Below, piece by piece: positions 1-45,678 of a stretch of 45,678 nt of DNA; the stretch's first letter is position 1; each line of letters starts with the position of its first letter. Made by a program: the position numbers and the translations under genes. The notes beneath the pieces were generated by a model. That model was not told the DNA's origin, did not search any database, and saw only the letters and a list, made by a program, of their open reading frames with translations. The stretch is from Belnapia moabensis DSM 16746. Lineage in GTDB: Bacteria > Pseudomonadota > Alphaproteobacteria > Acetobacterales > Acetobacteraceae. The stretch covers positions 1 to 45,678 of the forward strand of contig NZ_JQKB01000045.1 of NCBI RefSeq assembly GCF_000745835.1, read 5' to 3'.

Positions 1-67
1 CCTTGCCAAGCGGCCGCAGCGGATCCGCTCCATCTTTCAGCACCCGCAATTCCGCTACGCCGCGTAG
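1..67 (+). CDS. C-terminal end of an unidentified protein (partial)
   Basis: An open frame enters from the left edge and stops at TAG 65-67. The visible tail reads LAKRPQRIRSIFQHPQFRYAA. It is too short to assign to a family. It lies 54 nt upstream of the acyl-CoA dehydrogenase on the same strand, so it may belong to the same fatty-acid or acyl-CoA operon, but that rests on position only. Confidence 0.45.
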   Translation, partial: LAKRPQRIRSIFQHPQFRYAA

Positions 68-121
68 TCAAGACAATGGGGGCCGCCTCAATAACCTCTC
101 CGACATGGCGGAGGGGCGGGG

Positions 122-2014
122 ATGAAGCAGGCCGATGCGGCGGAGCTGCGGCGCGAATTGCGCGCCTTCCTCGCCGCCGAGATCGCCGCGGACGGCTTCG
201 ACCCTGCCGCCGGCAGCTGGGGGCCGGCGGATCCGGGCTTCGCCACCCGGCTTGGCGCCCGTGGCTGGATCGGCGCGAGCTGGCCGCGCGCCTTGGGCGG
301 CCAGGGCGGCGGCGCCTTCGAGCGCCATGTCGTCGCCGAGGAACTGATCGCCCATGGCGCCCCGCTACGGGTGAACTGGGTCGCCGAATGGCTTGCGGGG
401 CCGCTGCTGCTGGCCGCAGGCACGCCGGAGCAGCAGCGGGAGGTCCTGCCGCGCTTCGCCGCCGGGCGGCTCTCCGCCTGCATCGGCCTTACCGAAGCTG
501 CCCTGCCCGACAGCGACGCCCCACGCTGCCTGGCGCGGCCGGACCGAGGCGGCTGGCGCCTCAGCGGCCGTTGCAGGCTGATTGGTGATGCGCTCGGGCG
601 CCTGCTTCTCCTGGCCCGCACGGGCGAGGAGGGGGCAGGGCTCAGCCTGTTCCTCGTCGATCTCGCCTTGCCCGGCATCGCCCTGCTCGGCGCCGACCGT
701 CTCGGCTTCGATGGGGTCTTCCTGGCCGCGGACCGGCTGGTCGGGGCAGAGGATGAGGCGCTGCCGCTTTGGCACGAGGTCGCCGGCATTGCCCATGGCG
801 CGCCGGCGCCCTGGCTCCGCCACCTTCCGCTGCTCGCCGCCCTCGCCGAGGCCCATGGGCCGCCCGAGGGGGAGCCGGTGCTCGGCCGCCTTCTCGCCGG
901 CACCGCGACGCTGCGGGCGATGGGCCTCGCCCGTGCCGGCCGCACCTCGCCCAGCCTTGCCGTGTCGGCCGCGTTGGAAGCGGAGGCCGTCCCTGCCGCC
1001 CTGCTGCGCCTGTTGCCCGAGGAAGCCCGCCCCGCGCCGACCGAGCCGCCGCCCGGCCTGCCGCCGATCCTCACAGCCCGCCGCACCTCGCGCCGGCTGC
1101 ATCCGCTCGCCATCGAGACCGCACGGCTGCTGACCGGGCGGCTGGCATTCGGTTTCGATCCGAAGCTTTGGGAGGCGCTGGAGGATGGTCCAGTGCTCCG
1201 CGCTGCCTTGCCGCCCGACCTGGGCGGGGAGGGGGAGGGGCTGCCGGACCTGCTCGCCATCGCCGAGGCGGCGGGTGCCGTCGGAGCGCCACTGCCGGTC
1301 GCCGAGACGCTGCTGGGCCATTACGCTCTGGCGCTCGCTGGCCTTGCTCCACCCATCGGCCCGCTGACCATCGGCCCCGTGCAACCGGGCGAGGTGGCCC
1401 GCTTCGAGGCCGGGCTGCTCGTGGGGCGCCTGGACCGGCTACCCTGGGCCTGCCACGCTGCCGCCGCCGTGATCGTTCTGGATGGGAGCCGCACTATCCT
1501 GGCCGGTCGCCCCGCCATCGGCGCGGAGGGCCGCAACGGCGCCGGCGAGCCACGTGACCTGGTGCTGTTGGAGGAGATGCCCGTCCTCGCCGCCGGGCCG
1601 CCCGGCAGCGGCTTGACGCCGGGGGGCCTTCGTGACCTTGGCGCCCTGTTCCGCGCCGCTGCCATGCTCGGCGCCCTCGGCCGCCTTGCCCGAGGCCGGC
1701 GCGCCCGCGGCCTGGCCGCCGCCGCGCGCTTTGCCCTGAAGCAGGCGGCGCGCGAGCCGAGCCGCTTCACCATCGCCTGCGCTCGCCTCCGCACCCAGGC
1801 CGCCGCCGAGGCTGCCATGGCCATTCCCGGCGGCGACGTGGCGCTAAGCGGCCGGATCGCCGCCTGGTCGGGCGAATTCGGCACCGAGTCCGAATGGGCG
1901 AGCTGGCTCGGCCGCCAGGCCCGCCGCGCCGGCGCCGGCGCCGGCGGCCTGTGGCCCCTCGTCGCCGATCGGGGCAGGATGCCGGCTGACGCGGAGGAAA
2001 CCGAGCATGAGTGA
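122..2014 (+). CDS. Double-module acyl-CoA dehydrogenase family protein
   Basis: This 630-residue protein is much longer than a usual acyl-CoA dehydrogenase (about 380-400). It reads as two ACAD-like modules in tandem. Module 1 (about 1-320) has the N-terminal helical domain and a middle-domain segment (CIGLTEAALPDSDAPR) at the place of the FAD/substrate loop. Module 2 (about 325-630) starts again with an N-terminal-like stretch (ALPPDLGGEGEG) and ends in helices typical of the C-terminal domain (FGTESEWASWLGR). Both modules are diverged and I cannot place the catalytic glutamate with confidence. Fused ACADs such as mycobacterial FadE34 act on bulky acyl-CoAs; a similar role here is inference. 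A GGAGGGG ribosome site precedes ATG 122. The stop overlaps the next start by 8 nt. Confidence 0.8.
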   Translation: MKQADAAELRRELRAFLAAEIAADGFDPAAGSWGPADPGFATRLGARGWIGASWPRALGGQGGGAFERHVVAEELIAHGAPLRVNWVAEWLAGPLLLAAGTPEQQREVLPRFAAGRLSACIGLTEAALPDSDAPRCLARPDRGGWRLSGRCRLIGDALGRLLLLARTGEEGAGLSLFLVDLALPGIALLGADRLGFDGVFLAADRLVGAEDEALPLWHEVAGIAHGAPAPWLRHLPLLAALAEAHGPPEGEPVLGRLLAGTATLRAMGLARAGRTSPSLAVSAALEAEAVPAALLRLLPEEARPAPTEPPPGLPPILTARRTSRRLHPLAIETARLLTGRLAFGFDPKLWEALEDGPVLRAALPPDLGGEGEGLPDLLAIAEAAGAVGAPLPVAETLLGHYALALAGLAPPIGPLTIGPVQPGEVARFEAGLLVGRLDRLPWACHAAAAVIVLDGSRTILAGRPAIGAEGRNGAGEPRDLVLLEEMPVLAAGPPGSGLTPGGLRDLGALFRAAAMLGALGRLARGRRARGLAAAARFALKQAAREPSRFTIACARLRTQAAAEAAMAIPGGDVALSGRIAAWSGEFGTESEWASWLGRQARRAGAGAGGLWPLVADRGRMPADAEETEHE

Positions 2015-2798
2015 ACTGCTCTTCGAGACCCAGGGCGGCATCGCCACCATCACCTTGAACCGCCCTGACAGCGGCAACGCCTTCACCACCGAAATGCTGG
2101 CGCAATGGGAGCAGGCCTTGCGCGAATGCATCCATGACGATGCCATCCGCTGCGTGGTGCTGACCGGCGCCGGCCGCATCTTCTGCTCCGGCGGCGACGT
2201 GAAGCGCATGGCGGCGAACACCGCCGGCGGCCAGCAGCCCTGGGACCGCGCCAAGTACCTCACCGACCATGTCCACCGCATCCCGCTGACGCTGATGGAG
2301 CTGGACAAGCCCTATATCGTCGCCGTCAACGGCGCCGCGACCGGCGCGGGGATGGACATGGCGCTGATGGGCGACCTCCGCTTCGCCGCCGAGAGCGCCC
2401 GTTTCGCCGAGACCTATATCAAGGTCGGCTTCGTCGCCGGCGATGGCGGCGCCTGGATGCTGCCGCGTCTCATCGGCTTGCCGCGCGCGCTGGAGATGCT
2501 CTGGCTCGGCGATTTCGTCGGCGCCGCCGAGGCCGAGCGCATCGGCCTCGTCAGCAAGGCGGTGCCTGACGACCAACTGATGGCGCATACCTATTCGGTC
2601 GCCGAACGCCTCGCATCCGGCCCCACGGTCGGCATCCGGCTGATGAAGCGCATGGTGATGCAGGGCCTCGGCAGCAATTTCCGCGATGCGCTTTCCTTCG
2701 CCGCGAGCTGCGTCGGCGTCGTCAGCGCGACGGAGGACCACCGCGAGGCGACCGCCGCTTTCGCTGAGAAGCGCAGGCCCGTCTTCCGCGGGAAATAA
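2007..2798 (+). CDS. Enoyl-CoA hydratase/isomerase (crotonase family)
   Basis: A 263-residue crotonase-fold enzyme of normal length, expected to hydrate or isomerise an enoyl-CoA in the cytoplasm. The oxyanion-hole segments are visible as SGGD (61-64) and ATGAGMD (111-117). Candidate catalytic acids are Glu135 in AETYIKVGF and Glu163 in ALEML. The usual GAGG loop reads GDGG (145-148), a variant seen in some subfamilies, so the exact substrate is not predictable. The start overlaps the upstream acyl-CoA dehydrogenase by 8 nt, which implies translational coupling and consecutive steps (dehydrogenation, then hydration) in one acyl-CoA pathway. Confidence 0.9.
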   Translation: MSELLFETQGGIATITLNRPDSGNAFTTEMLAQWEQALRECIHDDAIRCVVLTGAGRIFCSGGDVKRMAANTAGGQQPWDRAKYLTDHVHRIPLTLMELDKPYIVAVNGAATGAGMDMALMGDLRFAAESARFAETYIKVGFVAGDGGAWMLPRLIGLPRALEMLWLGDFVGAAEAERIGLVSKAVPDDQLMAHTYSVAERLASGPTVGIRLMKRMVMQGLGSNFRDALSFAASCVGVVSATEDHREATAAFAEKRRPVFRGK

Positions 2799-2874
2799 CC
2801 TCCCGTCGTTCCGCCGAAGCGGCCGAACCATCCCACCGGCCTGCGTTGGCCTTCTGCATATGGAGGACCGACGC

Positions 2875-3735
2875 ATGCCCGATGACCATCGCCCGCCGCT
2901 GCCCGAGCAGCACCAGGACCAGACCCCCGGCCGCAACGCGCCGATGGATCCGCCGCCCGATTACGGCGAGGCCAGCTATCGCGGCTCCGGCCGCCTCGCC
3001 GGCAAGGCGGCGATCGTCACCGGCGGCGACAGCGGCATCGGCCGCGCCGTTGCCCTCGCATTCGCCCGCGAGGGCGCCGATGTCGCCATCGCCTACCTGA
3101 ACGAGGAGGAGGATGCGGCGGAGACCGTGCGGCTCGTCGAAGCTGCCGGTCGCCGCGCGCTGCGCATCGGCGGCGACATCGCCGACCCGGCCATGTGCCG
3201 TCGCATCGTGGAGGAAACTGTCGAGGCCTTCGGCAGGATCGACATCCTGGTCAACAACGCCGCCTACCAGATGACACGCCAGTCGCTTGACGAGATCAGC
3301 GACGAGGAGTGGGACTACACCTTCAACGTGAATATCGGCGCTATGTTCCGCATCACCAAGGCGGCGCTGCCGCATATGAAACCGGGTGCGGCCATCATCA
3401 ACACCGTCTCGGTCAATGCGGATACGCCGAAGCCGAAGCTGGTGCCCTATTCGGCGACCAAGGCGGCGATCCAGAATTTCACCGGCAGCCTCGCGCAGTT
3501 GCTGGCGGAGAGGGGGATCCGCGCGAATTGCGTAGCCCCCGGCCCGATCTGGACGCCGCTCATCCCGGCCACCATGCCTGTGGAGCAGGTGAAGAGCTTC
3601 GGCTCGGAAGTGCCGATGAAGCGCCCCGGCCAGCCGGCCGAGCTTGCCCCGGTCTATGTGATGCTGGCCTCCGACGAGGCGAGCTATGTCTCCGGCGCCA
3701 CCATTGCCGTCACCGGCGGCGTGCCCATCCTGTAG
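2875..3735 (+). CDS. SDR family oxidoreductase, YghA-like, with proline-rich N-terminal extension
   Basis: A 286-residue short-chain dehydrogenase. A roughly 45-residue polar, Pro/Gln-rich leader precedes the Rossmann fold, as in the YghA/general-stress-protein-39 group. The cofactor motif TGGDSGIGRA is near residue 50, followed by NNAA, the catalytic Ser in NTVSVNAD and the Tyr-x-x-x-Lys pair in PYSATKAA. ATG 2875 was chosen because GGAGG lies 8 nt upstream; the frame is open further 5' but those starts overlap the hydratase gene. Substrate unknown. YghA-type enzymes are often stress-related NAD(P)-dependent alcohol or aldehyde reductases; whether it serves the upstream acyl-CoA genes is unclear. 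Confidence 0.88.
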   Translation: MPDDHRPPLPEQHQDQTPGRNAPMDPPPDYGEASYRGSGRLAGKAAIVTGGDSGIGRAVALAFAREGADVAIAYLNEEEDAAETVRLVEAAGRRALRIGGDIADPAMCRRIVEETVEAFGRIDILVNNAAYQMTRQSLDEISDEEWDYTFNVNIGAMFRITKAALPHMKPGAAIINTVSVNADTPKPKLVPYSATKAAIQNFTGSLAQLLAERGIRANCVAPGPIWTPLIPATMPVEQVKSFGSEVPMKRPGQPAELAPVYVMLASDEASYVSGATIAVTGGVPIL

Positions 3736-3745
3736 GCTGGAGGGA

Positions 3746-4189
3746 TCAGTCCGCCGCCAGGACGGCGGCGGGCTCTTCCCGTCGCTGCCGGTCGGTCAGG
3801 GCCAATGCCCGTGCGGTCTCGATCAGGGCCTGGCGCGCGGAGGGATCGGTGATAGCGGTGAAGGCCTGGACGAGGCTCATCACTCCTTCCCCGGCGAGAT
3901 GGATGGGCGCATGCCGCCCTGCACTGCCGAGCAACCCCTCGACCGAGCTGTTGCACAGCGCCGCCCAGACCGGCAGCCGGTCGGCGCAGAGTCGGTTCTG
4001 CCCCCGCTCGTACTTCAGCACCTGTTACGGGCTGACGCCGAGCGCCACGCCCATTTGCGCCAGGGTAGCCCCGGCATTAAGCCGCGCCTGCTTCAGCCGC
4101 TGATGGATTGGCGCGATAGAGGGCAGGGTTGTGTTGACCTCCCCGCCATCGGCCAGAGAGGGAGGAGGCATGGGGGTAATGCGCGGCAT
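3746..4189 (-). pseudogene. XRE-family transcriptional regulator interrupted by an in-frame stop
   Basis: From ATG 4189 (minus) the frame reads through a helix-turn-helix (LKQARLNAGATLAQMGVALGVSP), hits TAA at 4027-4025, then continues in the same frame as QVLKYERGQNRL and a C-terminal helical region to TGA at 3748-3746. XRE proteins of this type normally read SPQQVxKYERGxNR here, so the stop sits where a Gln (CAA) is expected. One C-to-T change would explain it. The truncated product would have 54 residues and lack the recognition helix. A GTG at 4021 could in principle restart translation but would give no complete DNA-binding domain. A sequencing error is the alternative. Confidence 0.75.
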
Positions 4190-4199
4190 GGTGCTGATC

Positions 4200-4224
4200 T
4201 ACCGTAAGCTTGTACGCTACCGTA
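4200..4224. promoter_or_regulatory. Two tandem TACCGTA palindromes, candidate operator
   Basis: The near-palindrome TACCGTA occurs at 4200-4206 and 4218-4224, inside a 9-bp direct repeat CTACCGTAA with an 18-bp period. The first copy starts 11 bp upstream of the regulator's ATG, in the AT-richest stretch between it and the aldolase operon. Spacing and placement fit an autoregulatory operator for the adjacent XRE protein that could also control the divergent operon. This is inference from position and symmetry. Confidence 0.4.
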
Positions 4225-4403
4225 ATATTTATCGCATAAGTTGAACAGTCTCAGGCCTATGACTTACCTTGGAAGCGTGCCGAAAATGACCGGGAATTTT
4301 CATGGAACGCGCTGTGGTCGGACTGCGCCACATGCGGGGACCGCTGGACAAAGCGCCTGATCGGGTGCGGGATACGATTCACGTCCAGGACAGGAAGAAA
4401 GCG

Positions 4404-5189
4404 ATGCTAGACGGCACCGAATACCGCATACCTTCGCTGCGCCATAAGGTCAGCCCGGAGGAGTGGCAGGCCCGGATCGACTTGGCCGCCTGTTACCGCC
4501 TAGTCGACCTCTACCACATGAGCGACCTGATCGCGAACCACGTCTCAGTCCGCGTCCCGGGAGAGGATGCGTTCCTCATCAACGCTTATGGCCTGCTTTA
4601 CGAGGAGATCACCGCATCCTCGCTGATGAAGGTGGACTACGACGGCAATATCCTGCTGAAGCCGGACTTCCCTGACCAGGATTACGGCGTGAACCGCGCC
4701 GGCTTCGTCATCCACTCCGCAGTCCACAAGGCGCGGCACGACCTGGCCTGCGTCGCGCATACGCATACCTGGGCCGGGATGGCAGTCTCGACCCTCGAAT
4801 GCGGGCTGCTCCCGAACACCCAGACCAGCATGCGCTTCGCCAAGATCAGCTACCACGACTTCAACGGCGTGGTGCTCGACCTTTCCGAGCAGGAGCGGCT
4901 GGTGCGCGACCTCGGCGACAACAACGCCATGATCCTCCGCAACCACGGCCTGCTGACCGTGGGCAACACCATCCCCGAGGCGTTCAACGCGCTGCACCGC
5001 CTAGAACTCTCCTGCAAGACGCAGATTGCGGCGATGTCGTGCAACACGCCGATGGTCAAGGTCGCCGACGACATCGTTGAGAAGACTTACATGAACTACC
5101 AGCCGCAGGTCCGCCGCCCCTTCGGCGTGCTCGACTGGCCGGCGCTGCTGCGCAAGCTCGACCGCATCGATCCCAGCTACCGGACCTGA
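4404..5189 (+). CDS. Class II aldolase/adducin family protein
   Basis: A 261-residue member of the zinc-dependent class II aldolase/adducin fold. The metal ligands are visible as His119 and His121 in AHTHTWAG and the later His in LRNHGLLTVG. The family includes fuculose- and ribulose-phosphate aldolases and decarboxylases. Substrates are not fixed by sequence, and this one resembles the broad adducin-like group rather than a named sugar-phosphate aldolase. ATG 4404 was preferred because AGGAAG lies just upstream and the conserved region starts soon after; an in-frame ATG at 4302 would add 34 poorly structured residues. It is first in an operon with a hydroxyacid dehydrogenase (1-nt overlap) and a Bug receptor, which suggests catabolism of an imported organic acid. 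Confidence 0.85.
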   Translation: MLDGTEYRIPSLRHKVSPEEWQARIDLAACYRLVDLYHMSDLIANHVSVRVPGEDAFLINAYGLLYEEITASSLMKVDYDGNILLKPDFPDQDYGVNRAGFVIHSAVHKARHDLACVAHTHTWAGMAVSTLECGLLPNTQTSMRFAKISYHDFNGVVLDLSEQERLVRDLGDNNAMILRNHGLLTVGNTIPEAFNALHRLELSCKTQIAAMSCNTPMVKVADDIVEKTYMNYQPQVRRPFGVLDWPALLRKLDRIDPSYRT

Positions 5190-6154
5190 TGCGCGTCCTG
5201 CTTTCGGATATCGCCGAGGCCCGGCACGGCGCGCGTATCCGCGCTGCCCTGCCTGGCGTAGTACTCGTCCCCGTCGCGCCCGAGGGTCCGTTACCGGAGA
5301 CGGCGGGCATCGGGCTGGCTTTCGTCACCCGCGACCTGTTCCTCGGCGGCACGCGCTTCCGTCTCACCGCACGCTTCCAGCGCTTCGTCGATTTGGTCCT
5401 CGCCGCGCCCGACATCCGGCGGGTGCAGACCTTCTCAGCCGGTACCGACATGGCGCCCTACCAGGCGATGCGGGCGAAGGGCATCGAGGTGGTCGGCGCC
5501 AGCGGCGCCAGTGCGCCGACCGTGGCGCAGACAGCCATCACCGGCCTGCTCGCCTTGGCCCGGCGCCTGCCGCGGGTGATGGAGGCGCAGCGCCGACATG
5601 CATGGGAGCCAATCTATGGCGAGGCGGAACCGCCGGACCTCGCCAGCCAGACCGCGCTCATCATCGGCACCGGCCCAATCGGGCAGGAGATCGCCCGCCT
5701 CGCCGCCGCCTTCGGGCTCCGCTCCGTCGGCATCCGCCGCGAGGCCGCCGCGCCGCCGCCGCCCCACTTCGCCGCGGTTGCTCCCTATGCCGGACTGCAG
5801 CAGTGGCTGCCGCGTGCCAACTGGCTGATCCTCGCCTGCCCGTTGAGCGAGATCACCCGCAACCTGATCGATGCGGCCGCCCTTGCCCGGCTGCCCGACG
5901 GCACCGGGCTGGTGAATGTCTCCCGCGGCGGCGTGGTGGAGGAGGGGGCGTTGCTCGCCGCCCTGCGATCCGGCCGGCTCGGCGGCGCCTTCGTCGACGT
6001 CTTCACCGAGGAGCCACTGCCGCCGGAGAGTCCCTTCTGGGACCTGCCGAACGTCATCGTCTCACCCCACAGCGCTGCCGCCGGCGATGGCCTCGCGGAG
6101 CGCGTCGCCGCGATCTTCTGCGACAACCTGCGGCGCTGGGCCGCCAAAGCCTGA
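5189..6154 (+). CDS. D-2-hydroxyacid dehydrogenase family protein (NAD-binding)
   Basis: A 321-residue member of the D-isomer-specific 2-hydroxyacid dehydrogenase family, which interconverts 2-hydroxy and 2-oxo acids. The NAD-binding motif is GTGPIG in ALIIGTGPIGQEIA. The catalytic Arg lies in NVSRGGVV, the acid in FTEEPLP and the His in SPHSAA, so the active site looks complete. The ATG overlaps the aldolase stop (TGATG, 1 nt), so the two are translationally coupled. With the aldolase and the downstream Bug receptor it probably handles an imported hydroxy or oxo acid. The N-terminal substrate domain is diverged and gives no clue to which acid. Confidence 0.88.
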   Translation: MRVLLSDIAEARHGARIRAALPGVVLVPVAPEGPLPETAGIGLAFVTRDLFLGGTRFRLTARFQRFVDLVLAAPDIRRVQTFSAGTDMAPYQAMRAKGIEVVGASGASAPTVAQTAITGLLALARRLPRVMEAQRRHAWEPIYGEAEPPDLASQTALIIGTGPIGQEIARLAAAFGLRSVGIRREAAAPPPPHFAAVAPYAGLQQWLPRANWLILACPLSEITRNLIDAAALARLPDGTGLVNVSRGGVVEEGALLAALRSGRLGGAFVDVFTEEPLPPESPFWDLPNVIVSPHSAAAGDGLAERVAAIFCDNLRRWAAKA

Positions 6155-6171
6155 CCGAAAGACACCATCGA

Positions 6172-7152
6172 ATGACACCGATCGCCCAAGCCTCGCGCCG
6201 CCAGCTCCTGCGGACGGGCGCCTTCCTCGCCGCCGGGCCTGCCGTCGCTCAGCCTGCCTATCCCAGCCGTCCGCTCTCGCTGCTGATCGGCTACGCCCCC
6301 GGCGGCCTAACCGATGTGATGGTACGGATGATTGCCGAGCGGCTGGGGCGCGAGCTGGGCCAGACCGTCGTCGTCGAGAACCGCAGCGGCGGCGCGACCT
6401 CCATCGCCTCCACCGCCGTCGCCCAGGCGCGGCCGGACGGCTACACGCTGCTGATCGGCACCAACAGCCTGGCGATCAACCTGGCTCTGCAGCCCGGACT
6501 CACGCCGCGCGACCCGATGCGGGAGCTGCAGCCGGTCGGCGAGGTCTACTACACACCCTTCGCGCTGGCGGTGCACAGCTCCGTCCCGGTCCGGGACTTC
6601 AAGGAGTTGATCGACTATGCCAGGGCCAACCCCGGCAAGCTGAACTACGGCAGCTCCGGCAGCGGCTCGGTGAACCACCTGTTGACCGAGCTGCTGATGC
6701 TGAAATCGGGTGCCCGCTTCGAGCACGTGCCCTATCGCGGCGCCGGGCCGGCGCTGGTCGACCTTCGCGCCAACCGCATCCAGGTCTTCTACGCCACGCC
6801 GCTCGATGCGGAGCCGCTACTGAGGGATGGCATCATCCGGCTCGTCACCATTTCCTCTGCGGATCGGCTGGCGAGCCTGCCGGACCTGCCCTCGGTGGCG
6901 GAGAGCTTCCCCGATTGTGCCGGCGTGCTTTGGCAGGGCCTTTTCGTCCCGCCGGGTACGCCGCCCGAGGTGCAGGCGCGCCTCTACGGCGCGCTTCGCG
7001 CCAGCGTCGATGATCCGGCCCTCGCCGCGCGGGTGACGCCGCAAGGCGTGGTGCTGATGCATGGCGATGCCGCGGCGCTGCGGGACAGGCTGGCGCGTGA
7101 AATCCGGGTCTGGGACGAGGTGATCCGCAGCACGGGCATCAAGCCGGAATAG
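6172..7152 (+). CDS. Bug-family tripartite tricarboxylate transporter substrate-binding protein
   Basis: A 326-residue periplasmic receptor of the Bug/TctC family. The N-terminus carries SRRQLLRTG followed by a hydrophobic run and an Ala-rich cleavage region near 26, a Tat-like signal. Family landmarks are YAPGGLTD (41-48), VVENRSGG (68-74), RPDGYTLL (87-94) and HVPYRGAGPA. Bug receptors bind carboxylated solutes for a TctA/TctB membrane pair, but neither membrane gene is in the window, so this is an orphan receptor that must share or lack a transporter. It starts 17 nt after the hydroxyacid dehydrogenase, so its ligand is likely the acid processed by that operon. Confidence 0.9.
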   Translation: MTPIAQASRRQLLRTGAFLAAGPAVAQPAYPSRPLSLLIGYAPGGLTDVMVRMIAERLGRELGQTVVVENRSGGATSIASTAVAQARPDGYTLLIGTNSLAINLALQPGLTPRDPMRELQPVGEVYYTPFALAVHSSVPVRDFKELIDYARANPGKLNYGSSGSGSVNHLLTELLMLKSGARFEHVPYRGAGPALVDLRANRIQVFYATPLDAEPLLRDGIIRLVTISSADRLASLPDLPSVAESFPDCAGVLWQGLFVPPGTPPEVQARLYGALRASVDDPALAARVTPQGVVLMHGDAAALRDRLAREIRVWDEVIRSTGIKPE

Positions 7153-7164
7153 GGTGGCGGCGCC

Positions 7165-9123
7165 TCATCCTGTCTTTGTCAATACCTCCGACACCTGGCG
7201 CTGCCAGGCCTCCCAGGCGGTGTCCGCCGCGGCGCCGGCCCGTTCGGCGGCGAGGCTCGCCTGGTTGAGCCGGCGCCGCGCCTCCTCCCGCTCCGCCCCG
7301 CTGCGGTCTTCCGCCGCCGCCCGCGCCCGGCCGAGCGCTGCCTCGGCGGTCGCGTATTGCCGGATCGCTGCGCGGGCCGTGTCCAGCAGCCGCCGCGCCT
7401 CGCCGAGCCCGGCGACGACGGCCTCCAGCGCCGGCCGCCCTGCCGCGTCTGGCGGGAGCCGTTGGAGCACCGAGCGCAGAGTCTCGAGGCTTCCCGCCCC
7501 GCCCGGCAGGCGCCGGAGGCTCGCCTCCACATCGATCTCCCGCCAGCGCAGCAGCACCGGGTCTCCGAGCCCCTGGTCAAGGATCGGCACCTCGGTCCGC
7601 CCGTCGCGCTCCCATGCGAACCGGAGTGTCGTGGGTGTGCCTTCCAGCACCGTCTCGGTCCGCAGGCCGAAATCTCCCTCGGCGACGATGGTGAAGAGAG
7701 GCTTAGCCCCGACCCGTCGCGGCAGGTCGAGCACCATCCGTCCCCGTGCTCCGCGCGGGTCGACGGCCAAGGCCACCTCTTCCCGGAGGATCGAGGCGAG
7801 GACGACGACGCCGCGCCGCAACTCCACCCCGACCGGCCGCTCCGCGCTGGCGGCGCTGGAGGTCATCGCCACGTCGCGGTCGCGCGCGAAAGCCAGCAGC
7901 CGCTGCTCGCCCGATTGCAGCGCGCGCAGTTGCGCATCGCCGAGATAGGCGCCCTTGGCGTCGAAGACCGCCGCCAGCCCGTCCGGCAACACCGCTCCGC
8001 CGGCGTTGCGGAGGCGCACGGCGTTGAGAGGGTTCCGCGCCTCGGTCTCCTGCACCCACCAGACCCGTTCCATCGGCAGGCGCGCATCGAGGAAGGGCAG
8101 GTTCGCCGTCTCGCCGCCGCGGACCGAGACGGGGGAGGGGAGGGTGAAGGCGACGCGCCCCGCCGTGCTCTCCGCCGCCGCCTGCGCCATTGCGGCGACC
8201 GGAGCCGGCGCTCCTTCCATGCGCATCGCCCGCATCGCAGGCGCGGGAGCCGCTGCCGGCATCGGCGGAAGCGGTGGTTGCGGCCCGGTATCCGCCGCAA
8301 CCTGCACCTGCTCCGCCGCCCGCACCGGTAGCTCCGGCCGCTCCACGCGGATCGGCGTATAGAGTGCCTGGCGATAGGCCGCTGGATTGCCGGAGACGAG
8401 CGAGAGCCGCACGCCGGCCCAATCCGCCCCGGAGCGGTTCTCGACCACCGCCCAGCCTTGCAACCGAGCCTCGCCCGTCGCCTCCGGCAGCAGCAAACGG
8501 TAGGAGGGTTTCCAGAGCGGCGCGCCCGTCACCGTGGCGAAGGAGACTTCTCGCGCCACATCCGCGCGGAGCCGGATCTCCACTTGCCGTTCATCCGCTG
8601 CACGGGCCGCTGCCAGCGCCTCCGCTGCCCGCGCGATGCGAGCCGCGAGCGCGGCATCGGTGAGCTGTACCTCCTCCCCCTCGCGCAGCAGCAGCAGGCG
8701 CAGGCCCGTCTCGCTCAACAGGGAGACGCGGAGTCCGCCCTCCGCCTCCTCGGCATCGGCGAGGCGCCCCGTGCTGCCCCCGGCCTGCACCACCTGACCG
8801 CGCAGCGCCCGCAGCAGGCTCGCGCGGTTCTCGAAATCCATCGGCTTCAGAGGCAGGCCGCGAAAGGCTTCCGCCTCGATTTCCTGCGCCGGCAGCCTGA
8901 GCCCCTCGACGGTGCCGGCCGGGTCACGCAGCACCAGGCTTTTCAACACATCGTCGACATCCTCGACCGGCACGCGGAAGGTGATCGTTGCGCCCGGCTC
9001 CAGCCGGCCGCCGCGCTCGATCTCGGCGAGGCCGGCATTGGACAGCGTCACCGCCCGCACCGGCAACTCCTCGGCGAGCGCAGGGGAGGCGAGGCAGGCG
9101 GCGAACAGCAGGGCACGGCGCAT
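7165..9123 (-). CDS. DUF4139 domain-containing exported protein
   Basis: A 652-residue protein with a Sec signal peptide (hydrophobic residues 4-16, cleavage after the LA at 16-17) and the features of the DUF4139 family: an N-terminal beta region (AVTLSNAGLAEIERGG), a central segment LWKPSYRLLLPEATGEARLQGWAVVENRSGADWAGVRLSL split over the family core, and a C-terminal, strongly charged Ala/Arg/Glu coiled coil (last 100 residues). A low-complexity Ala/Pro/Met linker lies near 285-315. The family is uncharacterised and sometimes labelled mucoidy inhibitor MuiA-like. It follows the MFS gene by 17 nt on the same strand and may be cotranscribed with it. Likely periplasmic; function unknown. Confidence 0.82.
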   Translation of the reverse strand: MRRALLFAACLASPALAEELPVRAVTLSNAGLAEIERGGRLEPGATITFRVPVEDVDDVLKSLVLRDPAGTVEGLRLPAQEIEAEAFRGLPLKPMDFENRASLLRALRGQVVQAGGSTGRLADAEEAEGGLRVSLLSETGLRLLLLREGEEVQLTDAALAARIARAAEALAAARAADERQVEIRLRADVAREVSFATVTGAPLWKPSYRLLLPEATGEARLQGWAVVENRSGADWAGVRLSLVSGNPAAYRQALYTPIRVERPELPVRAAEQVQVAADTGPQPPLPPMPAAAPAPAMRAMRMEGAPAPVAAMAQAAAESTAGRVAFTLPSPVSVRGGETANLPFLDARLPMERVWWVQETEARNPLNAVRLRNAGGAVLPDGLAAVFDAKGAYLGDAQLRALQSGEQRLLAFARDRDVAMTSSAASAERPVGVELRRGVVVLASILREEVALAVDPRGARGRMVLDLPRRVGAKPLFTIVAEGDFGLRTETVLEGTPTTLRFAWERDGRTEVPILDQGLGDPVLLRWREIDVEASLRRLPGGAGSLETLRSVLQRLPPDAAGRPALEAVVAGLGEARRLLDTARAAIRQYATAEAALGRARAAAEDRSGAEREEARRRLNQASLAAERAGAAADTAWEAWQRQVSEVLTKTG

Positions 9124-9140
9124 GGCGGACTCCCGGGATG

Positions 9141-10280
9141 CTATCCGCCCAGCTTAGCCGATCCGCGCAGCAACCCCACCGCTCCCGCAAATCCGGCGAG
9201 CGAGAAGCCGAGACCCATGGCAAAGACCACCAGATGGCTCTCCCCGGTCGCGGCGAAGAGCGCCGCCAGGCCAAACCCCACCACGGTCTGCATCACCGCG
9301 AAGACCGCGGTGCAGCGCACCCAGAGCCCGGTCGCCCGCGTCCCCGCTACCTCCCGGCAGACGGTCAGCGTCACCGCCGTCACCCCGACTGCAGCAAAGC
9401 CTGCCGCCGCCGCTGCGGGCAGCACCAGCACCGGCCAGGGCGGCAAGGTCAGCGCCAGCGCCACCGACTGCACCGCAAGCCAGATCGCCAGCGCGCACCG
9501 TCCGCCGATCCGGTCCGTCACCCGCCCGGAGAGAATGCCGCCCGCCACGCCGACCAGCCCGAAGACCAGCCAGATCGCCGCGCCGACGCCCAGGCCCAAT
9601 CCACGACCGCGCGCCGCGAGATCGGCCAGATACACCATGGGCGGCACCATGCCCGCAGCATGCAGGCCGTAGGTTGCGATGAGTAGCCGCGCCCGCGGCG
9701 GCGCCTCGGCCGCCTCGCCGGTCAGCAGCATCCTTGGCCAGCGTGGATGGGCAAAGGCCCAGAGGGCGAGCGCAAGCGCCGACAGCCCCAGCCATGCCAT
9801 TGGCAGGCCGGCCGGCAGCAGCACCGGCACCGCCACGGCCCCGGTGGCGATCCCGAGCCCCACCCCGGCGATGACGATGCCGCCCGCCGCCCCGCGCCGC
9901 TCCGGCACTACCGAGGCCTGGGTTGCCGGCCCTGCCAGCGCCATCAGCAGCCCGCCGCCGATCCCGGCCAGCGTCCGCCAGGCGAGGAACCAGCCGAATC
10001 CGCCGTTCCAGGCGCAGGCCGCAAGCGCCAGCACTACCAGCCCCATGCCGCAATCAAGCAGCCCCGGCACGCCGAGCCGCCGTGCAATTCCTCGCCCGCC
10101 CAGGATTCCGATCAGGTAGCCGAGCAGCGCCGCCGCCCCCAGCGTCCCCGCCTGACCGCCATCGACCCAGCCGGCGGTCACCATGGCGGGAAACAGCGGC
10201 ACATAGGCGAAGCGCGCTAGGCCGTTGCCGGAGGCCGTGGCCGCCGCACCGGCCAGCGCATATCGAAGGAAGAGGCTCAC
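9141..10280 (-). CDS. YbfB/YjiJ family MFS transporter
   Basis: About 379 residues with 12 predicted hydrophobic helices. The first helix carries the YbfB/YjiJ hallmark GNGLARFAYVPLFPAM, so this is an inner-membrane major-facilitator carrier of that subfamily, whose substrates are mostly unknown. The start is uncertain: GTG 10280 begins directly before the first helix, while the frame stays open to 10397, which would add a polar, unconvincing leader. No strong ribosome site supports either. The gene is divergent from the sulfite reductase operon and 17 nt upstream of the DUF4139 gene. Confidence 0.85.
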   Translation of the reverse strand: MSLFLRYALAGAAATASGNGLARFAYVPLFPAMVTAGWVDGGQAGTLGAAALLGYLIGILGGRGIARRLGVPGLLDCGMGLVVLALAACAWNGGFGWFLAWRTLAGIGGGLLMALAGPATQASVVPERRGAAGGIVIAGVGLGIATGAVAVPVLLPAGLPMAWLGLSALALALWAFAHPRWPRMLLTGEAAEAPPRARLLIATYGLHAAGMVPPMVYLADLAARGRGLGLGVGAAIWLVFGLVGVAGGILSGRVTDRIGGRCALAIWLAVQSVALALTLPPWPVLVLPAAAAAGFAAVGVTAVTLTVCREVAGTRATGLWVRCTAVFAVMQTVVGFGLAALFAATGESHLVVFAMGLGFSLAGFAGAVGLLRGSAKLGG

Positions 10281-10384
10281 GCGGGGAAGTCTAGGCGCCA
10301 GCGCCAGCCTGGGCGATGTGCCGTGAACCACAATCGTAACACGTGAATAAGAGTGATTTTGTCGCCAAATCCACGCCTCGTGTC

Positions 10385-10413
10385 TTGTTGCCTGCAAGGG
10401 CGATCGTTAAATA
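10385..10413 (+). promoter_or_regulatory. Candidate promoter of the sulfite reductase operon
   Basis: TTGTTG (10385-10390) and TAAATA (10408-10413) are separated by 17 bp and lie about 40 bp upstream of the DUF2849 start, in the AT-richest part of the intergenic stretch 10281-10450. Each hexamer matches the sigma-70 consensus only partly, so this is a suggestion. Confidence 0.25.
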
Positions 10414-10450
10414 CGGGGCAACTCTCCCGCCGTGCAGGATATCCGCCGCA

Positions 10451-10753
10451 ATGAGCACCAAGGCGAAGGCCCGCCCAGCCACAGCTCCCGTGGTCTTCAC
10501 TGCCAATCGCCTGCGCGACGGCCGCGTCGTCTGGTTCGGCGCTGAGGGCACTTGGCGCGACCGCATCGACGGGACGACACCATTCGCTCCTGCCGCCGCC
10601 GAGGAGGGTCTCGCCCTCGCTCAGCAGGGCGAGCGGGACCAGCAGGTGGTGGGCGTCTATGCCGTCGAGGTCGACCCGGCTGGCCCTACCCCCCTTAAAT
10701 TCCGCGAGCGCCTGCGCGTGCAGGGGCCGAGCGTCGCGGCGGAGGCTGCCTGA
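10451..10753 (+). CDS. DUF2849 domain-containing protein of the sulfite reductase operon
   Basis: A 100-residue protein beginning with a short basic segment, then VVFTANRLRDGRVVWF and a second block QQVVGVYAVEV, the pattern of DUF2849. In alphaproteobacteria this domain is regularly encoded just before the sulfite reductase gene, and the same order is seen here (3 nt before the cysI start). No catalytic motif is evident; a role in supporting or regulating sulfite reduction is inferred from that neighbourhood. ATG 10451 was chosen as the first Met before the conserved core; the frame is open upstream to 10343 without a good ribosome site. Confidence 0.85.
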   Translation: MSTKAKARPATAPVVFTANRLRDGRVVWFGAEGTWRDRIDGTTPFAPAAAEEGLALAQQGERDQQVVGVYAVEVDPAGPTPLKFRERLRVQGPSVAAEAA

Positions 10754-10755
10754 GC

Positions 10756-12423
10756 ATGAACGCCCTCACTCCCCCGCAATACGCCCGCACCTATCGCTAT
10801 GACGAGATCGACCGCGAATTCCTCCAGGAGCGCATCGCCGAATTCCGTGGCCAGGTGGAGCGCCGCCTCGCCGGCGAACTGACCGAGGACGAGTTCAAGC
10901 CGCTGCGGCTGATGAACGGCCTCTACCTCCAGTTGCATGCCTACATGCTTCGCGTGGCGATCCCCTACGGCCTGCTGAACAGCGCCCAGCTGCGTCAGCT
11001 CGGCAAGATCGCCCGTCGCTGGGACCGCGGATTCGGCCATTTCACCACGCGCCAGAACATCCAGTTCAACTGGACGAAGCTGGAGGACGTGCCGGCGATG
11101 CTGGAGGCGCTGGCCGAGGTGGACATGCACGCCATCCAGACCAGCGGCAATTGCATCCGCAACACCACAACCGACGAGTATGCCGGCGCCAGCCCGGACG
11201 AGGTGGTGGACCCGCGCGTCTATGCCGAGATCCTGCGGCAGTGGTCGACGCTGCACCCGGAATTCACCTGGCTGCCGCGGAAGTTCAAGATCGCCATCAC
11301 CGGCGCGCCGCATGACCGCGTTGCGGCCCAGGTGCACGATGTGGGCGTGCTGGCCAAGCGCAACGAGCGCGGCGAGGTCGGCTTTGAGGTGCATGCCGGC
11401 GGGGGCCTGGGGCGCACGCCGATCATCGCCCGCAAGCTGCGCGACTGGGTGCCGGAGGCGGAGTTCCTCGCCTATATGGAAGCCGTGCTGCGCGTCTATA
11501 ACGCTCTCGGCCAGCGCGACAACATCTACAAGGCACGCATCAAAATCCTGGTCCGCGACCTCGGCGACGAGTTCACGCAGATGGTCGAGCGCGAATACGA
11601 GCGCATGCCGCGTGACAAGTACCGGCTCGATCCGGAGATCGTCGCTGCCATCGCCGCGCATTTCGCGCCGCCCCCGTTTGCTGCGCTCGACGACCAGCCG
11701 CTCCCCGAGGACCCCGAGTTCCGCCAATGGGCCGAGGCGAGCGTCCGCGCCCACAAGAAGCCGGGCTATGCCTCGGTCACCATCTCGCTGAAGCCGATCG
11801 GCGGCATCCCCGGCGATGCCAGCGCCGAGCAGATGGAGGCCGTCGCCGACCTTGCGGAGCGGCACTCCTTCGGCGAGATCCGTGTCACCCATGTGCAGAA
11901 CCTCGTTCTGCCGCATGTCCGGCAGGAGGATCTGCACGCGCTCTGGCAGGGGCTTCGTGCCGCCGGACTGGCGACGCCGAATATCGGCCTGATCAGCGAC
12001 ATCATCGCTTGCCCGGGGATGGACTACTGCGCGCTGGCCACCGCCCGCAGCATCCCCATCGCCCAGCGCATCAGCGAGCGCTTCGCCTCGCTCGACCGTC
12101 AGCACGATATCGGCGAGTGCTTCATCAACATCTCCGGCTGCATCAATGCCTGCGGGCATCACCATGTCGCCCATATCGGCATCCTCGGCGTCGATAAGCG
12201 CGGCGAGGAGGTCTACCAGATTACCCTCGGCGGCTCGGCGACCAACGACGCCGCCATCGGCGAGCTGATCGGCCCTGCCTTCTCCTACGACGCGGTCGTC
12301 GATGCGGTGGAGACGCTCATCACCACCTATATCGCCCATCGCGCAGCGGGCGAGCGCTTCATCGACACCTACCGCCGGATCGGCGTGATGCCCTTCAAGG
12401 ACGCCCTCTATGCCCCTGCTTGA
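10756..12423 (+). CDS. cysI: Nitrite/sulfite reductase, siroheme and 4Fe-4S subunit (CysI-like)
   Basis: A 555-residue siroheme enzyme predicted to reduce sulfite to sulfide with six electrons in assimilatory sulfur metabolism. The four cluster/siroheme cysteines form the classical C-x5-C...C-x3-C pattern at about 419, 425, 462 and 466 (CPGMDYC and GCINACG). Two ferredoxin-like half-domains can be traced (TRQNIQFNW near 100; EIRVTHVQNLVLP near 375). The partner genes DUF2849 and DUF934 indicate sulfite rather than nitrite as substrate. No flavoprotein subunit is adjacent, so ferredoxin or another small donor is likely. The DUF934 start overlaps the end by 14 nt. Confidence 0.92.
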   Translation: MNALTPPQYARTYRYDEIDREFLQERIAEFRGQVERRLAGELTEDEFKPLRLMNGLYLQLHAYMLRVAIPYGLLNSAQLRQLGKIARRWDRGFGHFTTRQNIQFNWTKLEDVPAMLEALAEVDMHAIQTSGNCIRNTTTDEYAGASPDEVVDPRVYAEILRQWSTLHPEFTWLPRKFKIAITGAPHDRVAAQVHDVGVLAKRNERGEVGFEVHAGGGLGRTPIIARKLRDWVPEAEFLAYMEAVLRVYNALGQRDNIYKARIKILVRDLGDEFTQMVEREYERMPRDKYRLDPEIVAAIAAHFAPPPFAALDDQPLPEDPEFRQWAEASVRAHKKPGYASVTISLKPIGGIPGDASAEQMEAVADLAERHSFGEIRVTHVQNLVLPHVRQEDLHALWQGLRAAGLATPNIGLISDIIACPGMDYCALATARSIPIAQRISERFASLDRQHDIGECFINISGCINACGHHHVAHIGILGVDKRGEEVYQITLGGSATNDAAIGELIGPAFSYDAVVDAVETLITTYIAHRAAGERFIDTYRRIGVMPFKDALYAPA

Positions 12424-12907
12424 GGATGGCCGCCTGCGGCCCGACGACTGGACCCATGTTGAAGACGAGGCGCCACTCCCCGAGGGGCCCGCGATCGTCA
12501 GCCTTGCCCGCCTCCGCGCGGAGGCCGCAAGCCTCGCCGGCCGCAACGCGCCGCTCGGCGTCGCCCTGCCGCCCGAGACGCAGCCTGAGGAGATCGCGCC
12601 CTTCCTCGACCGCCTCGCCCTCATCGCGGTGAAGATGCCGAAGTCGAAGGATGGCCGCGCCTTCACCCAGATCCGGGCGCTGCGCGAGCACCACGGCTTC
12701 GCCGGCGAGATCCGCGCGGCTGGCCACATCCTCCCTGACCAGTACGCCATGCTGCTCCGTTGCGGCGTGACAACCGTGGAGGTGCCGGAGGGCACGAAGC
12801 CCGAGACATGGGCGCGTTCGCGCGACACCATCCGCATCGCCTACCAGGCGGCGCAGGGGGCGGACCGCCCGCTCTCCCTGCTCCGCCGCAAGCTGGAGCT
12901 CGCCTGA
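12410..12907 (+). CDS. DUF934 domain-containing protein (sulfite reductase-associated)
   Basis: A 165-residue protein matching the DUF934 pattern: VALPPETQPEEIAPFLDRLALIAV, then KSKDGRAFTQIRALRE, then GHILPDQYAMLLRCGV, which looks like a TIM-barrel-derived fragment. DUF934 genes are typically sandwiched between cysI and cysH in alphaproteobacteria. Here it starts inside the 3' end of cysI (14-nt overlap), but the next gene is a Bug receptor, not cysH. Function unknown; probably an accessory protein for sulfite reduction. Confidence 0.88.
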   Translation: MPLLEDGRLRPDDWTHVEDEAPLPEGPAIVSLARLRAEAASLAGRNAPLGVALPPETQPEEIAPFLDRLALIAVKMPKSKDGRAFTQIRALREHHGFAGEIRAAGHILPDQYAMLLRCGVTTVEVPEGTKPETWARSRDTIRIAYQAAQGADRPLSLLRRKLELA

Positions 12908-13863
12908 TGCGCCGCCGCAGCCTGCTGGCTCTCGCCGCCGCCAGTCTCGCCACCCCTGCCTTCGCGCAGGCCTGGCCGGCCGAGCGAACCATCCGCATCA
13001 TCGTTCCCGTCGCCGCCGGCGGCAGCCAGGATATCGTCGCCCGCCTGCTCGCTCGCCACCTGACCGACACGCTCGGCCAGAATGTCGTGGTCGAGAACCA
13101 GCCCGGCGCCGGCAGCAATATCGGCTACGAGGCTGCCTCCCGCGCCAGGCCGGACGGCTATACGCTGCTCGCCGGCTCGGACAGCCTTTCCATCAACCGC
13201 ACGCTTTTCCCGCATCTCAGCTTCGATCCGGTCGAGGCCTTCGCCCCCGTCGCCCGCGCCGTCCGCGTTCCGCAAATCCTTGTCGTCCGCGCCGACAGCA
13301 GCGCACGGACGCTGGAGGAATTCATTGCTGCGACCCGCCGCAGCCCGGTCGCTGTCGGCACGCCGGGCAATGGCAGCCTCGCCCATCTCCTCGGCGAGCA
13401 GATCCAGTCGGCCGCGGAGGTGCGCTGGACCCACATCCCCTATCGCGGCGGCGCGCTGGCGGTGAACGACCTGCTCGGCGGCAGCCTGCAGGGCGTCATC
13501 ATCAATATCGGCGCGGTGACGGACCATGTCCGCGCCGGGCGCATGCGCGGCCTCTTCGTCTCCAGCGCCGGGCGCGCGGCGGGCCTGCCCGATGTCCCAA
13601 CCCTCGCCGAGGCCGGCATGACCGGCGCCGAGGCGGTCGGCTGGCACGGCATCGTCGCGCCGCGCGGCACCGACCCGGCCATCATCGCCCGGCTCAACGC
13701 CGCCATCGCCGAAGTCCTGGCGAAGCCCGAGGTTGCCGAGCGCATCGCCGCCCTTGGCCTCGAGCCGGTGAACGAGAGCCCCGAGGCCCTCGGCACCCTC
13801 ATCCGCGCCGATGCCGGCCGCTGGGCCGAGACTATCCGTCGCGCCCGCATCCAACCCGACTAG
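12907..13863 (+). CDS. Bug-family substrate-binding protein coupled to the sulfite reductase operon
   Basis: A 318-residue periplasmic receptor with a short signal (MRRRSLLALAAAS, cleavage after AFAQ near 21) and the Bug landmarks PVAAGGSQD, VVVENQPGAGSN, RPDGYTLLAG and IPYRGG. The ATG overlaps the DUF934 stop (TGATG), so it is translated with the sulfite reductase genes. Its place in a sulfur-assimilation operon suggests a sulfur-containing organic acid, such as a sulfonate, as ligand, though gene-order chance is possible. No TctA/TctB partner is nearby. It is followed by the hairpin at 13886-13911, which may end or attenuate the operon. Confidence 0.88.
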   Translation: MRRRSLLALAAASLATPAFAQAWPAERTIRIIVPVAAGGSQDIVARLLARHLTDTLGQNVVVENQPGAGSNIGYEAASRARPDGYTLLAGSDSLSINRTLFPHLSFDPVEAFAPVARAVRVPQILVVRADSSARTLEEFIAATRRSPVAVGTPGNGSLAHLLGEQIQSAAEVRWTHIPYRGGALAVNDLLGGSLQGVIINIGAVTDHVRAGRMRGLFVSSAGRAAGLPDVPTLAEAGMTGAEAVGWHGIVAPRGTDPAIIARLNAAIAEVLAKPEVAERIAALGLEPVNESPEALGTLIRADAGRWAETIRRARIQPD

Positions 13864-13885
13864 CATCGCGGTTCAGTGGTGCTAG

Positions 13886-13911
13886 GCTCCCTCGGAAAGA
13901 CCCGAGGGAGC
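13886..13911 (+). promoter_or_regulatory. Hairpin that includes the serine hydrolase ribosome site
   Basis: GCTCCCTCGG (13886-13895) pairs perfectly with CCGAGGGAGC (13902-13911) across a 6-nt loop. The right arm contains GAGGGAG (13904-13910), the apparent Shine-Dalgarno site for ATG 13918. There is no T-run after it, so a simple intrinsic terminator is less likely. In RNA this would hide the ribosome site unless opened. Confidence 0.55.
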
Positions 13912-13917
13912 ATGTCC

Positions 13918-15042
13918 ATGACCTTCCCGCTGCCCGAATCCAACCCCGAGGCGCTGAACCTCGATCCACGGCCGCTCGCCCGTCTCTGCGCCATCATCGA
14001 GCGCCATATCGGCGAGGGTCATCACCCCGGCGCGCAGGTCGCCGTTGCACGCCACGGCAAGCTCGCCCTCTTCCGTCATTTCGGCGAGGCACGGCTCGGC
14101 ACGCCGGCGACGGCCGAGACGCTTTTCCTGATGTATTCCAACACCAAGGTCGTCACCGCTTCGGCGCTCTGGCTGCTGGCGGAGGAAGGGGCGCTCCGCT
14201 TCTCCGACCCCGTCGCCCTGCACGTCCCGGAATTCGCGTCCCATGGGAAGGGTGACATCACCATCCTGCAGCTGCTGACCCATCAAGGCGGCTTTCCCTC
14301 CGCGGTGGTGCCCGCCGAGTGCTGGGCCGACCATGCGCTGCTGCGCAAGACGGTGAGCGATTTCACCCTCGAATGGACGCCCGGCAGCCGCGTGCAGTAC
14401 CACCCGACCGCCGCTCACTGGGTGGCGGCGGTGCTGGTCGAGGCCATCACCGGCCAGGACTTCCGCACCTTCATCCGTGAGCGCATCCTCGCCCCGCTCG
14501 GCCTCGCCGATGAGGTCATCATCGGCATGGCGGAGGCGCAGCTGCCCCGCGCCGCCGAGATCTACGACCCGAAGCAGGAGGGCGCCTTCATTCCTCGCGC
14601 GGCGGAGAACACCGCCGCCCACCACGCCGCCGGCATTCCAGGCGGCGGTGGCTACGGTACGGCGCGCGGCATGGCCGCCTTCTACCAGGCGCTTGCCCAT
14701 GGGGGTGCTCTCAACGGCACTCGCCTCTTTTCCCCGCGCATGATCGAGTTCGTGACGCGCAATTTCACCGGCGACCGCATCGACGACTATATGGGCATCC
14801 CGATGCATCGCGGCCTCGGCCCGCATTCTCGCGGCGAGACGCCGGTCGCGCGGGGCCTGGGCACGATCGCCCATCCGCGCACCTTCGGTCATGGCGGCGT
14901 CGGCTCCTCCTATTGCTGGGCGGATCCGACGAGCGGAACATCCTTCGCGTTCTTCTCGAACTGCCGGCAGACCGAAGCCTTCCACAACCAGCGCATGGAT
15001 GTGCTCAGCAGCCTCGCCCATGCCGCCATCCTGCCTGACTAG
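13918..15042 (+). CDS. Serine hydrolase, class C beta-lactamase/esterase family
   Basis: A 374-residue protein of the penicillin-binding/class C beta-lactamase fold. The nucleophile motif S-x-x-K is SNTK (74-77), a Tyr that may serve as base is at 161 (QYHPT) and the third motif reads GHGG near the C-terminus. No signal peptide is visible, so it is probably a cytoplasmic esterase or peptidase of the EstB type and not a drug-resistance enzyme. ATG 13918 was chosen because GAGGGAG lies 8 nt upstream; an in-frame ATG at 13912 is too close. The stop overlaps that of the convergent gene by 3 nt. Confidence 0.85.
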   Translation: MTFPLPESNPEALNLDPRPLARLCAIIERHIGEGHHPGAQVAVARHGKLALFRHFGEARLGTPATAETLFLMYSNTKVVTASALWLLAEEGALRFSDPVALHVPEFASHGKGDITILQLLTHQGGFPSAVVPAECWADHALLRKTVSDFTLEWTPGSRVQYHPTAAHWVAAVLVEAITGQDFRTFIRERILAPLGLADEVIIGMAEAQLPRAAEIYDPKQEGAFIPRAAENTAAHHAAGIPGGGGYGTARGMAAFYQALAHGGALNGTRLFSPRMIEFVTRNFTGDRIDDYMGIPMHRGLGPHSRGETPVARGLGTIAHPRTFGHGGVGSSYCWADPTSGTSFAFFSNCRQTEAFHNQRMDVLSSLAHAAILPD

Positions 15043-15551
15043 CCGAGCATCTCGCGGAAGGAGAGGGACATGGTCGTCACCGCCGCCTCGAAGCAGGGCT
15101 TCAGGGCGCGCGGGAACTCGATCCAGAGCGTGCCAATCATCCGTCCGTCCGCCGGGATCAGGCTGCGCCGGTAGAAGATCCGGCCAGCCATGAAGCCGGA
15201 GAGTACGAACCAATTATCCCTGGTGCGGCTATAGGTGATTTCGCCGCCGCTGTTCCCGGTGATGTCCTGGCGAGCTTCGGCCATCACCGAGACCAAATCC
15301 TGCCGCAAGCCGTTGGGGATCGCCGTCACCGTAGCGCTGGCCTGCCCGTCGAGGCTGACGAAGCGCACCGTGTCCAGCGCTGCCGATGCGAGCGAGAAAC
15401 TGTCCGGGTAACGCATCCGCAGCCCAAGCTCCGGGCTACGCCAGTCCAGCACCCGCGATTCCGTCGGCAGGGTGCAGCTGAGGTCTGCCGCCCGCCCCGC
15501 CATGGGCAGGCTGAGCGCCAGCGCCACTACCTGGCGCCTGGTGCCTTTCAA
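15039..15551 (-). CDS. Exported protein of unknown function, TTG start
   Basis: A 170-residue protein with a signal-like start (KGTRRQVVALALSLPMAGRAADLS) and two cysteines likely in the mature part (SCTLPTES; KPCFEA). The body is beta-rich, with WRSPELGLRMRYPDSFSL and IFYRRSLIPADGRMIGTLWIEFP. I recognise no family with certainty; periplasmic or secreted is likely. The start is TTG 15551, preceded by AGAGG and overlapping the upstream acetyltransferase stop as TTGA. The frame is open much further upstream, but that would run through the acetyltransferase gene. Confidence 0.7.
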   Translation of the reverse strand: MKGTRRQVVALALSLPMAGRAADLSCTLPTESRVLDWRSPELGLRMRYPDSFSLASAALDTVRFVSLDGQASATVTAIPNGLRQDLVSVMAEARQDITGNSGGEITYSRTRDNWFVLSGFMAGRIFYRRSLIPADGRMIGTLWIEFPRALKPCFEAAVTTMSLSFREMLG

Positions 15552-15826
15552 CCTCTGGCGACCATGGCTCCGTATTCGGGATGTCGCTCGATGTAACCTG
15601 CGACGAAGCTGCAACTCGGCACCACCGTCACCCCTTCGGCTCGCAACCTGTCCAGGGTGCCACGCACCAGGGCCGAGCCGATGCCTTTTCCTTCCAGCGC
15701 CTGAGGCACCTCGGTGTGGAAAAGTTCGACCGTATCGCCCTCTCGGCGATAGGCGATGAAGGCAAGCGCATCCCCGGCCGCGAGCTCGAAGTGCTGCGCC
15801 GTGGCATTGTCCCTGACCTGGCTCAT
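15548..15826 (-). CDS. Small GNAT-type N-acetyltransferase (YjdJ-like)
   Basis: A 92-residue one-domain GNAT protein. It shows FIAYRREGDTVELFHTEVP, the acetyl-CoA-binding loop GKGIGSALVRGTLD, and VVPSCSFVAGYIERHPEY near the C-terminus, all typical of the short YjdJ/Gtn1-like group. Substrate unknown. ATG 15826 overlaps the upstream stop (ATGA), which favours it over the earlier ATG at 15844. Middle gene of three coupled genes on the minus strand. Confidence 0.85.
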   Translation of the reverse strand: MSQVRDNATAQHFELAAGDALAFIAYRREGDTVELFHTEVPQALEGKGIGSALVRGTLDRLRAEGVTVVPSCSFVAGYIERHPEYGAMVARG

Positions 15827-16080
15827 GCTTCGTCGATCCCCCAAGCGCCGCGCTCGCGCTCGCCGCGGCGGATGATCTCGGCATTGGCGGCATCGATGGA
15901 GTGCTCGGAATCGGCACGCCGTTGCGACGCATCCGGCGTCAGCGCATTCTCGATCTCGGCCGCCGCGGCACGCAGCTGTGCCGCCGCTTGGCCCGGCACG
16001 CCATCACGCTCGGCCATGGCCAGGAGCGGCTGCAGCTCGTTCAGCAATGTCCTCAGATGATGGTGAAGTTCGCGGTCCAT
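15823..16080 (-). CDS. Small helical protein of unknown function
   Basis: An 85-residue, Ala/Glu/Arg-rich protein, almost entirely helical by composition (MDRELHHHLRTLLNELQPLL...). It has no recognised motif, signal or membrane segment. Its stop overlaps the acetyltransferase start by 4 nt (ATGA), which supports it as a real, coupled gene. It begins 95 nt after the holin-like gene, beyond a GC-rich hairpin. Confidence 0.6.
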   Translation of the reverse strand: MDRELHHHLRTLLNELQPLLAMAERDGVPGQAAAQLRAAAAEIENALTPDASQRRADSEHSIDAANAEIIRRGERERGAWGIDEA

Positions 16081-16143
16081 GCCGCTATTCCTCGCTGCCT
16101 GCCCTGGCTGAACGCGCGAGGGCTGCGAGAGATCGTCAAAGTC

Positions 16144-16165
16144 GGCCGGCCAATGATGGCCGGCC
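16144..16165 (-). terminator. GC-rich hairpin after the holin-like gene
   Basis: GGCCGGCC (16144-16151) and GGCCGGCC (16158-16165) form a perfect 8-bp stem with a 6-nt loop, 10 bp past the stop of the holin-like gene. The T-run is weak (ACTTTG), so it may slow or end transcription only partly. Confidence 0.4.
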
Positions 16166-16175
16166 GCCTCTCCGC

Positions 16176-16610
16176 TTACCGCCTGGCGATGAAGCCGACG
16201 ACCGCTGCGGTCACTGCCGCGCCGATCAGTCCCTTCTTCGCGTTCCGGCTGCGCAGCAGCGGGGCGAGCACCATGGCGCGGGAGGCGGTATCCCCCACTT
16301 GCCGCAGCGCATCGTCACGCACCCGTTGTGCCTCGACCTGGATCGGGTCCTCGGCATGCCGCGCAGCCAACCAGCCGAGCAGCGCCGCCACTACCAGATC
16401 GACGCCGGCGACGATGAGCGCCGCCGCTGTCCCGCTGCGCCCGTCGGCCAGCCAGATCAGCGCCGCGACATGCAGCATGACCAGCAGCATCAGCCCGAAG
16501 ACCGCCGCCGCCGCGCCGAGCGCCGCCTGGATGGCGACTCCTCGGCCGGTGCGCTTCCACCGCAGCGTCTCGGCCTGCGCCGCAACGCGCAGGAGGCTGA
16601 TCAGGCGCAT
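16176..16610 (-). CDS. Phage-holin-family-like membrane protein
   Basis: A 144-residue protein with two adjacent hydrophobic helices (about 27-55 and 60-82) followed by a charged helix and a C-terminal hydrophobic stretch (GLIGAAVTAAVVGFIA). This layout fits the holin/actin-superfamily-like membrane proteins often found beside DUF883 genes. It is probably a host envelope-stress protein, not a lysis holin, because no phage genes are near. It starts 6 nt after the DUF883 stop. Confidence 0.7.
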   Translation of the reverse strand: MRLISLLRVAAQAETLRWKRTGRGVAIQAALGAAAAVFGLMLLVMLHVAALIWLADGRSGTAAALIVAGVDLVVAALLGWLAARHAEDPIQVEAQRVRDDALRQVGDTASRAMVLAPLLRSRNAKKGLIGAAVTAAVVGFIARR

Positions 16611-16616
16611 GGCCGC

Positions 16617-16964
16617 TTAGTGCCGGTCGCGCGGATAGACGTAGGTATTGCCGCCCATCAGCCGGCCGATCAGGTAGCCGCCGAGGGCGGCGATGCCGAT
16701 CGCCATCAGCGGCTTCTCACGCACGGTCTCGGAGATTGCGTCGGCCCGCTCCTCGACCGCCTCGCGGGCGCGGTTGGCATAGTCGGATACCTGGTCGGCC
16801 GCGCCGGCCAGCGCCGGCGTGACGCGCTCCTGCATCAGCCGCTCGACCTGGGCGCGCAGCTTCGCCAGCTCTTCCTGCGCGTCGGTGGAGACGCGGTCGG
16901 CGGAAGCTGCGGCCTGATCCTTGAGGCGGCGGGCGTCGTTGGACATGTCATTGGCAGCCGACAT
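16617..16964 (-). CDS. DUF883 (ElaB/YqjD-like) membrane-anchored protein
   Basis: A 115-residue protein with the DUF883 pattern: a long charged helix (about 10-75, RRLKDQAAASADRV...) and a C-terminal Gly-rich membrane segment (MAIGIAALGGYLIGRLMGG, about 88-106) ending in YPRDRH. E. coli ElaB and YqjD of this family are inner-membrane proteins that associate with ribosomes in stationary phase. ATG 16964 is supported by AAGGAG 7 nt upstream. The frame remains open far upstream, but there it is antisense to the ABC ATPase. First gene of the pair with the holin-like protein. Confidence 0.88.
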   Translation of the reverse strand: MSAANDMSNDARRLKDQAAASADRVSTDAQEELAKLRAQVERLMQERVTPALAGAADQVSDYANRAREAVEERADAISETVREKPLMAIGIAALGGYLIGRLMGGNTYVYPRDRH

Positions 16965-17087
16965 GGTTTTTCTCCTTGCGGGGTGGAAACTTGGCGCTGC
17001 AACGCGGCCTGGCGGCCGATGGTTCCACCCCTGGACGTTGACACTGTCAGGCCGGGCGGCGATGCCTTGGCAAGGGAAGGGACCGTG

Positions 17088-18158
17088 ATGGACGTGCCGC
17101 TGCTGCGCCTCGAAGGCATCGCAAACAGAGCGGCCGGGCTGGAGGCGATCAACCTCGACCTCGCCCATGGCGAATGCCTGGCGCTGCTCGCCCCGGCCGG
17201 CGCCGGCAAGACCGCGCTGCTTCGCCTCGTCGCCGGCATCGATCGGCCGGATGAGGGGCGGGTGCTGCTTGCCGGGCGCCAACTCTCGGGCCTTGCGCCG
17301 TCGCAGCGCCCGATCGCCGTCTTCGACCCAGACCTTCCTGGCGGCCGCACGGTGCAGGAGGCCATTGCGCAACTCCTGCCCGGCTACGGCATCCCCGCCC
17401 GCGACCGCTCCGCCCGCATTGCCCGGGCGCTGACCGCCCTCGGCCTCGACGGTTTCGAAGGTCGCCGCATCGGCCAGCTCGGCCCGTTGCCGCGCCTCCG
17501 GGCCGCCTTCGCCCGTGCGCTTGCGCCGGAGCAGCCGCTCCTGCTGCTCGACGATCCGCTGGCCGGGCTCGACCCCGCGCCGCGCCGCGCCTTCGCCTTC
17601 GAGTTCAGGCGCATCGCCCGCCGCCTCGGCCTCACCATCCTGCTGGCGACGCGGGATGGGGAGGAGGCCATGGCGCTGGCCGACCGCATCGCCATCATCG
17701 AGGAGGGTGGAATCGCCCAGTGCGACACTCCCCGCGCCCTCTACGAGGAGCCCGCTACGGCCTTCATCGCCGGCCTGCTCGGCGAGAACAACCGCCTGCC
17801 CGGCACGGTCGAATGGCGGGAGGAGGCGGAGTGCGGCATTCGCCTCGATTGCGGCCCATCGGTCGAGGCCCGCATCGCCGATGCCGGCGGCCCAGGGAGC
17901 CGCTGCATCGTCGCCATCCGCCCGGACCGTGTTGCCGTCGCCGCCCTGCCGGCCGAAGAGATGGGCGAGGGCGCGCTGCCGGCGGCGCTGCGCGATACTG
18001 TCTTCCTCGGCGACCATGTCCGCCTGCTGATGGAACTCGGCGAGGGCGGGATGCTCATCGCCCGCCGTCCGCCTGGCACCCGCCTGCCGGTGCCCGGTGG
18101 CCCGGCCTCCGTTGCTTGGGATCCCTTTGCCGCCTTCGCCTACCGCGCGCTCCGCTGA
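17088..18158 (+). CDS. ABC-type ATPase homologue with eroded catalytic motifs
   Basis: A 356-residue protein with the layout of PotA/MalK-type importer ATPases: nucleotide domain (about 1-235) and a C-terminal TOBE-like beta region. Walker A is nearly intact (APAGAGKT, 35-42, first Gly lost). The Q-loop Gln is Asp80 (VFDPD), LSGGQ reads LGPLP (131-135), the Walker B acid is Asp156 (LLLLDDP) in place of Glu, and the switch His is Arg189 (ATRDGEEA). It may still bind nucleotide but is unlikely to hydrolyse it normally. No permease or binding protein adjoins. ATG 17088 has AAGGGA about 8 nt upstream. A non-transport or regulatory role is inference. Confidence 0.82.
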   Translation: MDVPLLRLEGIANRAAGLEAINLDLAHGECLALLAPAGAGKTALLRLVAGIDRPDEGRVLLAGRQLSGLAPSQRPIAVFDPDLPGGRTVQEAIAQLLPGYGIPARDRSARIARALTALGLDGFEGRRIGQLGPLPRLRAAFARALAPEQPLLLLDDPLAGLDPAPRRAFAFEFRRIARRLGLTILLATRDGEEAMALADRIAIIEEGGIAQCDTPRALYEEPATAFIAGLLGENNRLPGTVEWREEAECGIRLDCGPSVEARIADAGGPGSRCIVAIRPDRVAVAALPAEEMGEGALPAALRDTVFLGDHVRLLMELGEGGMLIARRPPGTRLPVPGGPASVAWDPFAAFAYRALR

Positions 18159-18221
18159 CCGGCCTTGGTTCCGGCCGGCGCCGCCCCATCTGCTCCGCGC
18201 AACAAACCGGAGGGACCGTCC

Positions 18222-18956
18222 TTGTCCACGCTGCTGAACCGCCGCTCCGCCCTGCTGGGCGGCGCTGCCCTGGCCAGCCTTTTCGCTGCCCCGCGAGCCT
18301 GGGCCCAGGCGCCCGCTTCCGCTCCTTCTGGCCCATTCACCCTGCCGCCGCTCCCCTATGCGGCCAATGCGAACGAGCCGCATATCGACGCGCAGACCAT
18401 GGAGATCCACCACGGCCGGCACCACGCCGCCTATGTCGCCAACCTGAACGCGGCGGTGAAGGACCACGGCCAGGTCGCAGCCATGCCGATCGAGCAGATC
18501 CTGGCGAGGCTCGGCGAGATGCCGGAGGCGATCCGCACAGCGCTCCGCAACAATGGCGGGGGACACGCCAACCACGCGATGTTCTGGGGCATCATGGGCG
18601 GCAAGGGTGGTGCGCCGACGGGCGAGCTGGCCGAGGCGATCACCCGCGACCTTGGCGGCTTCGACAAGCTGAAGGGCGACTTCAACGGGGCTGGCGCCCG
18701 CGTCTTCGGTTCCGGCTGGGTCTTCGTCACCGTGGATCGCGCTGGCAAGCTGGCGCTGGCCAGCCGGCCCAACCAGGACACCCCGCTGATGGATGATGGC
18801 CGGGTGCTCATCGGCAACGATGTCTGGGAGCATGCCTACTATCTGAAGTACCAGAACCGCCGCCCGGCCTATCTGGAGGCCTGGTGGAACGTGCTCGATT
18901 GGGAGAAGGTCGCTGCCCGCTATGCCGCGGCCAAGGCCGGTTCATTGACGATCTAG
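18222..18956 (+). CDS. Exported Fe/Mn superoxide dismutase
   Basis: A 244-residue iron/manganese superoxide dismutase converting superoxide to peroxide and oxygen. The four metal ligands can be placed at His54, His118, Asp200 and His204 (EPHIDAQTM, ANHAMFW, NDVWEHAYY). An N-terminal leader carries a twin Arg (NRRSALLGG), a hydrophobic run and AWAQA near 26-30, so it is probably exported to the periplasm folded, by Tat. TTG 18222 is the likely start because GGAGGG lies 7 nt upstream; an ATG at 18165 would add residues without a ribosome site. It lies 63 nt after the ABC ATPase homologue. Confidence 0.93.
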   Translation: MSTLLNRRSALLGGAALASLFAAPRAWAQAPASAPSGPFTLPPLPYAANANEPHIDAQTMEIHHGRHHAAYVANLNAAVKDHGQVAAMPIEQILARLGEMPEAIRTALRNNGGGHANHAMFWGIMGGKGGAPTGELAEAITRDLGGFDKLKGDFNGAGARVFGSGWVFVTVDRAGKLALASRPNQDTPLMDDGRVLIGNDVWEHAYYLKYQNRRPAYLEAWWNVLDWEKVAARYAAAKAGSLTI

Positions 18957-18957
18957 G

Positions 18958-19000
18958 CCGCGACCGCCTGAGGCGCCGGTGCCGAAGGCATGGGTCGCGG
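18958..19000 (+). terminator. Inverted repeat downstream of the superoxide dismutase gene
   Basis: CCGCGACC (18958-18965) is perfectly complementary to GGTCGCGG (18993-19000), 2 bp after the stop codon. The loop is long (27 nt) and there is no T-run, so termination is possible but not well supported. Confidence 0.25.
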
Positions 19001-19076
19001 TGTCGACCTGTGTGGGAACCGAGGGCGGGGGAGGGCGGTTCACCCCGCACTTCCCCCACGAATTCCGAGGTTCCCC

Positions 19077-20183
19077 ATGCCGCAGCTCCGGCTGAAGCCG
19101 CTCAACCAGCAGACTATCGTCATCACCGGCGCCAGCTCCGGCATCGGCCTCGCCACTGCCCGCCTCGCCGCGCAATCCGGTGCCCGCGTCTTCCTCATCT
19201 CCCGCAACGGCGAGGCTCTTGAGAAGATCGTGCAGGAGTTGCGCAACCAGGGCGCGCGCGCCGACCATGCCGTCGCCGATGTCGGCAAGCTCGAGGAGCT
19301 GGAGGCTGCCGCCAGCAAGGTGCAGGAGGTCTTCGGCGGCTTTGACTCCTGGGTGAACGATGCCGGCACATCGATCTATGGTGAGATCGAGAAGGTCCCG
19401 CTTGCCGATCACCATCGTCTCTTCGAGACCAACTACTGGGGCGTCGTCCACGGCAGCACCATCGCGGCGCGTGCGCTGCGCCAGCGCGGCGGTGGTGCTA
19501 TCGTCAATATCGGCAGCGTTCTCTCTGACCGGGCCATGATGCTCCAGGGCCCTTATTCCGCAACGAAGCACGCCGTCCGCGCATTTACGGATGCGCTCAG
19601 GATGGAGCTGGAGCGCGACGGGGCGCCTATCAGCGTCACGCTCATCAAGCCCTCCGGCATCGAGACCGGTTTCCAAGACCATGCCCGCAACTACCTGCCG
19701 AGCGAGGGCGTCCGCGTTCCGCCGCCGGCCTATGACCCGAAGCTCGTCGCCCGCGCCATCCTGCATGCCTGCGCCCATAAGCGGCGGGAGTTGGTGGTCG
19801 GCTTCGGCGGCCATGCCATCGCGCTGATGGGTGCGCTCTTCCCCCGCACCACCGACCTGGTGATGGAGGCGGTCGGCTACCCGGCCCAGGTCAGCAGCAA
19901 GCGCCCGAAGGCGAGCCGCGTCGACAACCTCTACCAGCCGCGCGAGGACGGCACCGAGAAGAGCCTCACCCGCCCTGTCGCTCCGGTGCGGAAGACCAGC
20001 CTCTTCCTTGAGGCCCAGCTGCATCCGGCGATGACCGCGGCGGCGCTCGCTGGCCTTGGCGCGCTGGTGATCGGCATCGGTGCCGCCCGGCGGATGGGCG
20101 GCGGGCGCGTCCTCATCCCTGGCCAGCGGCCGGTGCGCCGGCTCGCCCGCGAGGCGCGGCGACGCGTCGGCGGCATCTTCTGA
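19077..20183 (+). CDS. SDR family oxidoreductase with C-terminal membrane segment
   Basis: A 368-residue short-chain dehydrogenase, longer than the classical 250. The Rossmann motif TGASSGIG is near 18-25, the catalytic Ser in NIGSVLSD and Tyr/Lys in PYSATKHAV. A C-terminal extension of about 100 residues contains a hydrophobic stretch (AAALAGLGALVIGIGAA) and a very basic tail, so it may attach to the membrane. ATG 19077 has CGAGG 6 nt upstream. The next SDR starts within its stop codon, so the two are coupled. Substrate unknown; related long SDRs are often annotated as general oxidoreductases of lipid or stress metabolism. Confidence 0.88.
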   Translation: MPQLRLKPLNQQTIVITGASSGIGLATARLAAQSGARVFLISRNGEALEKIVQELRNQGARADHAVADVGKLEELEAAASKVQEVFGGFDSWVNDAGTSIYGEIEKVPLADHHRLFETNYWGVVHGSTIAARALRQRGGGAIVNIGSVLSDRAMMLQGPYSATKHAVRAFTDALRMELERDGAPISVTLIKPSGIETGFQDHARNYLPSEGVRVPPPAYDPKLVARAILHACAHKRRELVVGFGGHAIALMGALFPRTTDLVMEAVGYPAQVSSKRPKASRVDNLYQPREDGTEKSLTRPVAPVRKTSLFLEAQLHPAMTAAALAGLGALVIGIGAARRMGGGRVLIPGQRPVRRLAREARRRVGGIF

Positions 20184-21040
20184 TGCCGCACCCGGCTCTC
20201 GTCCCGGGCGCCGTCGCCGTCGTCACCGGCGGCGCCGCGGGTATTGGCTTCGCGGCCGCCACCCGCTTTGCGCAGCAAGGGTTGCATATCGTCCTCGCCG
20301 ATCTCGGCGAGGACCGCTTGGTCAGGGCGGCGGCCGCCATCGTCGAGGCAGTGCCCGGTGCAGAGGTGATGACGCAGCCCTGCGATGTCGCCGACCCCGC
20401 CCAGGTCGCGGCGCTGGAGGCCGCGGTGCGCGAGCGCTTCGGCGGCACGGACGTTCTGATGAACAACGCGGGCATCCAACCCGGTAGCACCATCTTCGGC
20501 CCGCCCGGAACCTGGTCTCGCATCCTGCAGACCAATCTCTGGGGCATCATTCATGGCAGTCAGATCTTCGTGCCGCGGATGATCGAGCGTGGTCGCCCGG
20601 GCCTCGTCATCAACACTGGCTCGAAGCAGGGCATCACCACGCCGCCCGGCGACCCGGCCTACAACGTGGCGAAGGCCGGCGTTCGCGCCTTCACCGAGGC
20701 CTTGCAGCACGAGTTGCGCAACACCGAGGGCTGCAGGCTCAGCGCGCATCTGCTCATTCCCGGCTTCGTCTTCACCGGCCTCACCGCCAACGGCCGCACG
20801 GAGAAGCCCGCGGCCGCCTGGACGCCGGAGCAGACGGTGGATTTCATGCTGGAACGCCTCGAAGCCGGCGACTTCTACATCCTCTGCCCCGACAACGACG
20901 TGCCGCGCTGGCTGGATGAGCGGCGCATCCTTTGGTCGGCAGGCGACATCGTCGAGAACCGTCCGCCCTTGTCGCGCTGGCACAAGGACTATGCTGAGGC
21001 CTTCGCGGCTTTCGTCAAATCCGGCCCTCGATCGCCCTGA
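20183..21040 (+). CDS. SDR family NAD(P)-dependent oxidoreductase
   Basis: A 285-residue short-chain dehydrogenase. Visible are TGGAAGIG (15-22), NNAG, the catalytic Ser in NTGSKQG and Tyr/Lys in YNVAKAG. The ATG overlaps the previous stop (TGATG). The C-terminal 70 residues (FYILCPDNDVPRWLDERRILWSAGDIVENRPPLSRWH split across the region) are conserved-looking and may shape substrate binding. Substrate unknown. Two unlike SDRs translated in tandem suggest two steps on related substrates or a heteromeric pair. Confidence 0.88.
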   Translation: MPHPALVPGAVAVVTGGAAGIGFAAATRFAQQGLHIVLADLGEDRLVRAAAAIVEAVPGAEVMTQPCDVADPAQVAALEAAVRERFGGTDVLMNNAGIQPGSTIFGPPGTWSRILQTNLWGIIHGSQIFVPRMIERGRPGLVINTGSKQGITTPPGDPAYNVAKAGVRAFTEALQHELRNTEGCRLSAHLLIPGFVFTGLTANGRTEKPAAAWTPEQTVDFMLERLEAGDFYILCPDNDVPRWLDERRILWSAGDIVENRPPLSRWHKDYAEAFAAFVKSGPRSP

Positions 21041-21083
21041 GCGCTTCCGCTCAAGGTCGGCTGTCGCATACGGCGGCCCGACT

Positions 21084-22049
21084 TCAGAACAACAGGCCTT
21101 TCTTCAGCATGCCGTGCACGCCTTTCTCGCCGTTGACCGTCTGGGTCACATGGAAATCGACGGCGAGCGAGCAGAGCTGGTAGGCATCCGCCGCCGAGAG
21201 GTTGGTGCGCGAGACGATGAAGGCGATCATCTCGCGCAGCGCCTGCTTCATGGCGAGGTCGAGATCCTCGTGCATCCCCATGCTGATGAAATGCGTCGGC
21301 GTCTCTGCGCGCGGGAAACGCAGCACCGGGTCCTTGGCGCCGCCGCCTTTCTCTAGGCCGAGGCGGAAATGCCCGGTCAGGCAGATCTCCAGCGCATTGA
21401 TGCAGACCTCGCCATCGCCCTGCACGCCATGCCCGTCGCCGGCCGAGAAATTCGCCCCCGGCACGAAGACCGGCAGGTAGAGCGTCGTCCCTGCCACCAG
21501 CTCCTTGTTGTCGAGGTTGCCGCCATGCGCCCGCGGCTCCTTGGTGGAGATGGTGCCCCATTCCTCGGGTCCTGCGACGCCCATCACCCCGAAGAAAGGC
21601 GCGAGCGGCAGGGTGATGCCAGGCCCGACCGGCACCTTGCAGGTCATCGCCTGCTTGTCGACCGGGATGTGCAGCACCCGCTTGTAGGGGAAGTCCTCTG
21701 GCAAGGTGCCCGCGAGCGGGCGGAAGGCGCAGAAGCCCCAGTCGGCGCCCAGGTCGATCCGCTCAATATCGACGCGCAGGCAATCCCCCGGTTCGGCGCC
21801 CTTCACCGCGACCGGGCCGGTGAGGATATGCGGCCCGTGCCGCGTCGGCGGCGCGGCATGGATGGCGGCGAGGCGCGGCGGGATGGCAAGCCCGCTCCCC
21901 GCTGGTGGCATCACGTCCGGCGCGCCGGAGACGCATTCGAGGATGACGAGGTCGCCGGGGTCGACAGTCTTCACGGGCGCGAAGGAGGCGTCGAACCCGC
22001 CCCAGCGGATGTTCTCGAGCGTCGGTTCGATATGGTGCGTCGCGGGCAA
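21084..22049 (-). CDS. Acetamidase/formamidase family protein
   Basis: About 321 residues matching the FmdA/AmdA fold: an N-terminal HHIEPTLENIRWG, the centre THISTKEPRAHGGNLDNKEL-like segment (TISTKEPRAHGGNLDN), and FSAGDGHGVQGDGEVC, which holds the conserved metal/active-site residues. Such enzymes hydrolyse formamide or short amides to ammonia and the acid. The start is ambiguous: TTG 22049 has GAGGAGG 8 nt upstream, while ATG 22082 overlaps the preceding stop (TGATG) and would add 11 residues. Its convergent neighbour ends 44 nt away. Confidence 0.87.
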   Translation of the reverse strand: MPATHHIEPTLENIRWGGFDASFAPVKTVDPGDLVILECVSGAPDVMPPAGSGLAIPPRLAAIHAAPPTRHGPHILTGPVAVKGAEPGDCLRVDIERIDLGADWGFCAFRPLAGTLPEDFPYKRVLHIPVDKQAMTCKVPVGPGITLPLAPFFGVMGVAGPEEWGTISTKEPRAHGGNLDNKELVAGTTLYLPVFVPGANFSAGDGHGVQGDGEVCINALEICLTGHFRLGLEKGGGAKDPVLRFPRAETPTHFISMGMHEDLDLAMKQALREMIAFIVSRTNLSAADAYQLCSLAVDFHVTQTVNGEKGVHGMLKKGLLF

Positions 22050-22081
22050 GCTACGGTCCTCCTCGAATCGGCGCCATGGCA

Positions 22082-22768
22082 TCACGGGGCGCCGGATGCC
22101 TGCAAGGCCTCCCGCAGCCGGCGCTGATCGGCCGGGCAGACCTCGCCCAGACGCTCGTATTCGGCCCGGCTGTCGATCCGTCCATGTGCTGTCTCGCGGG
22201 CATCCCGCATCCCGGCGAGGGCCGGCTCGATCGCCTGCCGCAGGCCCTCCTGCAAGGCCGCCATCGCCTCGTCGAAGGTGGCGCCACGCCCCTCGGCCCG
22301 CATCGCCCAGGCTTCCGTCGCCGCCCGTGCCCGTGCCGCCGCGGCGTGCAGCGTGCGCCGGTTCACCGCCACATGGCGCCTCTCATGCGCCAGAACCTCG
22401 CGCCAGAGGCAGCCGCCGCGCGGAATCTCCCCGGCGATGCGGATCAGATGCTCCGTTTGCAGCAGGCCGAGCGCGATCCGCGCCGGCCGGGCGCAGACCC
22501 CGCCCGCATCCTCGCGGTAGCGGGTCTCGATCTCGCTCTGCCATTCGACGCGGGAGGTGGTCAGCGCCAGGTGGTGCAGCCCTGGGCTGCGCGGCTGCCC
22601 CGACTCGCCATGGAGCCCGTCGATGCCAAGCGAGTGGCTGACCACCGGTGCAGGGTCGGTCACGGTCATGCGGATCTCCGGCCGTCCGGTGGGGCAGGGC
22701 GGCACACCCTCCGCATGAGCGGCGCCTGCCGGCAGCAGCAGAAGCGCTGCGAGCCAGCGCGAGCTCAG
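22082..22768 (-). CDS. DUF922-like putative zinc metallopeptidase, exported
   Basis: About 228 residues with an N-terminal hydrophobic leader (RWLAALLLLPAGAAHA) and an HExxH zinc motif, HERRH at 128-132 (counting from the proposed start). A preceding WQSEIETRYRE and a helical C-terminus resemble DUF922-type putative Zn peptidases. Cysteines in GVPPCP, GVCAR and GGCLW suggest an oxidised, periplasmic protein. No ATG, GTG or TTG stands before the leader; the best candidate is CTG 22768, overlapping the corA stop (CTGA). The frame is open to 22855 inside corA. The family call is tentative; the signal peptide and HERRH are seen directly. Confidence 0.65.
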   Translation of the reverse strand: MSSRWLAALLLLPAGAAHAEGVPPCPTGRPEIRMTVTDPAPVVSHSLGIDGLHGESGQPRSPGLHHLALTTSRVEWQSEIETRYREDAGGVCARPARIALGLLQTEHLIRIAGEIPRGGCLWREVLAHERRHVAVNRRTLHAAAARARAATEAWAMRAEGRGATFDEAMAALQEGLRQAIEPALAGMRDARETAHGRIDSRAEYERLGEVCPADQRRLREALQASGAP

Positions 22769-23751
22769 AGCCAGCCCTTGCGCTTGAAGTAGATGATTGG
22801 CAGCACCGCGGAGACCACCATCAGCCCCAGCGCCATGGGGTAGCCAAAGCTCCATTTGAGCTCTGGCATCATCTCGAAATTCATGCCGTAGATACTGGCG
22901 AGCAGGGTCGGCGGCATCAGTGCGACGGAAGCCACGGTGAAGGTCTTGATAATGGCGTTCTGCTCGACATTGATGATGCCGAGCACCGCGTCGAGCAGGA
23001 AGTTCGCCTTGCTGTTCAGGAAGTTCGCATGCTCGACGAGCGAGCGCACGTCGCGCACCAGCGTCTTGATCAGCGGCTGGTTCTCACGCCTGACCGCGAT
23101 CGCCTTCTCAGCGGTGAGGAAGGTGAAGATGCGCGACAGGCCGAGCAGCGTCTCGCTTGCCCGGGTCGTCACCTCTCCCACCTGGCCAAGGGTGATGAGC
23201 GCGTCCTTCAGGTCGGCATCCTTGGCGGTCGCCTTGACCTTGGCCTTGGCGGTGCGGAATGCGGCCTGGCTGGCGCGGTCCATCTCGGCGGCGATGCGCT
23301 CCAGTATATCGGCCAGCCGGTCCACCACCTGCTCGAACAGATGCAGCATCACCCCGTCGGGCGAGGTCAGTAGTTGCACCGGCGTCCGCTGGCAGCGGGC
23401 GGAGAAGACGGCGAAGGCCTTCGGTGTCGCGTAGCGGACCGTCACCAGCACCGCATTGCCGAGAACGAAGGTGATGGCCGTCGAGCCCAGTTCGCCCCCC
23501 TCGACCCCATAGAGGAAGGGCGCGGTGAGGAAGAGCGTGTCGTCCTCCTTGTAGAGGCGCGAGGAGCTTTCGATCTCCTGCATCTCCTCGCGCGTCGGGA
23601 TTTCGAGGCGCAGCGCGTCCTGCACCTGCCGCTCCTCCTCGGGCGTCGGCGTCAGCAGGTCGATCCAGATGGCGCGGCCGAGGCTCTCGGTCGCCTGTGC
23701 GCCCTCGCGCACGACGAGCTGTCCGGCCTCGACGGTATAGGTGGTCAGCAT
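22765..23751 (-). CDS. corA: CorA-type magnesium/divalent cation transporter
   Basis: A 328-residue CorA-family channel for Mg2+ (possibly Co2+ or Ni2+). It has a soluble alpha/beta N-terminal domain, a long stalk helix region (about 130-260) and two C-terminal membrane helices. The hallmark YGMN lies at the end of the first helix (LASIYGMNFEMMPEL). The periplasmic loop has the acidic MPEL, the usual MNF-type form. A basic C-terminal KRKGWL faces the cytoplasm. The DUF922-like gene seems to start within the stop codon. It is divergent from the Bug gene at 23868. Confidence 0.94.
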   Translation of the reverse strand: MLTTYTVEAGQLVVREGAQATESLGRAIWIDLLTPTPEEERQVQDALRLEIPTREEMQEIESSSRLYKEDDTLFLTAPFLYGVEGGELGSTAITFVLGNAVLVTVRYATPKAFAVFSARCQRTPVQLLTSPDGVMLHLFEQVVDRLADILERIAAEMDRASQAAFRTAKAKVKATAKDADLKDALITLGQVGEVTTRASETLLGLSRIFTFLTAEKAIAVRRENQPLIKTLVRDVRSLVEHANFLNSKANFLLDAVLGIINVEQNAIIKTFTVASVALMPPTLLASIYGMNFEMMPELKWSFGYPMALGLMVVSAVLPIIYFKRKGWL

Positions 23752-23867
23752 GATGGCTCCCCGGCCGGTCGGGCCAGGGGCTTCTACCCGCGCCCGCGCC
23801 AGGAGTCACGAGGGCGCTGCCGCTGGCCCGCCCCTTGCTCCCCAGCCGGTGATCCAGGGGATTTGCC

Positions 23868-24848
23868 ATGCTCAAGCGCGGTTTGCAGGTTTTGGCGGCA
23901 GGGCTCTGCCTCGCCATCGGGCAACTGGCCCCTTCGGCCCGGGCGGAGGGCTGGCCCAGCCGCCCGATCCGCATCGTCGTCGTCTTCCCGCCCGGCGGTG
24001 CCTCCGACATCGCCGCCCGCGTCCTCGGCGAGGCGCTTTCGCCCCGCCTCGGCCAGCGGGTGGCCGTGGACAACCGCCCCGGCGCCGGCGGGACGCTGGC
24101 CGCCGCCCATGTCGCGCAGCAGCCGGCCGATGGCACCACCCTGATGCTGAGCAACACCGCCCCGATCGTCACCTCGCCGCCGCTCTACTCGCGGCCGGGT
24201 TATGACCCGATCACCTCCTTCACCCATATCGCCTATATCGGCGCGACGCCGATGGTGGTGGTCACCAACCTCCAGGTCCCCGCCGCCGACCTCAAGGGGC
24301 TGATGGCCTGGATGCGCGCCCAGCCGCAACCCGTCACCTTCGGCAGCTCGGGCGCTGGCTCGGTCGGCCATGTGGTCGGGACGATGTTCACGCAGCAGAC
24401 CGGCATCCCGCTGAACCACGCGCCCTATCGGGGCTCGCAGCCGATGCAGGCAGACCTGCTCGGCGGCTCCATCCTGCTGTCCTTCGACACATTGCCGGAG
24501 AATGTCGAGAACATCCGCGTCGGACGGCTGCGCGCCTATGCGGTGACGGTGCCGGCGCGCGCGCCGAGTGTCCCCGAGGTCCCGACCGTCGGCGAGGCCG
24601 GCCTGCCCAACCTCCTCGCACATAACTGGCTCGGCCTGAGCGGCCCGGCCAACCTGCCGCCGGAGGTCACCGCGCGCCTGCACGACGAACTCAACCTCCT
24701 GCTCCGGACCCCGGCGATCCAGGAGCGGCTGGCCGGCGTCGGCATCATCACCGGCACCAAGACGCAGCCGGAATTCGCGGCCTATGTTGCGGATCAGGTA
24801 AACACGATCGGCGGCGCCGTCCGCGCCATGGGGATCAGGAATGACTGA
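23868..24848 (+). CDS. Bug-family substrate-binding protein
   Basis: A 326-residue periplasmic receptor with a Sec signal (MLKRGLQVLAAGLCLAIG, cleavage after ARA near 26). Bug landmarks are VFPPGGASD, VAVDNRPGAGG, TFGSSGAGS and APYRGSQP. The position of the usual RPDGYTLL is QPADGTTLML. No tripartite transporter membrane genes are close. The deaminase start overlaps its end by 8 nt, so the ligand may be a nitrogenous or purine/pyrimidine-derived acid; this is inference from coupling. Confidence 0.9.
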   Translation: MLKRGLQVLAAGLCLAIGQLAPSARAEGWPSRPIRIVVVFPPGGASDIAARVLGEALSPRLGQRVAVDNRPGAGGTLAAAHVAQQPADGTTLMLSNTAPIVTSPPLYSRPGYDPITSFTHIAYIGATPMVVVTNLQVPAADLKGLMAWMRAQPQPVTFGSSGAGSVGHVVGTMFTQQTGIPLNHAPYRGSQPMQADLLGGSILLSFDTLPENVENIRVGRLRAYAVTVPARAPSVPEVPTVGEAGLPNLLAHNWLGLSGPANLPPEVTARLHDELNLLLRTPAIQERLAGVGIITGTKTQPEFAAYVADQVNTIGGAVRAMGIRND

Positions 24849-25323
24849 GGAGGACGCGCTTCGCCGCGCCATTGCCCTCTCGGCCGAGGCCGCGGCGACG
24901 CCGGGCTGCGAGCCCTTCGGCGCCGTGGTGCTGCGTGCGGGCGAGATCGTCGGCGAGGGCTTCAACCGCTCGCGCAGCAAGCTCGACCCGACCTCCCATG
25001 GCGAGACGGAGGCGATCCGCGACGCTTGCGCCAAGCTCGGCACGCTCGACCTCACCGGCTGCGCGGTGGCGACCTCCTGCGAGCCCTGCGCCCTCTGCGT
25101 CGCAGCGATGCAGATCGCCGGTATCGGGCGCGTGGTCTATGCCGCGTCGCTCGCCGACAGCGCCCGGACGCTGGCCGGTGTGCCGAAGGAGCGCCGCCGC
25201 GGCGGTGATGTCGCCGCCCTTCGCCGCGAGGCCGGCGCGCCGATCGGTCAGGGCCGCATCCCCGCCCGGCAGGCGCTGGTGGCGGAGGCGGTGGCGGTGT
25301 TGGAGGCGTGGGCGAAGGGCTAA
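24841..25323 (+). CDS. Nucleoside deaminase (CMP/dCMP deaminase-type zinc enzyme)
   Basis: A 160-residue cytidine-deaminase-fold protein. The zinc site is complete: His53 and catalytic Glu55 in SHGETEAI, Cys83 and Cys86 in CEPCALC. This group contains guanine deaminases, tRNA adenosine deaminases and small nucleobase deaminases. It is less likely to be TadA, given the coupling to a transport receptor and the lack of the usual TadA C-terminus. It overlaps the Bug gene by 8 nt, suggesting use of an imported base or amino-heterocycle. Confidence 0.88.
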   Translation: MTEEDALRRAIALSAEAAATPGCEPFGAVVLRAGEIVGEGFNRSRSKLDPTSHGETEAIRDACAKLGTLDLTGCAVATSCEPCALCVAAMQIAGIGRVVYAASLADSARTLAGVPKERRRGGDVAALRREAGAPIGQGRIPARQALVAEAVAVLEAWAKG

Positions 25324-25440
25324 TATCAAATCCCGTTAATCAGAACCCATACAGTAAAGCGGCCCGGTTAAGGACGGAGCGTGCTGCTGCGGGGCGCCCC
25401 GCCGCCGCCAATAGGTTGGTCTCACTGGGACTTGGTATAA
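25321..25440. repeat. Possible MITE-like element with imperfect terminal inverted repeats
   Basis: The first 27 bases (25321-25347) and the reverse complement of the last 27 (25414-25440) align with 17 matches, 11 of them in the outer 14 (TAATATCAAATCCC against TTATACCAAGTCCC). A perfect 14-bp palindrome, GCGGGGCGCCCCGC (25389-25402), lies inside. The segment is AT-richer at its ends and fills the gap between the deaminase stop and the DUF3237 gene. It could instead be an unrelated intergenic region with a terminator-like palindrome. Confidence 0.35.
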
Positions 25441-25467
25441 CCTCCTTCGCCCGGAGGACCGCCCACC

Positions 25468-25920
25468 ATGCCGCCCAGCCTCGACTTCATCGCCGAAGCC
25501 CGTTTCGACGTCGCCGCGCCCATCATCCTCGGCCCCGGCCCGCAAGGAGAGCGCCGCGTCGTCCCGATCCTCGGCGGCCGCATCGCCGGGCCGCGGCTCG
25601 AGGGGGAGGTGCTTCCCGGCGGCACCGACCACCAGCTCATCCGGCCGGACGGCGTCACGGAGATCGTCGCACGCTACGCGCTCCGCCTCGCCGATGGGAC
25701 GCTGGTCCATGTCGTCAACAGCGGCCTTCGCCACGCCGCGCCGGCGGACATGGCCCGGCTGCTGCGGGGCGAGCCGGTGCCGCCCGAGCGCGTCTATTTT
25801 CGCACGACGCCGGTCTTCGAGACGGCCGCGCCTTCCCATGCCTGGCTGCATCGGCAGGTCTTCGTCGGCTATGGCGAGCGCCAGCCGAGCGCCGTCATCA
25901 TCCGCATCTACGCCACCTGA
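25468..25920 (+). CDS. DUF3237 (UPF0311) family protein
   Basis: A 150-residue beta-rich protein fitting DUF3237: RRVVPILGGRIAGPRLEGEVLPGGTDHQ at 30-57 (split motif), a central LADGTLVHVVNSGLRH and a terminal YFRTTPVFET...WLHRQVFVG. The family forms small beta-barrels and has no proven activity. GGAGGA (25452-25457) precedes ATG 25468. It converges on the Bug gene with only 4 bp between stops. Confidence 0.88.
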   Translation: MPPSLDFIAEARFDVAAPIILGPGPQGERRVVPILGGRIAGPRLEGEVLPGGTDHQLIRPDGVTEIVARYALRLADGTLVHVVNSGLRHAAPADMARLLRGEPVPPERVYFRTTPVFETAAPSHAWLHRQVFVGYGERQPSAVIIRIYAT

Positions 25921-25924
25921 CGGC

Positions 25925-26899
25925 CTACTCGATCGCCCGGAACCCCGTTGCCCGCACCACCTCCGCCCAGCGCGCGGTCTCCGTCCGCATCAGCGTGGCG
26001 AAGTCGCTCCGCCCGGCCGGCGAGAGGCGGAACCCGGCCTCCTGCAGGCGGATGCGGAGCGCCGGCGCCGCCATGGCCCGCAGCACCGCCGCCTCGATCT
26101 CGGCGGCGAGCGGGCCTGGTGTCGCCGCCGGCGCCACCAGACCGAACCAGGCGCTGATCGAAAGCGCTGGCCGCCCTAGCTCCGCCATCGTCGGAATGCC
26201 GGGCAGCAAGGGGGAACGCTCCGGCCCGGTCACCGCCAGCGCCTTCATCCGCCCCGCCTGCACGTGCGGCGCGACTGCGGCGATGCTGCCGAACATGCCC
26301 TGCACATTGCCGTTGAGCAGCGCGGCCACCGCATCCGCCGTCGCACGGAAATGCACCGCCTCGACCGTCACCCCCGCCGCCTGGCCGAGCATGGCGGCGG
26401 CGAAATGCCCCGGGCTGCCAGCGCCGAAGGTGCCCATGTAGAGCGCGGACTGGCCCTTGCCCCAGGCGAGGTAGCCGTCGAGATCGGTCGCCGGCAGCCC
26501 CGGCGGCACGACCAGGGCGAAATCCACCGAGGCCAGCTCGGCGACGGCGGTGAAGTCGCGCGCCGGATCATAAGGAAGTCGGGCGTAGGTGCTGGGCGCC
26601 ATGGCGAGCTGCGCCACCTCCCCGAGCAGCAGCGTCGAGCCGTCGGGCGGCGCCGTCTTCGCCACCTCCTGCGCCGCGATCAGCCCGCCCGCGCCCGGCT
26701 TGTTGTCGACGACGATGCCGGCCGGCCAGGCCTCCCTCATTCCTTCCGCCAGCAGCCGCCCGAGCAGGTCGGGCCCCGTCCCGGCCGGGAAGCCGAGCAG
26801 GATGCGCAGCGGCCGGTCGGGCAGTGCACCCAGGGCAGGAAAGGGGAAGGCGGCCGCGCCGGCCAGCACGGAACGCCGCCGCAATGCGCGCGAGATCAT
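25925..26899 (-). CDS. Bug-family substrate-binding protein of the tetronate operon
   Basis: A 324-residue periplasmic receptor. The leader has RRRSVLAG, a hydrophobic run and an Ala-rich end near 24 (Tat-like). Landmarks are LGFPAGTGPD, VVDNKPGAGG, PPDGSTLLLG and VQGMFGSI. It follows otnC by 79 nt on the same strand, so it probably binds a four-carbon sugar acid such as threonate or erythronate, or a precursor. ATG 26899 was chosen as the Met directly before the signal sequence. No TctA/B genes adjoin. Confidence 0.88.
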   Translation of the reverse strand: MISRALRRRSVLAGAAAFPFPALGALPDRPLRILLGFPAGTGPDLLGRLLAEGMREAWPAGIVVDNKPGAGGLIAAQEVAKTAPPDGSTLLLGEVAQLAMAPSTYARLPYDPARDFTAVAELASVDFALVVPPGLPATDLDGYLAWGKGQSALYMGTFGAGSPGHFAAAMLGQAAGVTVEAVHFRATADAVAALLNGNVQGMFGSIAAVAPHVQAGRMKALAVTGPERSPLLPGIPTMAELGRPALSISAWFGLVAPAATPGPLAAEIEAAVLRAMAAPALRIRLQEAGFRLSPAGRSDFATLMRTETARWAEVVRATGFRAIE

Positions 26900-26978
26900 G
26901 GACGGAAGCTCCCCTGGCGCCAGGCGCCTTGTTTCGTTGCCGGGAGAGCCAAGCAAAGCCGACCCTGAGGGTCAACCG

Positions 26979-27611
26979 CTACCCGAAGGTGCCGAGCAGG
27001 TCCTCCACCTGCGCTGCAGTCAGCTCGCGCGCATCCTGGCCGCGCAGCAGCAGGGCGAGCTTGGCGGCTTCCTCCAGCTCCTCCGCCGCAAAGACCGCAT
27101 CGTCGAGCGTCTTGCCGCTGACGACCGGCCCGTGATTGGCGAGCAGCACCGCCCGCGCATCCCGGGCCGCTGCGGCGATGGCCGGCTCCATCGCCGCGTC
27201 GCCCGGCCGGTAATAGGGCACGACCGGCAGCACGCGCCCGATGCGCATAACGAAATAGGGCGTCAGCGGCGGAATCGGCGCCGGCTCGCCGGGCCTGGCG
27301 AGGCAGGCGATCGCCGTCGCATGGGTCGAGTGCAGGTGCACCACCGCCCCAGCCTCCGGCCGCGCATCGAGGAAGGCGCGGTGCATGAAGACCTCCTTCG
27401 AGGGCTTGTCGCCGGAGACGTGCCGGTACTCCCGGTCGAGCTTGCTGATCCGCGCCGGATCGAGCCGCCCCAGGCAGGAATTGGTCGGCGTCATGAGGAA
27501 GCCGTCCGGCAGCCGGACGCTGATGTTCCCCGCCGACCCGACCGAGAAGCCGCGTCCGAAGAGCAGCCGGCCATGTGCCGCGATCGCCTCGCGGATCTCA
27601 TCCTCGCTCAT
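26979..27611 (-). CDS. otnC: 3-oxo-tetronate 4-phosphate decarboxylase
   Basis: A 210-residue class II aldolase-fold decarboxylase. It shows FSVGSAGNISVRL and LMTPTNSCLGRLDP, the OtnC-type signatures, the zinc His pair in HLHSTHATA and the later His in ANHGPVV. OtnC converts 3-oxo-tetronate 4-phosphate to dihydroxyacetone phosphate and CO2. Its ATG overlaps the otnK stop (ATGA), giving adjacent kinase and decarboxylase steps, the known pairing in acid-sugar catabolism. Confidence 0.9.
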   Translation of the reverse strand: MSEDEIREAIAAHGRLLFGRGFSVGSAGNISVRLPDGFLMTPTNSCLGRLDPARISKLDREYRHVSGDKPSKEVFMHRAFLDARPEAGAVVHLHSTHATAIACLARPGEPAPIPPLTPYFVMRIGRVLPVVPYYRPGDAAMEPAIAAAARDARAVLLANHGPVVSGKTLDDAVFAAEELEEAAKLALLLRGQDARELTAAQVEDLLGTFG

Positions 27612-28861
27612 TGCCCGAACGCCTTCAGGAAGAAGTCCCGCGCTCCGAAATTCCCACTCTTGAGCGCGAGATGCAGGCCGGGGGTTTCGGCGAAGGTCCA
27701 GGGCACGCCAGGGTCGATCTCCGCCCCGATGCGAAGGCTCCTGACCCCGAGCCGCGACACCACCGCCCCAGAGGTCTCGCCGCCGGCCACCACCAGCCGC
27801 CCGATGCCCTGCGCGACCAGCGCCTCGGCGATGCCCGCCAGCACCTCCTCGACCAGCGCGCCCGCCTTGTCGCGGCCCAGCCGCGCCTGCAGGGCCTGCA
27901 CCTTCTCGGGCGGCGCCGAGGCCGCGATCACCACCGGCGCCTCGCCGAGCTTGCCCTTCGCCCAGTCCAGCGCCTGCCGCTGCAAGGCCGCGACATCCGG
28001 GTTGGCGAGCACGTCGAGTTCGAGGGTATGGGCATGGTCGCGCGCATAGCCGATCTGCCCGAGCGTCGCCCGCGAGCAGGAGCCTGCCAGCACCGCCGCA
28101 TGCCCGCGCATCGGCGGCAGCTCCGCCGCCGCGGCGCCGCGCTCCGGCAGCCGCCCCTCGCAGCGGAAATTGGCCGGCAGGCCCATCGCCACGCCGGAGC
28201 CGCCGGTGATCAGCGCATGCCCTGCCGCCGCCTCGCCGATCGCCAGCAGATGCGCATCCGTCACCGCATCGACGATGGCATAGCGCCGGCCGCTCTCCTT
28301 GAGGCCCGTCATCGCGCGGCGGATCGCCGCCGCACCCTGCTCGACGGTGGCGAAGGGCACTAGCCCCACCGTCCCATCCGTCTGGCGCGACAGCACGCGG
28401 ACCAGGTTGGCGTCGCGCATCGGGGTCAGCGGATGGTTCTCCATCCCGCTCTCGTTCAGCAGCTTGTCCCCGACGAAGAGGTGCCCCTGGAAGACCGTCC
28501 GCCCATTGGTCGGGAAAGCCGGGTTGGCCAGGGCGAAGCCGCAGTCCAGCCGCCGCACGAGCGCATCGGCCACGGGGCCGATATTGCCCTCGTCGGTGCT
28601 GTCGAAGGTCGAGCAGTATTTGAAGAAGACCTGCCGCGCCCCCGCCTTCAGCAGCGCCTCGCAGGCGGCGAGGCTCTCGCTGACCGCCTCGGCCACGGGC
28701 GCCGTCCGTGACTTCAGCGCGACGATGACGGCATCCGCCTCCGGCAGCGGGCCGTCGGGGACGCCGATCACCTGCACTGCCGTCATGCCGCCCTTCACCA
28801 GCGTATTGGCGAGATCGGTGGCGCCGGTGAAATCATCGGCGATGCAGCCGAGCAGCGGCAT
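27608..28861 (-). CDS. otnK: 3-oxo-tetronate kinase
   Basis: A 417-residue DUF1537-type four-carbon acid sugar kinase. The N-terminal domain starts LGCIADDFTGATDLANTLV, with KYCSTFDSTDEGNIGP and HPLTPMRDANLVRVL further on. The C-terminal nucleotide domain has LVVAGGETSGAVV. OtnK phosphorylates 3-oxo-tetronate at C4 for OtnC. ATG 28861 has GGAGGG a few bases upstream; a longer start at 28891 is unsupported. The oxidising enzymes (LtnD or DenD) and the isomerase OtnI are not in the window. Confidence 0.92.
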   Translation of the reverse strand: MPLLGCIADDFTGATDLANTLVKGGMTAVQVIGVPDGPLPEADAVIVALKSRTAPVAEAVSESLAACEALLKAGARQVFFKYCSTFDSTDEGNIGPVADALVRRLDCGFALANPAFPTNGRTVFQGHLFVGDKLLNESGMENHPLTPMRDANLVRVLSRQTDGTVGLVPFATVEQGAAAIRRAMTGLKESGRRYAIVDAVTDAHLLAIGEAAAGHALITGGSGVAMGLPANFRCEGRLPERGAAAAELPPMRGHAAVLAGSCSRATLGQIGYARDHAHTLELDVLANPDVAALQRQALDWAKGKLGEAPVVIAASAPPEKVQALQARLGRDKAGALVEEVLAGIAEALVAQGIGRLVVAGGETSGAVVSRLGVRSLRIGAEIDPGVPWTFAETPGLHLALKSGNFGARDFFLKAFGQ

Positions 28862-28927
28862 GGTGAAGCCCTCCCTGTGGTCGGGCCACACTCCGCGAAG
28901 CGCTGCGGCCTTTCAACCCCGCCCTGG

Positions 28928-29830
28928 TCATCCCCTCCCGGGCGGCAGCGCCAGCACGTCCCGATGCCCGATCCGCACCGCGAGCTTCCGCCCCGCCACC
29001 TGATCGAGCCGCGCCTCCATCCAGGCCTCGATCCGCCGGTCGCCCCGCCGGTCCTGCTGCCGGGCCGCCTCCGCATGGCCCATCACCAGTTCGGCGAGGA
29101 ACCGCCCTGCCGCCTCGCCCATGCCCGGCATCGGTGCGACGCCGCGCCCGCGCACCACCCAGTCGCTCGGCGCGCTGCTGACCTCGAAGCCCCTGGCCCC
29201 GAAGGCCTCGGCGATCACCCCAGGCGCCCTTGCGCCGAGTGCTGCGCCGCCGAATCCCTTGTCCCGCCCCTGGTCGCGGCGGAACCCTGCCGCCACCACA
29301 TGGTCCGCCGGATGCGGCGGCAGGAAGCGCTCCCGCCCATCGACGCAAAGCGCGGCATAGAAGGGCACCCGCAGCGTTGCCGCCATGCGCTCCACCCAGC
29401 CGCGCGAGACGAGGTCGGCCAGGGCCGAGCAGACCACGGCATCAGCATTGGTGAGCGGCAGCCCCCGCGGCGCCTCGGCCAGGTCGGCGACGACCGTCTC
29501 CACCCGCCAAGCCCCGCCCGGCGCATGCACCAGCAGCGTCCGCTTGTTGGGGAAGGAGACGGTGTAGCCGATGGCCTCCGCCCGGTCGGCGATGGTGTCG
29601 TAGGCCGCCTCCAGCAGCTCCCGGTCGGCATCGACCAGCGTCCAGGCCTGCGCCCGCCCGAGCCGGGGAGCGATGAAGCGCAGCAAGCTTCCCGTCCCGG
29701 CGCCGAGGTCGAGGAAGCGTGGCCGCGCCGGCAGGCGGGCTAGCAGGAGGTCCACCAGGGCCTCGCTCCGCGCCATGGCGTCGAAGGGCTCGCGCAGGTC
29801 GAGCCAGTCGAGATCGAATTCCTCGCTCAT
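28928..29830 (-). CDS. SAM-dependent class I methyltransferase
   Basis: A 300-residue methyltransferase with motif I RFLDLGAGTGSLLRF (about 34-48), an acidic motif-II residue in TLVDADRELLEAA and a post-motif NADAVVCSALADLVS. It probably transfers a methyl from SAM to a small molecule. Its ATG overlaps the glycosyltransferase stop (ATGA). It is the last gene of the five-gene pterin-like operon, where it could O- or N-methylate the glycosylated product (inference). ATG 29830 was selected because of that overlap; the upstream open frame is antisense-like padding. Confidence 0.85.
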   Translation of the reverse strand: MSEEFDLDWLDLREPFDAMARSEALVDLLLARLPARPRFLDLGAGTGSLLRFIAPRLGRAQAWTLVDADRELLEAAYDTIADRAEAIGYTVSFPNKRTLLVHAPGGAWRVETVVADLAEAPRGLPLTNADAVVCSALADLVSRGWVERMAATLRVPFYAALCVDGRERFLPPHPADHVVAAGFRRDQGRDKGFGGAALGARAPGVIAEAFGARGFEVSSAPSDWVVRGRGVAPMPGMGEAAGRFLAELVMGHAEAARQQDRRGDRRIEAWMEARLDQVAGRKLAVRIGHRDVLALPPGRG

Positions 29831-30858
29831 ACCCGCCCCATCTCGGCGATGAACGCCGCTGCCCGGTCGTCCCAGCGCGGCAGGCGCTGCCCGGCCGCCC
29901 AGGCCGCCTCCGCCATCGCCGCCCGCAGCTCGGTATCGAACAGCACCCGCCGCAGCGCCTTGGTCAGCGAGACGACATCGCCGGGCGGCGAGACGCTTCC
30001 TGCCTCCAGCGGCACCAGCTCGCCGAGCGCCCCGCCCGCCGTCACCGAGACTGGCAGGCCCCGCGCCAACGCTTCCGCCGCTGCCATCCCATAGCCTTCC
30101 CAATGCGAGGCAAGGGCGAAGACATCCGCACCGTCATAGAGCCCCTCCAGCGCCGGCCCCGTCACCTCGCCGGCGAATTCCACTCGTCTGCCCAGGCCCA
30201 GCTCCTCGACCAATGCACCGAGGCCCGCGGCATGGACAGCATCCCGCGCCGCGCCGACGATGGTGAGCCGCCACTCTACATCCAGGATGCCGGCGAGTGC
30301 CCGCAGCAGCACGTCATACCCCTTCCGCGGGATGAGCGTCCCGACCGAGAGCACGGCCACTCCTGGTCCGCCCGAGCCGCGGGCGCGCGGCGCCGGATCC
30401 GTGCCTGGTTCGACGATGCCGACGCGTGTCGCCTCGACGCCGAAGTCACGGACCAGCCGCTGCGCCGTCAGACGCGAGGTCGCCACAAGCCGCGGCATCC
30501 GCGGGAACAGCGCCCCCTCGATCGCCCGTAGGGCATCCCGCTGCGCCTTCTCGCCCTCCAGCGCCGTTGGGTGATGGATCAACCCCACCGCCCCCCGCGC
30601 CACCAGCGCTTCGGCGAGCGGCGCGAAGGCCGGCAGCCCCAGCCCGTCGGCGATGATCCGCACCCCCTCGGGCACCGCATTGAGCGCAGCCCGCGCCGAC
30701 GCTTCGGCCGCTGCATCCGGCAGCGGATGCCGCCCCGAGAGCTCCACCACATCCACCGTCTCGCCGAGCGCCCGGAATCCCTCGACCAGCCGCCGGTCGT
30801 AGTTATAGCCGCCCGAGACCGTTTCGTAGGGCCCCGGCACCAGCAGGGCGATGCTCAC
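29827..30858 (-). CDS. GT4-type glycosyltransferase
   Basis: A 343-residue glycosyltransferase with two Rossmann-like halves. The acceptor half starts LLVPGPYETVSGGYNYDRRL. The donor half has VLSVGTLIPRKGYDVLLRAL and the GT4 signature HWEGYGMAAAEALARG, with the E-x7-E pair that binds a nucleotide sugar. The enzyme is retaining by family. The ATG overlaps the stop of the pterin-synthase-like gene (ATGA), so the acceptor may be the pterin-like product. GT4 enzymes acting on pterins are known from cyanobacteria (BGluT), which fits but does not prove this. Confidence 0.87.
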   Translation of the reverse strand: MSIALLVPGPYETVSGGYNYDRRLVEGFRALGETVDVVELSGRHPLPDAAAEASARAALNAVPEGVRIIADGLGLPAFAPLAEALVARGAVGLIHHPTALEGEKAQRDALRAIEGALFPRMPRLVATSRLTAQRLVRDFGVEATRVGIVEPGTDPAPRARGSGGPGVAVLSVGTLIPRKGYDVLLRALAGILDVEWRLTIVGAARDAVHAAGLGALVEELGLGRRVEFAGEVTGPALEGLYDGADVFALASHWEGYGMAAAEALARGLPVSVTAGGALGELVPLEAGSVSPPGDVVSLTKALRRVLFDTELRAAMAEAAWAAGQRLPRWDDRAAAFIAEMGRV

Positions 30859-31256
30859 GCGACGGGTCCTTCATAGGCCGCCCAGGCATTCGGGCTCTCG
30901 CGCAGCAATACCTTGAGCCCCGTGACGTTCGCCGCCTGTGGCCCGAGCTTCCCGGCCTTCAACGCCGCCACCAGCAGCCCATGGATGTGCTGGCAGAGGA
31001 ATTCCGTGGTGGTGTTCAGCCCGGCGAACTCTGGCTCCGCGTCAAGGTTGCGGTAGTCAAGCCCGCCGAGGGCCTTCCGCAATTCGACCTTCGCCAGCCC
31101 GATATCGACCAGAAGATGCAGCGCATCGAGCCGCTCGGCGCGGAACTCCGCCTCCACCGCGAAGGTCGCGCCGTGCAGCCTTTGCGCCGGGCCGAACTCC
31201 GCCCCGCGGAAGCTGTGCGCCACCATGATGTGGTCGCAGACGGTCAGGCTGAACAT
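30855..31256 (-). CDS. 6-pyruvoyl-tetrahydropterin synthase/QueD-fold protein lacking catalytic Cys and His
   Basis: A 133-residue T-fold protein that aligns along its length with QueD/PTPS. Retained are zinc-type His14 (VAHSF), His28 (RLHG), Asp67 in GLDYRNLD, the TTTE segment (82-85) and Glu120 (LLRESPN), where the pterin-anchoring Glu sits in QueD. Changed are the third zinc His, Ala30 (HGATF instead of HGHxF), the catalytic Cys, Ala24, and the catalytic His, Tyr68. Ordinary PTPS or QueD chemistry is therefore unlikely. It may bind a pterin-like compound or catalyse something else. It sits 6 nt after the dehydrogenase gene and overlaps the glycosyltransferase gene by 4 nt. Confidence 0.85.
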   Translation of the reverse strand: MFSLTVCDHIMVAHSFRGAEFGPAQRLHGATFAVEAEFRAERLDALHLLVDIGLAKVELRKALGGLDYRNLDAEPEFAGLNTTTEFLCQHIHGLLVAALKAGKLGPQAANVTGLKVLLRESPNAWAAYEGPVA

Positions 31257-31262
31257 GTCGCG

Positions 31263-32246
31263 TCACTCACCATATCGGATTGTCGGGCAGGGCCAGATAG
31301 CCTCCCCCTCCAGCAGCCCCGGCAGGGCCGCCGGCAGATCGTCGAAGCGCACCGGCGGCGCCAGCAGCGCGTCGAGCCGCGCATCCTCCAGCAAGGCGAG
31401 GGCCAGCGCCAGCCGCTCCGCATAAGTCCGGCGCCCGCGCATCGCCGGCGCCACCTGGCCCACCTGGCTCGAGATCAATTGCAGTCGCCGCGCATGGAAA
31501 GCCTCGCCGAGCGGCAGGGTCACCGGCTTGTCGCCATACCAGCTTGCCTCGACGATCCGCGCCTCGAAGCCGGCACGCTCCAGCCCCAGGCGCAGCCCGG
31601 CCGGGTCGGCGCTGGCATGAATGACGAGTTCCCATCCCACCGGCACGGCGGCGGGCGCTGCGAAGCCGAGGCCAAGTGCCGCCGCCAACCCCGCCCGCGC
31701 CGGATCGGTGTCGCAAAGCAGCACCTCCATCCCGGGGATGCGCCCGAGCAGCGCCGCCACCAGCAACCCGACGACGCCGGCGCCGATGACGAGCGCCCGC
31801 TCCCCCGGCAGCGGCCGGGCATCCCAAAGGATATTGAGCGCCGTCTCCATATTCGCCGCCAGCACCGCCCGCAGATCCGGCACGCCATCCGGCACCGGGA
31901 TGCACATCGCGGCCGGCGCGACGAAGCGATCCTGGTGAGGATGCAGGCAGAAGACCCGCTGGCCGATCAGCGCTGCAGGCCCAGCCTCCACCACGCCGAC
32001 GGCGGCGTAGCCGTATTTGACGGCGAAGGGGAATTCGCCCCCCATCAGCGGCGCCCGCATCGTCCCCCATTGGCTGGGCGGCACGCGCCCGCCGAGCACC
32101 AGGCGCTCCGTCCCGCGTGACAGGCCGCTCGCCAGCATCCTGACCAGCGCCTCGCCCAGCCCCGGCGACGGCACCGCCTCCTCTCGCAGTTCCGCCACTC
32201 CCGGCGCGACGTACCAAAGGGCCTTTGCCGTCCCTTGGGCCGTCAT
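31263..32246 (-). CDS. Medium-chain dehydrogenase, BchC-like, without the usual zinc Cys
   Basis: A 327-residue MDR-superfamily oxidoreductase. The N-terminal GroES-like domain carries SGLSRGTERLVLGG, the pattern seen in BchC-type and related zinc-binding alcohol dehydrogenase-like proteins, where the usual catalytic GxCGxD is absent. The nucleotide fold has LVIGAGVVGLLVAALLG. It probably oxidises or reduces a small alcohol or ketone with NAD(P). The start overlaps the reductase stop (ATGA). In this operon it is a candidate for side-chain redox chemistry on a pterin-like precursor (inference). Confidence 0.85.
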   Translation of the reverse strand: MTAQGTAKALWYVAPGVAELREEAVPSPGLGEALVRMLASGLSRGTERLVLGGRVPPSQWGTMRAPLMGGEFPFAVKYGYAAVGVVEAGPAALIGQRVFCLHPHQDRFVAPAAMCIPVPDGVPDLRAVLAANMETALNILWDARPLPGERALVIGAGVVGLLVAALLGRIPGMEVLLCDTDPARAGLAAALGLGFAAPAAVPVGWELVIHASADPAGLRLGLERAGFEARIVEASWYGDKPVTLPLGEAFHARRLQLISSQVGQVAPAMRGRRTYAERLALALALLEDARLDALLAPPVRFDDLPAALPGLLEGEAIWPCPTIRYGE

Positions 32247-33028
32247 CGGCACACGCCCGGCCGCACCCGATCGAGCGCGATGTCGAACAGCACATCCGGC
32301 GGCATCGCATGCACCGTCCAGGCGAAGCGCAGCCCATCGGCGATGCGGGCCGCCTCCGGCAGGGTGAAGGCGGGGATGCCCGAGCCCAACAGCACCGGCG
32401 CCACCGTCACATGCAGCCGGTCGATGCAGCCCGCCGCCAGAAACCGGCTGACTGTCACCCCGCCTCCCTCGACGAAGATCCGCCGCAAGCCTCGGGCTGC
32501 CAGCGCCCCGAGGATCGCGGGGATGTCCAACCCGCCCTGCGCCGGGTCGCGCGGCAACCGTACAACCTCGGCAATGCCCAGCCGGTCGCTGCCTACCGCA
32601 TCCTCGGCCGCGAGCAGCAGGGTCGGCGGCCCCTCGCGGAACAGCCGGTACTCGCCCGAGAGTCGCCGGTCGGTATCGAGCACGACCCGCACCGGGTGGG
32701 GTCCGGCGCATTCCCGCGTCGTCAGCCGGGGGTCGTCCTGTCGCACCGTTCCTGCACCGACAACCACGGCGTCGCACAGCGCCCGCAGCCGGTGGGTATG
32801 AAGGATGTCCCCCTCACCGCCGATCCATTGCGAGGAGCCGGAGGCCGTGGCGATCCGCCCATCCAGCGTCTGCGCCAGCCGCCCGACCACCATGCATCCA
32901 TCCGCCGCCCGGGGCGGCGCCAGCAGCGGCCCAAACAAAGCCCCGAGGGCGCCGGACGGTGGCGGAGCGCCACTTTCGCGCACCGCCAGCAGCTCTCCCC
33001 AATCCCGAATCCCGGTCAGTCCATCCAT
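32243..33028 (-). CDS. RibD C-terminal-domain reductase
   Basis: A 261-residue protein of the RibD-C/dihydrofolate reductase-like fold. The core reads GRLAQTLDGRIAT, SSQWIGGEGD, CDAVVVGAGTVRQDDPRLT and IFVEGGGVTVSRFLA, which are the NADPH- and substrate-binding motifs of RibD-type reductases. The deaminase domain of true RibD is missing, so it is a stand-alone reductase for a pyrimidine or pterin-like compound. It is first in a five-gene coupled operon. ATG 33028 was chosen; a GTG at 33064 is possible. No strong ribosome site is seen for either. Confidence 0.85.
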   Translation of the reverse strand: MDGLTGIRDWGELLAVRESGAPPPSGALGALFGPLLAPPRAADGCMVVGRLAQTLDGRIATASGSSQWIGGEGDILHTHRLRALCDAVVVGAGTVRQDDPRLTTRECAGPHPVRVVLDTDRRLSGEYRLFREGPPTLLLAAEDAVGSDRLGIAEVVRLPRDPAQGGLDIPAILGALAARGLRRIFVEGGGVTVSRFLAAGCIDRLHVTVAPVLLGSGIPAFTLPEAARIADGLRFAWTVHAMPPDVLFDIALDRVRPGVCR

Positions 33029-33102
33029 GGCCCCGCGACCATGCCGCAAGCGCGGTGCTCGCACCAGCGCAACGAAGGGTGCAAGGCGCAGGTGATGGCG
33101 GT

Positions 33103-33760
33103 CTATTGTAGCTTGACAACGAATCTGCGGAGAATGCGGCGGAAATAGGCGTATTCCTCGCGATCATGCGGTACAGCTCGGCACGCGACATGAAACGTAC
33201 CTGGCTCGCGTTGCTGCCGGCACCCGCCGCACCGCCGGCTCATCGAGCACGTTGCGGCAGGCCGCTTCCAGCCGGTCGAGCGCGAGACCCGGCGTTCCAC
33301 GCGATGCGTAGATGCCGTCCTGGCAGAATCCCAGGGCGTCGATCCCCTGCTCACGCGCCGTCGGCACATCGGGGAAAGCCGGATGGCGGTTCTCCGAGAA
33401 GGCCGTCAGCACGCGTATCTGTCCCGCCTGCGCCAGCTCGGCGACGGAGCTGAAGATCGCCGCCGAGAAGTCGAGCCGCCCGGCCAGCGTGTCGTTCGCA
33501 ACGCAGCGCCTCGTCACGATATGGGATGTGGTTCATCTCCATTCCCGTCGCCCGCTGCACCCGCCAGTTGCGGCAGAGAATTCGGCCTTGGGCGACCGAA
33601 GCTCAGCGACTGCCGTCGCGCCTCCGCCAGCAAGCCTGGCAAGTCGCGGATCGGGCTGTTCGTCCGCACGGCGACAATGATGACACTCTCGCTCGTGCCG
33701 CAGACACCCTCGAAGCTTTCCGGCCCGATCCCGCCACCCATCTGCCCGTCAAGCCACCGG
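33103..33760 (-). pseudogene. Decayed Bug-family receptor gene
   Basis: Pieces of a Bug receptor occur in order in different frames on the minus strand. A middle part is ESVIIVAVRTNSPIRDLPG (about 33690-33630). Then come MEMNHIPYRDEA (about 33545-33510) and VAELAQAGQIRVLTAFSENR with FPDVPTAREQGI (about 33450-33340). A C-terminal EEYAYFRRILRRFVVKL lies near 33110-33160. Normal genes carry these in one frame. The N-terminal third with its signal peptide is missing. At least two or three frameshifts are needed, so this is a relic, not a functional gene. Confidence 0.8.
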
Positions 33761-33762
33761 CG

Positions 33763-34191
33763 TCATTCGGCGACCATCTCTCCGGACCCGCCGAATTCCT
33801 TCGGAAAGTCGCGTAGCTTGGGCAAGCCATCCCGCATCGGCAGCACGGTCTCGGCATAGTTCACATGCACCTGCGGCGTGAAGGGCAGCTCCGGCAGGGT
33901 GGCGGCGAAGACATCGACCATGCCGAGCGGCGGATGCCGCGCCATCAGATGCCCGCCGCAAAGGCGGCAGAACTGGCGGTGGCTCATCTCCGTCTTGGCG
34001 AAGGTGGCGACATGTTCCGCTCCCTTCGTCACCTCGACCGCTTCCGGCGCCCAGAGGCTGAAGGCATTCACTGGCCCACCCGACCAGGAACGGCAAGAGG
34101 TGCAATGACAATACCCCATGGCCTGCGGCGTTCCGCTGACGCGCAGTTCCACGGCACCGCAAAAGCATGCCCCGTGATAGGTCCCGCTCAT
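33763..34191 (-). CDS. GFA/CENP-V family zinc protein
   Basis: A 142-residue protein of the glutathione-dependent formaldehyde-activating (GFA) fold. The zinc cysteines are visible: Cys9 and Cys11 (ACFCG), Cys28, Cys30 and Cys33 (CHCTSC), and the CRLCGG pair. Members catalyse or aid S-hydroxymethylglutathione formation, but many are unproven; a glutathione-linked role is inferred. ATG 34191 is preferred because GGGAGGA lies 6-7 nt upstream; the ATG two codons earlier is too close. Confidence 0.88.
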   Translation of the reverse strand: MSGTYHGACFCGAVELRVSGTPQAMGYCHCTSCRSWSGGPVNAFSLWAPEAVEVTKGAEHVATFAKTEMSHRQFCRLCGGHLMARHPPLGMVDVFAATLPELPFTPQVHVNYAETVLPMRDGLPKLRDFPKEFGGSGEMVAE

Positions 34192-34293
34192 TTGCATTCC
34201 TCCCAGGTCTTGCAGCCGACGCATTCTGTGGCGTACGGCACCTGGCGGGAATGCAACAGCACGGCATCGCGATGGATGCCCGGCGGGAAGCGC

Positions 34294-34419
34294 CTAGAGC
34301 CGTACGCCCTCGGTCTGGAAGTGATCGGCAGCGCTGCGCTGCACTTCGGTGTCGAGCACCACGGCGGCGGCGATGGCGAGCGCGGCGGCGGCAAACAGGG
34401 CGGCGAGGAAGGCTTTCAC
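34294..34419 (-). CDS. Small membrane peptide coupled to mobA, GTG start
   Basis: A 41-residue peptide: a hydrophobic Ala/Leu helix (residues 3-22), then [12 protein letters not shown] and a terminal TEGVRL. GTG 34419 overlaps the mobA stop as GTGA, and AGGGGA lies upstream, so translation is coupled. Single-helix, inner-membrane. I recognise no named family, and it is too small for most automatic gene finders. The signal-anchor shape and the overlap support it as real. Confidence 0.6.
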
Positions 34420-35072
34420 GGTGGGTCCCCTGGAATGGCTCCGTTGCACTTGCCTATGGGTCCGCCAGGGCCCGAAGACAAGACCCGCTCCGCCTCCGCC
34501 AGGTCCTCCGGGGCATTGGCGTTGAAGAAGGGGTCGACCGGTTCCGCCGGCCATTCGGCACTGGCGCAGCCGAAGCGCGCGGTCCAGCGGTCGATCTTTC
34601 TCTCCCCTGCCAGCAGCGCGGCCCGCAACTCGCCACGCAGCGCGACCGGCCAGAGCGCGACCGGCGGATGCGTCCAGCCGCCCGAGGCCGCGCAGGCCAT
34701 CGGCACGCCTGCCGCGCGCCGCGCCGCGTCCAGCCGCGCCAGCAGATCACCCGGCAGGAAGGGGCAGTCGCCCGGCACCGACAGGATGTCGGTCACGCCT
34801 GCCTGCCCGGCGGCCCAATCGAGCCCCGCCAGCACCCCAGCCAGCGGCCCCGGATAATCCGGCAGCGGGTCGGCCACCACCGGCAGCCCATAGGCGGCGA
34901 AGCGGCCCGGATCGCCATTCGCGTTGAGGACGACGCCCGCGACCTGCGGCCCGACCCGTGCGAGCACATGATCGAGCAGCGGTCGCCCGCCAAGGCTGCG
35001 GAGCGGCTTGTCGCCTCCGCCCATTCGCCGTGCCAGCCCGCCCGCCAGCACCACCGCCAGCACGCTACTCAT
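34416..35072 (-). CDS. mobA: Molybdenum cofactor guanylyltransferase
   Basis: A 218-residue MobA-type nucleotidyltransferase that attaches GMP to molybdopterin. The N-terminal [16 protein letters not shown] is the GTP-binding signature, followed by PGDCPFLP with the metal-binding Asp. Two starts 9 nt apart are possible (35072 and 35081); 35072 has GGAAG about 9 nt upstream. The start overlaps the fdhD stop region, so mobA and fdhD are coupled, a sensible pair for making molybdenum formate dehydrogenase, although no formate dehydrogenase gene is in the window. Confidence 0.9.
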
Positions 35073-35937
35073 CGCGCGCATTCTTCCGCCAATGCCTCGC
35101 GCTTTCCTCCTCGACATAGGCGAGGTCGGCGTCGAAGACGATCCGCTCCTGCCCGGCGAGGGCGGTGAACCGCTTGCCCTTGCAGCGCCCGATGAGCATG
35201 ACGCCCGCCTCCTGCGCCAGCTCCACGCCCCACGCGGTGAAGCCGCTGCGCGAGACGAGGATGGGGATGCCCATGCGCACCGTCTTGATGACCATCTCCG
35301 AGGTCAGCCGGCCGGTGGTGTAGAAGATTTTGTCCTCCGGGGCGCAGGCGTTGCGGAACATCCAGCCCGCAATCTTGTCGACGGCATTGTGGCGGCCGAC
35401 ATCCTCCATATAGACCAATGGCCGGTCGCGCTCGCAGAGGGCGCAGCCATGGATCGCGCCGGCCTCGAGATAGAGCGTCGGCAGCGTATTGATCCGGTGC
35501 AGCAGACGATAGAGCCAGGATGTACGCAACTCCGCCGGCGGCAGCCGCCGCGCTGCGAAGTCCTCAAGCAGGTCGCCGAAGGCGGTGCCTTGCGCGCAGC
35601 CGCTGGTCAGCGTCTTCTTCTTCAGCTTGTCCTCGTAATCGGTCCGCCGCTCCGTCCGCACGACGACGACGCCGAGATCGTCGTCATACTCGACGCCTTG
35701 CACCACGTCGTCCCGCCGCAGCATCCCCTGGTTCAGCAGGTAGCCGAGCGCCAGCTCCTCCGGCCGGTCGAGGATCGTCATCATCGTGACGATCTCCTGC
35801 CCGTTGAGGTAGAGCGTCAGGGGCCGCTCGACCGTCACGCTGGCCTCGATGCGTGCGCCGGTCTGGTCGAGGCCGGCGACGCGGCGAGTCAGACGCGGGT
35901 CGGCAGGGTCGGGCTGGACGAGGAGCGGCGGTTCCAT
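35065..35937 (-). CDS. fdhD: Formate dehydrogenase accessory sulfurtransferase FdhD
   Basis: A 290-residue FdhD protein that carries sulfur from IscS to the molybdenum cofactor of formate dehydrogenases. Visible are [57 protein letters not shown] and [13 protein letters not shown]. The sulfur loop reads SGCAQG with a single Cys where E. coli has two (CGxC-type), a subgroup feature. A further CALC lies in [14 protein letters not shown] 35937 is chosen; an ATG at 35982 would add 15 residues and no clear ribosome site decides between them. Confidence 0.92.
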
Positions 35938-36016
35938 GGGGCGGAAGGTGAGGGGCCCAGGGCCCCGGCGCAACCCAGCCATCGGCCGGACGTTGCCAAG
36001 CCCAAAGGAGATGTCG

Positions 36017-36544
36017 ATGCCCAGCTACGATTTCCCCGCCGAAGGCGGCCTGCCGAGCTCGGACGCCACGCCTGACGCCATTGCCGCCCATCTCGATCAC
36101 CTAGGCCTGCTGCATCAGGGCATCCGCGTCGACCGCCGTGGCAACACCGTCATTCTCGAAGGCCAAGTCCCGGATGGCGAAGCGGCAGAACTCCTCGTGC
36201 TCGCCGCCGGCAACCTTCAAGGCGTCGCCCGGGTCGAGGACAGGCTGGCCCCCGCTCGTACGCCCGGCTTGCTCGACAGCCTCAGCGCTTTCGCCCGCCT
36301 TCCCGCCGGCGCCGCCAGCACCGAGGCGGCGGAGACTGCCATCCATCAGGCACAGATCGAAACCGGCACCCGCTTCGGCCCTGGCCGCAGCCTCTTCCAT
36401 ACGATGCAGTCGGGCGAGACCCTGGCCGCGCTTGCTGCCCGCCACCTCAACGGCGACGAGCGCCGCCTGCTTGAGGCCAATGCCCCGATCCTCGGCAGCA
36501 GCCCGCCCGGACCAAGCATGGTAATCCGCATCCCGCCGACCTGA
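36017..36544 (+). CDS. BON-LysM domain protein (YgaU/Kbp-like)
   Basis: A 175-residue protein with a BON-like domain (about 20-80, GIRVDRRGNTVILEGQVPDGEAAE in two pieces) and a C-terminal LysM-like domain (about 125-173, HTMQSGETLAALAARHLNGDE and MVIRIPP). This arrangement equals E. coli YgaU/Kbp, a cytoplasmic potassium-binding protein. No signal peptide is seen. ATG 36017 is chosen because AGGAG lies 6 nt upstream; the ATG at 36011 is too close. Confidence 0.83.
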   Translation: MPSYDFPAEGGLPSSDATPDAIAAHLDHLGLLHQGIRVDRRGNTVILEGQVPDGEAAELLVLAAGNLQGVARVEDRLAPARTPGLLDSLSAFARLPAGAASTEAAETAIHQAQIETGTRFGPGRSLFHTMQSGETLAALAARHLNGDERRLLEANAPILGSSPPGPSMVIRIPPT

Positions 36545-36593
36545 TAGTCTGGCACCTTAGCGTTTTCGGGCCCATGCCTTAAAGAGTGACGGA

Positions 36594-37058
36594 ATGGGTA
36601 CCGAGATCGAACGCAAATTCCTTGTCACCTCCGATGCCTGGCGTTCCGAAGCCGGTCCCGGCACCCGGTTTCGCCAAGGCTATCTCAATGCCGGTACGCC
36701 GGTGGTGCGCATCCGTCAGGCCGGCTCGCTGGCCTTTCTGACCATCAAAGGGCCTGGCCTGCTTGCCCGTGCCGAATACGAGTACCCGATCCCCGTAGAT
36801 GACGCGGCGGCGATGCTTGCCTCCCTTTGCCCGCCCCCGATCATCGACAAGACCCGCTATAGCGTCATCCATGACGGGCTGTGCTGGGAGGTCGACGAGT
36901 TTGCTGGGCACCTTGCCGGCCTCGTCCTCGCCGAAATCGAGTTGGCAAGGCCGGACCAGCCCTACATGCGCCCCGCCTGGCTGGGCCCCGAGGTCACCGA
37001 CGACCTTCGCTACCAAAATTCGGCCCTATCCCGTGCCCCAGGGCCGCCGTCCGCCTGA
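36594..37058 (+). CDS. CYTH-domain triphosphate tunnel metalloenzyme
   Basis: A 154-residue CYTH protein. The signature ExExK reads EIERKFLV (4-11). Basic and acidic residues of the tunnel follow in TRFRQGYL, VRIRQAG, LTIKGPG and RAEYEYPI. The C-terminal EVDEFAG and LAEIEL match the family. Such proteins are triphosphatases (inorganic or organic) or, more rarely, adenylate cyclases. The short bacterial form is most often a tripolyphosphatase. Confidence 0.9.
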   Translation: MGTEIERKFLVTSDAWRSEAGPGTRFRQGYLNAGTPVVRIRQAGSLAFLTIKGPGLLARAEYEYPIPVDDAAAMLASLCPPPIIDKTRYSVIHDGLCWEVDEFAGHLAGLVLAEIELARPDQPYMRPAWLGPEVTDDLRYQNSALSRAPGPPSA

Positions 37059-37083
37059 CGCTGTGTCGGTCCCGTCAGGCGGT

Positions 37084-37518
37084 TCAGTGCATGGTGACCA
37101 GGGCGGCCTGCGACTCGAGCCCGACCCGGTTGCCCATGACCTTCTCGATGGCTCGCACCAAGTGGTTGATCTCGAACGGCTTCAGCACCAAGGCGAGCGG
37201 GCCGCTCTGGTCCGAGAGCAACACATCTCGCCCGTTCGACGGCAGGAAGCCGGTCATCACCACCACGGGTAGGTCCGGGCGTTGGGCGCGGAGACGCGGG
37301 ATCAGCTCCCATCCCGTCATGCGAGGCATTGCAAGGTCAGTCACCAGCACGTCGAAACTCTGGCCTTCGGCCAGTCGCATGGCCTCCTCGCCATCCGAGG
37401 CGAGGAGCACGTCATAGCCCAACTCGGTCAAGATATCCTCGACGACCATGGCAGCGAGGGGTTCATCCTCGGCAACCAGGACGCGTATTCCATTGCGAGC
37501 CACGAACGCCTGATTCAT
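37084..37518 (-). CDS. Single-domain response regulator (CheY-like receiver)
   Basis: A 144-residue receiver domain with the acidic pair in VLVAEDEP (about 17-18), phosphoacceptor Asp61 (LVTDLAMP), the switch Thr in VVVMTGF and the Lys in LVLKPF. No output domain is attached, so it must act through protein contacts or as a phosphate sink. No kinase gene is adjacent. ATG 37518 is the first Met before the domain; an alternative at 37545 would add nine residues. Divergent with respect to nothing close; it ends 25 nt from the convergent CYTH gene. Confidence 0.9.
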   Translation of the reverse strand: MNQAFVARNGIRVLVAEDEPLAAMVVEDILTELGYDVLLASDGEEAMRLAEGQSFDVLVTDLAMPRMTGWELIPRLRAQRPDLPVVVMTGFLPSNGRDVLLSDQSGPLALVLKPFEINHLVRAIEKVMGNRVGLESQAALVTMH

Positions 37519-37585
37519 CGCTGCCTCATTCCGCAGGCGTCGCAACCTTTTCTAGAGACAAGTGTGTCGAGACGCCTACTGGTGG

Positions 37586-37616
37586 TTTAAAGCAGCCCCG
37601 CCCAGGGCGCTTTCAA
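37586..37616 (-). promoter_or_regulatory. Weak candidate promoter of the response regulator gene
   Basis: On the minus strand TTGAAA (37616-37611) and TTTAAA (37591-37586) lie 19 bp apart, about 70 bp upstream of the receiver gene. The -35 match is good, the spacing is long. The 156-bp gap 37519-37674 holds no other recognisable feature. Confidence 0.25.
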
Positions 37617-37674
37617 GTTCCCTTGATTGGGGAAGAATATTTGTTGATGTGATGGACCCACGACAAAGCCGGCC

Positions 37675-39054
37675 TCAGACCGCCATCCGGTACCGTGCCT
37701 CCCCGGGTCGGTCGACGGCGGGCGGGATGCCGAGCCGCGCATAGAGATTGGCTAGCCGGGCAGCATAACGCTCCGCGTTGAACAGGGCAGCGCGTTGCGG
37801 TCCGGCCTGGGCCAGTCGGGCTCGCAACAACTCGTCGCGGTCCATGACCTGGATTGCCTGGACGAGCGCCGATATGTCGTAGGGGTCCACGGTCAGCGCC
37901 GCGTCCCCGACCACCTCCGGCATGGAGGCGGTGTTCGAGGTAATGACCGGCGTGCCGAGCAGCATCGCCTCGAGGGCAGGCAGACCGAAGCCTTCGTAGA
38001 GCGAGGGGAAGAGCACCCCGCGCGCGCCGCGGATGAGGTTCACCAGCAAGCGGAAGGGGGCATAGTCCAGCAGCATGATCTTGTGCCGGGTGCGGAGCGT
38101 CATGCCCTCCTGCACCAGATAGCGGATATGGTCGTCGAACATCAGGCGGAGTTCCTCCTCCGACTTCCAGGCCTTCTTGCCGACGATGACGAGCGGGCCC
38201 TCGACGCCGCTCGCGAGAAAGGCCTGGATCATCCGGCCGACATTCTTCTTCGGCTCGATGGCTCCGAAGAAGAGCCAGTAGCCGCCGGCGTCGAGGCCGA
38301 AGCTGCCCTGCACCTCAGCTGCGACCTGCTGCATCGGCACCTCGCTGAACTTCCGTGGGATGTCGACGGCCTGATAGGTATTGGTCACGCGTTCCTCCGG
38401 CACGCCGAGGAGGCTGACGATGTCACGCTTTGAGGCTTCGGAGACGGTGACGATATGGTCGGCGCGGCGGCCGAGGCGACGATTCAGGCGGAAGTAGCGC
38501 CGCTTGTTGTCAAGCGTGGTGTAGGGCAGGCGCAGCGGCACCAGGTCGTGCATCGTGTAGATGTTGCGGGTGCCGGTGGCGCGCAGCGGCAGCGGATAGG
38601 TCCAATGCATCAGTTGCGGCCGGCCAGGGATGGTGACCCGCAACTCCCGGCCGAAGACGCGGAAATGTGCGTGGGCCTGCTGAAACAAGTCCTGAGTGTT
38701 CCAGATCTCGTCGAAATGCGGCAGCCGGTCGCGGAAGGTGGTGGCGATCACTTGACCGCTAATGGGTACCGATACGGCCAGTTCGCCGAAGGGCCCGCGC
38801 AGCATGCGCTTCATCCGGCGGAGGGCAATGAGCCATTTCGGCGGGTCGCCCACGCGCTCGTCGAAGAAGGCGATCTCCCGCAGCAGTGGGTTAATGGAGG
38901 GCGCGGCGCGGGTGCCGTAGAGCACGCCGACCTCGGCACCGAGCGTGCCCATGGCCAAGCTGAGGTTGCGCGCATAGGTCGCAACGCCGGTGCCTTGGCC
39001 AAGGGCGAGATTGTAGCCATCGAGAAAGAGGCGGGGACGGGCCGGGGAGATCAT
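37675..39054 (-). CDS. GT4 glycosyltransferase, polysaccharide synthesis
   Basis: A 459-residue GT4-type enzyme. The start [25 protein letters not shown] is the acceptor-side glycine loop. Later [21 protein letters not shown] begins the donor domain and [22 protein letters not shown] contains the E-x7-E nucleotide-sugar motif. A long insertion with [12 protein letters not shown] precedes it. It likely adds one sugar, often mannose, in a capsule or exopolysaccharide repeat. It is divergent from the TPR-GT gene across a 411-bp gap. No signal or membrane segment is seen. Confidence 0.9.
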
Positions 39055-39465
39055 GTGAAGGCCTCAATGGTCGGAAGCATGGATCCGAAATGCACAGAAA
39101 ATTGATCGGGGCGAAAGGGACCTGACGTTTCCGAAGCCTTCATCGCTTCATGATATCCCTTGTGGTGTGTCGATGCTGGGTGTTTTATCGCTCTATTGGT
39201 TCGGGAGCCTGACGTGGTGCAGTCCTCGGAAAGGGTTGTTGGCTTGGAGGCTGCGGATACCGCCCTCCCTTTGCGCAATGCAGCGGCGGTTGGGCTGGTC
39301 GATCTCGCCGTGCTGATGTTGCGCGCGAGCGCCATCCTGGGTCTGATCTCGCCGATCCTTCTATTATTACTCACATTCTCTTGAGTGAAGAGCGCTTATA
39401 GAGGATACCAGCCAAGCGGCCGTGGTTAACCGCAAGCTGAGTTGGTCGAGCGCTTGGAGCCATCG
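39055..39465. other. Intergenic region between divergent glycosyltransferases
   Basis: This stretch is clearly AT-richer than the flanking genes. It holds no gene I can support: a plus-strand frame (39160-39384) is mostly hydrophobic and has no ribosome site, and the minus-strand frame overlapping it is Ser/Thr/Arg-rich like a shadow. It probably carries the promoters for both flanking genes. Confidence 0.5.
39381..39409 (+). promoter_or_regulatory. Candidate promoter of the TPR-glycosyltransferase gene
   Basis: TTGAGT (39381-39386) and GATACC (39404-39409) are 17 bp apart, about 57 bp before ATG 39466. The first hexamer matches well, the second only in its centre. Confidence 0.25.
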
Positions 39466-41688
39466 ATGGATATCATGACCTGGAGCGGCGCCACCGACGC
39501 CGCGACCGATCCTGACGAAATCCGGGCTCGTGCTGACACGCTGCGCGACGATCGTGCCTGGACGGATGCGGCTGCCGCCTATGCCACCTTCCTACGCCTC
39601 CATCCTAAGGCCTGGTCTATTCGCGTCCAGTATGGTCATTGCCTGAAGGAGGCAGGGGACCCGCATGCGGCGCTGCTCGCCTATCGCGAGGCGGAGCGGC
39701 AATGTCCGGACGATTCGGATATCCACCTGCAGATCGGTCATGCGCTGAAGCTGCTCGGCCGGCAGGAGGAAGCGCTCGAGGAGTATGCCAGGGCGCTGAC
39801 GCTCGACCCGGCAAGCGAGGCGGCTCGGGGCGAACTTCTGGCGTTGAATGCGGAACCGATTGAGGCCCGCTCGCTGATGCCCGCCTCACCGCTGCCGATG
39901 GTGCCAGCCGAGCTGCGAACCAGTTCATGCTCCACGATTTTCGACGCATCCGACCTGCTCGACTATTTCCGCCAGAACCGGGCGCCGACCGGTATCCAGC
40001 GCGTGCAGACCAACGTCATCCGCGAGGCGCTGGCGGCGACAGATATGGGCGGCGTCGCTGTCGTTGCCTTCGATGCCGCCGGAGGGCGGTGGAAGCCGCT
40101 GGCGCCAGCGCTGTTCCTCCGGCTCGCTTCATTGTCGTGTGAGGGCAGCGCGGTCGATGACCCGGCTTGGCGCGCAGCCTTGCAAACGGTCGAGGAGGCC
40201 TTGCGCGAGGCGCCACCGCTCGAGATTCCGCCGAGGGCAAGCCTCATCAATCTCGGCACATCCTGGTGGATCCCGGATTACATGCAGGCGGTGCGCCGGG
40301 CTCAGGCGCGCTCCGGCCTGCGCTACATTCCATTCGTCCACGACTGCATACCCTTGCTGGTGCCGGAGCATTGTTCGAGCGGGCTGGTCGACGAATTCGC
40401 CCGCTGGTTCGCGTCCGTCTGCATGCATGCTGATGCAGTGCTGACCAATTCCGAATGCACCCGGGCGGATTTCCGGCGGGCGCAGCGGCGGCTGCTGCCA
40501 GGGCTCGAGATTCCCGCCTTCACCATCCCCCTCGACGCGGCAGAGCCTTTGACGGGCGGCGGTGCCTTGCCGCCCCTGCTGCGGTCCGGCCGACCCTATG
40601 TGCTCTTCGTCGGCACCATCGAATCGCGAAAGAACCATCTGCTCGCCTTCAATGCCTGGCTCAGCCTGGTGCGGCGGCACGGGGCGGAGGCGGTGCCGGA
40701 CCTGGTCTGCGTCGGGAAGCTCGGTTGGCTGGCTGAGGCAGCTCTGCAGCTCCACCGCAACTCGCCGGAGTTGCGAGCGAAGGTGCACATGTTGCACGGC
40801 GTGCCAGATACCGAGCTGAGCGCCCTGTATAGAGGCTGCCTCTTCACCCTTTATAACAGCTTCTACGAAGGCTGGGGCTTGCCGGTGACGGAAAGCTTGG
40901 CCGCCGGGAAAGTGCCGCTGGTGCCGGACCACTCCTCGCTGCGCGAGGCGGGGCGTGACTCGGCTGTCTATTTCACGCCGCAGAGCGAGCCCGACCTGGT
41001 AGCGAAGCTGGAGCGGCTGATCTTCGAACCGGGATTCCGGGCGGAGCGCGAGGCGGCACTGGCCGCCGCGCCGCCTCCTCGGCGCTGGGCGGACATTACG
41101 GCACAGATCCAGGCCTCGGTACGGGAAGCAGGCCGCAGCCGACTGCCAGCGCCGCGGGCGCGTCTTGCCTGCCGGCTGGGCGAAGTGCATGCGCTGCACC
41201 TGCACCTGCACCTGCAGCCAGGCCCGGGGCCGAGCCTGGCCATGGCAATCGCCGATCTGCTGCGCGATGGTGAGGACTGGCATCGGCTGGAGGATTGGGG
41301 CGTCTGGACCAGCCCTGGGCAGAGCGTGCTGCGCCTGCCGATGGAGCCGGAAGCCGAAGCCGGCCGGCTTCGCGTCTATCTCGAATTGGTGGCGCCGCCG
41401 GAGGCTGTTGCCTTCCGCATCCGCGTCGGAATGCAGGGTGGCACGTCGATGCCCTTCCGCGATGTAAGGGCCGCAGCGGGCGAGGTACTGTTCTGCATGC
41501 TCGAGCTCCAAGCGGTGGCAGGCGGCGAAATCGAAGTCGAGATCGAAGCCGACCGCGGCGTGATGCTGCCGGATGGTCGGCAGGTCGGCATCGGCCTGCG
41601 CAGCCTCATGGCGTGCCGGCGGGATGACCTGGCGGCGCGGCTCGATTATCTGGAGCGGGCAGCGCTGCCGCGGATGGTTGCCGCCTGA
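39466..41688 (+). CDS. TPR-GT4 fusion glycosyltransferase
   Basis: A 740-residue protein. The N-terminus (about 20-125) has about three TPR repeats (AYATFLRLHPKAWSIRVQYG, ALLAYREAERQCPDDSDIHL, ALEEYARALTLDPASE). The middle (about 150-530) is a GT4 enzyme: TGIQRVQTNVIREAL on the acceptor side, YVLFVGTIESRKNHLLAF and NSFYEGWGLPVTESLAAG with E-x7-E. The C-terminal 200 residues are beta-rich and unassigned. ATG 39466 has GGAG 7 nt upstream; an upstream TTG is weaker. It probably builds the polysaccharide exported by the kps-like genes; the TPRs may dock other enzymes. Confidence 0.88.
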   Translation: MDIMTWSGATDAATDPDEIRARADTLRDDRAWTDAAAAYATFLRLHPKAWSIRVQYGHCLKEAGDPHAALLAYREAERQCPDDSDIHLQIGHALKLLGRQEEALEEYARALTLDPASEAARGELLALNAEPIEARSLMPASPLPMVPAELRTSSCSTIFDASDLLDYFRQNRAPTGIQRVQTNVIREALAATDMGGVAVVAFDAAGGRWKPLAPALFLRLASLSCEGSAVDDPAWRAALQTVEEALREAPPLEIPPRASLINLGTSWWIPDYMQAVRRAQARSGLRYIPFVHDCIPLLVPEHCSSGLVDEFARWFASVCMHADAVLTNSECTRADFRRAQRRLLPGLEIPAFTIPLDAAEPLTGGGALPPLLRSGRPYVLFVGTIESRKNHLLAFNAWLSLVRRHGAEAVPDLVCVGKLGWLAEAALQLHRNSPELRAKVHMLHGVPDTELSALYRGCLFTLYNSFYEGWGLPVTESLAAGKVPLVPDHSSLREAGRDSAVYFTPQSEPDLVAKLERLIFEPGFRAEREAALAAAPPPRRWADITAQIQASVREAGRSRLPAPRARLACRLGEVHALHLHLHLQPGPGPSLAMAIADLLRDGEDWHRLEDWGVWTSPGQSVLRLPMEPEAEAGRLRVYLELVAPPEAVAFRIRVGMQGGTSMPFRDVRAAAGEVLFCMLELQAVAGGEIEVEIEADRGVMLPDGRQVGIGLRSLMACRRDDLAARLDYLERAALPRMVAA

Positions 41689-41712
41689 CGCTGGCCTCAA
41701 CGCCGAATATGA

Positions 41713-41749
41713 AAAACCCCTCCCGGACAGGCTGTCCGGGAGGGGTTTT
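41713..41749. terminator. Bidirectional intrinsic terminator
   Basis: CCCCTCCCGGACAG (41717-41730) pairs with CTGTCCGGGAGGGG (41732-41745), flanked by AAAA on the left and TTTT on the right. It lies between the convergent ends of the TPR-glycosyltransferase and the export gene, so it can stop both transcripts. Confidence 0.9.
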
Positions 41750-41766
41750 CCAGCGAGAGTTCCAGC

Positions 41767-43524
41767 TTAGAGGAAGATGCGGGTCGAGACGGCGATCTGG
41801 TACAGCAAGCCCAGCAGGTCGCTGCCGATCTGAAAGGCCTTGGGATCCAGGCGCGGCAGGACGATCAGCTCGTCGCCCGGGCGCGGGCCTTCCTGCGGGT
41901 CGAGCACCAGCTCGCCGCTGGCACGGCGGATCATAATCGAACCCTCGTTGCCGCGCGGGGTGAAGCCGCCGGCGGCGCGGACGTAATCCTTAAGGCGCAT
42001 CTCCTGTCGCCAGATCACCGCATGCGGCGCAGTGACCTCGCCCGCCACAAGTACGGTCTGCGAGCGCTCGGGGATGACGATCACATCTCCATTCTCAAGC
42101 CGGATCGGCGCGCAGCGGCCGTCGCGGTCGGTGACGACGACGCGCCCCTCCGGCTGGGTCCGCCGCGCGCGCTGGATATAGGAGGAGACGAGATTGGCCT
42201 CGCTCGCCCTGATCGCCGCGACGCCGGTGGTCGGCGAGACGGCGAGGAAGAGCTGGCGCTCCAGCCGGTCCAGCGCCTCGTCGATCGCGCGGCGTTGCTG
42301 CTGGGCGACCGAAGGGCGGAGGAGGAAGACGGAACGGGTATCGGCCAGCACCGGGTCCACCACGATATGGTCGAGCAGCTGGCAGAGCTGAGTGTCCCGG
42401 TCCGCCACAAGCACCGAGGGACCGATGCGGCTGCCCTCGACGCTGACGCGCACGGTACGCGCCGGACTGTCGGTGATGAAGGTGACGGTGTCCTGATCCG
42501 CGAGGACCTGGCCGGCGAGCTCGGTCAGGGTCGCATAGCGCGAGAAGGGCTGGCCGCTGCGGCTGCCGCGGACCACAGCATTGGTCGCGGAGGGGAGGGG
42601 GCGAGCATAGTCGATCAGCTCCCGCCCCGTCATGGCCCGGCCGGGCACCTCGAAGAGGTAGTTGTTGCGCACCGCCCCATCGGCGCCGACCACGGCGCGC
42701 TGGCGTGCGACGACGATGGTGTCACCCTCCTGCAGCCGGATTTGCGGCAGGGTGCCTTCCATCAGGAAGCGGTAGAGATCGACATTGGCGACGCTGCGGC
42801 CGCCACGCTGGATGGCGATCTCGCGGTAGGAGCCACGGCCGGGATCGACGCCACCGGCGCGGACCAGAAAGTCGATCACGCTGTCCGCCGCCGAGCCACC
42901 GAAGCGGCCGGGCGTGCGGACGAAGCCGCCGATGCGCTGCGTGGACAGCAGCACGGCATAGACCTGGACCTGGCTGGTGTAGACTTTTTGCACCTCGCTC
43001 TCGACCACGCGTTGGAGGTCGCCAGCGCGGGTACCGGCGACGCGGATCGGGCCGATATTCGGCAGGAAGAGGTTGCCGGAAGGATCGACGACGCCCATCG
43101 CCTCCGCTTCGACAGCGCCCCAGACGCGGAGGGAGACGCGGTCGCCGCGAACGATGACGTAGTTGGGGTTGGGCGCGTCGGAAACAGCGGTCGCCTCTCG
43201 GGTGAAAAGGCTGGCGCCGAAGACGGCGGTGACACCGGCGGCGCGCTGCCCATCGCCGAGCGGGCCAATGGCGACCGGGCCGCCCTCCGACTCAGTAACC
43301 TGGCCGGGACGGGAGACGACGCGCTCCGAGCCGAGCAGGTTTGGCAGGGTCTGTATCACGCCGCTGCTCGGCGCTGCCATGCCGGCGCGGTTCTGCGCGG
43401 CGAGGCTGGCATTAGACTGGTTCAGCAATTGCTGCTGCTGGCTTGACTGCCATGCCTGCAACGGCGTCTGCGCCGCGGCCGGCAGGCTTACGAGCAGGGC
43501 AGCGGCGAGAAGGGCAGGGCGCAT
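41767..43524 (-). CDS. Outer-membrane polysaccharide export protein (KpsD/Wza-like, SLBB)
   Basis: A 585-residue OPX protein with a signal peptide (MRPALLAAALLVSLPAAAQ). The polysaccharide-export domain reads NYVIVRGDRVSLRVWG and MGVVDPSGNLFLPNIGPIRVAG. SLBB-type repeats follow, e.g. FVRTPGRFGGSAADSVIDFLVRAGG and QTVLVAGEVTAPHAV. The large size fits the KpsD type used with ABC-dependent capsule export; it forms the outer-membrane channel. ATG 43524 is the likely start; 43539 would overlap the previous stop. It is third in kpsT-kpsE-kpsD order. Confidence 0.9.
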   Translation of the reverse strand: MRPALLAAALLVSLPAAAQTPLQAWQSSQQQQLLNQSNASLAAQNRAGMAAPSSGVIQTLPNLLGSERVVSRPGQVTESEGGPVAIGPLGDGQRAAGVTAVFGASLFTREATAVSDAPNPNYVIVRGDRVSLRVWGAVEAEAMGVVDPSGNLFLPNIGPIRVAGTRAGDLQRVVESEVQKVYTSQVQVYAVLLSTQRIGGFVRTPGRFGGSAADSVIDFLVRAGGVDPGRGSYREIAIQRGGRSVANVDLYRFLMEGTLPQIRLQEGDTIVVARQRAVVGADGAVRNNYLFEVPGRAMTGRELIDYARPLPSATNAVVRGSRSGQPFSRYATLTELAGQVLADQDTVTFITDSPARTVRVSVEGSRIGPSVLVADRDTQLCQLLDHIVVDPVLADTRSVFLLRPSVAQQQRRAIDEALDRLERQLFLAVSPTTGVAAIRASEANLVSSYIQRARRTQPEGRVVVTDRDGRCAPIRLENGDVIVIPERSQTVLVAGEVTAPHAVIWRQEMRLKDYVRAAGGFTPRGNEGSIMIRRASGELVLDPQEGPRPGDELIVLPRLDPKAFQIGSDLLGLLYQIAVSTRIFL

Positions 43525-43528
43525 CCGC

Positions 43529-44734
43529 TCAGGCCGCATGTTCGCGCATCCCGGCGACCAGCAGCCAAGCCAGCCCATAGGCGACGGAGAGGGAGAGGAA
43601 AATGTAGAGCACGGTGAGGGTCGCCTTCGGGTAACGGGCATATTCCGCGAGGTTCGGCTCAACGACGCGGAGCAGGAAGAGCTGCTGGCGCTGGGCATCG
43701 ACCCGCGCCTTCTCAAGCGAGGCAGTGGCGGAAGCGAGCTGGCCGCGGGCCAGCTCCCGCTCCAGGTTCAGCCGCTCATACTCACCGACCTGCTGGGAGA
43801 GGCCGGCCTCACCAACGCTCACACGCTCACGCTCGGCGCGAGCCTGGGCATCCAGCGCCTCGACGCGATTGCGGAGCGTGGTGAGGCGCGGATTATCGGC
43901 GCGGGCGAAGCGCTGGGCTTCGGCCAGCTCGGCACGGGCCTGGGCCAGGGCGGATTCGAGCTTGCCGATGGTCTCGGCGGCGACGGCGGCGGAACGTGTC
44001 GGGTCCACGGCGCGCTCGCGCTCGCGGAACTGGCTCATGCCCAGCTGGGCGGCAGTGAGGCGGCCCTCGGCGCGGGCCAGCTCCTCGCGGGCGACGCGCA
44101 GGCTGTCCTGCTGCAGGCGCTCGTTCAGCCGGTTGACCATGGCTTCCGAGAGGTCGAGCAAGGCGGTGGCTATCTCGCGCGAGTCCTCGGCGCGGAAGCT
44201 CCGAACGTGCAAGGCGGTGATGCCGCTGGTGGTGTCGTACTCGACCGTTACCATCCGCCGGAAGTAGTCGAGCAGCCGCTCGGCATTCGGCTCCTCCCAC
44301 CAAAGGCGCGCGACCGGGTCGGCCTCGGGCCGGCGGAAGATGTCGACCACCGGCAGCTTCCGGCGCAGCGAGGCGACGGCATCATGGGATTGCAGGTAGT
44401 CGCGGATGCCCATGGCATCCTCGGCCGAGGGGCGGAGGCCGCCGCCGGACATCATGTCGCCGAGTCCGCCCATGCTGGGGGCTCCGGCGGTGCGTCCGCG
44501 AATGAGGTATCGCGCCTCGCTGTTGTATTGTGGCGCGGCGATGCCAAGCAGATAGGCGCCGGCGAGCGCCGTCGGCAGGATGACTGTGAGGCCGTAGGCG
44601 TGGCGCCTCGCCCAGCGGCGCAACCGGGAGCCGAGGGACGGCCGCGCAACGGGGCCGGACCAGCCGGTGCCGTCGATCGGCGTGGCGGCGTCAGACAGTT
44701 TGGTAGACGGCGATCGCCTGGCCCAGATCGTCAT
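43529..44734 (-). CDS. kpsE: Capsule polysaccharide export inner-membrane protein (KpsE/CtrB-like)
   Basis: A 401-residue polysaccharide co-polymerase family (PCP-3) protein. It has one membrane segment near 47-66 (YGLTVILPTALAGAYLLG), a periplasmic domain beginning YNSEARYLIRG, a long Ala/Glu/Arg coiled coil (about 215-345) and a C-terminal membrane helix (LTVLYIFLSLSVAYGLAWLLV). KpsE links the ABC exporter to the outer-membrane OPX protein. Its 5' end overlaps the 3' end of the ATPase gene by 44 nt. Confidence 0.9.
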   Translation of the reverse strand: MTIWARRSPSTKLSDAATPIDGTGWSGPVARPSLGSRLRRWARRHAYGLTVILPTALAGAYLLGIAAPQYNSEARYLIRGRTAGAPSMGGLGDMMSGGGLRPSAEDAMGIRDYLQSHDAVASLRRKLPVVDIFRRPEADPVARLWWEEPNAERLLDYFRRMVTVEYDTTSGITALHVRSFRAEDSREIATALLDLSEAMVNRLNERLQQDSLRVAREELARAEGRLTAAQLGMSQFRERERAVDPTRSAAVAAETIGKLESALAQARAELAEAQRFARADNPRLTTLRNRVEALDAQARAERERVSVGEAGLSQQVGEYERLNLERELARGQLASATASLEKARVDAQRQQLFLLRVVEPNLAEYARYPKATLTVLYIFLSLSVAYGLAWLLVAGMREHAA

Positions 44735-45338
44735 ATCGAGTCAGCCTACCATCGTTGAGGACCGCGGCCGTGATGCAGAAGGCCCGCACCGTTTCCGCCT
44801 GGTGGGAGACGAGGAGCAGCGAGCTCCTCTCCTGGCGTTCGGCCAGCGCCTTGCGGCAGCGCTCGCCGAAGCGGGAATCGCCGACGGCGATCACCTCGTC
44901 CACCAGGTAGCATTCGAAATCGACGGCGAGCGACAGGGCGAAGCCGAGCCGCATGATCATGCCGGAGGAATAGGTCCTGACCGGCAGGCGGTAGTACTCG
45001 CCAAGCTCGGAGAAATCCTCGACGAATTCCAACGTCTCCTGGATCGGCTTGCCGTAGATGCGGGCGATGAAGCGGGCATTGTCGGCACCGGTGATGCTGT
45101 AATGCATCGCGCCGGCGAAGCCGAGCGGCCAGGAGACGCTCATCTGCCGCTCCACCTTGCCGCTGGTCGGGTATTCTACGCCGGCGATGAGGCGGAGCAG
45201 CGTGGTTTTGCCGGCGCCGTTGCGGCCGAGGATGCCGACCTTCTCGCCGGGTCGGAAGGTGGCGTCGATGCCGCGCAGCACGGGCCGCGGCCCGAGATGG
45301 GTCTTGTAGGCCTTATGGAGGTCGTGCAGGCGGATCAT
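44691..45338 (-). CDS. kpsT: Capsule polysaccharide ABC exporter ATPase (KpsT-like)
   Basis: A 215-residue ATPase of the KpsT/CtrD type. Walker A is GRNGAGKT (38-45), the signature TYSSGMIMRL stands for LSGGQ as in this subfamily, Walker B is CYLVDE, and the switch His is in LLVSHQ. It should power export through a KpsM permease, which is not visible in the window. Its ATG sits only 6 bp from an IS630-type element end, so the native ribosome site seems to be replaced by IS sequence. Confidence 0.93.
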   Translation of the reverse strand: MIRLHDLHKAYKTHLGPRPVLRGIDATFRPGEKVGILGRNGAGKTTLLRLIAGVEYPTSGKVERQMSVSWPLGFAGAMHYSITGADNARFIARIYGKPIQETLEFVEDFSELGEYYRLPVRTYSSGMIMRLGFALSLAVDFECYLVDEVIAVGDSRFGERCRKALAERQERSSLLLVSHQAETVRAFCITAAVLNDGRLTRYDDLGQAIAVYQTV

Positions 45339-45344
45339 CGGCTA

Positions 45345-45678
45345 GTGCACTGACTCAAACGGAAGGTGCAGGAAGCCTGGCCAGCGTGCCGAGGATGGTG
45401 TCGGCAGGCCTGGTCCAGGCGAATGGCTTGGCCTTCTTGTTGTGGTCGCGGATGTAATGGGTGATGGCGTCCTGCAGGTCGGGGACTGACTGAAAGACGC
45501 CGCGGCGGATGCGCCTGCGTGTGATGGCCGAGAAGAAGCCCTCGACGGCGTTGATCCAGGACGCCGATGTCGGCGTGAAGTGGAAGACCCAGCGCGGATG
45601 ATCAGCCAACCACTGCCGGACCTTTGGGTGCTTGTGGGTGGCGTAGTTGTCAAGGATGGCGTGGATCACCTTGCCGGC
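45345..45678 (-). mobile_element. IS630-type insertion sequence, right part outside the window
   Basis: The transposase tail is followed by about 10 bp and then a TA dinucleotide at 45343-45344, the usual IS630 target site. The end sequence GTGCACTGACTC starts at 45345. The other end lies beyond the window, so length and copy cannot be judged. The left limit is inferred from the TA rule. Confidence 0.65.
45355..45678 (-). CDS. IS630-family transposase, C-terminal part (truncated by the window)
   Basis: The last 107 residues of a DDE transposase. The second Asp is in ILDNYATHKHP and the Glu in INAVEGFFSAI, the IS630 signature spacing, followed by RRRIRRGVFQSV and a tail to TGA at 45355. The frame is open to the window edge. 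It points towards kpsT and ends 16 nt before its ATG, so read-through from the element could drive or disturb capsule gene expression. Confidence 0.92.
   Translation of the reverse strand, partial: AGKVIHAILDNYATHKHPKVRQWLADHPRWVFHFTPTSASWINAVEGFFSAITRRRIRRGVFQSVPDLQDAITHYIRDHNKKAKPFAWTRPADTILGTLARLPAPSV

Follow-up and report, generated by a model that had tools for sequence, protein, structure and literature searches.

Proteins of the PTPS fold that carry the FGPAQ signature are set apart as the PTPS-IV subfamily in the AGeNNT paper of 2017 (PMC5445326), whose passages on this subfamily list PF00925 and RibD_C (PF01872) among the gene neighbours. PF00925 is read there as GTP cyclohydrolase I/FolE2; its Pfam name is GTP_cyclohydro2. 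Those passages mention no pathway, dehydrogenase, GT4 glycosyltransferase, methyltransferase (MT) or lipid-type genes. A direct homologue of the PTPS-fold protein described below, SCO6650 of Streptomyces coelicolor, has a public structure (3d7j) deposited as uncharacterised. The early steps of riboflavin synthesis, catalysed by GTP cyclohydrolase II (GCHII), a BrbF/ArfB deformylase and a RibD/ArfC reductase, use the same enzyme families and motifs as the cluster analyzed here; BrbF, a creatininase relative, is a proven deformylase of the early riboflavin intermediate according to PMC9478397. In comparison with the riboflavin pathway, the core of the cluster has no deaminase, lumazine synthase or riboflavin synthase, and adds a PTPS-IV protein, a dehydrogenase of the MDR type, a GT4 enzyme and an MT. 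Glycosylated or methylated pterins of bacteria are the pterin glycosides of cyanobacteria and the O-methylmonapterin proposed in Agrobacterium; as outlined in parts of PMC13259868, these start from GTP cyclohydrolase I (GCHI), unlike the GCHII route that we propose.

No described pathway with this gene set was found in the literature, searched mostly outside subscription journals, which agrees with what an earlier note on this DNA had stated, although part of the neighbourhood (PMC5445326, in its PTPS-IV passages) and the homologue structure 3d7j were already public.

Gene layout and the encoded proteins

The window, which is the whole stretch of 45,678 nucleotides analyzed from Belnapia moabensis DSM 16746, contains five overlapping or near-touching minus-strand ORFs between 28928 and 33028, followed downstream by two genes of tetronate catabolism:

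32243..33028, minus strand: RibD_C-family reductase, 261 aa from the ATG at 33028; Pfam RibD_C 142.5 bits; no deaminase domain
31263..32246, minus strand: predicted zinc-less MDR (BchC-like) dehydrogenase/reductase (ADH), 327 aa; start overlaps the RibD stop (ATGA)
30855..31256, minus strand: PTPS-IV (FGPAQ) protein, 133 aa; Pfam PTPS 74.6 bits
29827..30858, minus strand: GT4-family glycosyltransferase, 343 aa; GTG start; Pfam Glycos_transf_1 96.6 bits
28928..29830, minus strand: class I SAM-dependent methyltransferase, 300 aa; Methyltransf_25 28.1 bits
27608..28891, minus strand: OtnK, 3-oxo-tetronate kinase; NCBIfam OxoTetrKin 610.9 bits (cut-off 350)
26979..27611, minus strand: OtnC, 3-oxo-tetronate 4-phosphate decarboxylase; NCBIfam OxoTetrPhDc 292.7 bits (cut-off 250)

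The run of five genes on one strand, as the earlier note had it, was confirmed, as was the single 6-nt gap, which lies between ADH and PTPS. Of the three ATGA overlaps that had been claimed, two are ATGA (RibD/ADH and GT4/MT) and the third is GTGA (PTPS/GT4), all of 4 nt. An alternative GTG start for the reductase gene is possible at 33064.

The best PDB relatives of the reductase were the diaminopyrimidinone phosphate reductases 6p8c and 2azn (97 and 82 bits), and it also matched Rv2671 (4xrb, 52.6 bits), which we take to be a folate-type reductase. It shares SQWI, LRA and DDP-LT-R with E. coli RibD (2g6v), presumably substrate-side residues of RibD-type reductases and motifs common to archaeal reductases too. 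S-x-W-I was present in 72 of the 73 aligned rows, the 73rd being truncated and without the region. A Pfam search detected no deaminase domain. Judged by these retained motifs, the protein is a putative RibD-type pyrimidinone phosphate reductase.

The FGPAQ signature occupies residues 21-25 of the PTPS-fold protein, of which F21, G22, A24 and Q25 never vary across 34 aligned rows and P23 hardly does, and the best PDB match was SCO6650 (3d7j, 149.7 bits over its length). In PTPS and QueD enzymes, a catalytic Cys precedes the HGH motif, three His residues bind zinc, both of the HGH motif among them, and an Asp-His pair belongs to the catalytic triad. Here, Ala24 stands in 34/34 rows where nematode PTPS (2g64) has the Cys; two zinc-type His residues, H14 and H28, are kept while the third position is Ala30 in 34/34; and the triad His position is Tyr68 in 34/34, next to Asp67 in 26/34. 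E120 is kept in all 34 rows. H9 is invariant in the same alignment, and the protein may accordingly have another metal site. With the Cys, the triad His and one zinc His replaced throughout and a score of 34.1 bits against the NCBIfam QueD model (cut-off 89.25), a true PTPS or QueD was ruled out. The PTPS/QueD fold named in the earlier note holds by its Pfam match; the note's suggestion that PTPS-pathway products are the source is made unlikely by the replaced residues of this PTPS-IV member. The PTPS-IV neighbourhood is also represented, by RibD in the window and by a GCHII that carries the Cys motif near 19 of the 51 distant loci.

The dehydrogenase had no Pfam match at E 0.001, and the best-scoring NCBIfam model was BchC (TIGR01202). 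Its score of 48.4 bits is far below the cut-off of 291.25, so the enzyme is not a BchC, and the role in photosynthesis that such an annotation would suggest was rejected. An AlphaFold model (pLDDT 90.9) fits the MDR fold, with TM scores of 0.78 to RspB (4ilk), 0.79 to idonate 5-dehydrogenase and 0.77 to sorbitol dehydrogenase. S43 and G70, both invariant in 30 rows, align with the zinc-ligand Cys and His of RspB; the enzyme is therefore predicted to be without catalytic zinc ligands and to fall outside the zinc-dependent MDR alcohol dehydrogenase type.

The GT4 protein gave general GT4-family matches only. The MT scored barely above the Methyltransf_25 cut-off of 27 and had no NCBIfam match at E 0.001; G43 and G45 of its LDLGAGTG stretch are invariant in 31 rows.

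Conservation in near and distant genomes

Acetobacteraceae-type loci were picked by their dehydrogenase, giving 80 named loci that are the best 80 of at least 534 relatives. Among these best 80 of at least 534, the order RibD-ADH-PTPS-GT4-MT was found on one strand in 59; two more had all five genes, with GT4 and PTPS ORFs that are overlong when taken from stop to stop and whose midpoints come in exchanged order; eight were without a detected MT; five were without RibD, the dehydrogenase starting less than 250 bases from a contig end in all five; four were without two or three genes, or without both RibD and MT; and two had no PTPS match at the threshold used. Chance clustering of five genes was ruled out by this shared order. 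With the PTPS gene as the sole query, a match at E<=1e-6 turned up in 121 of the 299 genomes from this taxonomic order (one, G120, only at 6e-8), and a sample of the class placed the cluster in 36 of 289 genomes by the same gene. The cluster is common and spans phyla, and annotation usually labels the genes as queuosine or riboflavin enzymes.

The 51 distant loci comprise 14 of 20 plasmid matches and 37 genome stretches chosen from class and phylum searches, including two Streptomyces plasmids with a lone PTPS (L147 and L151) and one locus cut by its contig (L161). Of 299 genomes searched across the phylum, 81 gave a match. Just the 19 matches below E 1e-27 were taken as PTPS-IV, since the remaining 62, at E 1e-11 to 8e-7, seem to be PTPS relatives of other kinds. 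The core recurs in other Alphaproteobacteria, one gammaproteobacterium and Actinobacteria, with ADH in 48, GT4 in 47, MT in 42 and RibD in 38 of the 51 loci. RibD lies downstream on the opposite strand in 23/51, and because it has moved and inverted in these, the linkage is not mere inertia of gene order. Some loci (L096 and L104) keep RibD-ADH-PTPS with GT4 and MT missing, as expected for decorations on a core built by the first three enzymes.

The genes therefore stay together near and far, and the scattering in relatives that would have refuted the earlier note was not seen. Its five-gene operon stands as a grouping and falls short as a complete unit, since OtnK and OtnC are the usual downstream partners in Acetobacteraceae and other lineages add genes. 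OtnK was found downstream in 55 and OtnC in 40 of the 67 named loci with enough flank (from the best 80 of at least 534), and OtnK in 0/51 distant loci. Neither has a place in the pathway scheme given below.

Linked cyclohydrolases and the source of the ring

Added GTP cyclohydrolase genes, for which the earlier note had suggested a search, were present, the kind being GCHII. GCHII with an intact Cys motif lies near the cluster in 19/51 distant loci, and a FolE-type GCHI in 1/51 (FolE2 outside the count). A further candidate (L166, 45.2 bits) is without the Cys motif and was left out of the 19. No GCHII was found in the available flanks of the 80 named loci (best 80 of at least 534). Two Streptomyces copies, located beside a creatininase, carry Met at the position of a Tyr in E. 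coli RibA (2bz0); because Tyr is retained in the other 17 of the 19 linked GCHIIs, this pair alone bears the Met mark. A Tyr-to-Met GCHII of S. coelicolor, SCO6655, was reportedly found by Spoonamore and Bandarian (2006 and 2008) to stop at the formylated intermediate, and we take it to lie near SCO6650. SCO6655 is listed as GTP cyclohydrolase II in PMC2853524.

The home genome has a 403-aa GCHII of a type found in 114 of the 120 operon-bearing genomes of the order and in 33 operon-less ones (uncorrected for kinship), and an operon-specific GCHII in the home genome was rejected on account of the latter. The RibBA copy has a GCHII domain without the Cys motif, and the third GCHII copy is a PRK07198-type homologue. 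Two FolE genes are present, so a FolE-made pterin is available.

These FolE genes bear on a reading along the lines of the earlier note, by which a FolE-derived dihydropterin would be reduced by RibD_C, acting like dihydromethanopterin or folate reductases, modified in its side chain by PTPS-IV, and turned by GT4 and MT into an O-methylated pterin glycoside. The natural pterins introduced above and the RibD_C match to Rv2671 are consistent with this version, but RibD_C is nearer to the diaminopyrimidinone reductases, the PTPS-type residues are lost, and GCHII rather than FolE is the linked cyclohydrolase; altogether we regard it as unlikely.

A proposed branch from early riboflavin intermediates

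The first intermediates of vitamin B2 synthesis are probably what the cluster turns into a small ring compound that carries a sugar. With about even confidence, we consider that a widespread PTPS-IV biosynthetic cluster draws off an early intermediate of riboflavin synthesis and that the operon is its version in Acetobacteraceae. Our best reading, which has perhaps an equal chance of being right or wrong, is a branch that starts at 2,5-diamino-6-ribosylamino-pyrimidinone phosphate and leads to a pteridine-like core with the 2-amino-4-oxo pattern, to which a sugar and a methyl group are usually added. We infer every substrate, the step order and the product from the observed gene content, conservation, residues kept or lost and GCHII linkage.

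In this scheme, GCHII, linked elsewhere and unlinked in the home genome, would supply 2,5-diamino-6-ribosylamino-4(3H)-pyrimidinone 5'-phosphate, either by itself or together with a deformylase of the creatininase family. RibD_C would reduce the ribosyl to the ribityl chain and, because it does so without deamination, the 2-amino-4-oxo pattern of pterins would be kept. The MDR enzyme may oxidise or reduce the polyol chain, and PTPS-IV may bind the heterocycle and help to close the ring or rearrange the side chain in a manner unlike that of PTPS/QueD, after which GT4 would glycosylate and the MT methylate the product. In a concrete version, the ribityl chain would be oxidised at C2' and condense with the 5-amino group, yielding a 7,8-dihydroneopterin-type pterin without GCHI. 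Many zinc-less MDRs are reductases, and the polyol oxidation is weakened by the predicted lack of a zinc site. Further points against the scheme are that GCHII was not found in the available flanks of the best 80 of at least 534 loci, that the 403-aa GCHII type is shared with operon-less genomes, that a FolE-made pterin is at hand in the home genome, that most linked GCHIIs retain Tyr, and that PTPS-IV has been assigned to F420 synthesis, as taken up below. The glycosylated, methylated, pteridine-like product named in the earlier note fits the gene set. If a pterin is indeed made from the GCHII product, the textbook GCHI route to pterins has an alternative and the large PTPS-IV subfamily gains a function.

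The same intermediate could instead lead to a non-pterin product, such as a modified ribitylamino-pyrimidine, an 8-ribityl pteridine, or a flavin- or deazaflavin-like cofactor. The linked GCHII, RibD and creatininase are all riboflavin-branch enzymes, and a passage of the review PMC5041015 assigns PTPS-IV, as unpublished work, to F420 synthesis. Against this, the PTPS fold with its conserved Glu points to a 2-amino-4-oxo ring. Additionally, flavins and deazaflavins need a deaminated ring, and the RibD protein is without a deaminase domain. A product of this kind is possible but rather doubtful.

Returning to the pteridine branch, additional genes in the distant loci hint at a membrane-linked product in some lineages, where CDP-alcohol phosphatidyltransferase and flippase genes occur. 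Among the 51 loci, which themselves supplied the search seeds and are not independent of one another, the phosphatidyltransferase was found in 17, cytochrome b561 in 15, MdoH in 15, an FkbM methyltransferase in 12, an LPG-synthase-type membrane protein in 11 and a sulfatase-annotated protein in 10, spanning Alphaproteobacteria, one gammaproteobacterium and Actinobacteria. The pteridine could accordingly be the head group of a membrane- or envelope-linked conjugate in many lineages. The phosphatidyltransferase would join it to a lipid or phospho-alcohol, and the flippase of LPG-synthase type would move the conjugate. The breadth of these added genes across the groups favors such a conjugate, but the seeds and the kinship of the loci temper the counts, the Acetobacteraceae form has no such linked genes except for two cases of MdoH and one of FkbM among the best 80 of at least 534 loci, and none of the three CDP-OH transferase loci of the home genome gave a match to the cluster type (E 1e-4). 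We consider it improbable. Equally improbable is the fuller proposal of a GCHI-independent pterin, made by GCHII, RibD, MDR and PTPS-IV and then GT4/MT, that in Actinobacteria and many Rhizobiales-type lineages would be coupled to a lipid or phospho-alcohol before being flipped, to give a membrane-linked, redox- or light-active pteridine.

A search of the loci for recurring unlabelled ORFs returned mostly antisense ORFs of GC-rich genes.

Gene layout and protein assignments of the operon

The five genes occupy 28928-33028 on the minus strand, as the earlier note had placed them. Of the three ATGA overlaps and one 6-nt gap described there, the gap and two overlaps were borne out and the remaining overlap proved to be GTGA, giving the order ATGA, 6-nt gap, GTGA, ATGA. 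Pfam matches in the operon were RibD_C, PTPS and GT4, with marginal support for the methyltransferase (28.1 bits, cut-off 27) and no match for the dehydrogenase encoded by gene 2, which by its sequence is a remote BchC relative. This dehydrogenase shares 80-88% identity with Belnapia and Craurococcus entries. A tRNA search of the window returned none; the home genome (GCF_000745835.1) measures 6.7 Mb.

The window RibD consists of the reductase domain only, and its best PDB relatives, 6p8c (97 bits) and 2azn (82 bits), are 2,5-diamino-6-ribosylamino-pyrimidinone phosphate reductases. The motifs SQWI, LRA and DDP-LT-R are common to this protein and E. coli RibD, and S-x-W-I was present in 72 of 73 RibD rows, the last row being truncated. 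If RibD reduces without deamination, the pterin-type 2-amino-4-oxo pattern would be retained.

The PTPS-fold protein matched SCO6650 of Streptomyces coelicolor, a protein of solved structure (3d7j) and uncharacterised function, at 149.7 bits, and carries FGPAQ, given as the PTPS-IV signature in PMC5445326. Alignment to nematode PTPS 2g64 placed Ala24 at the Cys, Ala30 at the second His of HGH and Tyr68 at a later His. All 34 aligned rows, which span three large groups, keep each of these residues, and likewise Glu120, His9, His14 and His28. We conclude that the protein is neither a PTPS nor a QueD. By analogy with PTPS structures, a pterin-like ring may be bound via Glu120.

An AlphaFold model of the dehydrogenase (mean pLDDT 90.9) predicted an MDR fold, for which Foldseek returned RspB as the top match and idonate and sorbitol dehydrogenases within the top 50. 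The zinc ligand positions of RspB correspond to Ser43 and Gly70 in the window enzyme. In the dehydrogenase tree, 16 Acetobacteraceae-type rows (100/99) and four actinobacterial rows (100/98) each grouped together, with weak resolution at deeper forks.

Conservation of the gene cluster

Counting the home genome each time, PTPS relatives were found at order level in 121 of 299 genomes, in the class sample in 36 of 289 and, at E < 1e-27 only, in the phylum sample in 19 of 299. The search for the same gene order that the earlier note had proposed found the five genes in order in 59 of 80 named loci, drawn by dehydrogenase as the best 80 of 534 relatives; two more held all five. The taxon labels of these loci are partly unreliable, since Elioraea, Asaia (as MAGs) and, in one record, 'Solirubrobacterales' are among the names, alongside alphaproteobacterial MAGs of no fixed placement. 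Despite ample sequence, the methyltransferase was not detected in four loci (L071, L073, L087, L107), nor GT4 and methyltransferase in three (L096, L104, L113).

Among 51 distant loci, PTPS was present in 51, the dehydrogenase in 48, GT4 in 47, the methyltransferase in 42 and RibD in 38. Where all five genes occurred, RibD lay upstream on the same strand in seven loci and downstream on the opposite strand in 23. The records include Thiodictyon (Gammaproteobacteria), Streptomyces, Microbacterium, Arthrobacter, Rhizobiaceae, Methylosinus and Rhodobacterales. Partner genes comprised CDP-alcohol phosphatidyltransferase (17 loci), cytochrome b561 (15), MdoH (15), FkbM methyltransferase (12), an LPG-synthase-type membrane protein (11) and a sulfatase-annotated protein (10), counts that are descriptive because the seeds came from the same, partly related loci.

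On two Streptomyces plasmids (L147, L151) the PTPS-IV gene stands alone, with no other cluster gene, beside regulators and MBL-fold or cupin genes; it may have a separate role there or be a relic. The Rhodobacterales plasmid copies L146 and L229 have a PfkB/ribokinase-type gene close by; GT4 is separate from the core in L146 and was not detected in L229.

Cyclohydrolase linkage and a proposed pathway

The added GTP cyclohydrolase genes that the earlier note suggested searching for do occur. GTP cyclohydrolase II (GCHII) with the Cys motif was linked in 19 of the 51 distant loci (20 scored, L166 removed) and FolE in one (L162; 60-bit threshold, FolE2 left out), and no linked GCHII was found in the flanks of the 80 named loci. 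Two Streptomyces GCHIIs have Met at the E. coli RibA Tyr position (L143 by alignment, L232 by eye); the remaining 17 have Tyr. In SCO6655, with the Tyr-to-Met change, the reaction reportedly halts at a formylated intermediate.

A creatininase-family gene adjoins RibA in both Streptomyces loci, such loci totalling six of 51. The Streptomyces-locus protein scored best against MftE (141 bits, below the cut-off of 172) and weakly against the archaeal deformylase ArfB (37 bits). According to PMC9478397, the creatininase relative BrbF of Sinorhizobium deformylates the formylated GCHII intermediate and distant family members failed to complement there, so a deformylase role in the PTPS-IV cluster is putative.

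RibBA proteins in L002 (1480-3264, minus strand) and L166 (1001-2269, minus strand) have a GCHII half without the usual Cys motif, and riboflavin there must therefore depend on another GCHII. The home genome has three PF00925 matches:

RibA, 403 aa, Cys motif and Tyr present
RibBA, GCHII half without Cys motif
PRK07198-type homologue

The 403-aa RibA type occurred, within the order sample, in 114 of 120 genomes that carry the operon and in 33 of 179 that lack it, a comparison confounded by relatedness and with one weakly matching genome (G120) placed among the operon-less; this RibA probably serves riboflavin too. The home genome also holds two FolE genes, three creatininases above the cut-off and one under it, and three CDP-OH transferases, none of which matched the cluster type at E 1e-4.

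We give an even chance to the cluster being a riboflavin-synthesis branch to a pteridine-like core, which GCHII, RibD_C, the MDR enzyme and PTPS-IV would build. GT4 and the methyltransferase would decorate this core, a reading drawn from the persistence of RibD, dehydrogenase and PTPS in loci missing one or both. In a chemically simple version, the ribityl C2' would be oxidised and the 5-amino group would close the ring, yielding a dihydroneopterin-type pterin. Against this mechanism stand the missing zinc site of the MDR enzyme, the FolE genes of the home genome, the named loci without linked GCHII, and the attribution of PTPS-IV to F420, given as unpublished work in PMC5041015.

Public sources already describe the PTPS-IV subfamily and some of its gene neighbourhood, and contain one structure. 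In agreement with the earlier note, no described pathway for the cluster was found in openly licensed literature, and we rate it as a new, uncharacterised form of pteridine or riboflavin-branch biosynthesis.

Genes flanking the operon

Three features of the window border the operon:

33164-33517, minus strand, open frame upstream matching TctC receptor
26979-28891, minus strand, OtnK and OtnC, directly after the operon
25925-26956, minus strand, 343-aa open frame downstream of OtnC

OtnK (3-oxo-tetronate kinase) and OtnC (3-oxo-tetronate 4-phosphate decarboxylase) are enzymes of four-carbon acid-sugar breakdown. Of 67 Acetobacteraceae-type loci with a flank of at least 2.6 kb, 55 had OtnK downstream and 40 had OtnC, often gapless, with a weak OtnK match (175-297 bits) in six; the 51 distant loci yielded no match to either. 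The upstream frame covers only profile positions 146-238 of 274 and resembles a remnant. In Belnapia loci L034, L035 and L037 the TctC-like frames upstream are longer. Visual inspection and cross-matching of the loci of the TctC fragment make the 343-aa frame, with relatives behind OtnC in L034-L037, a probable TctC-type receptor.
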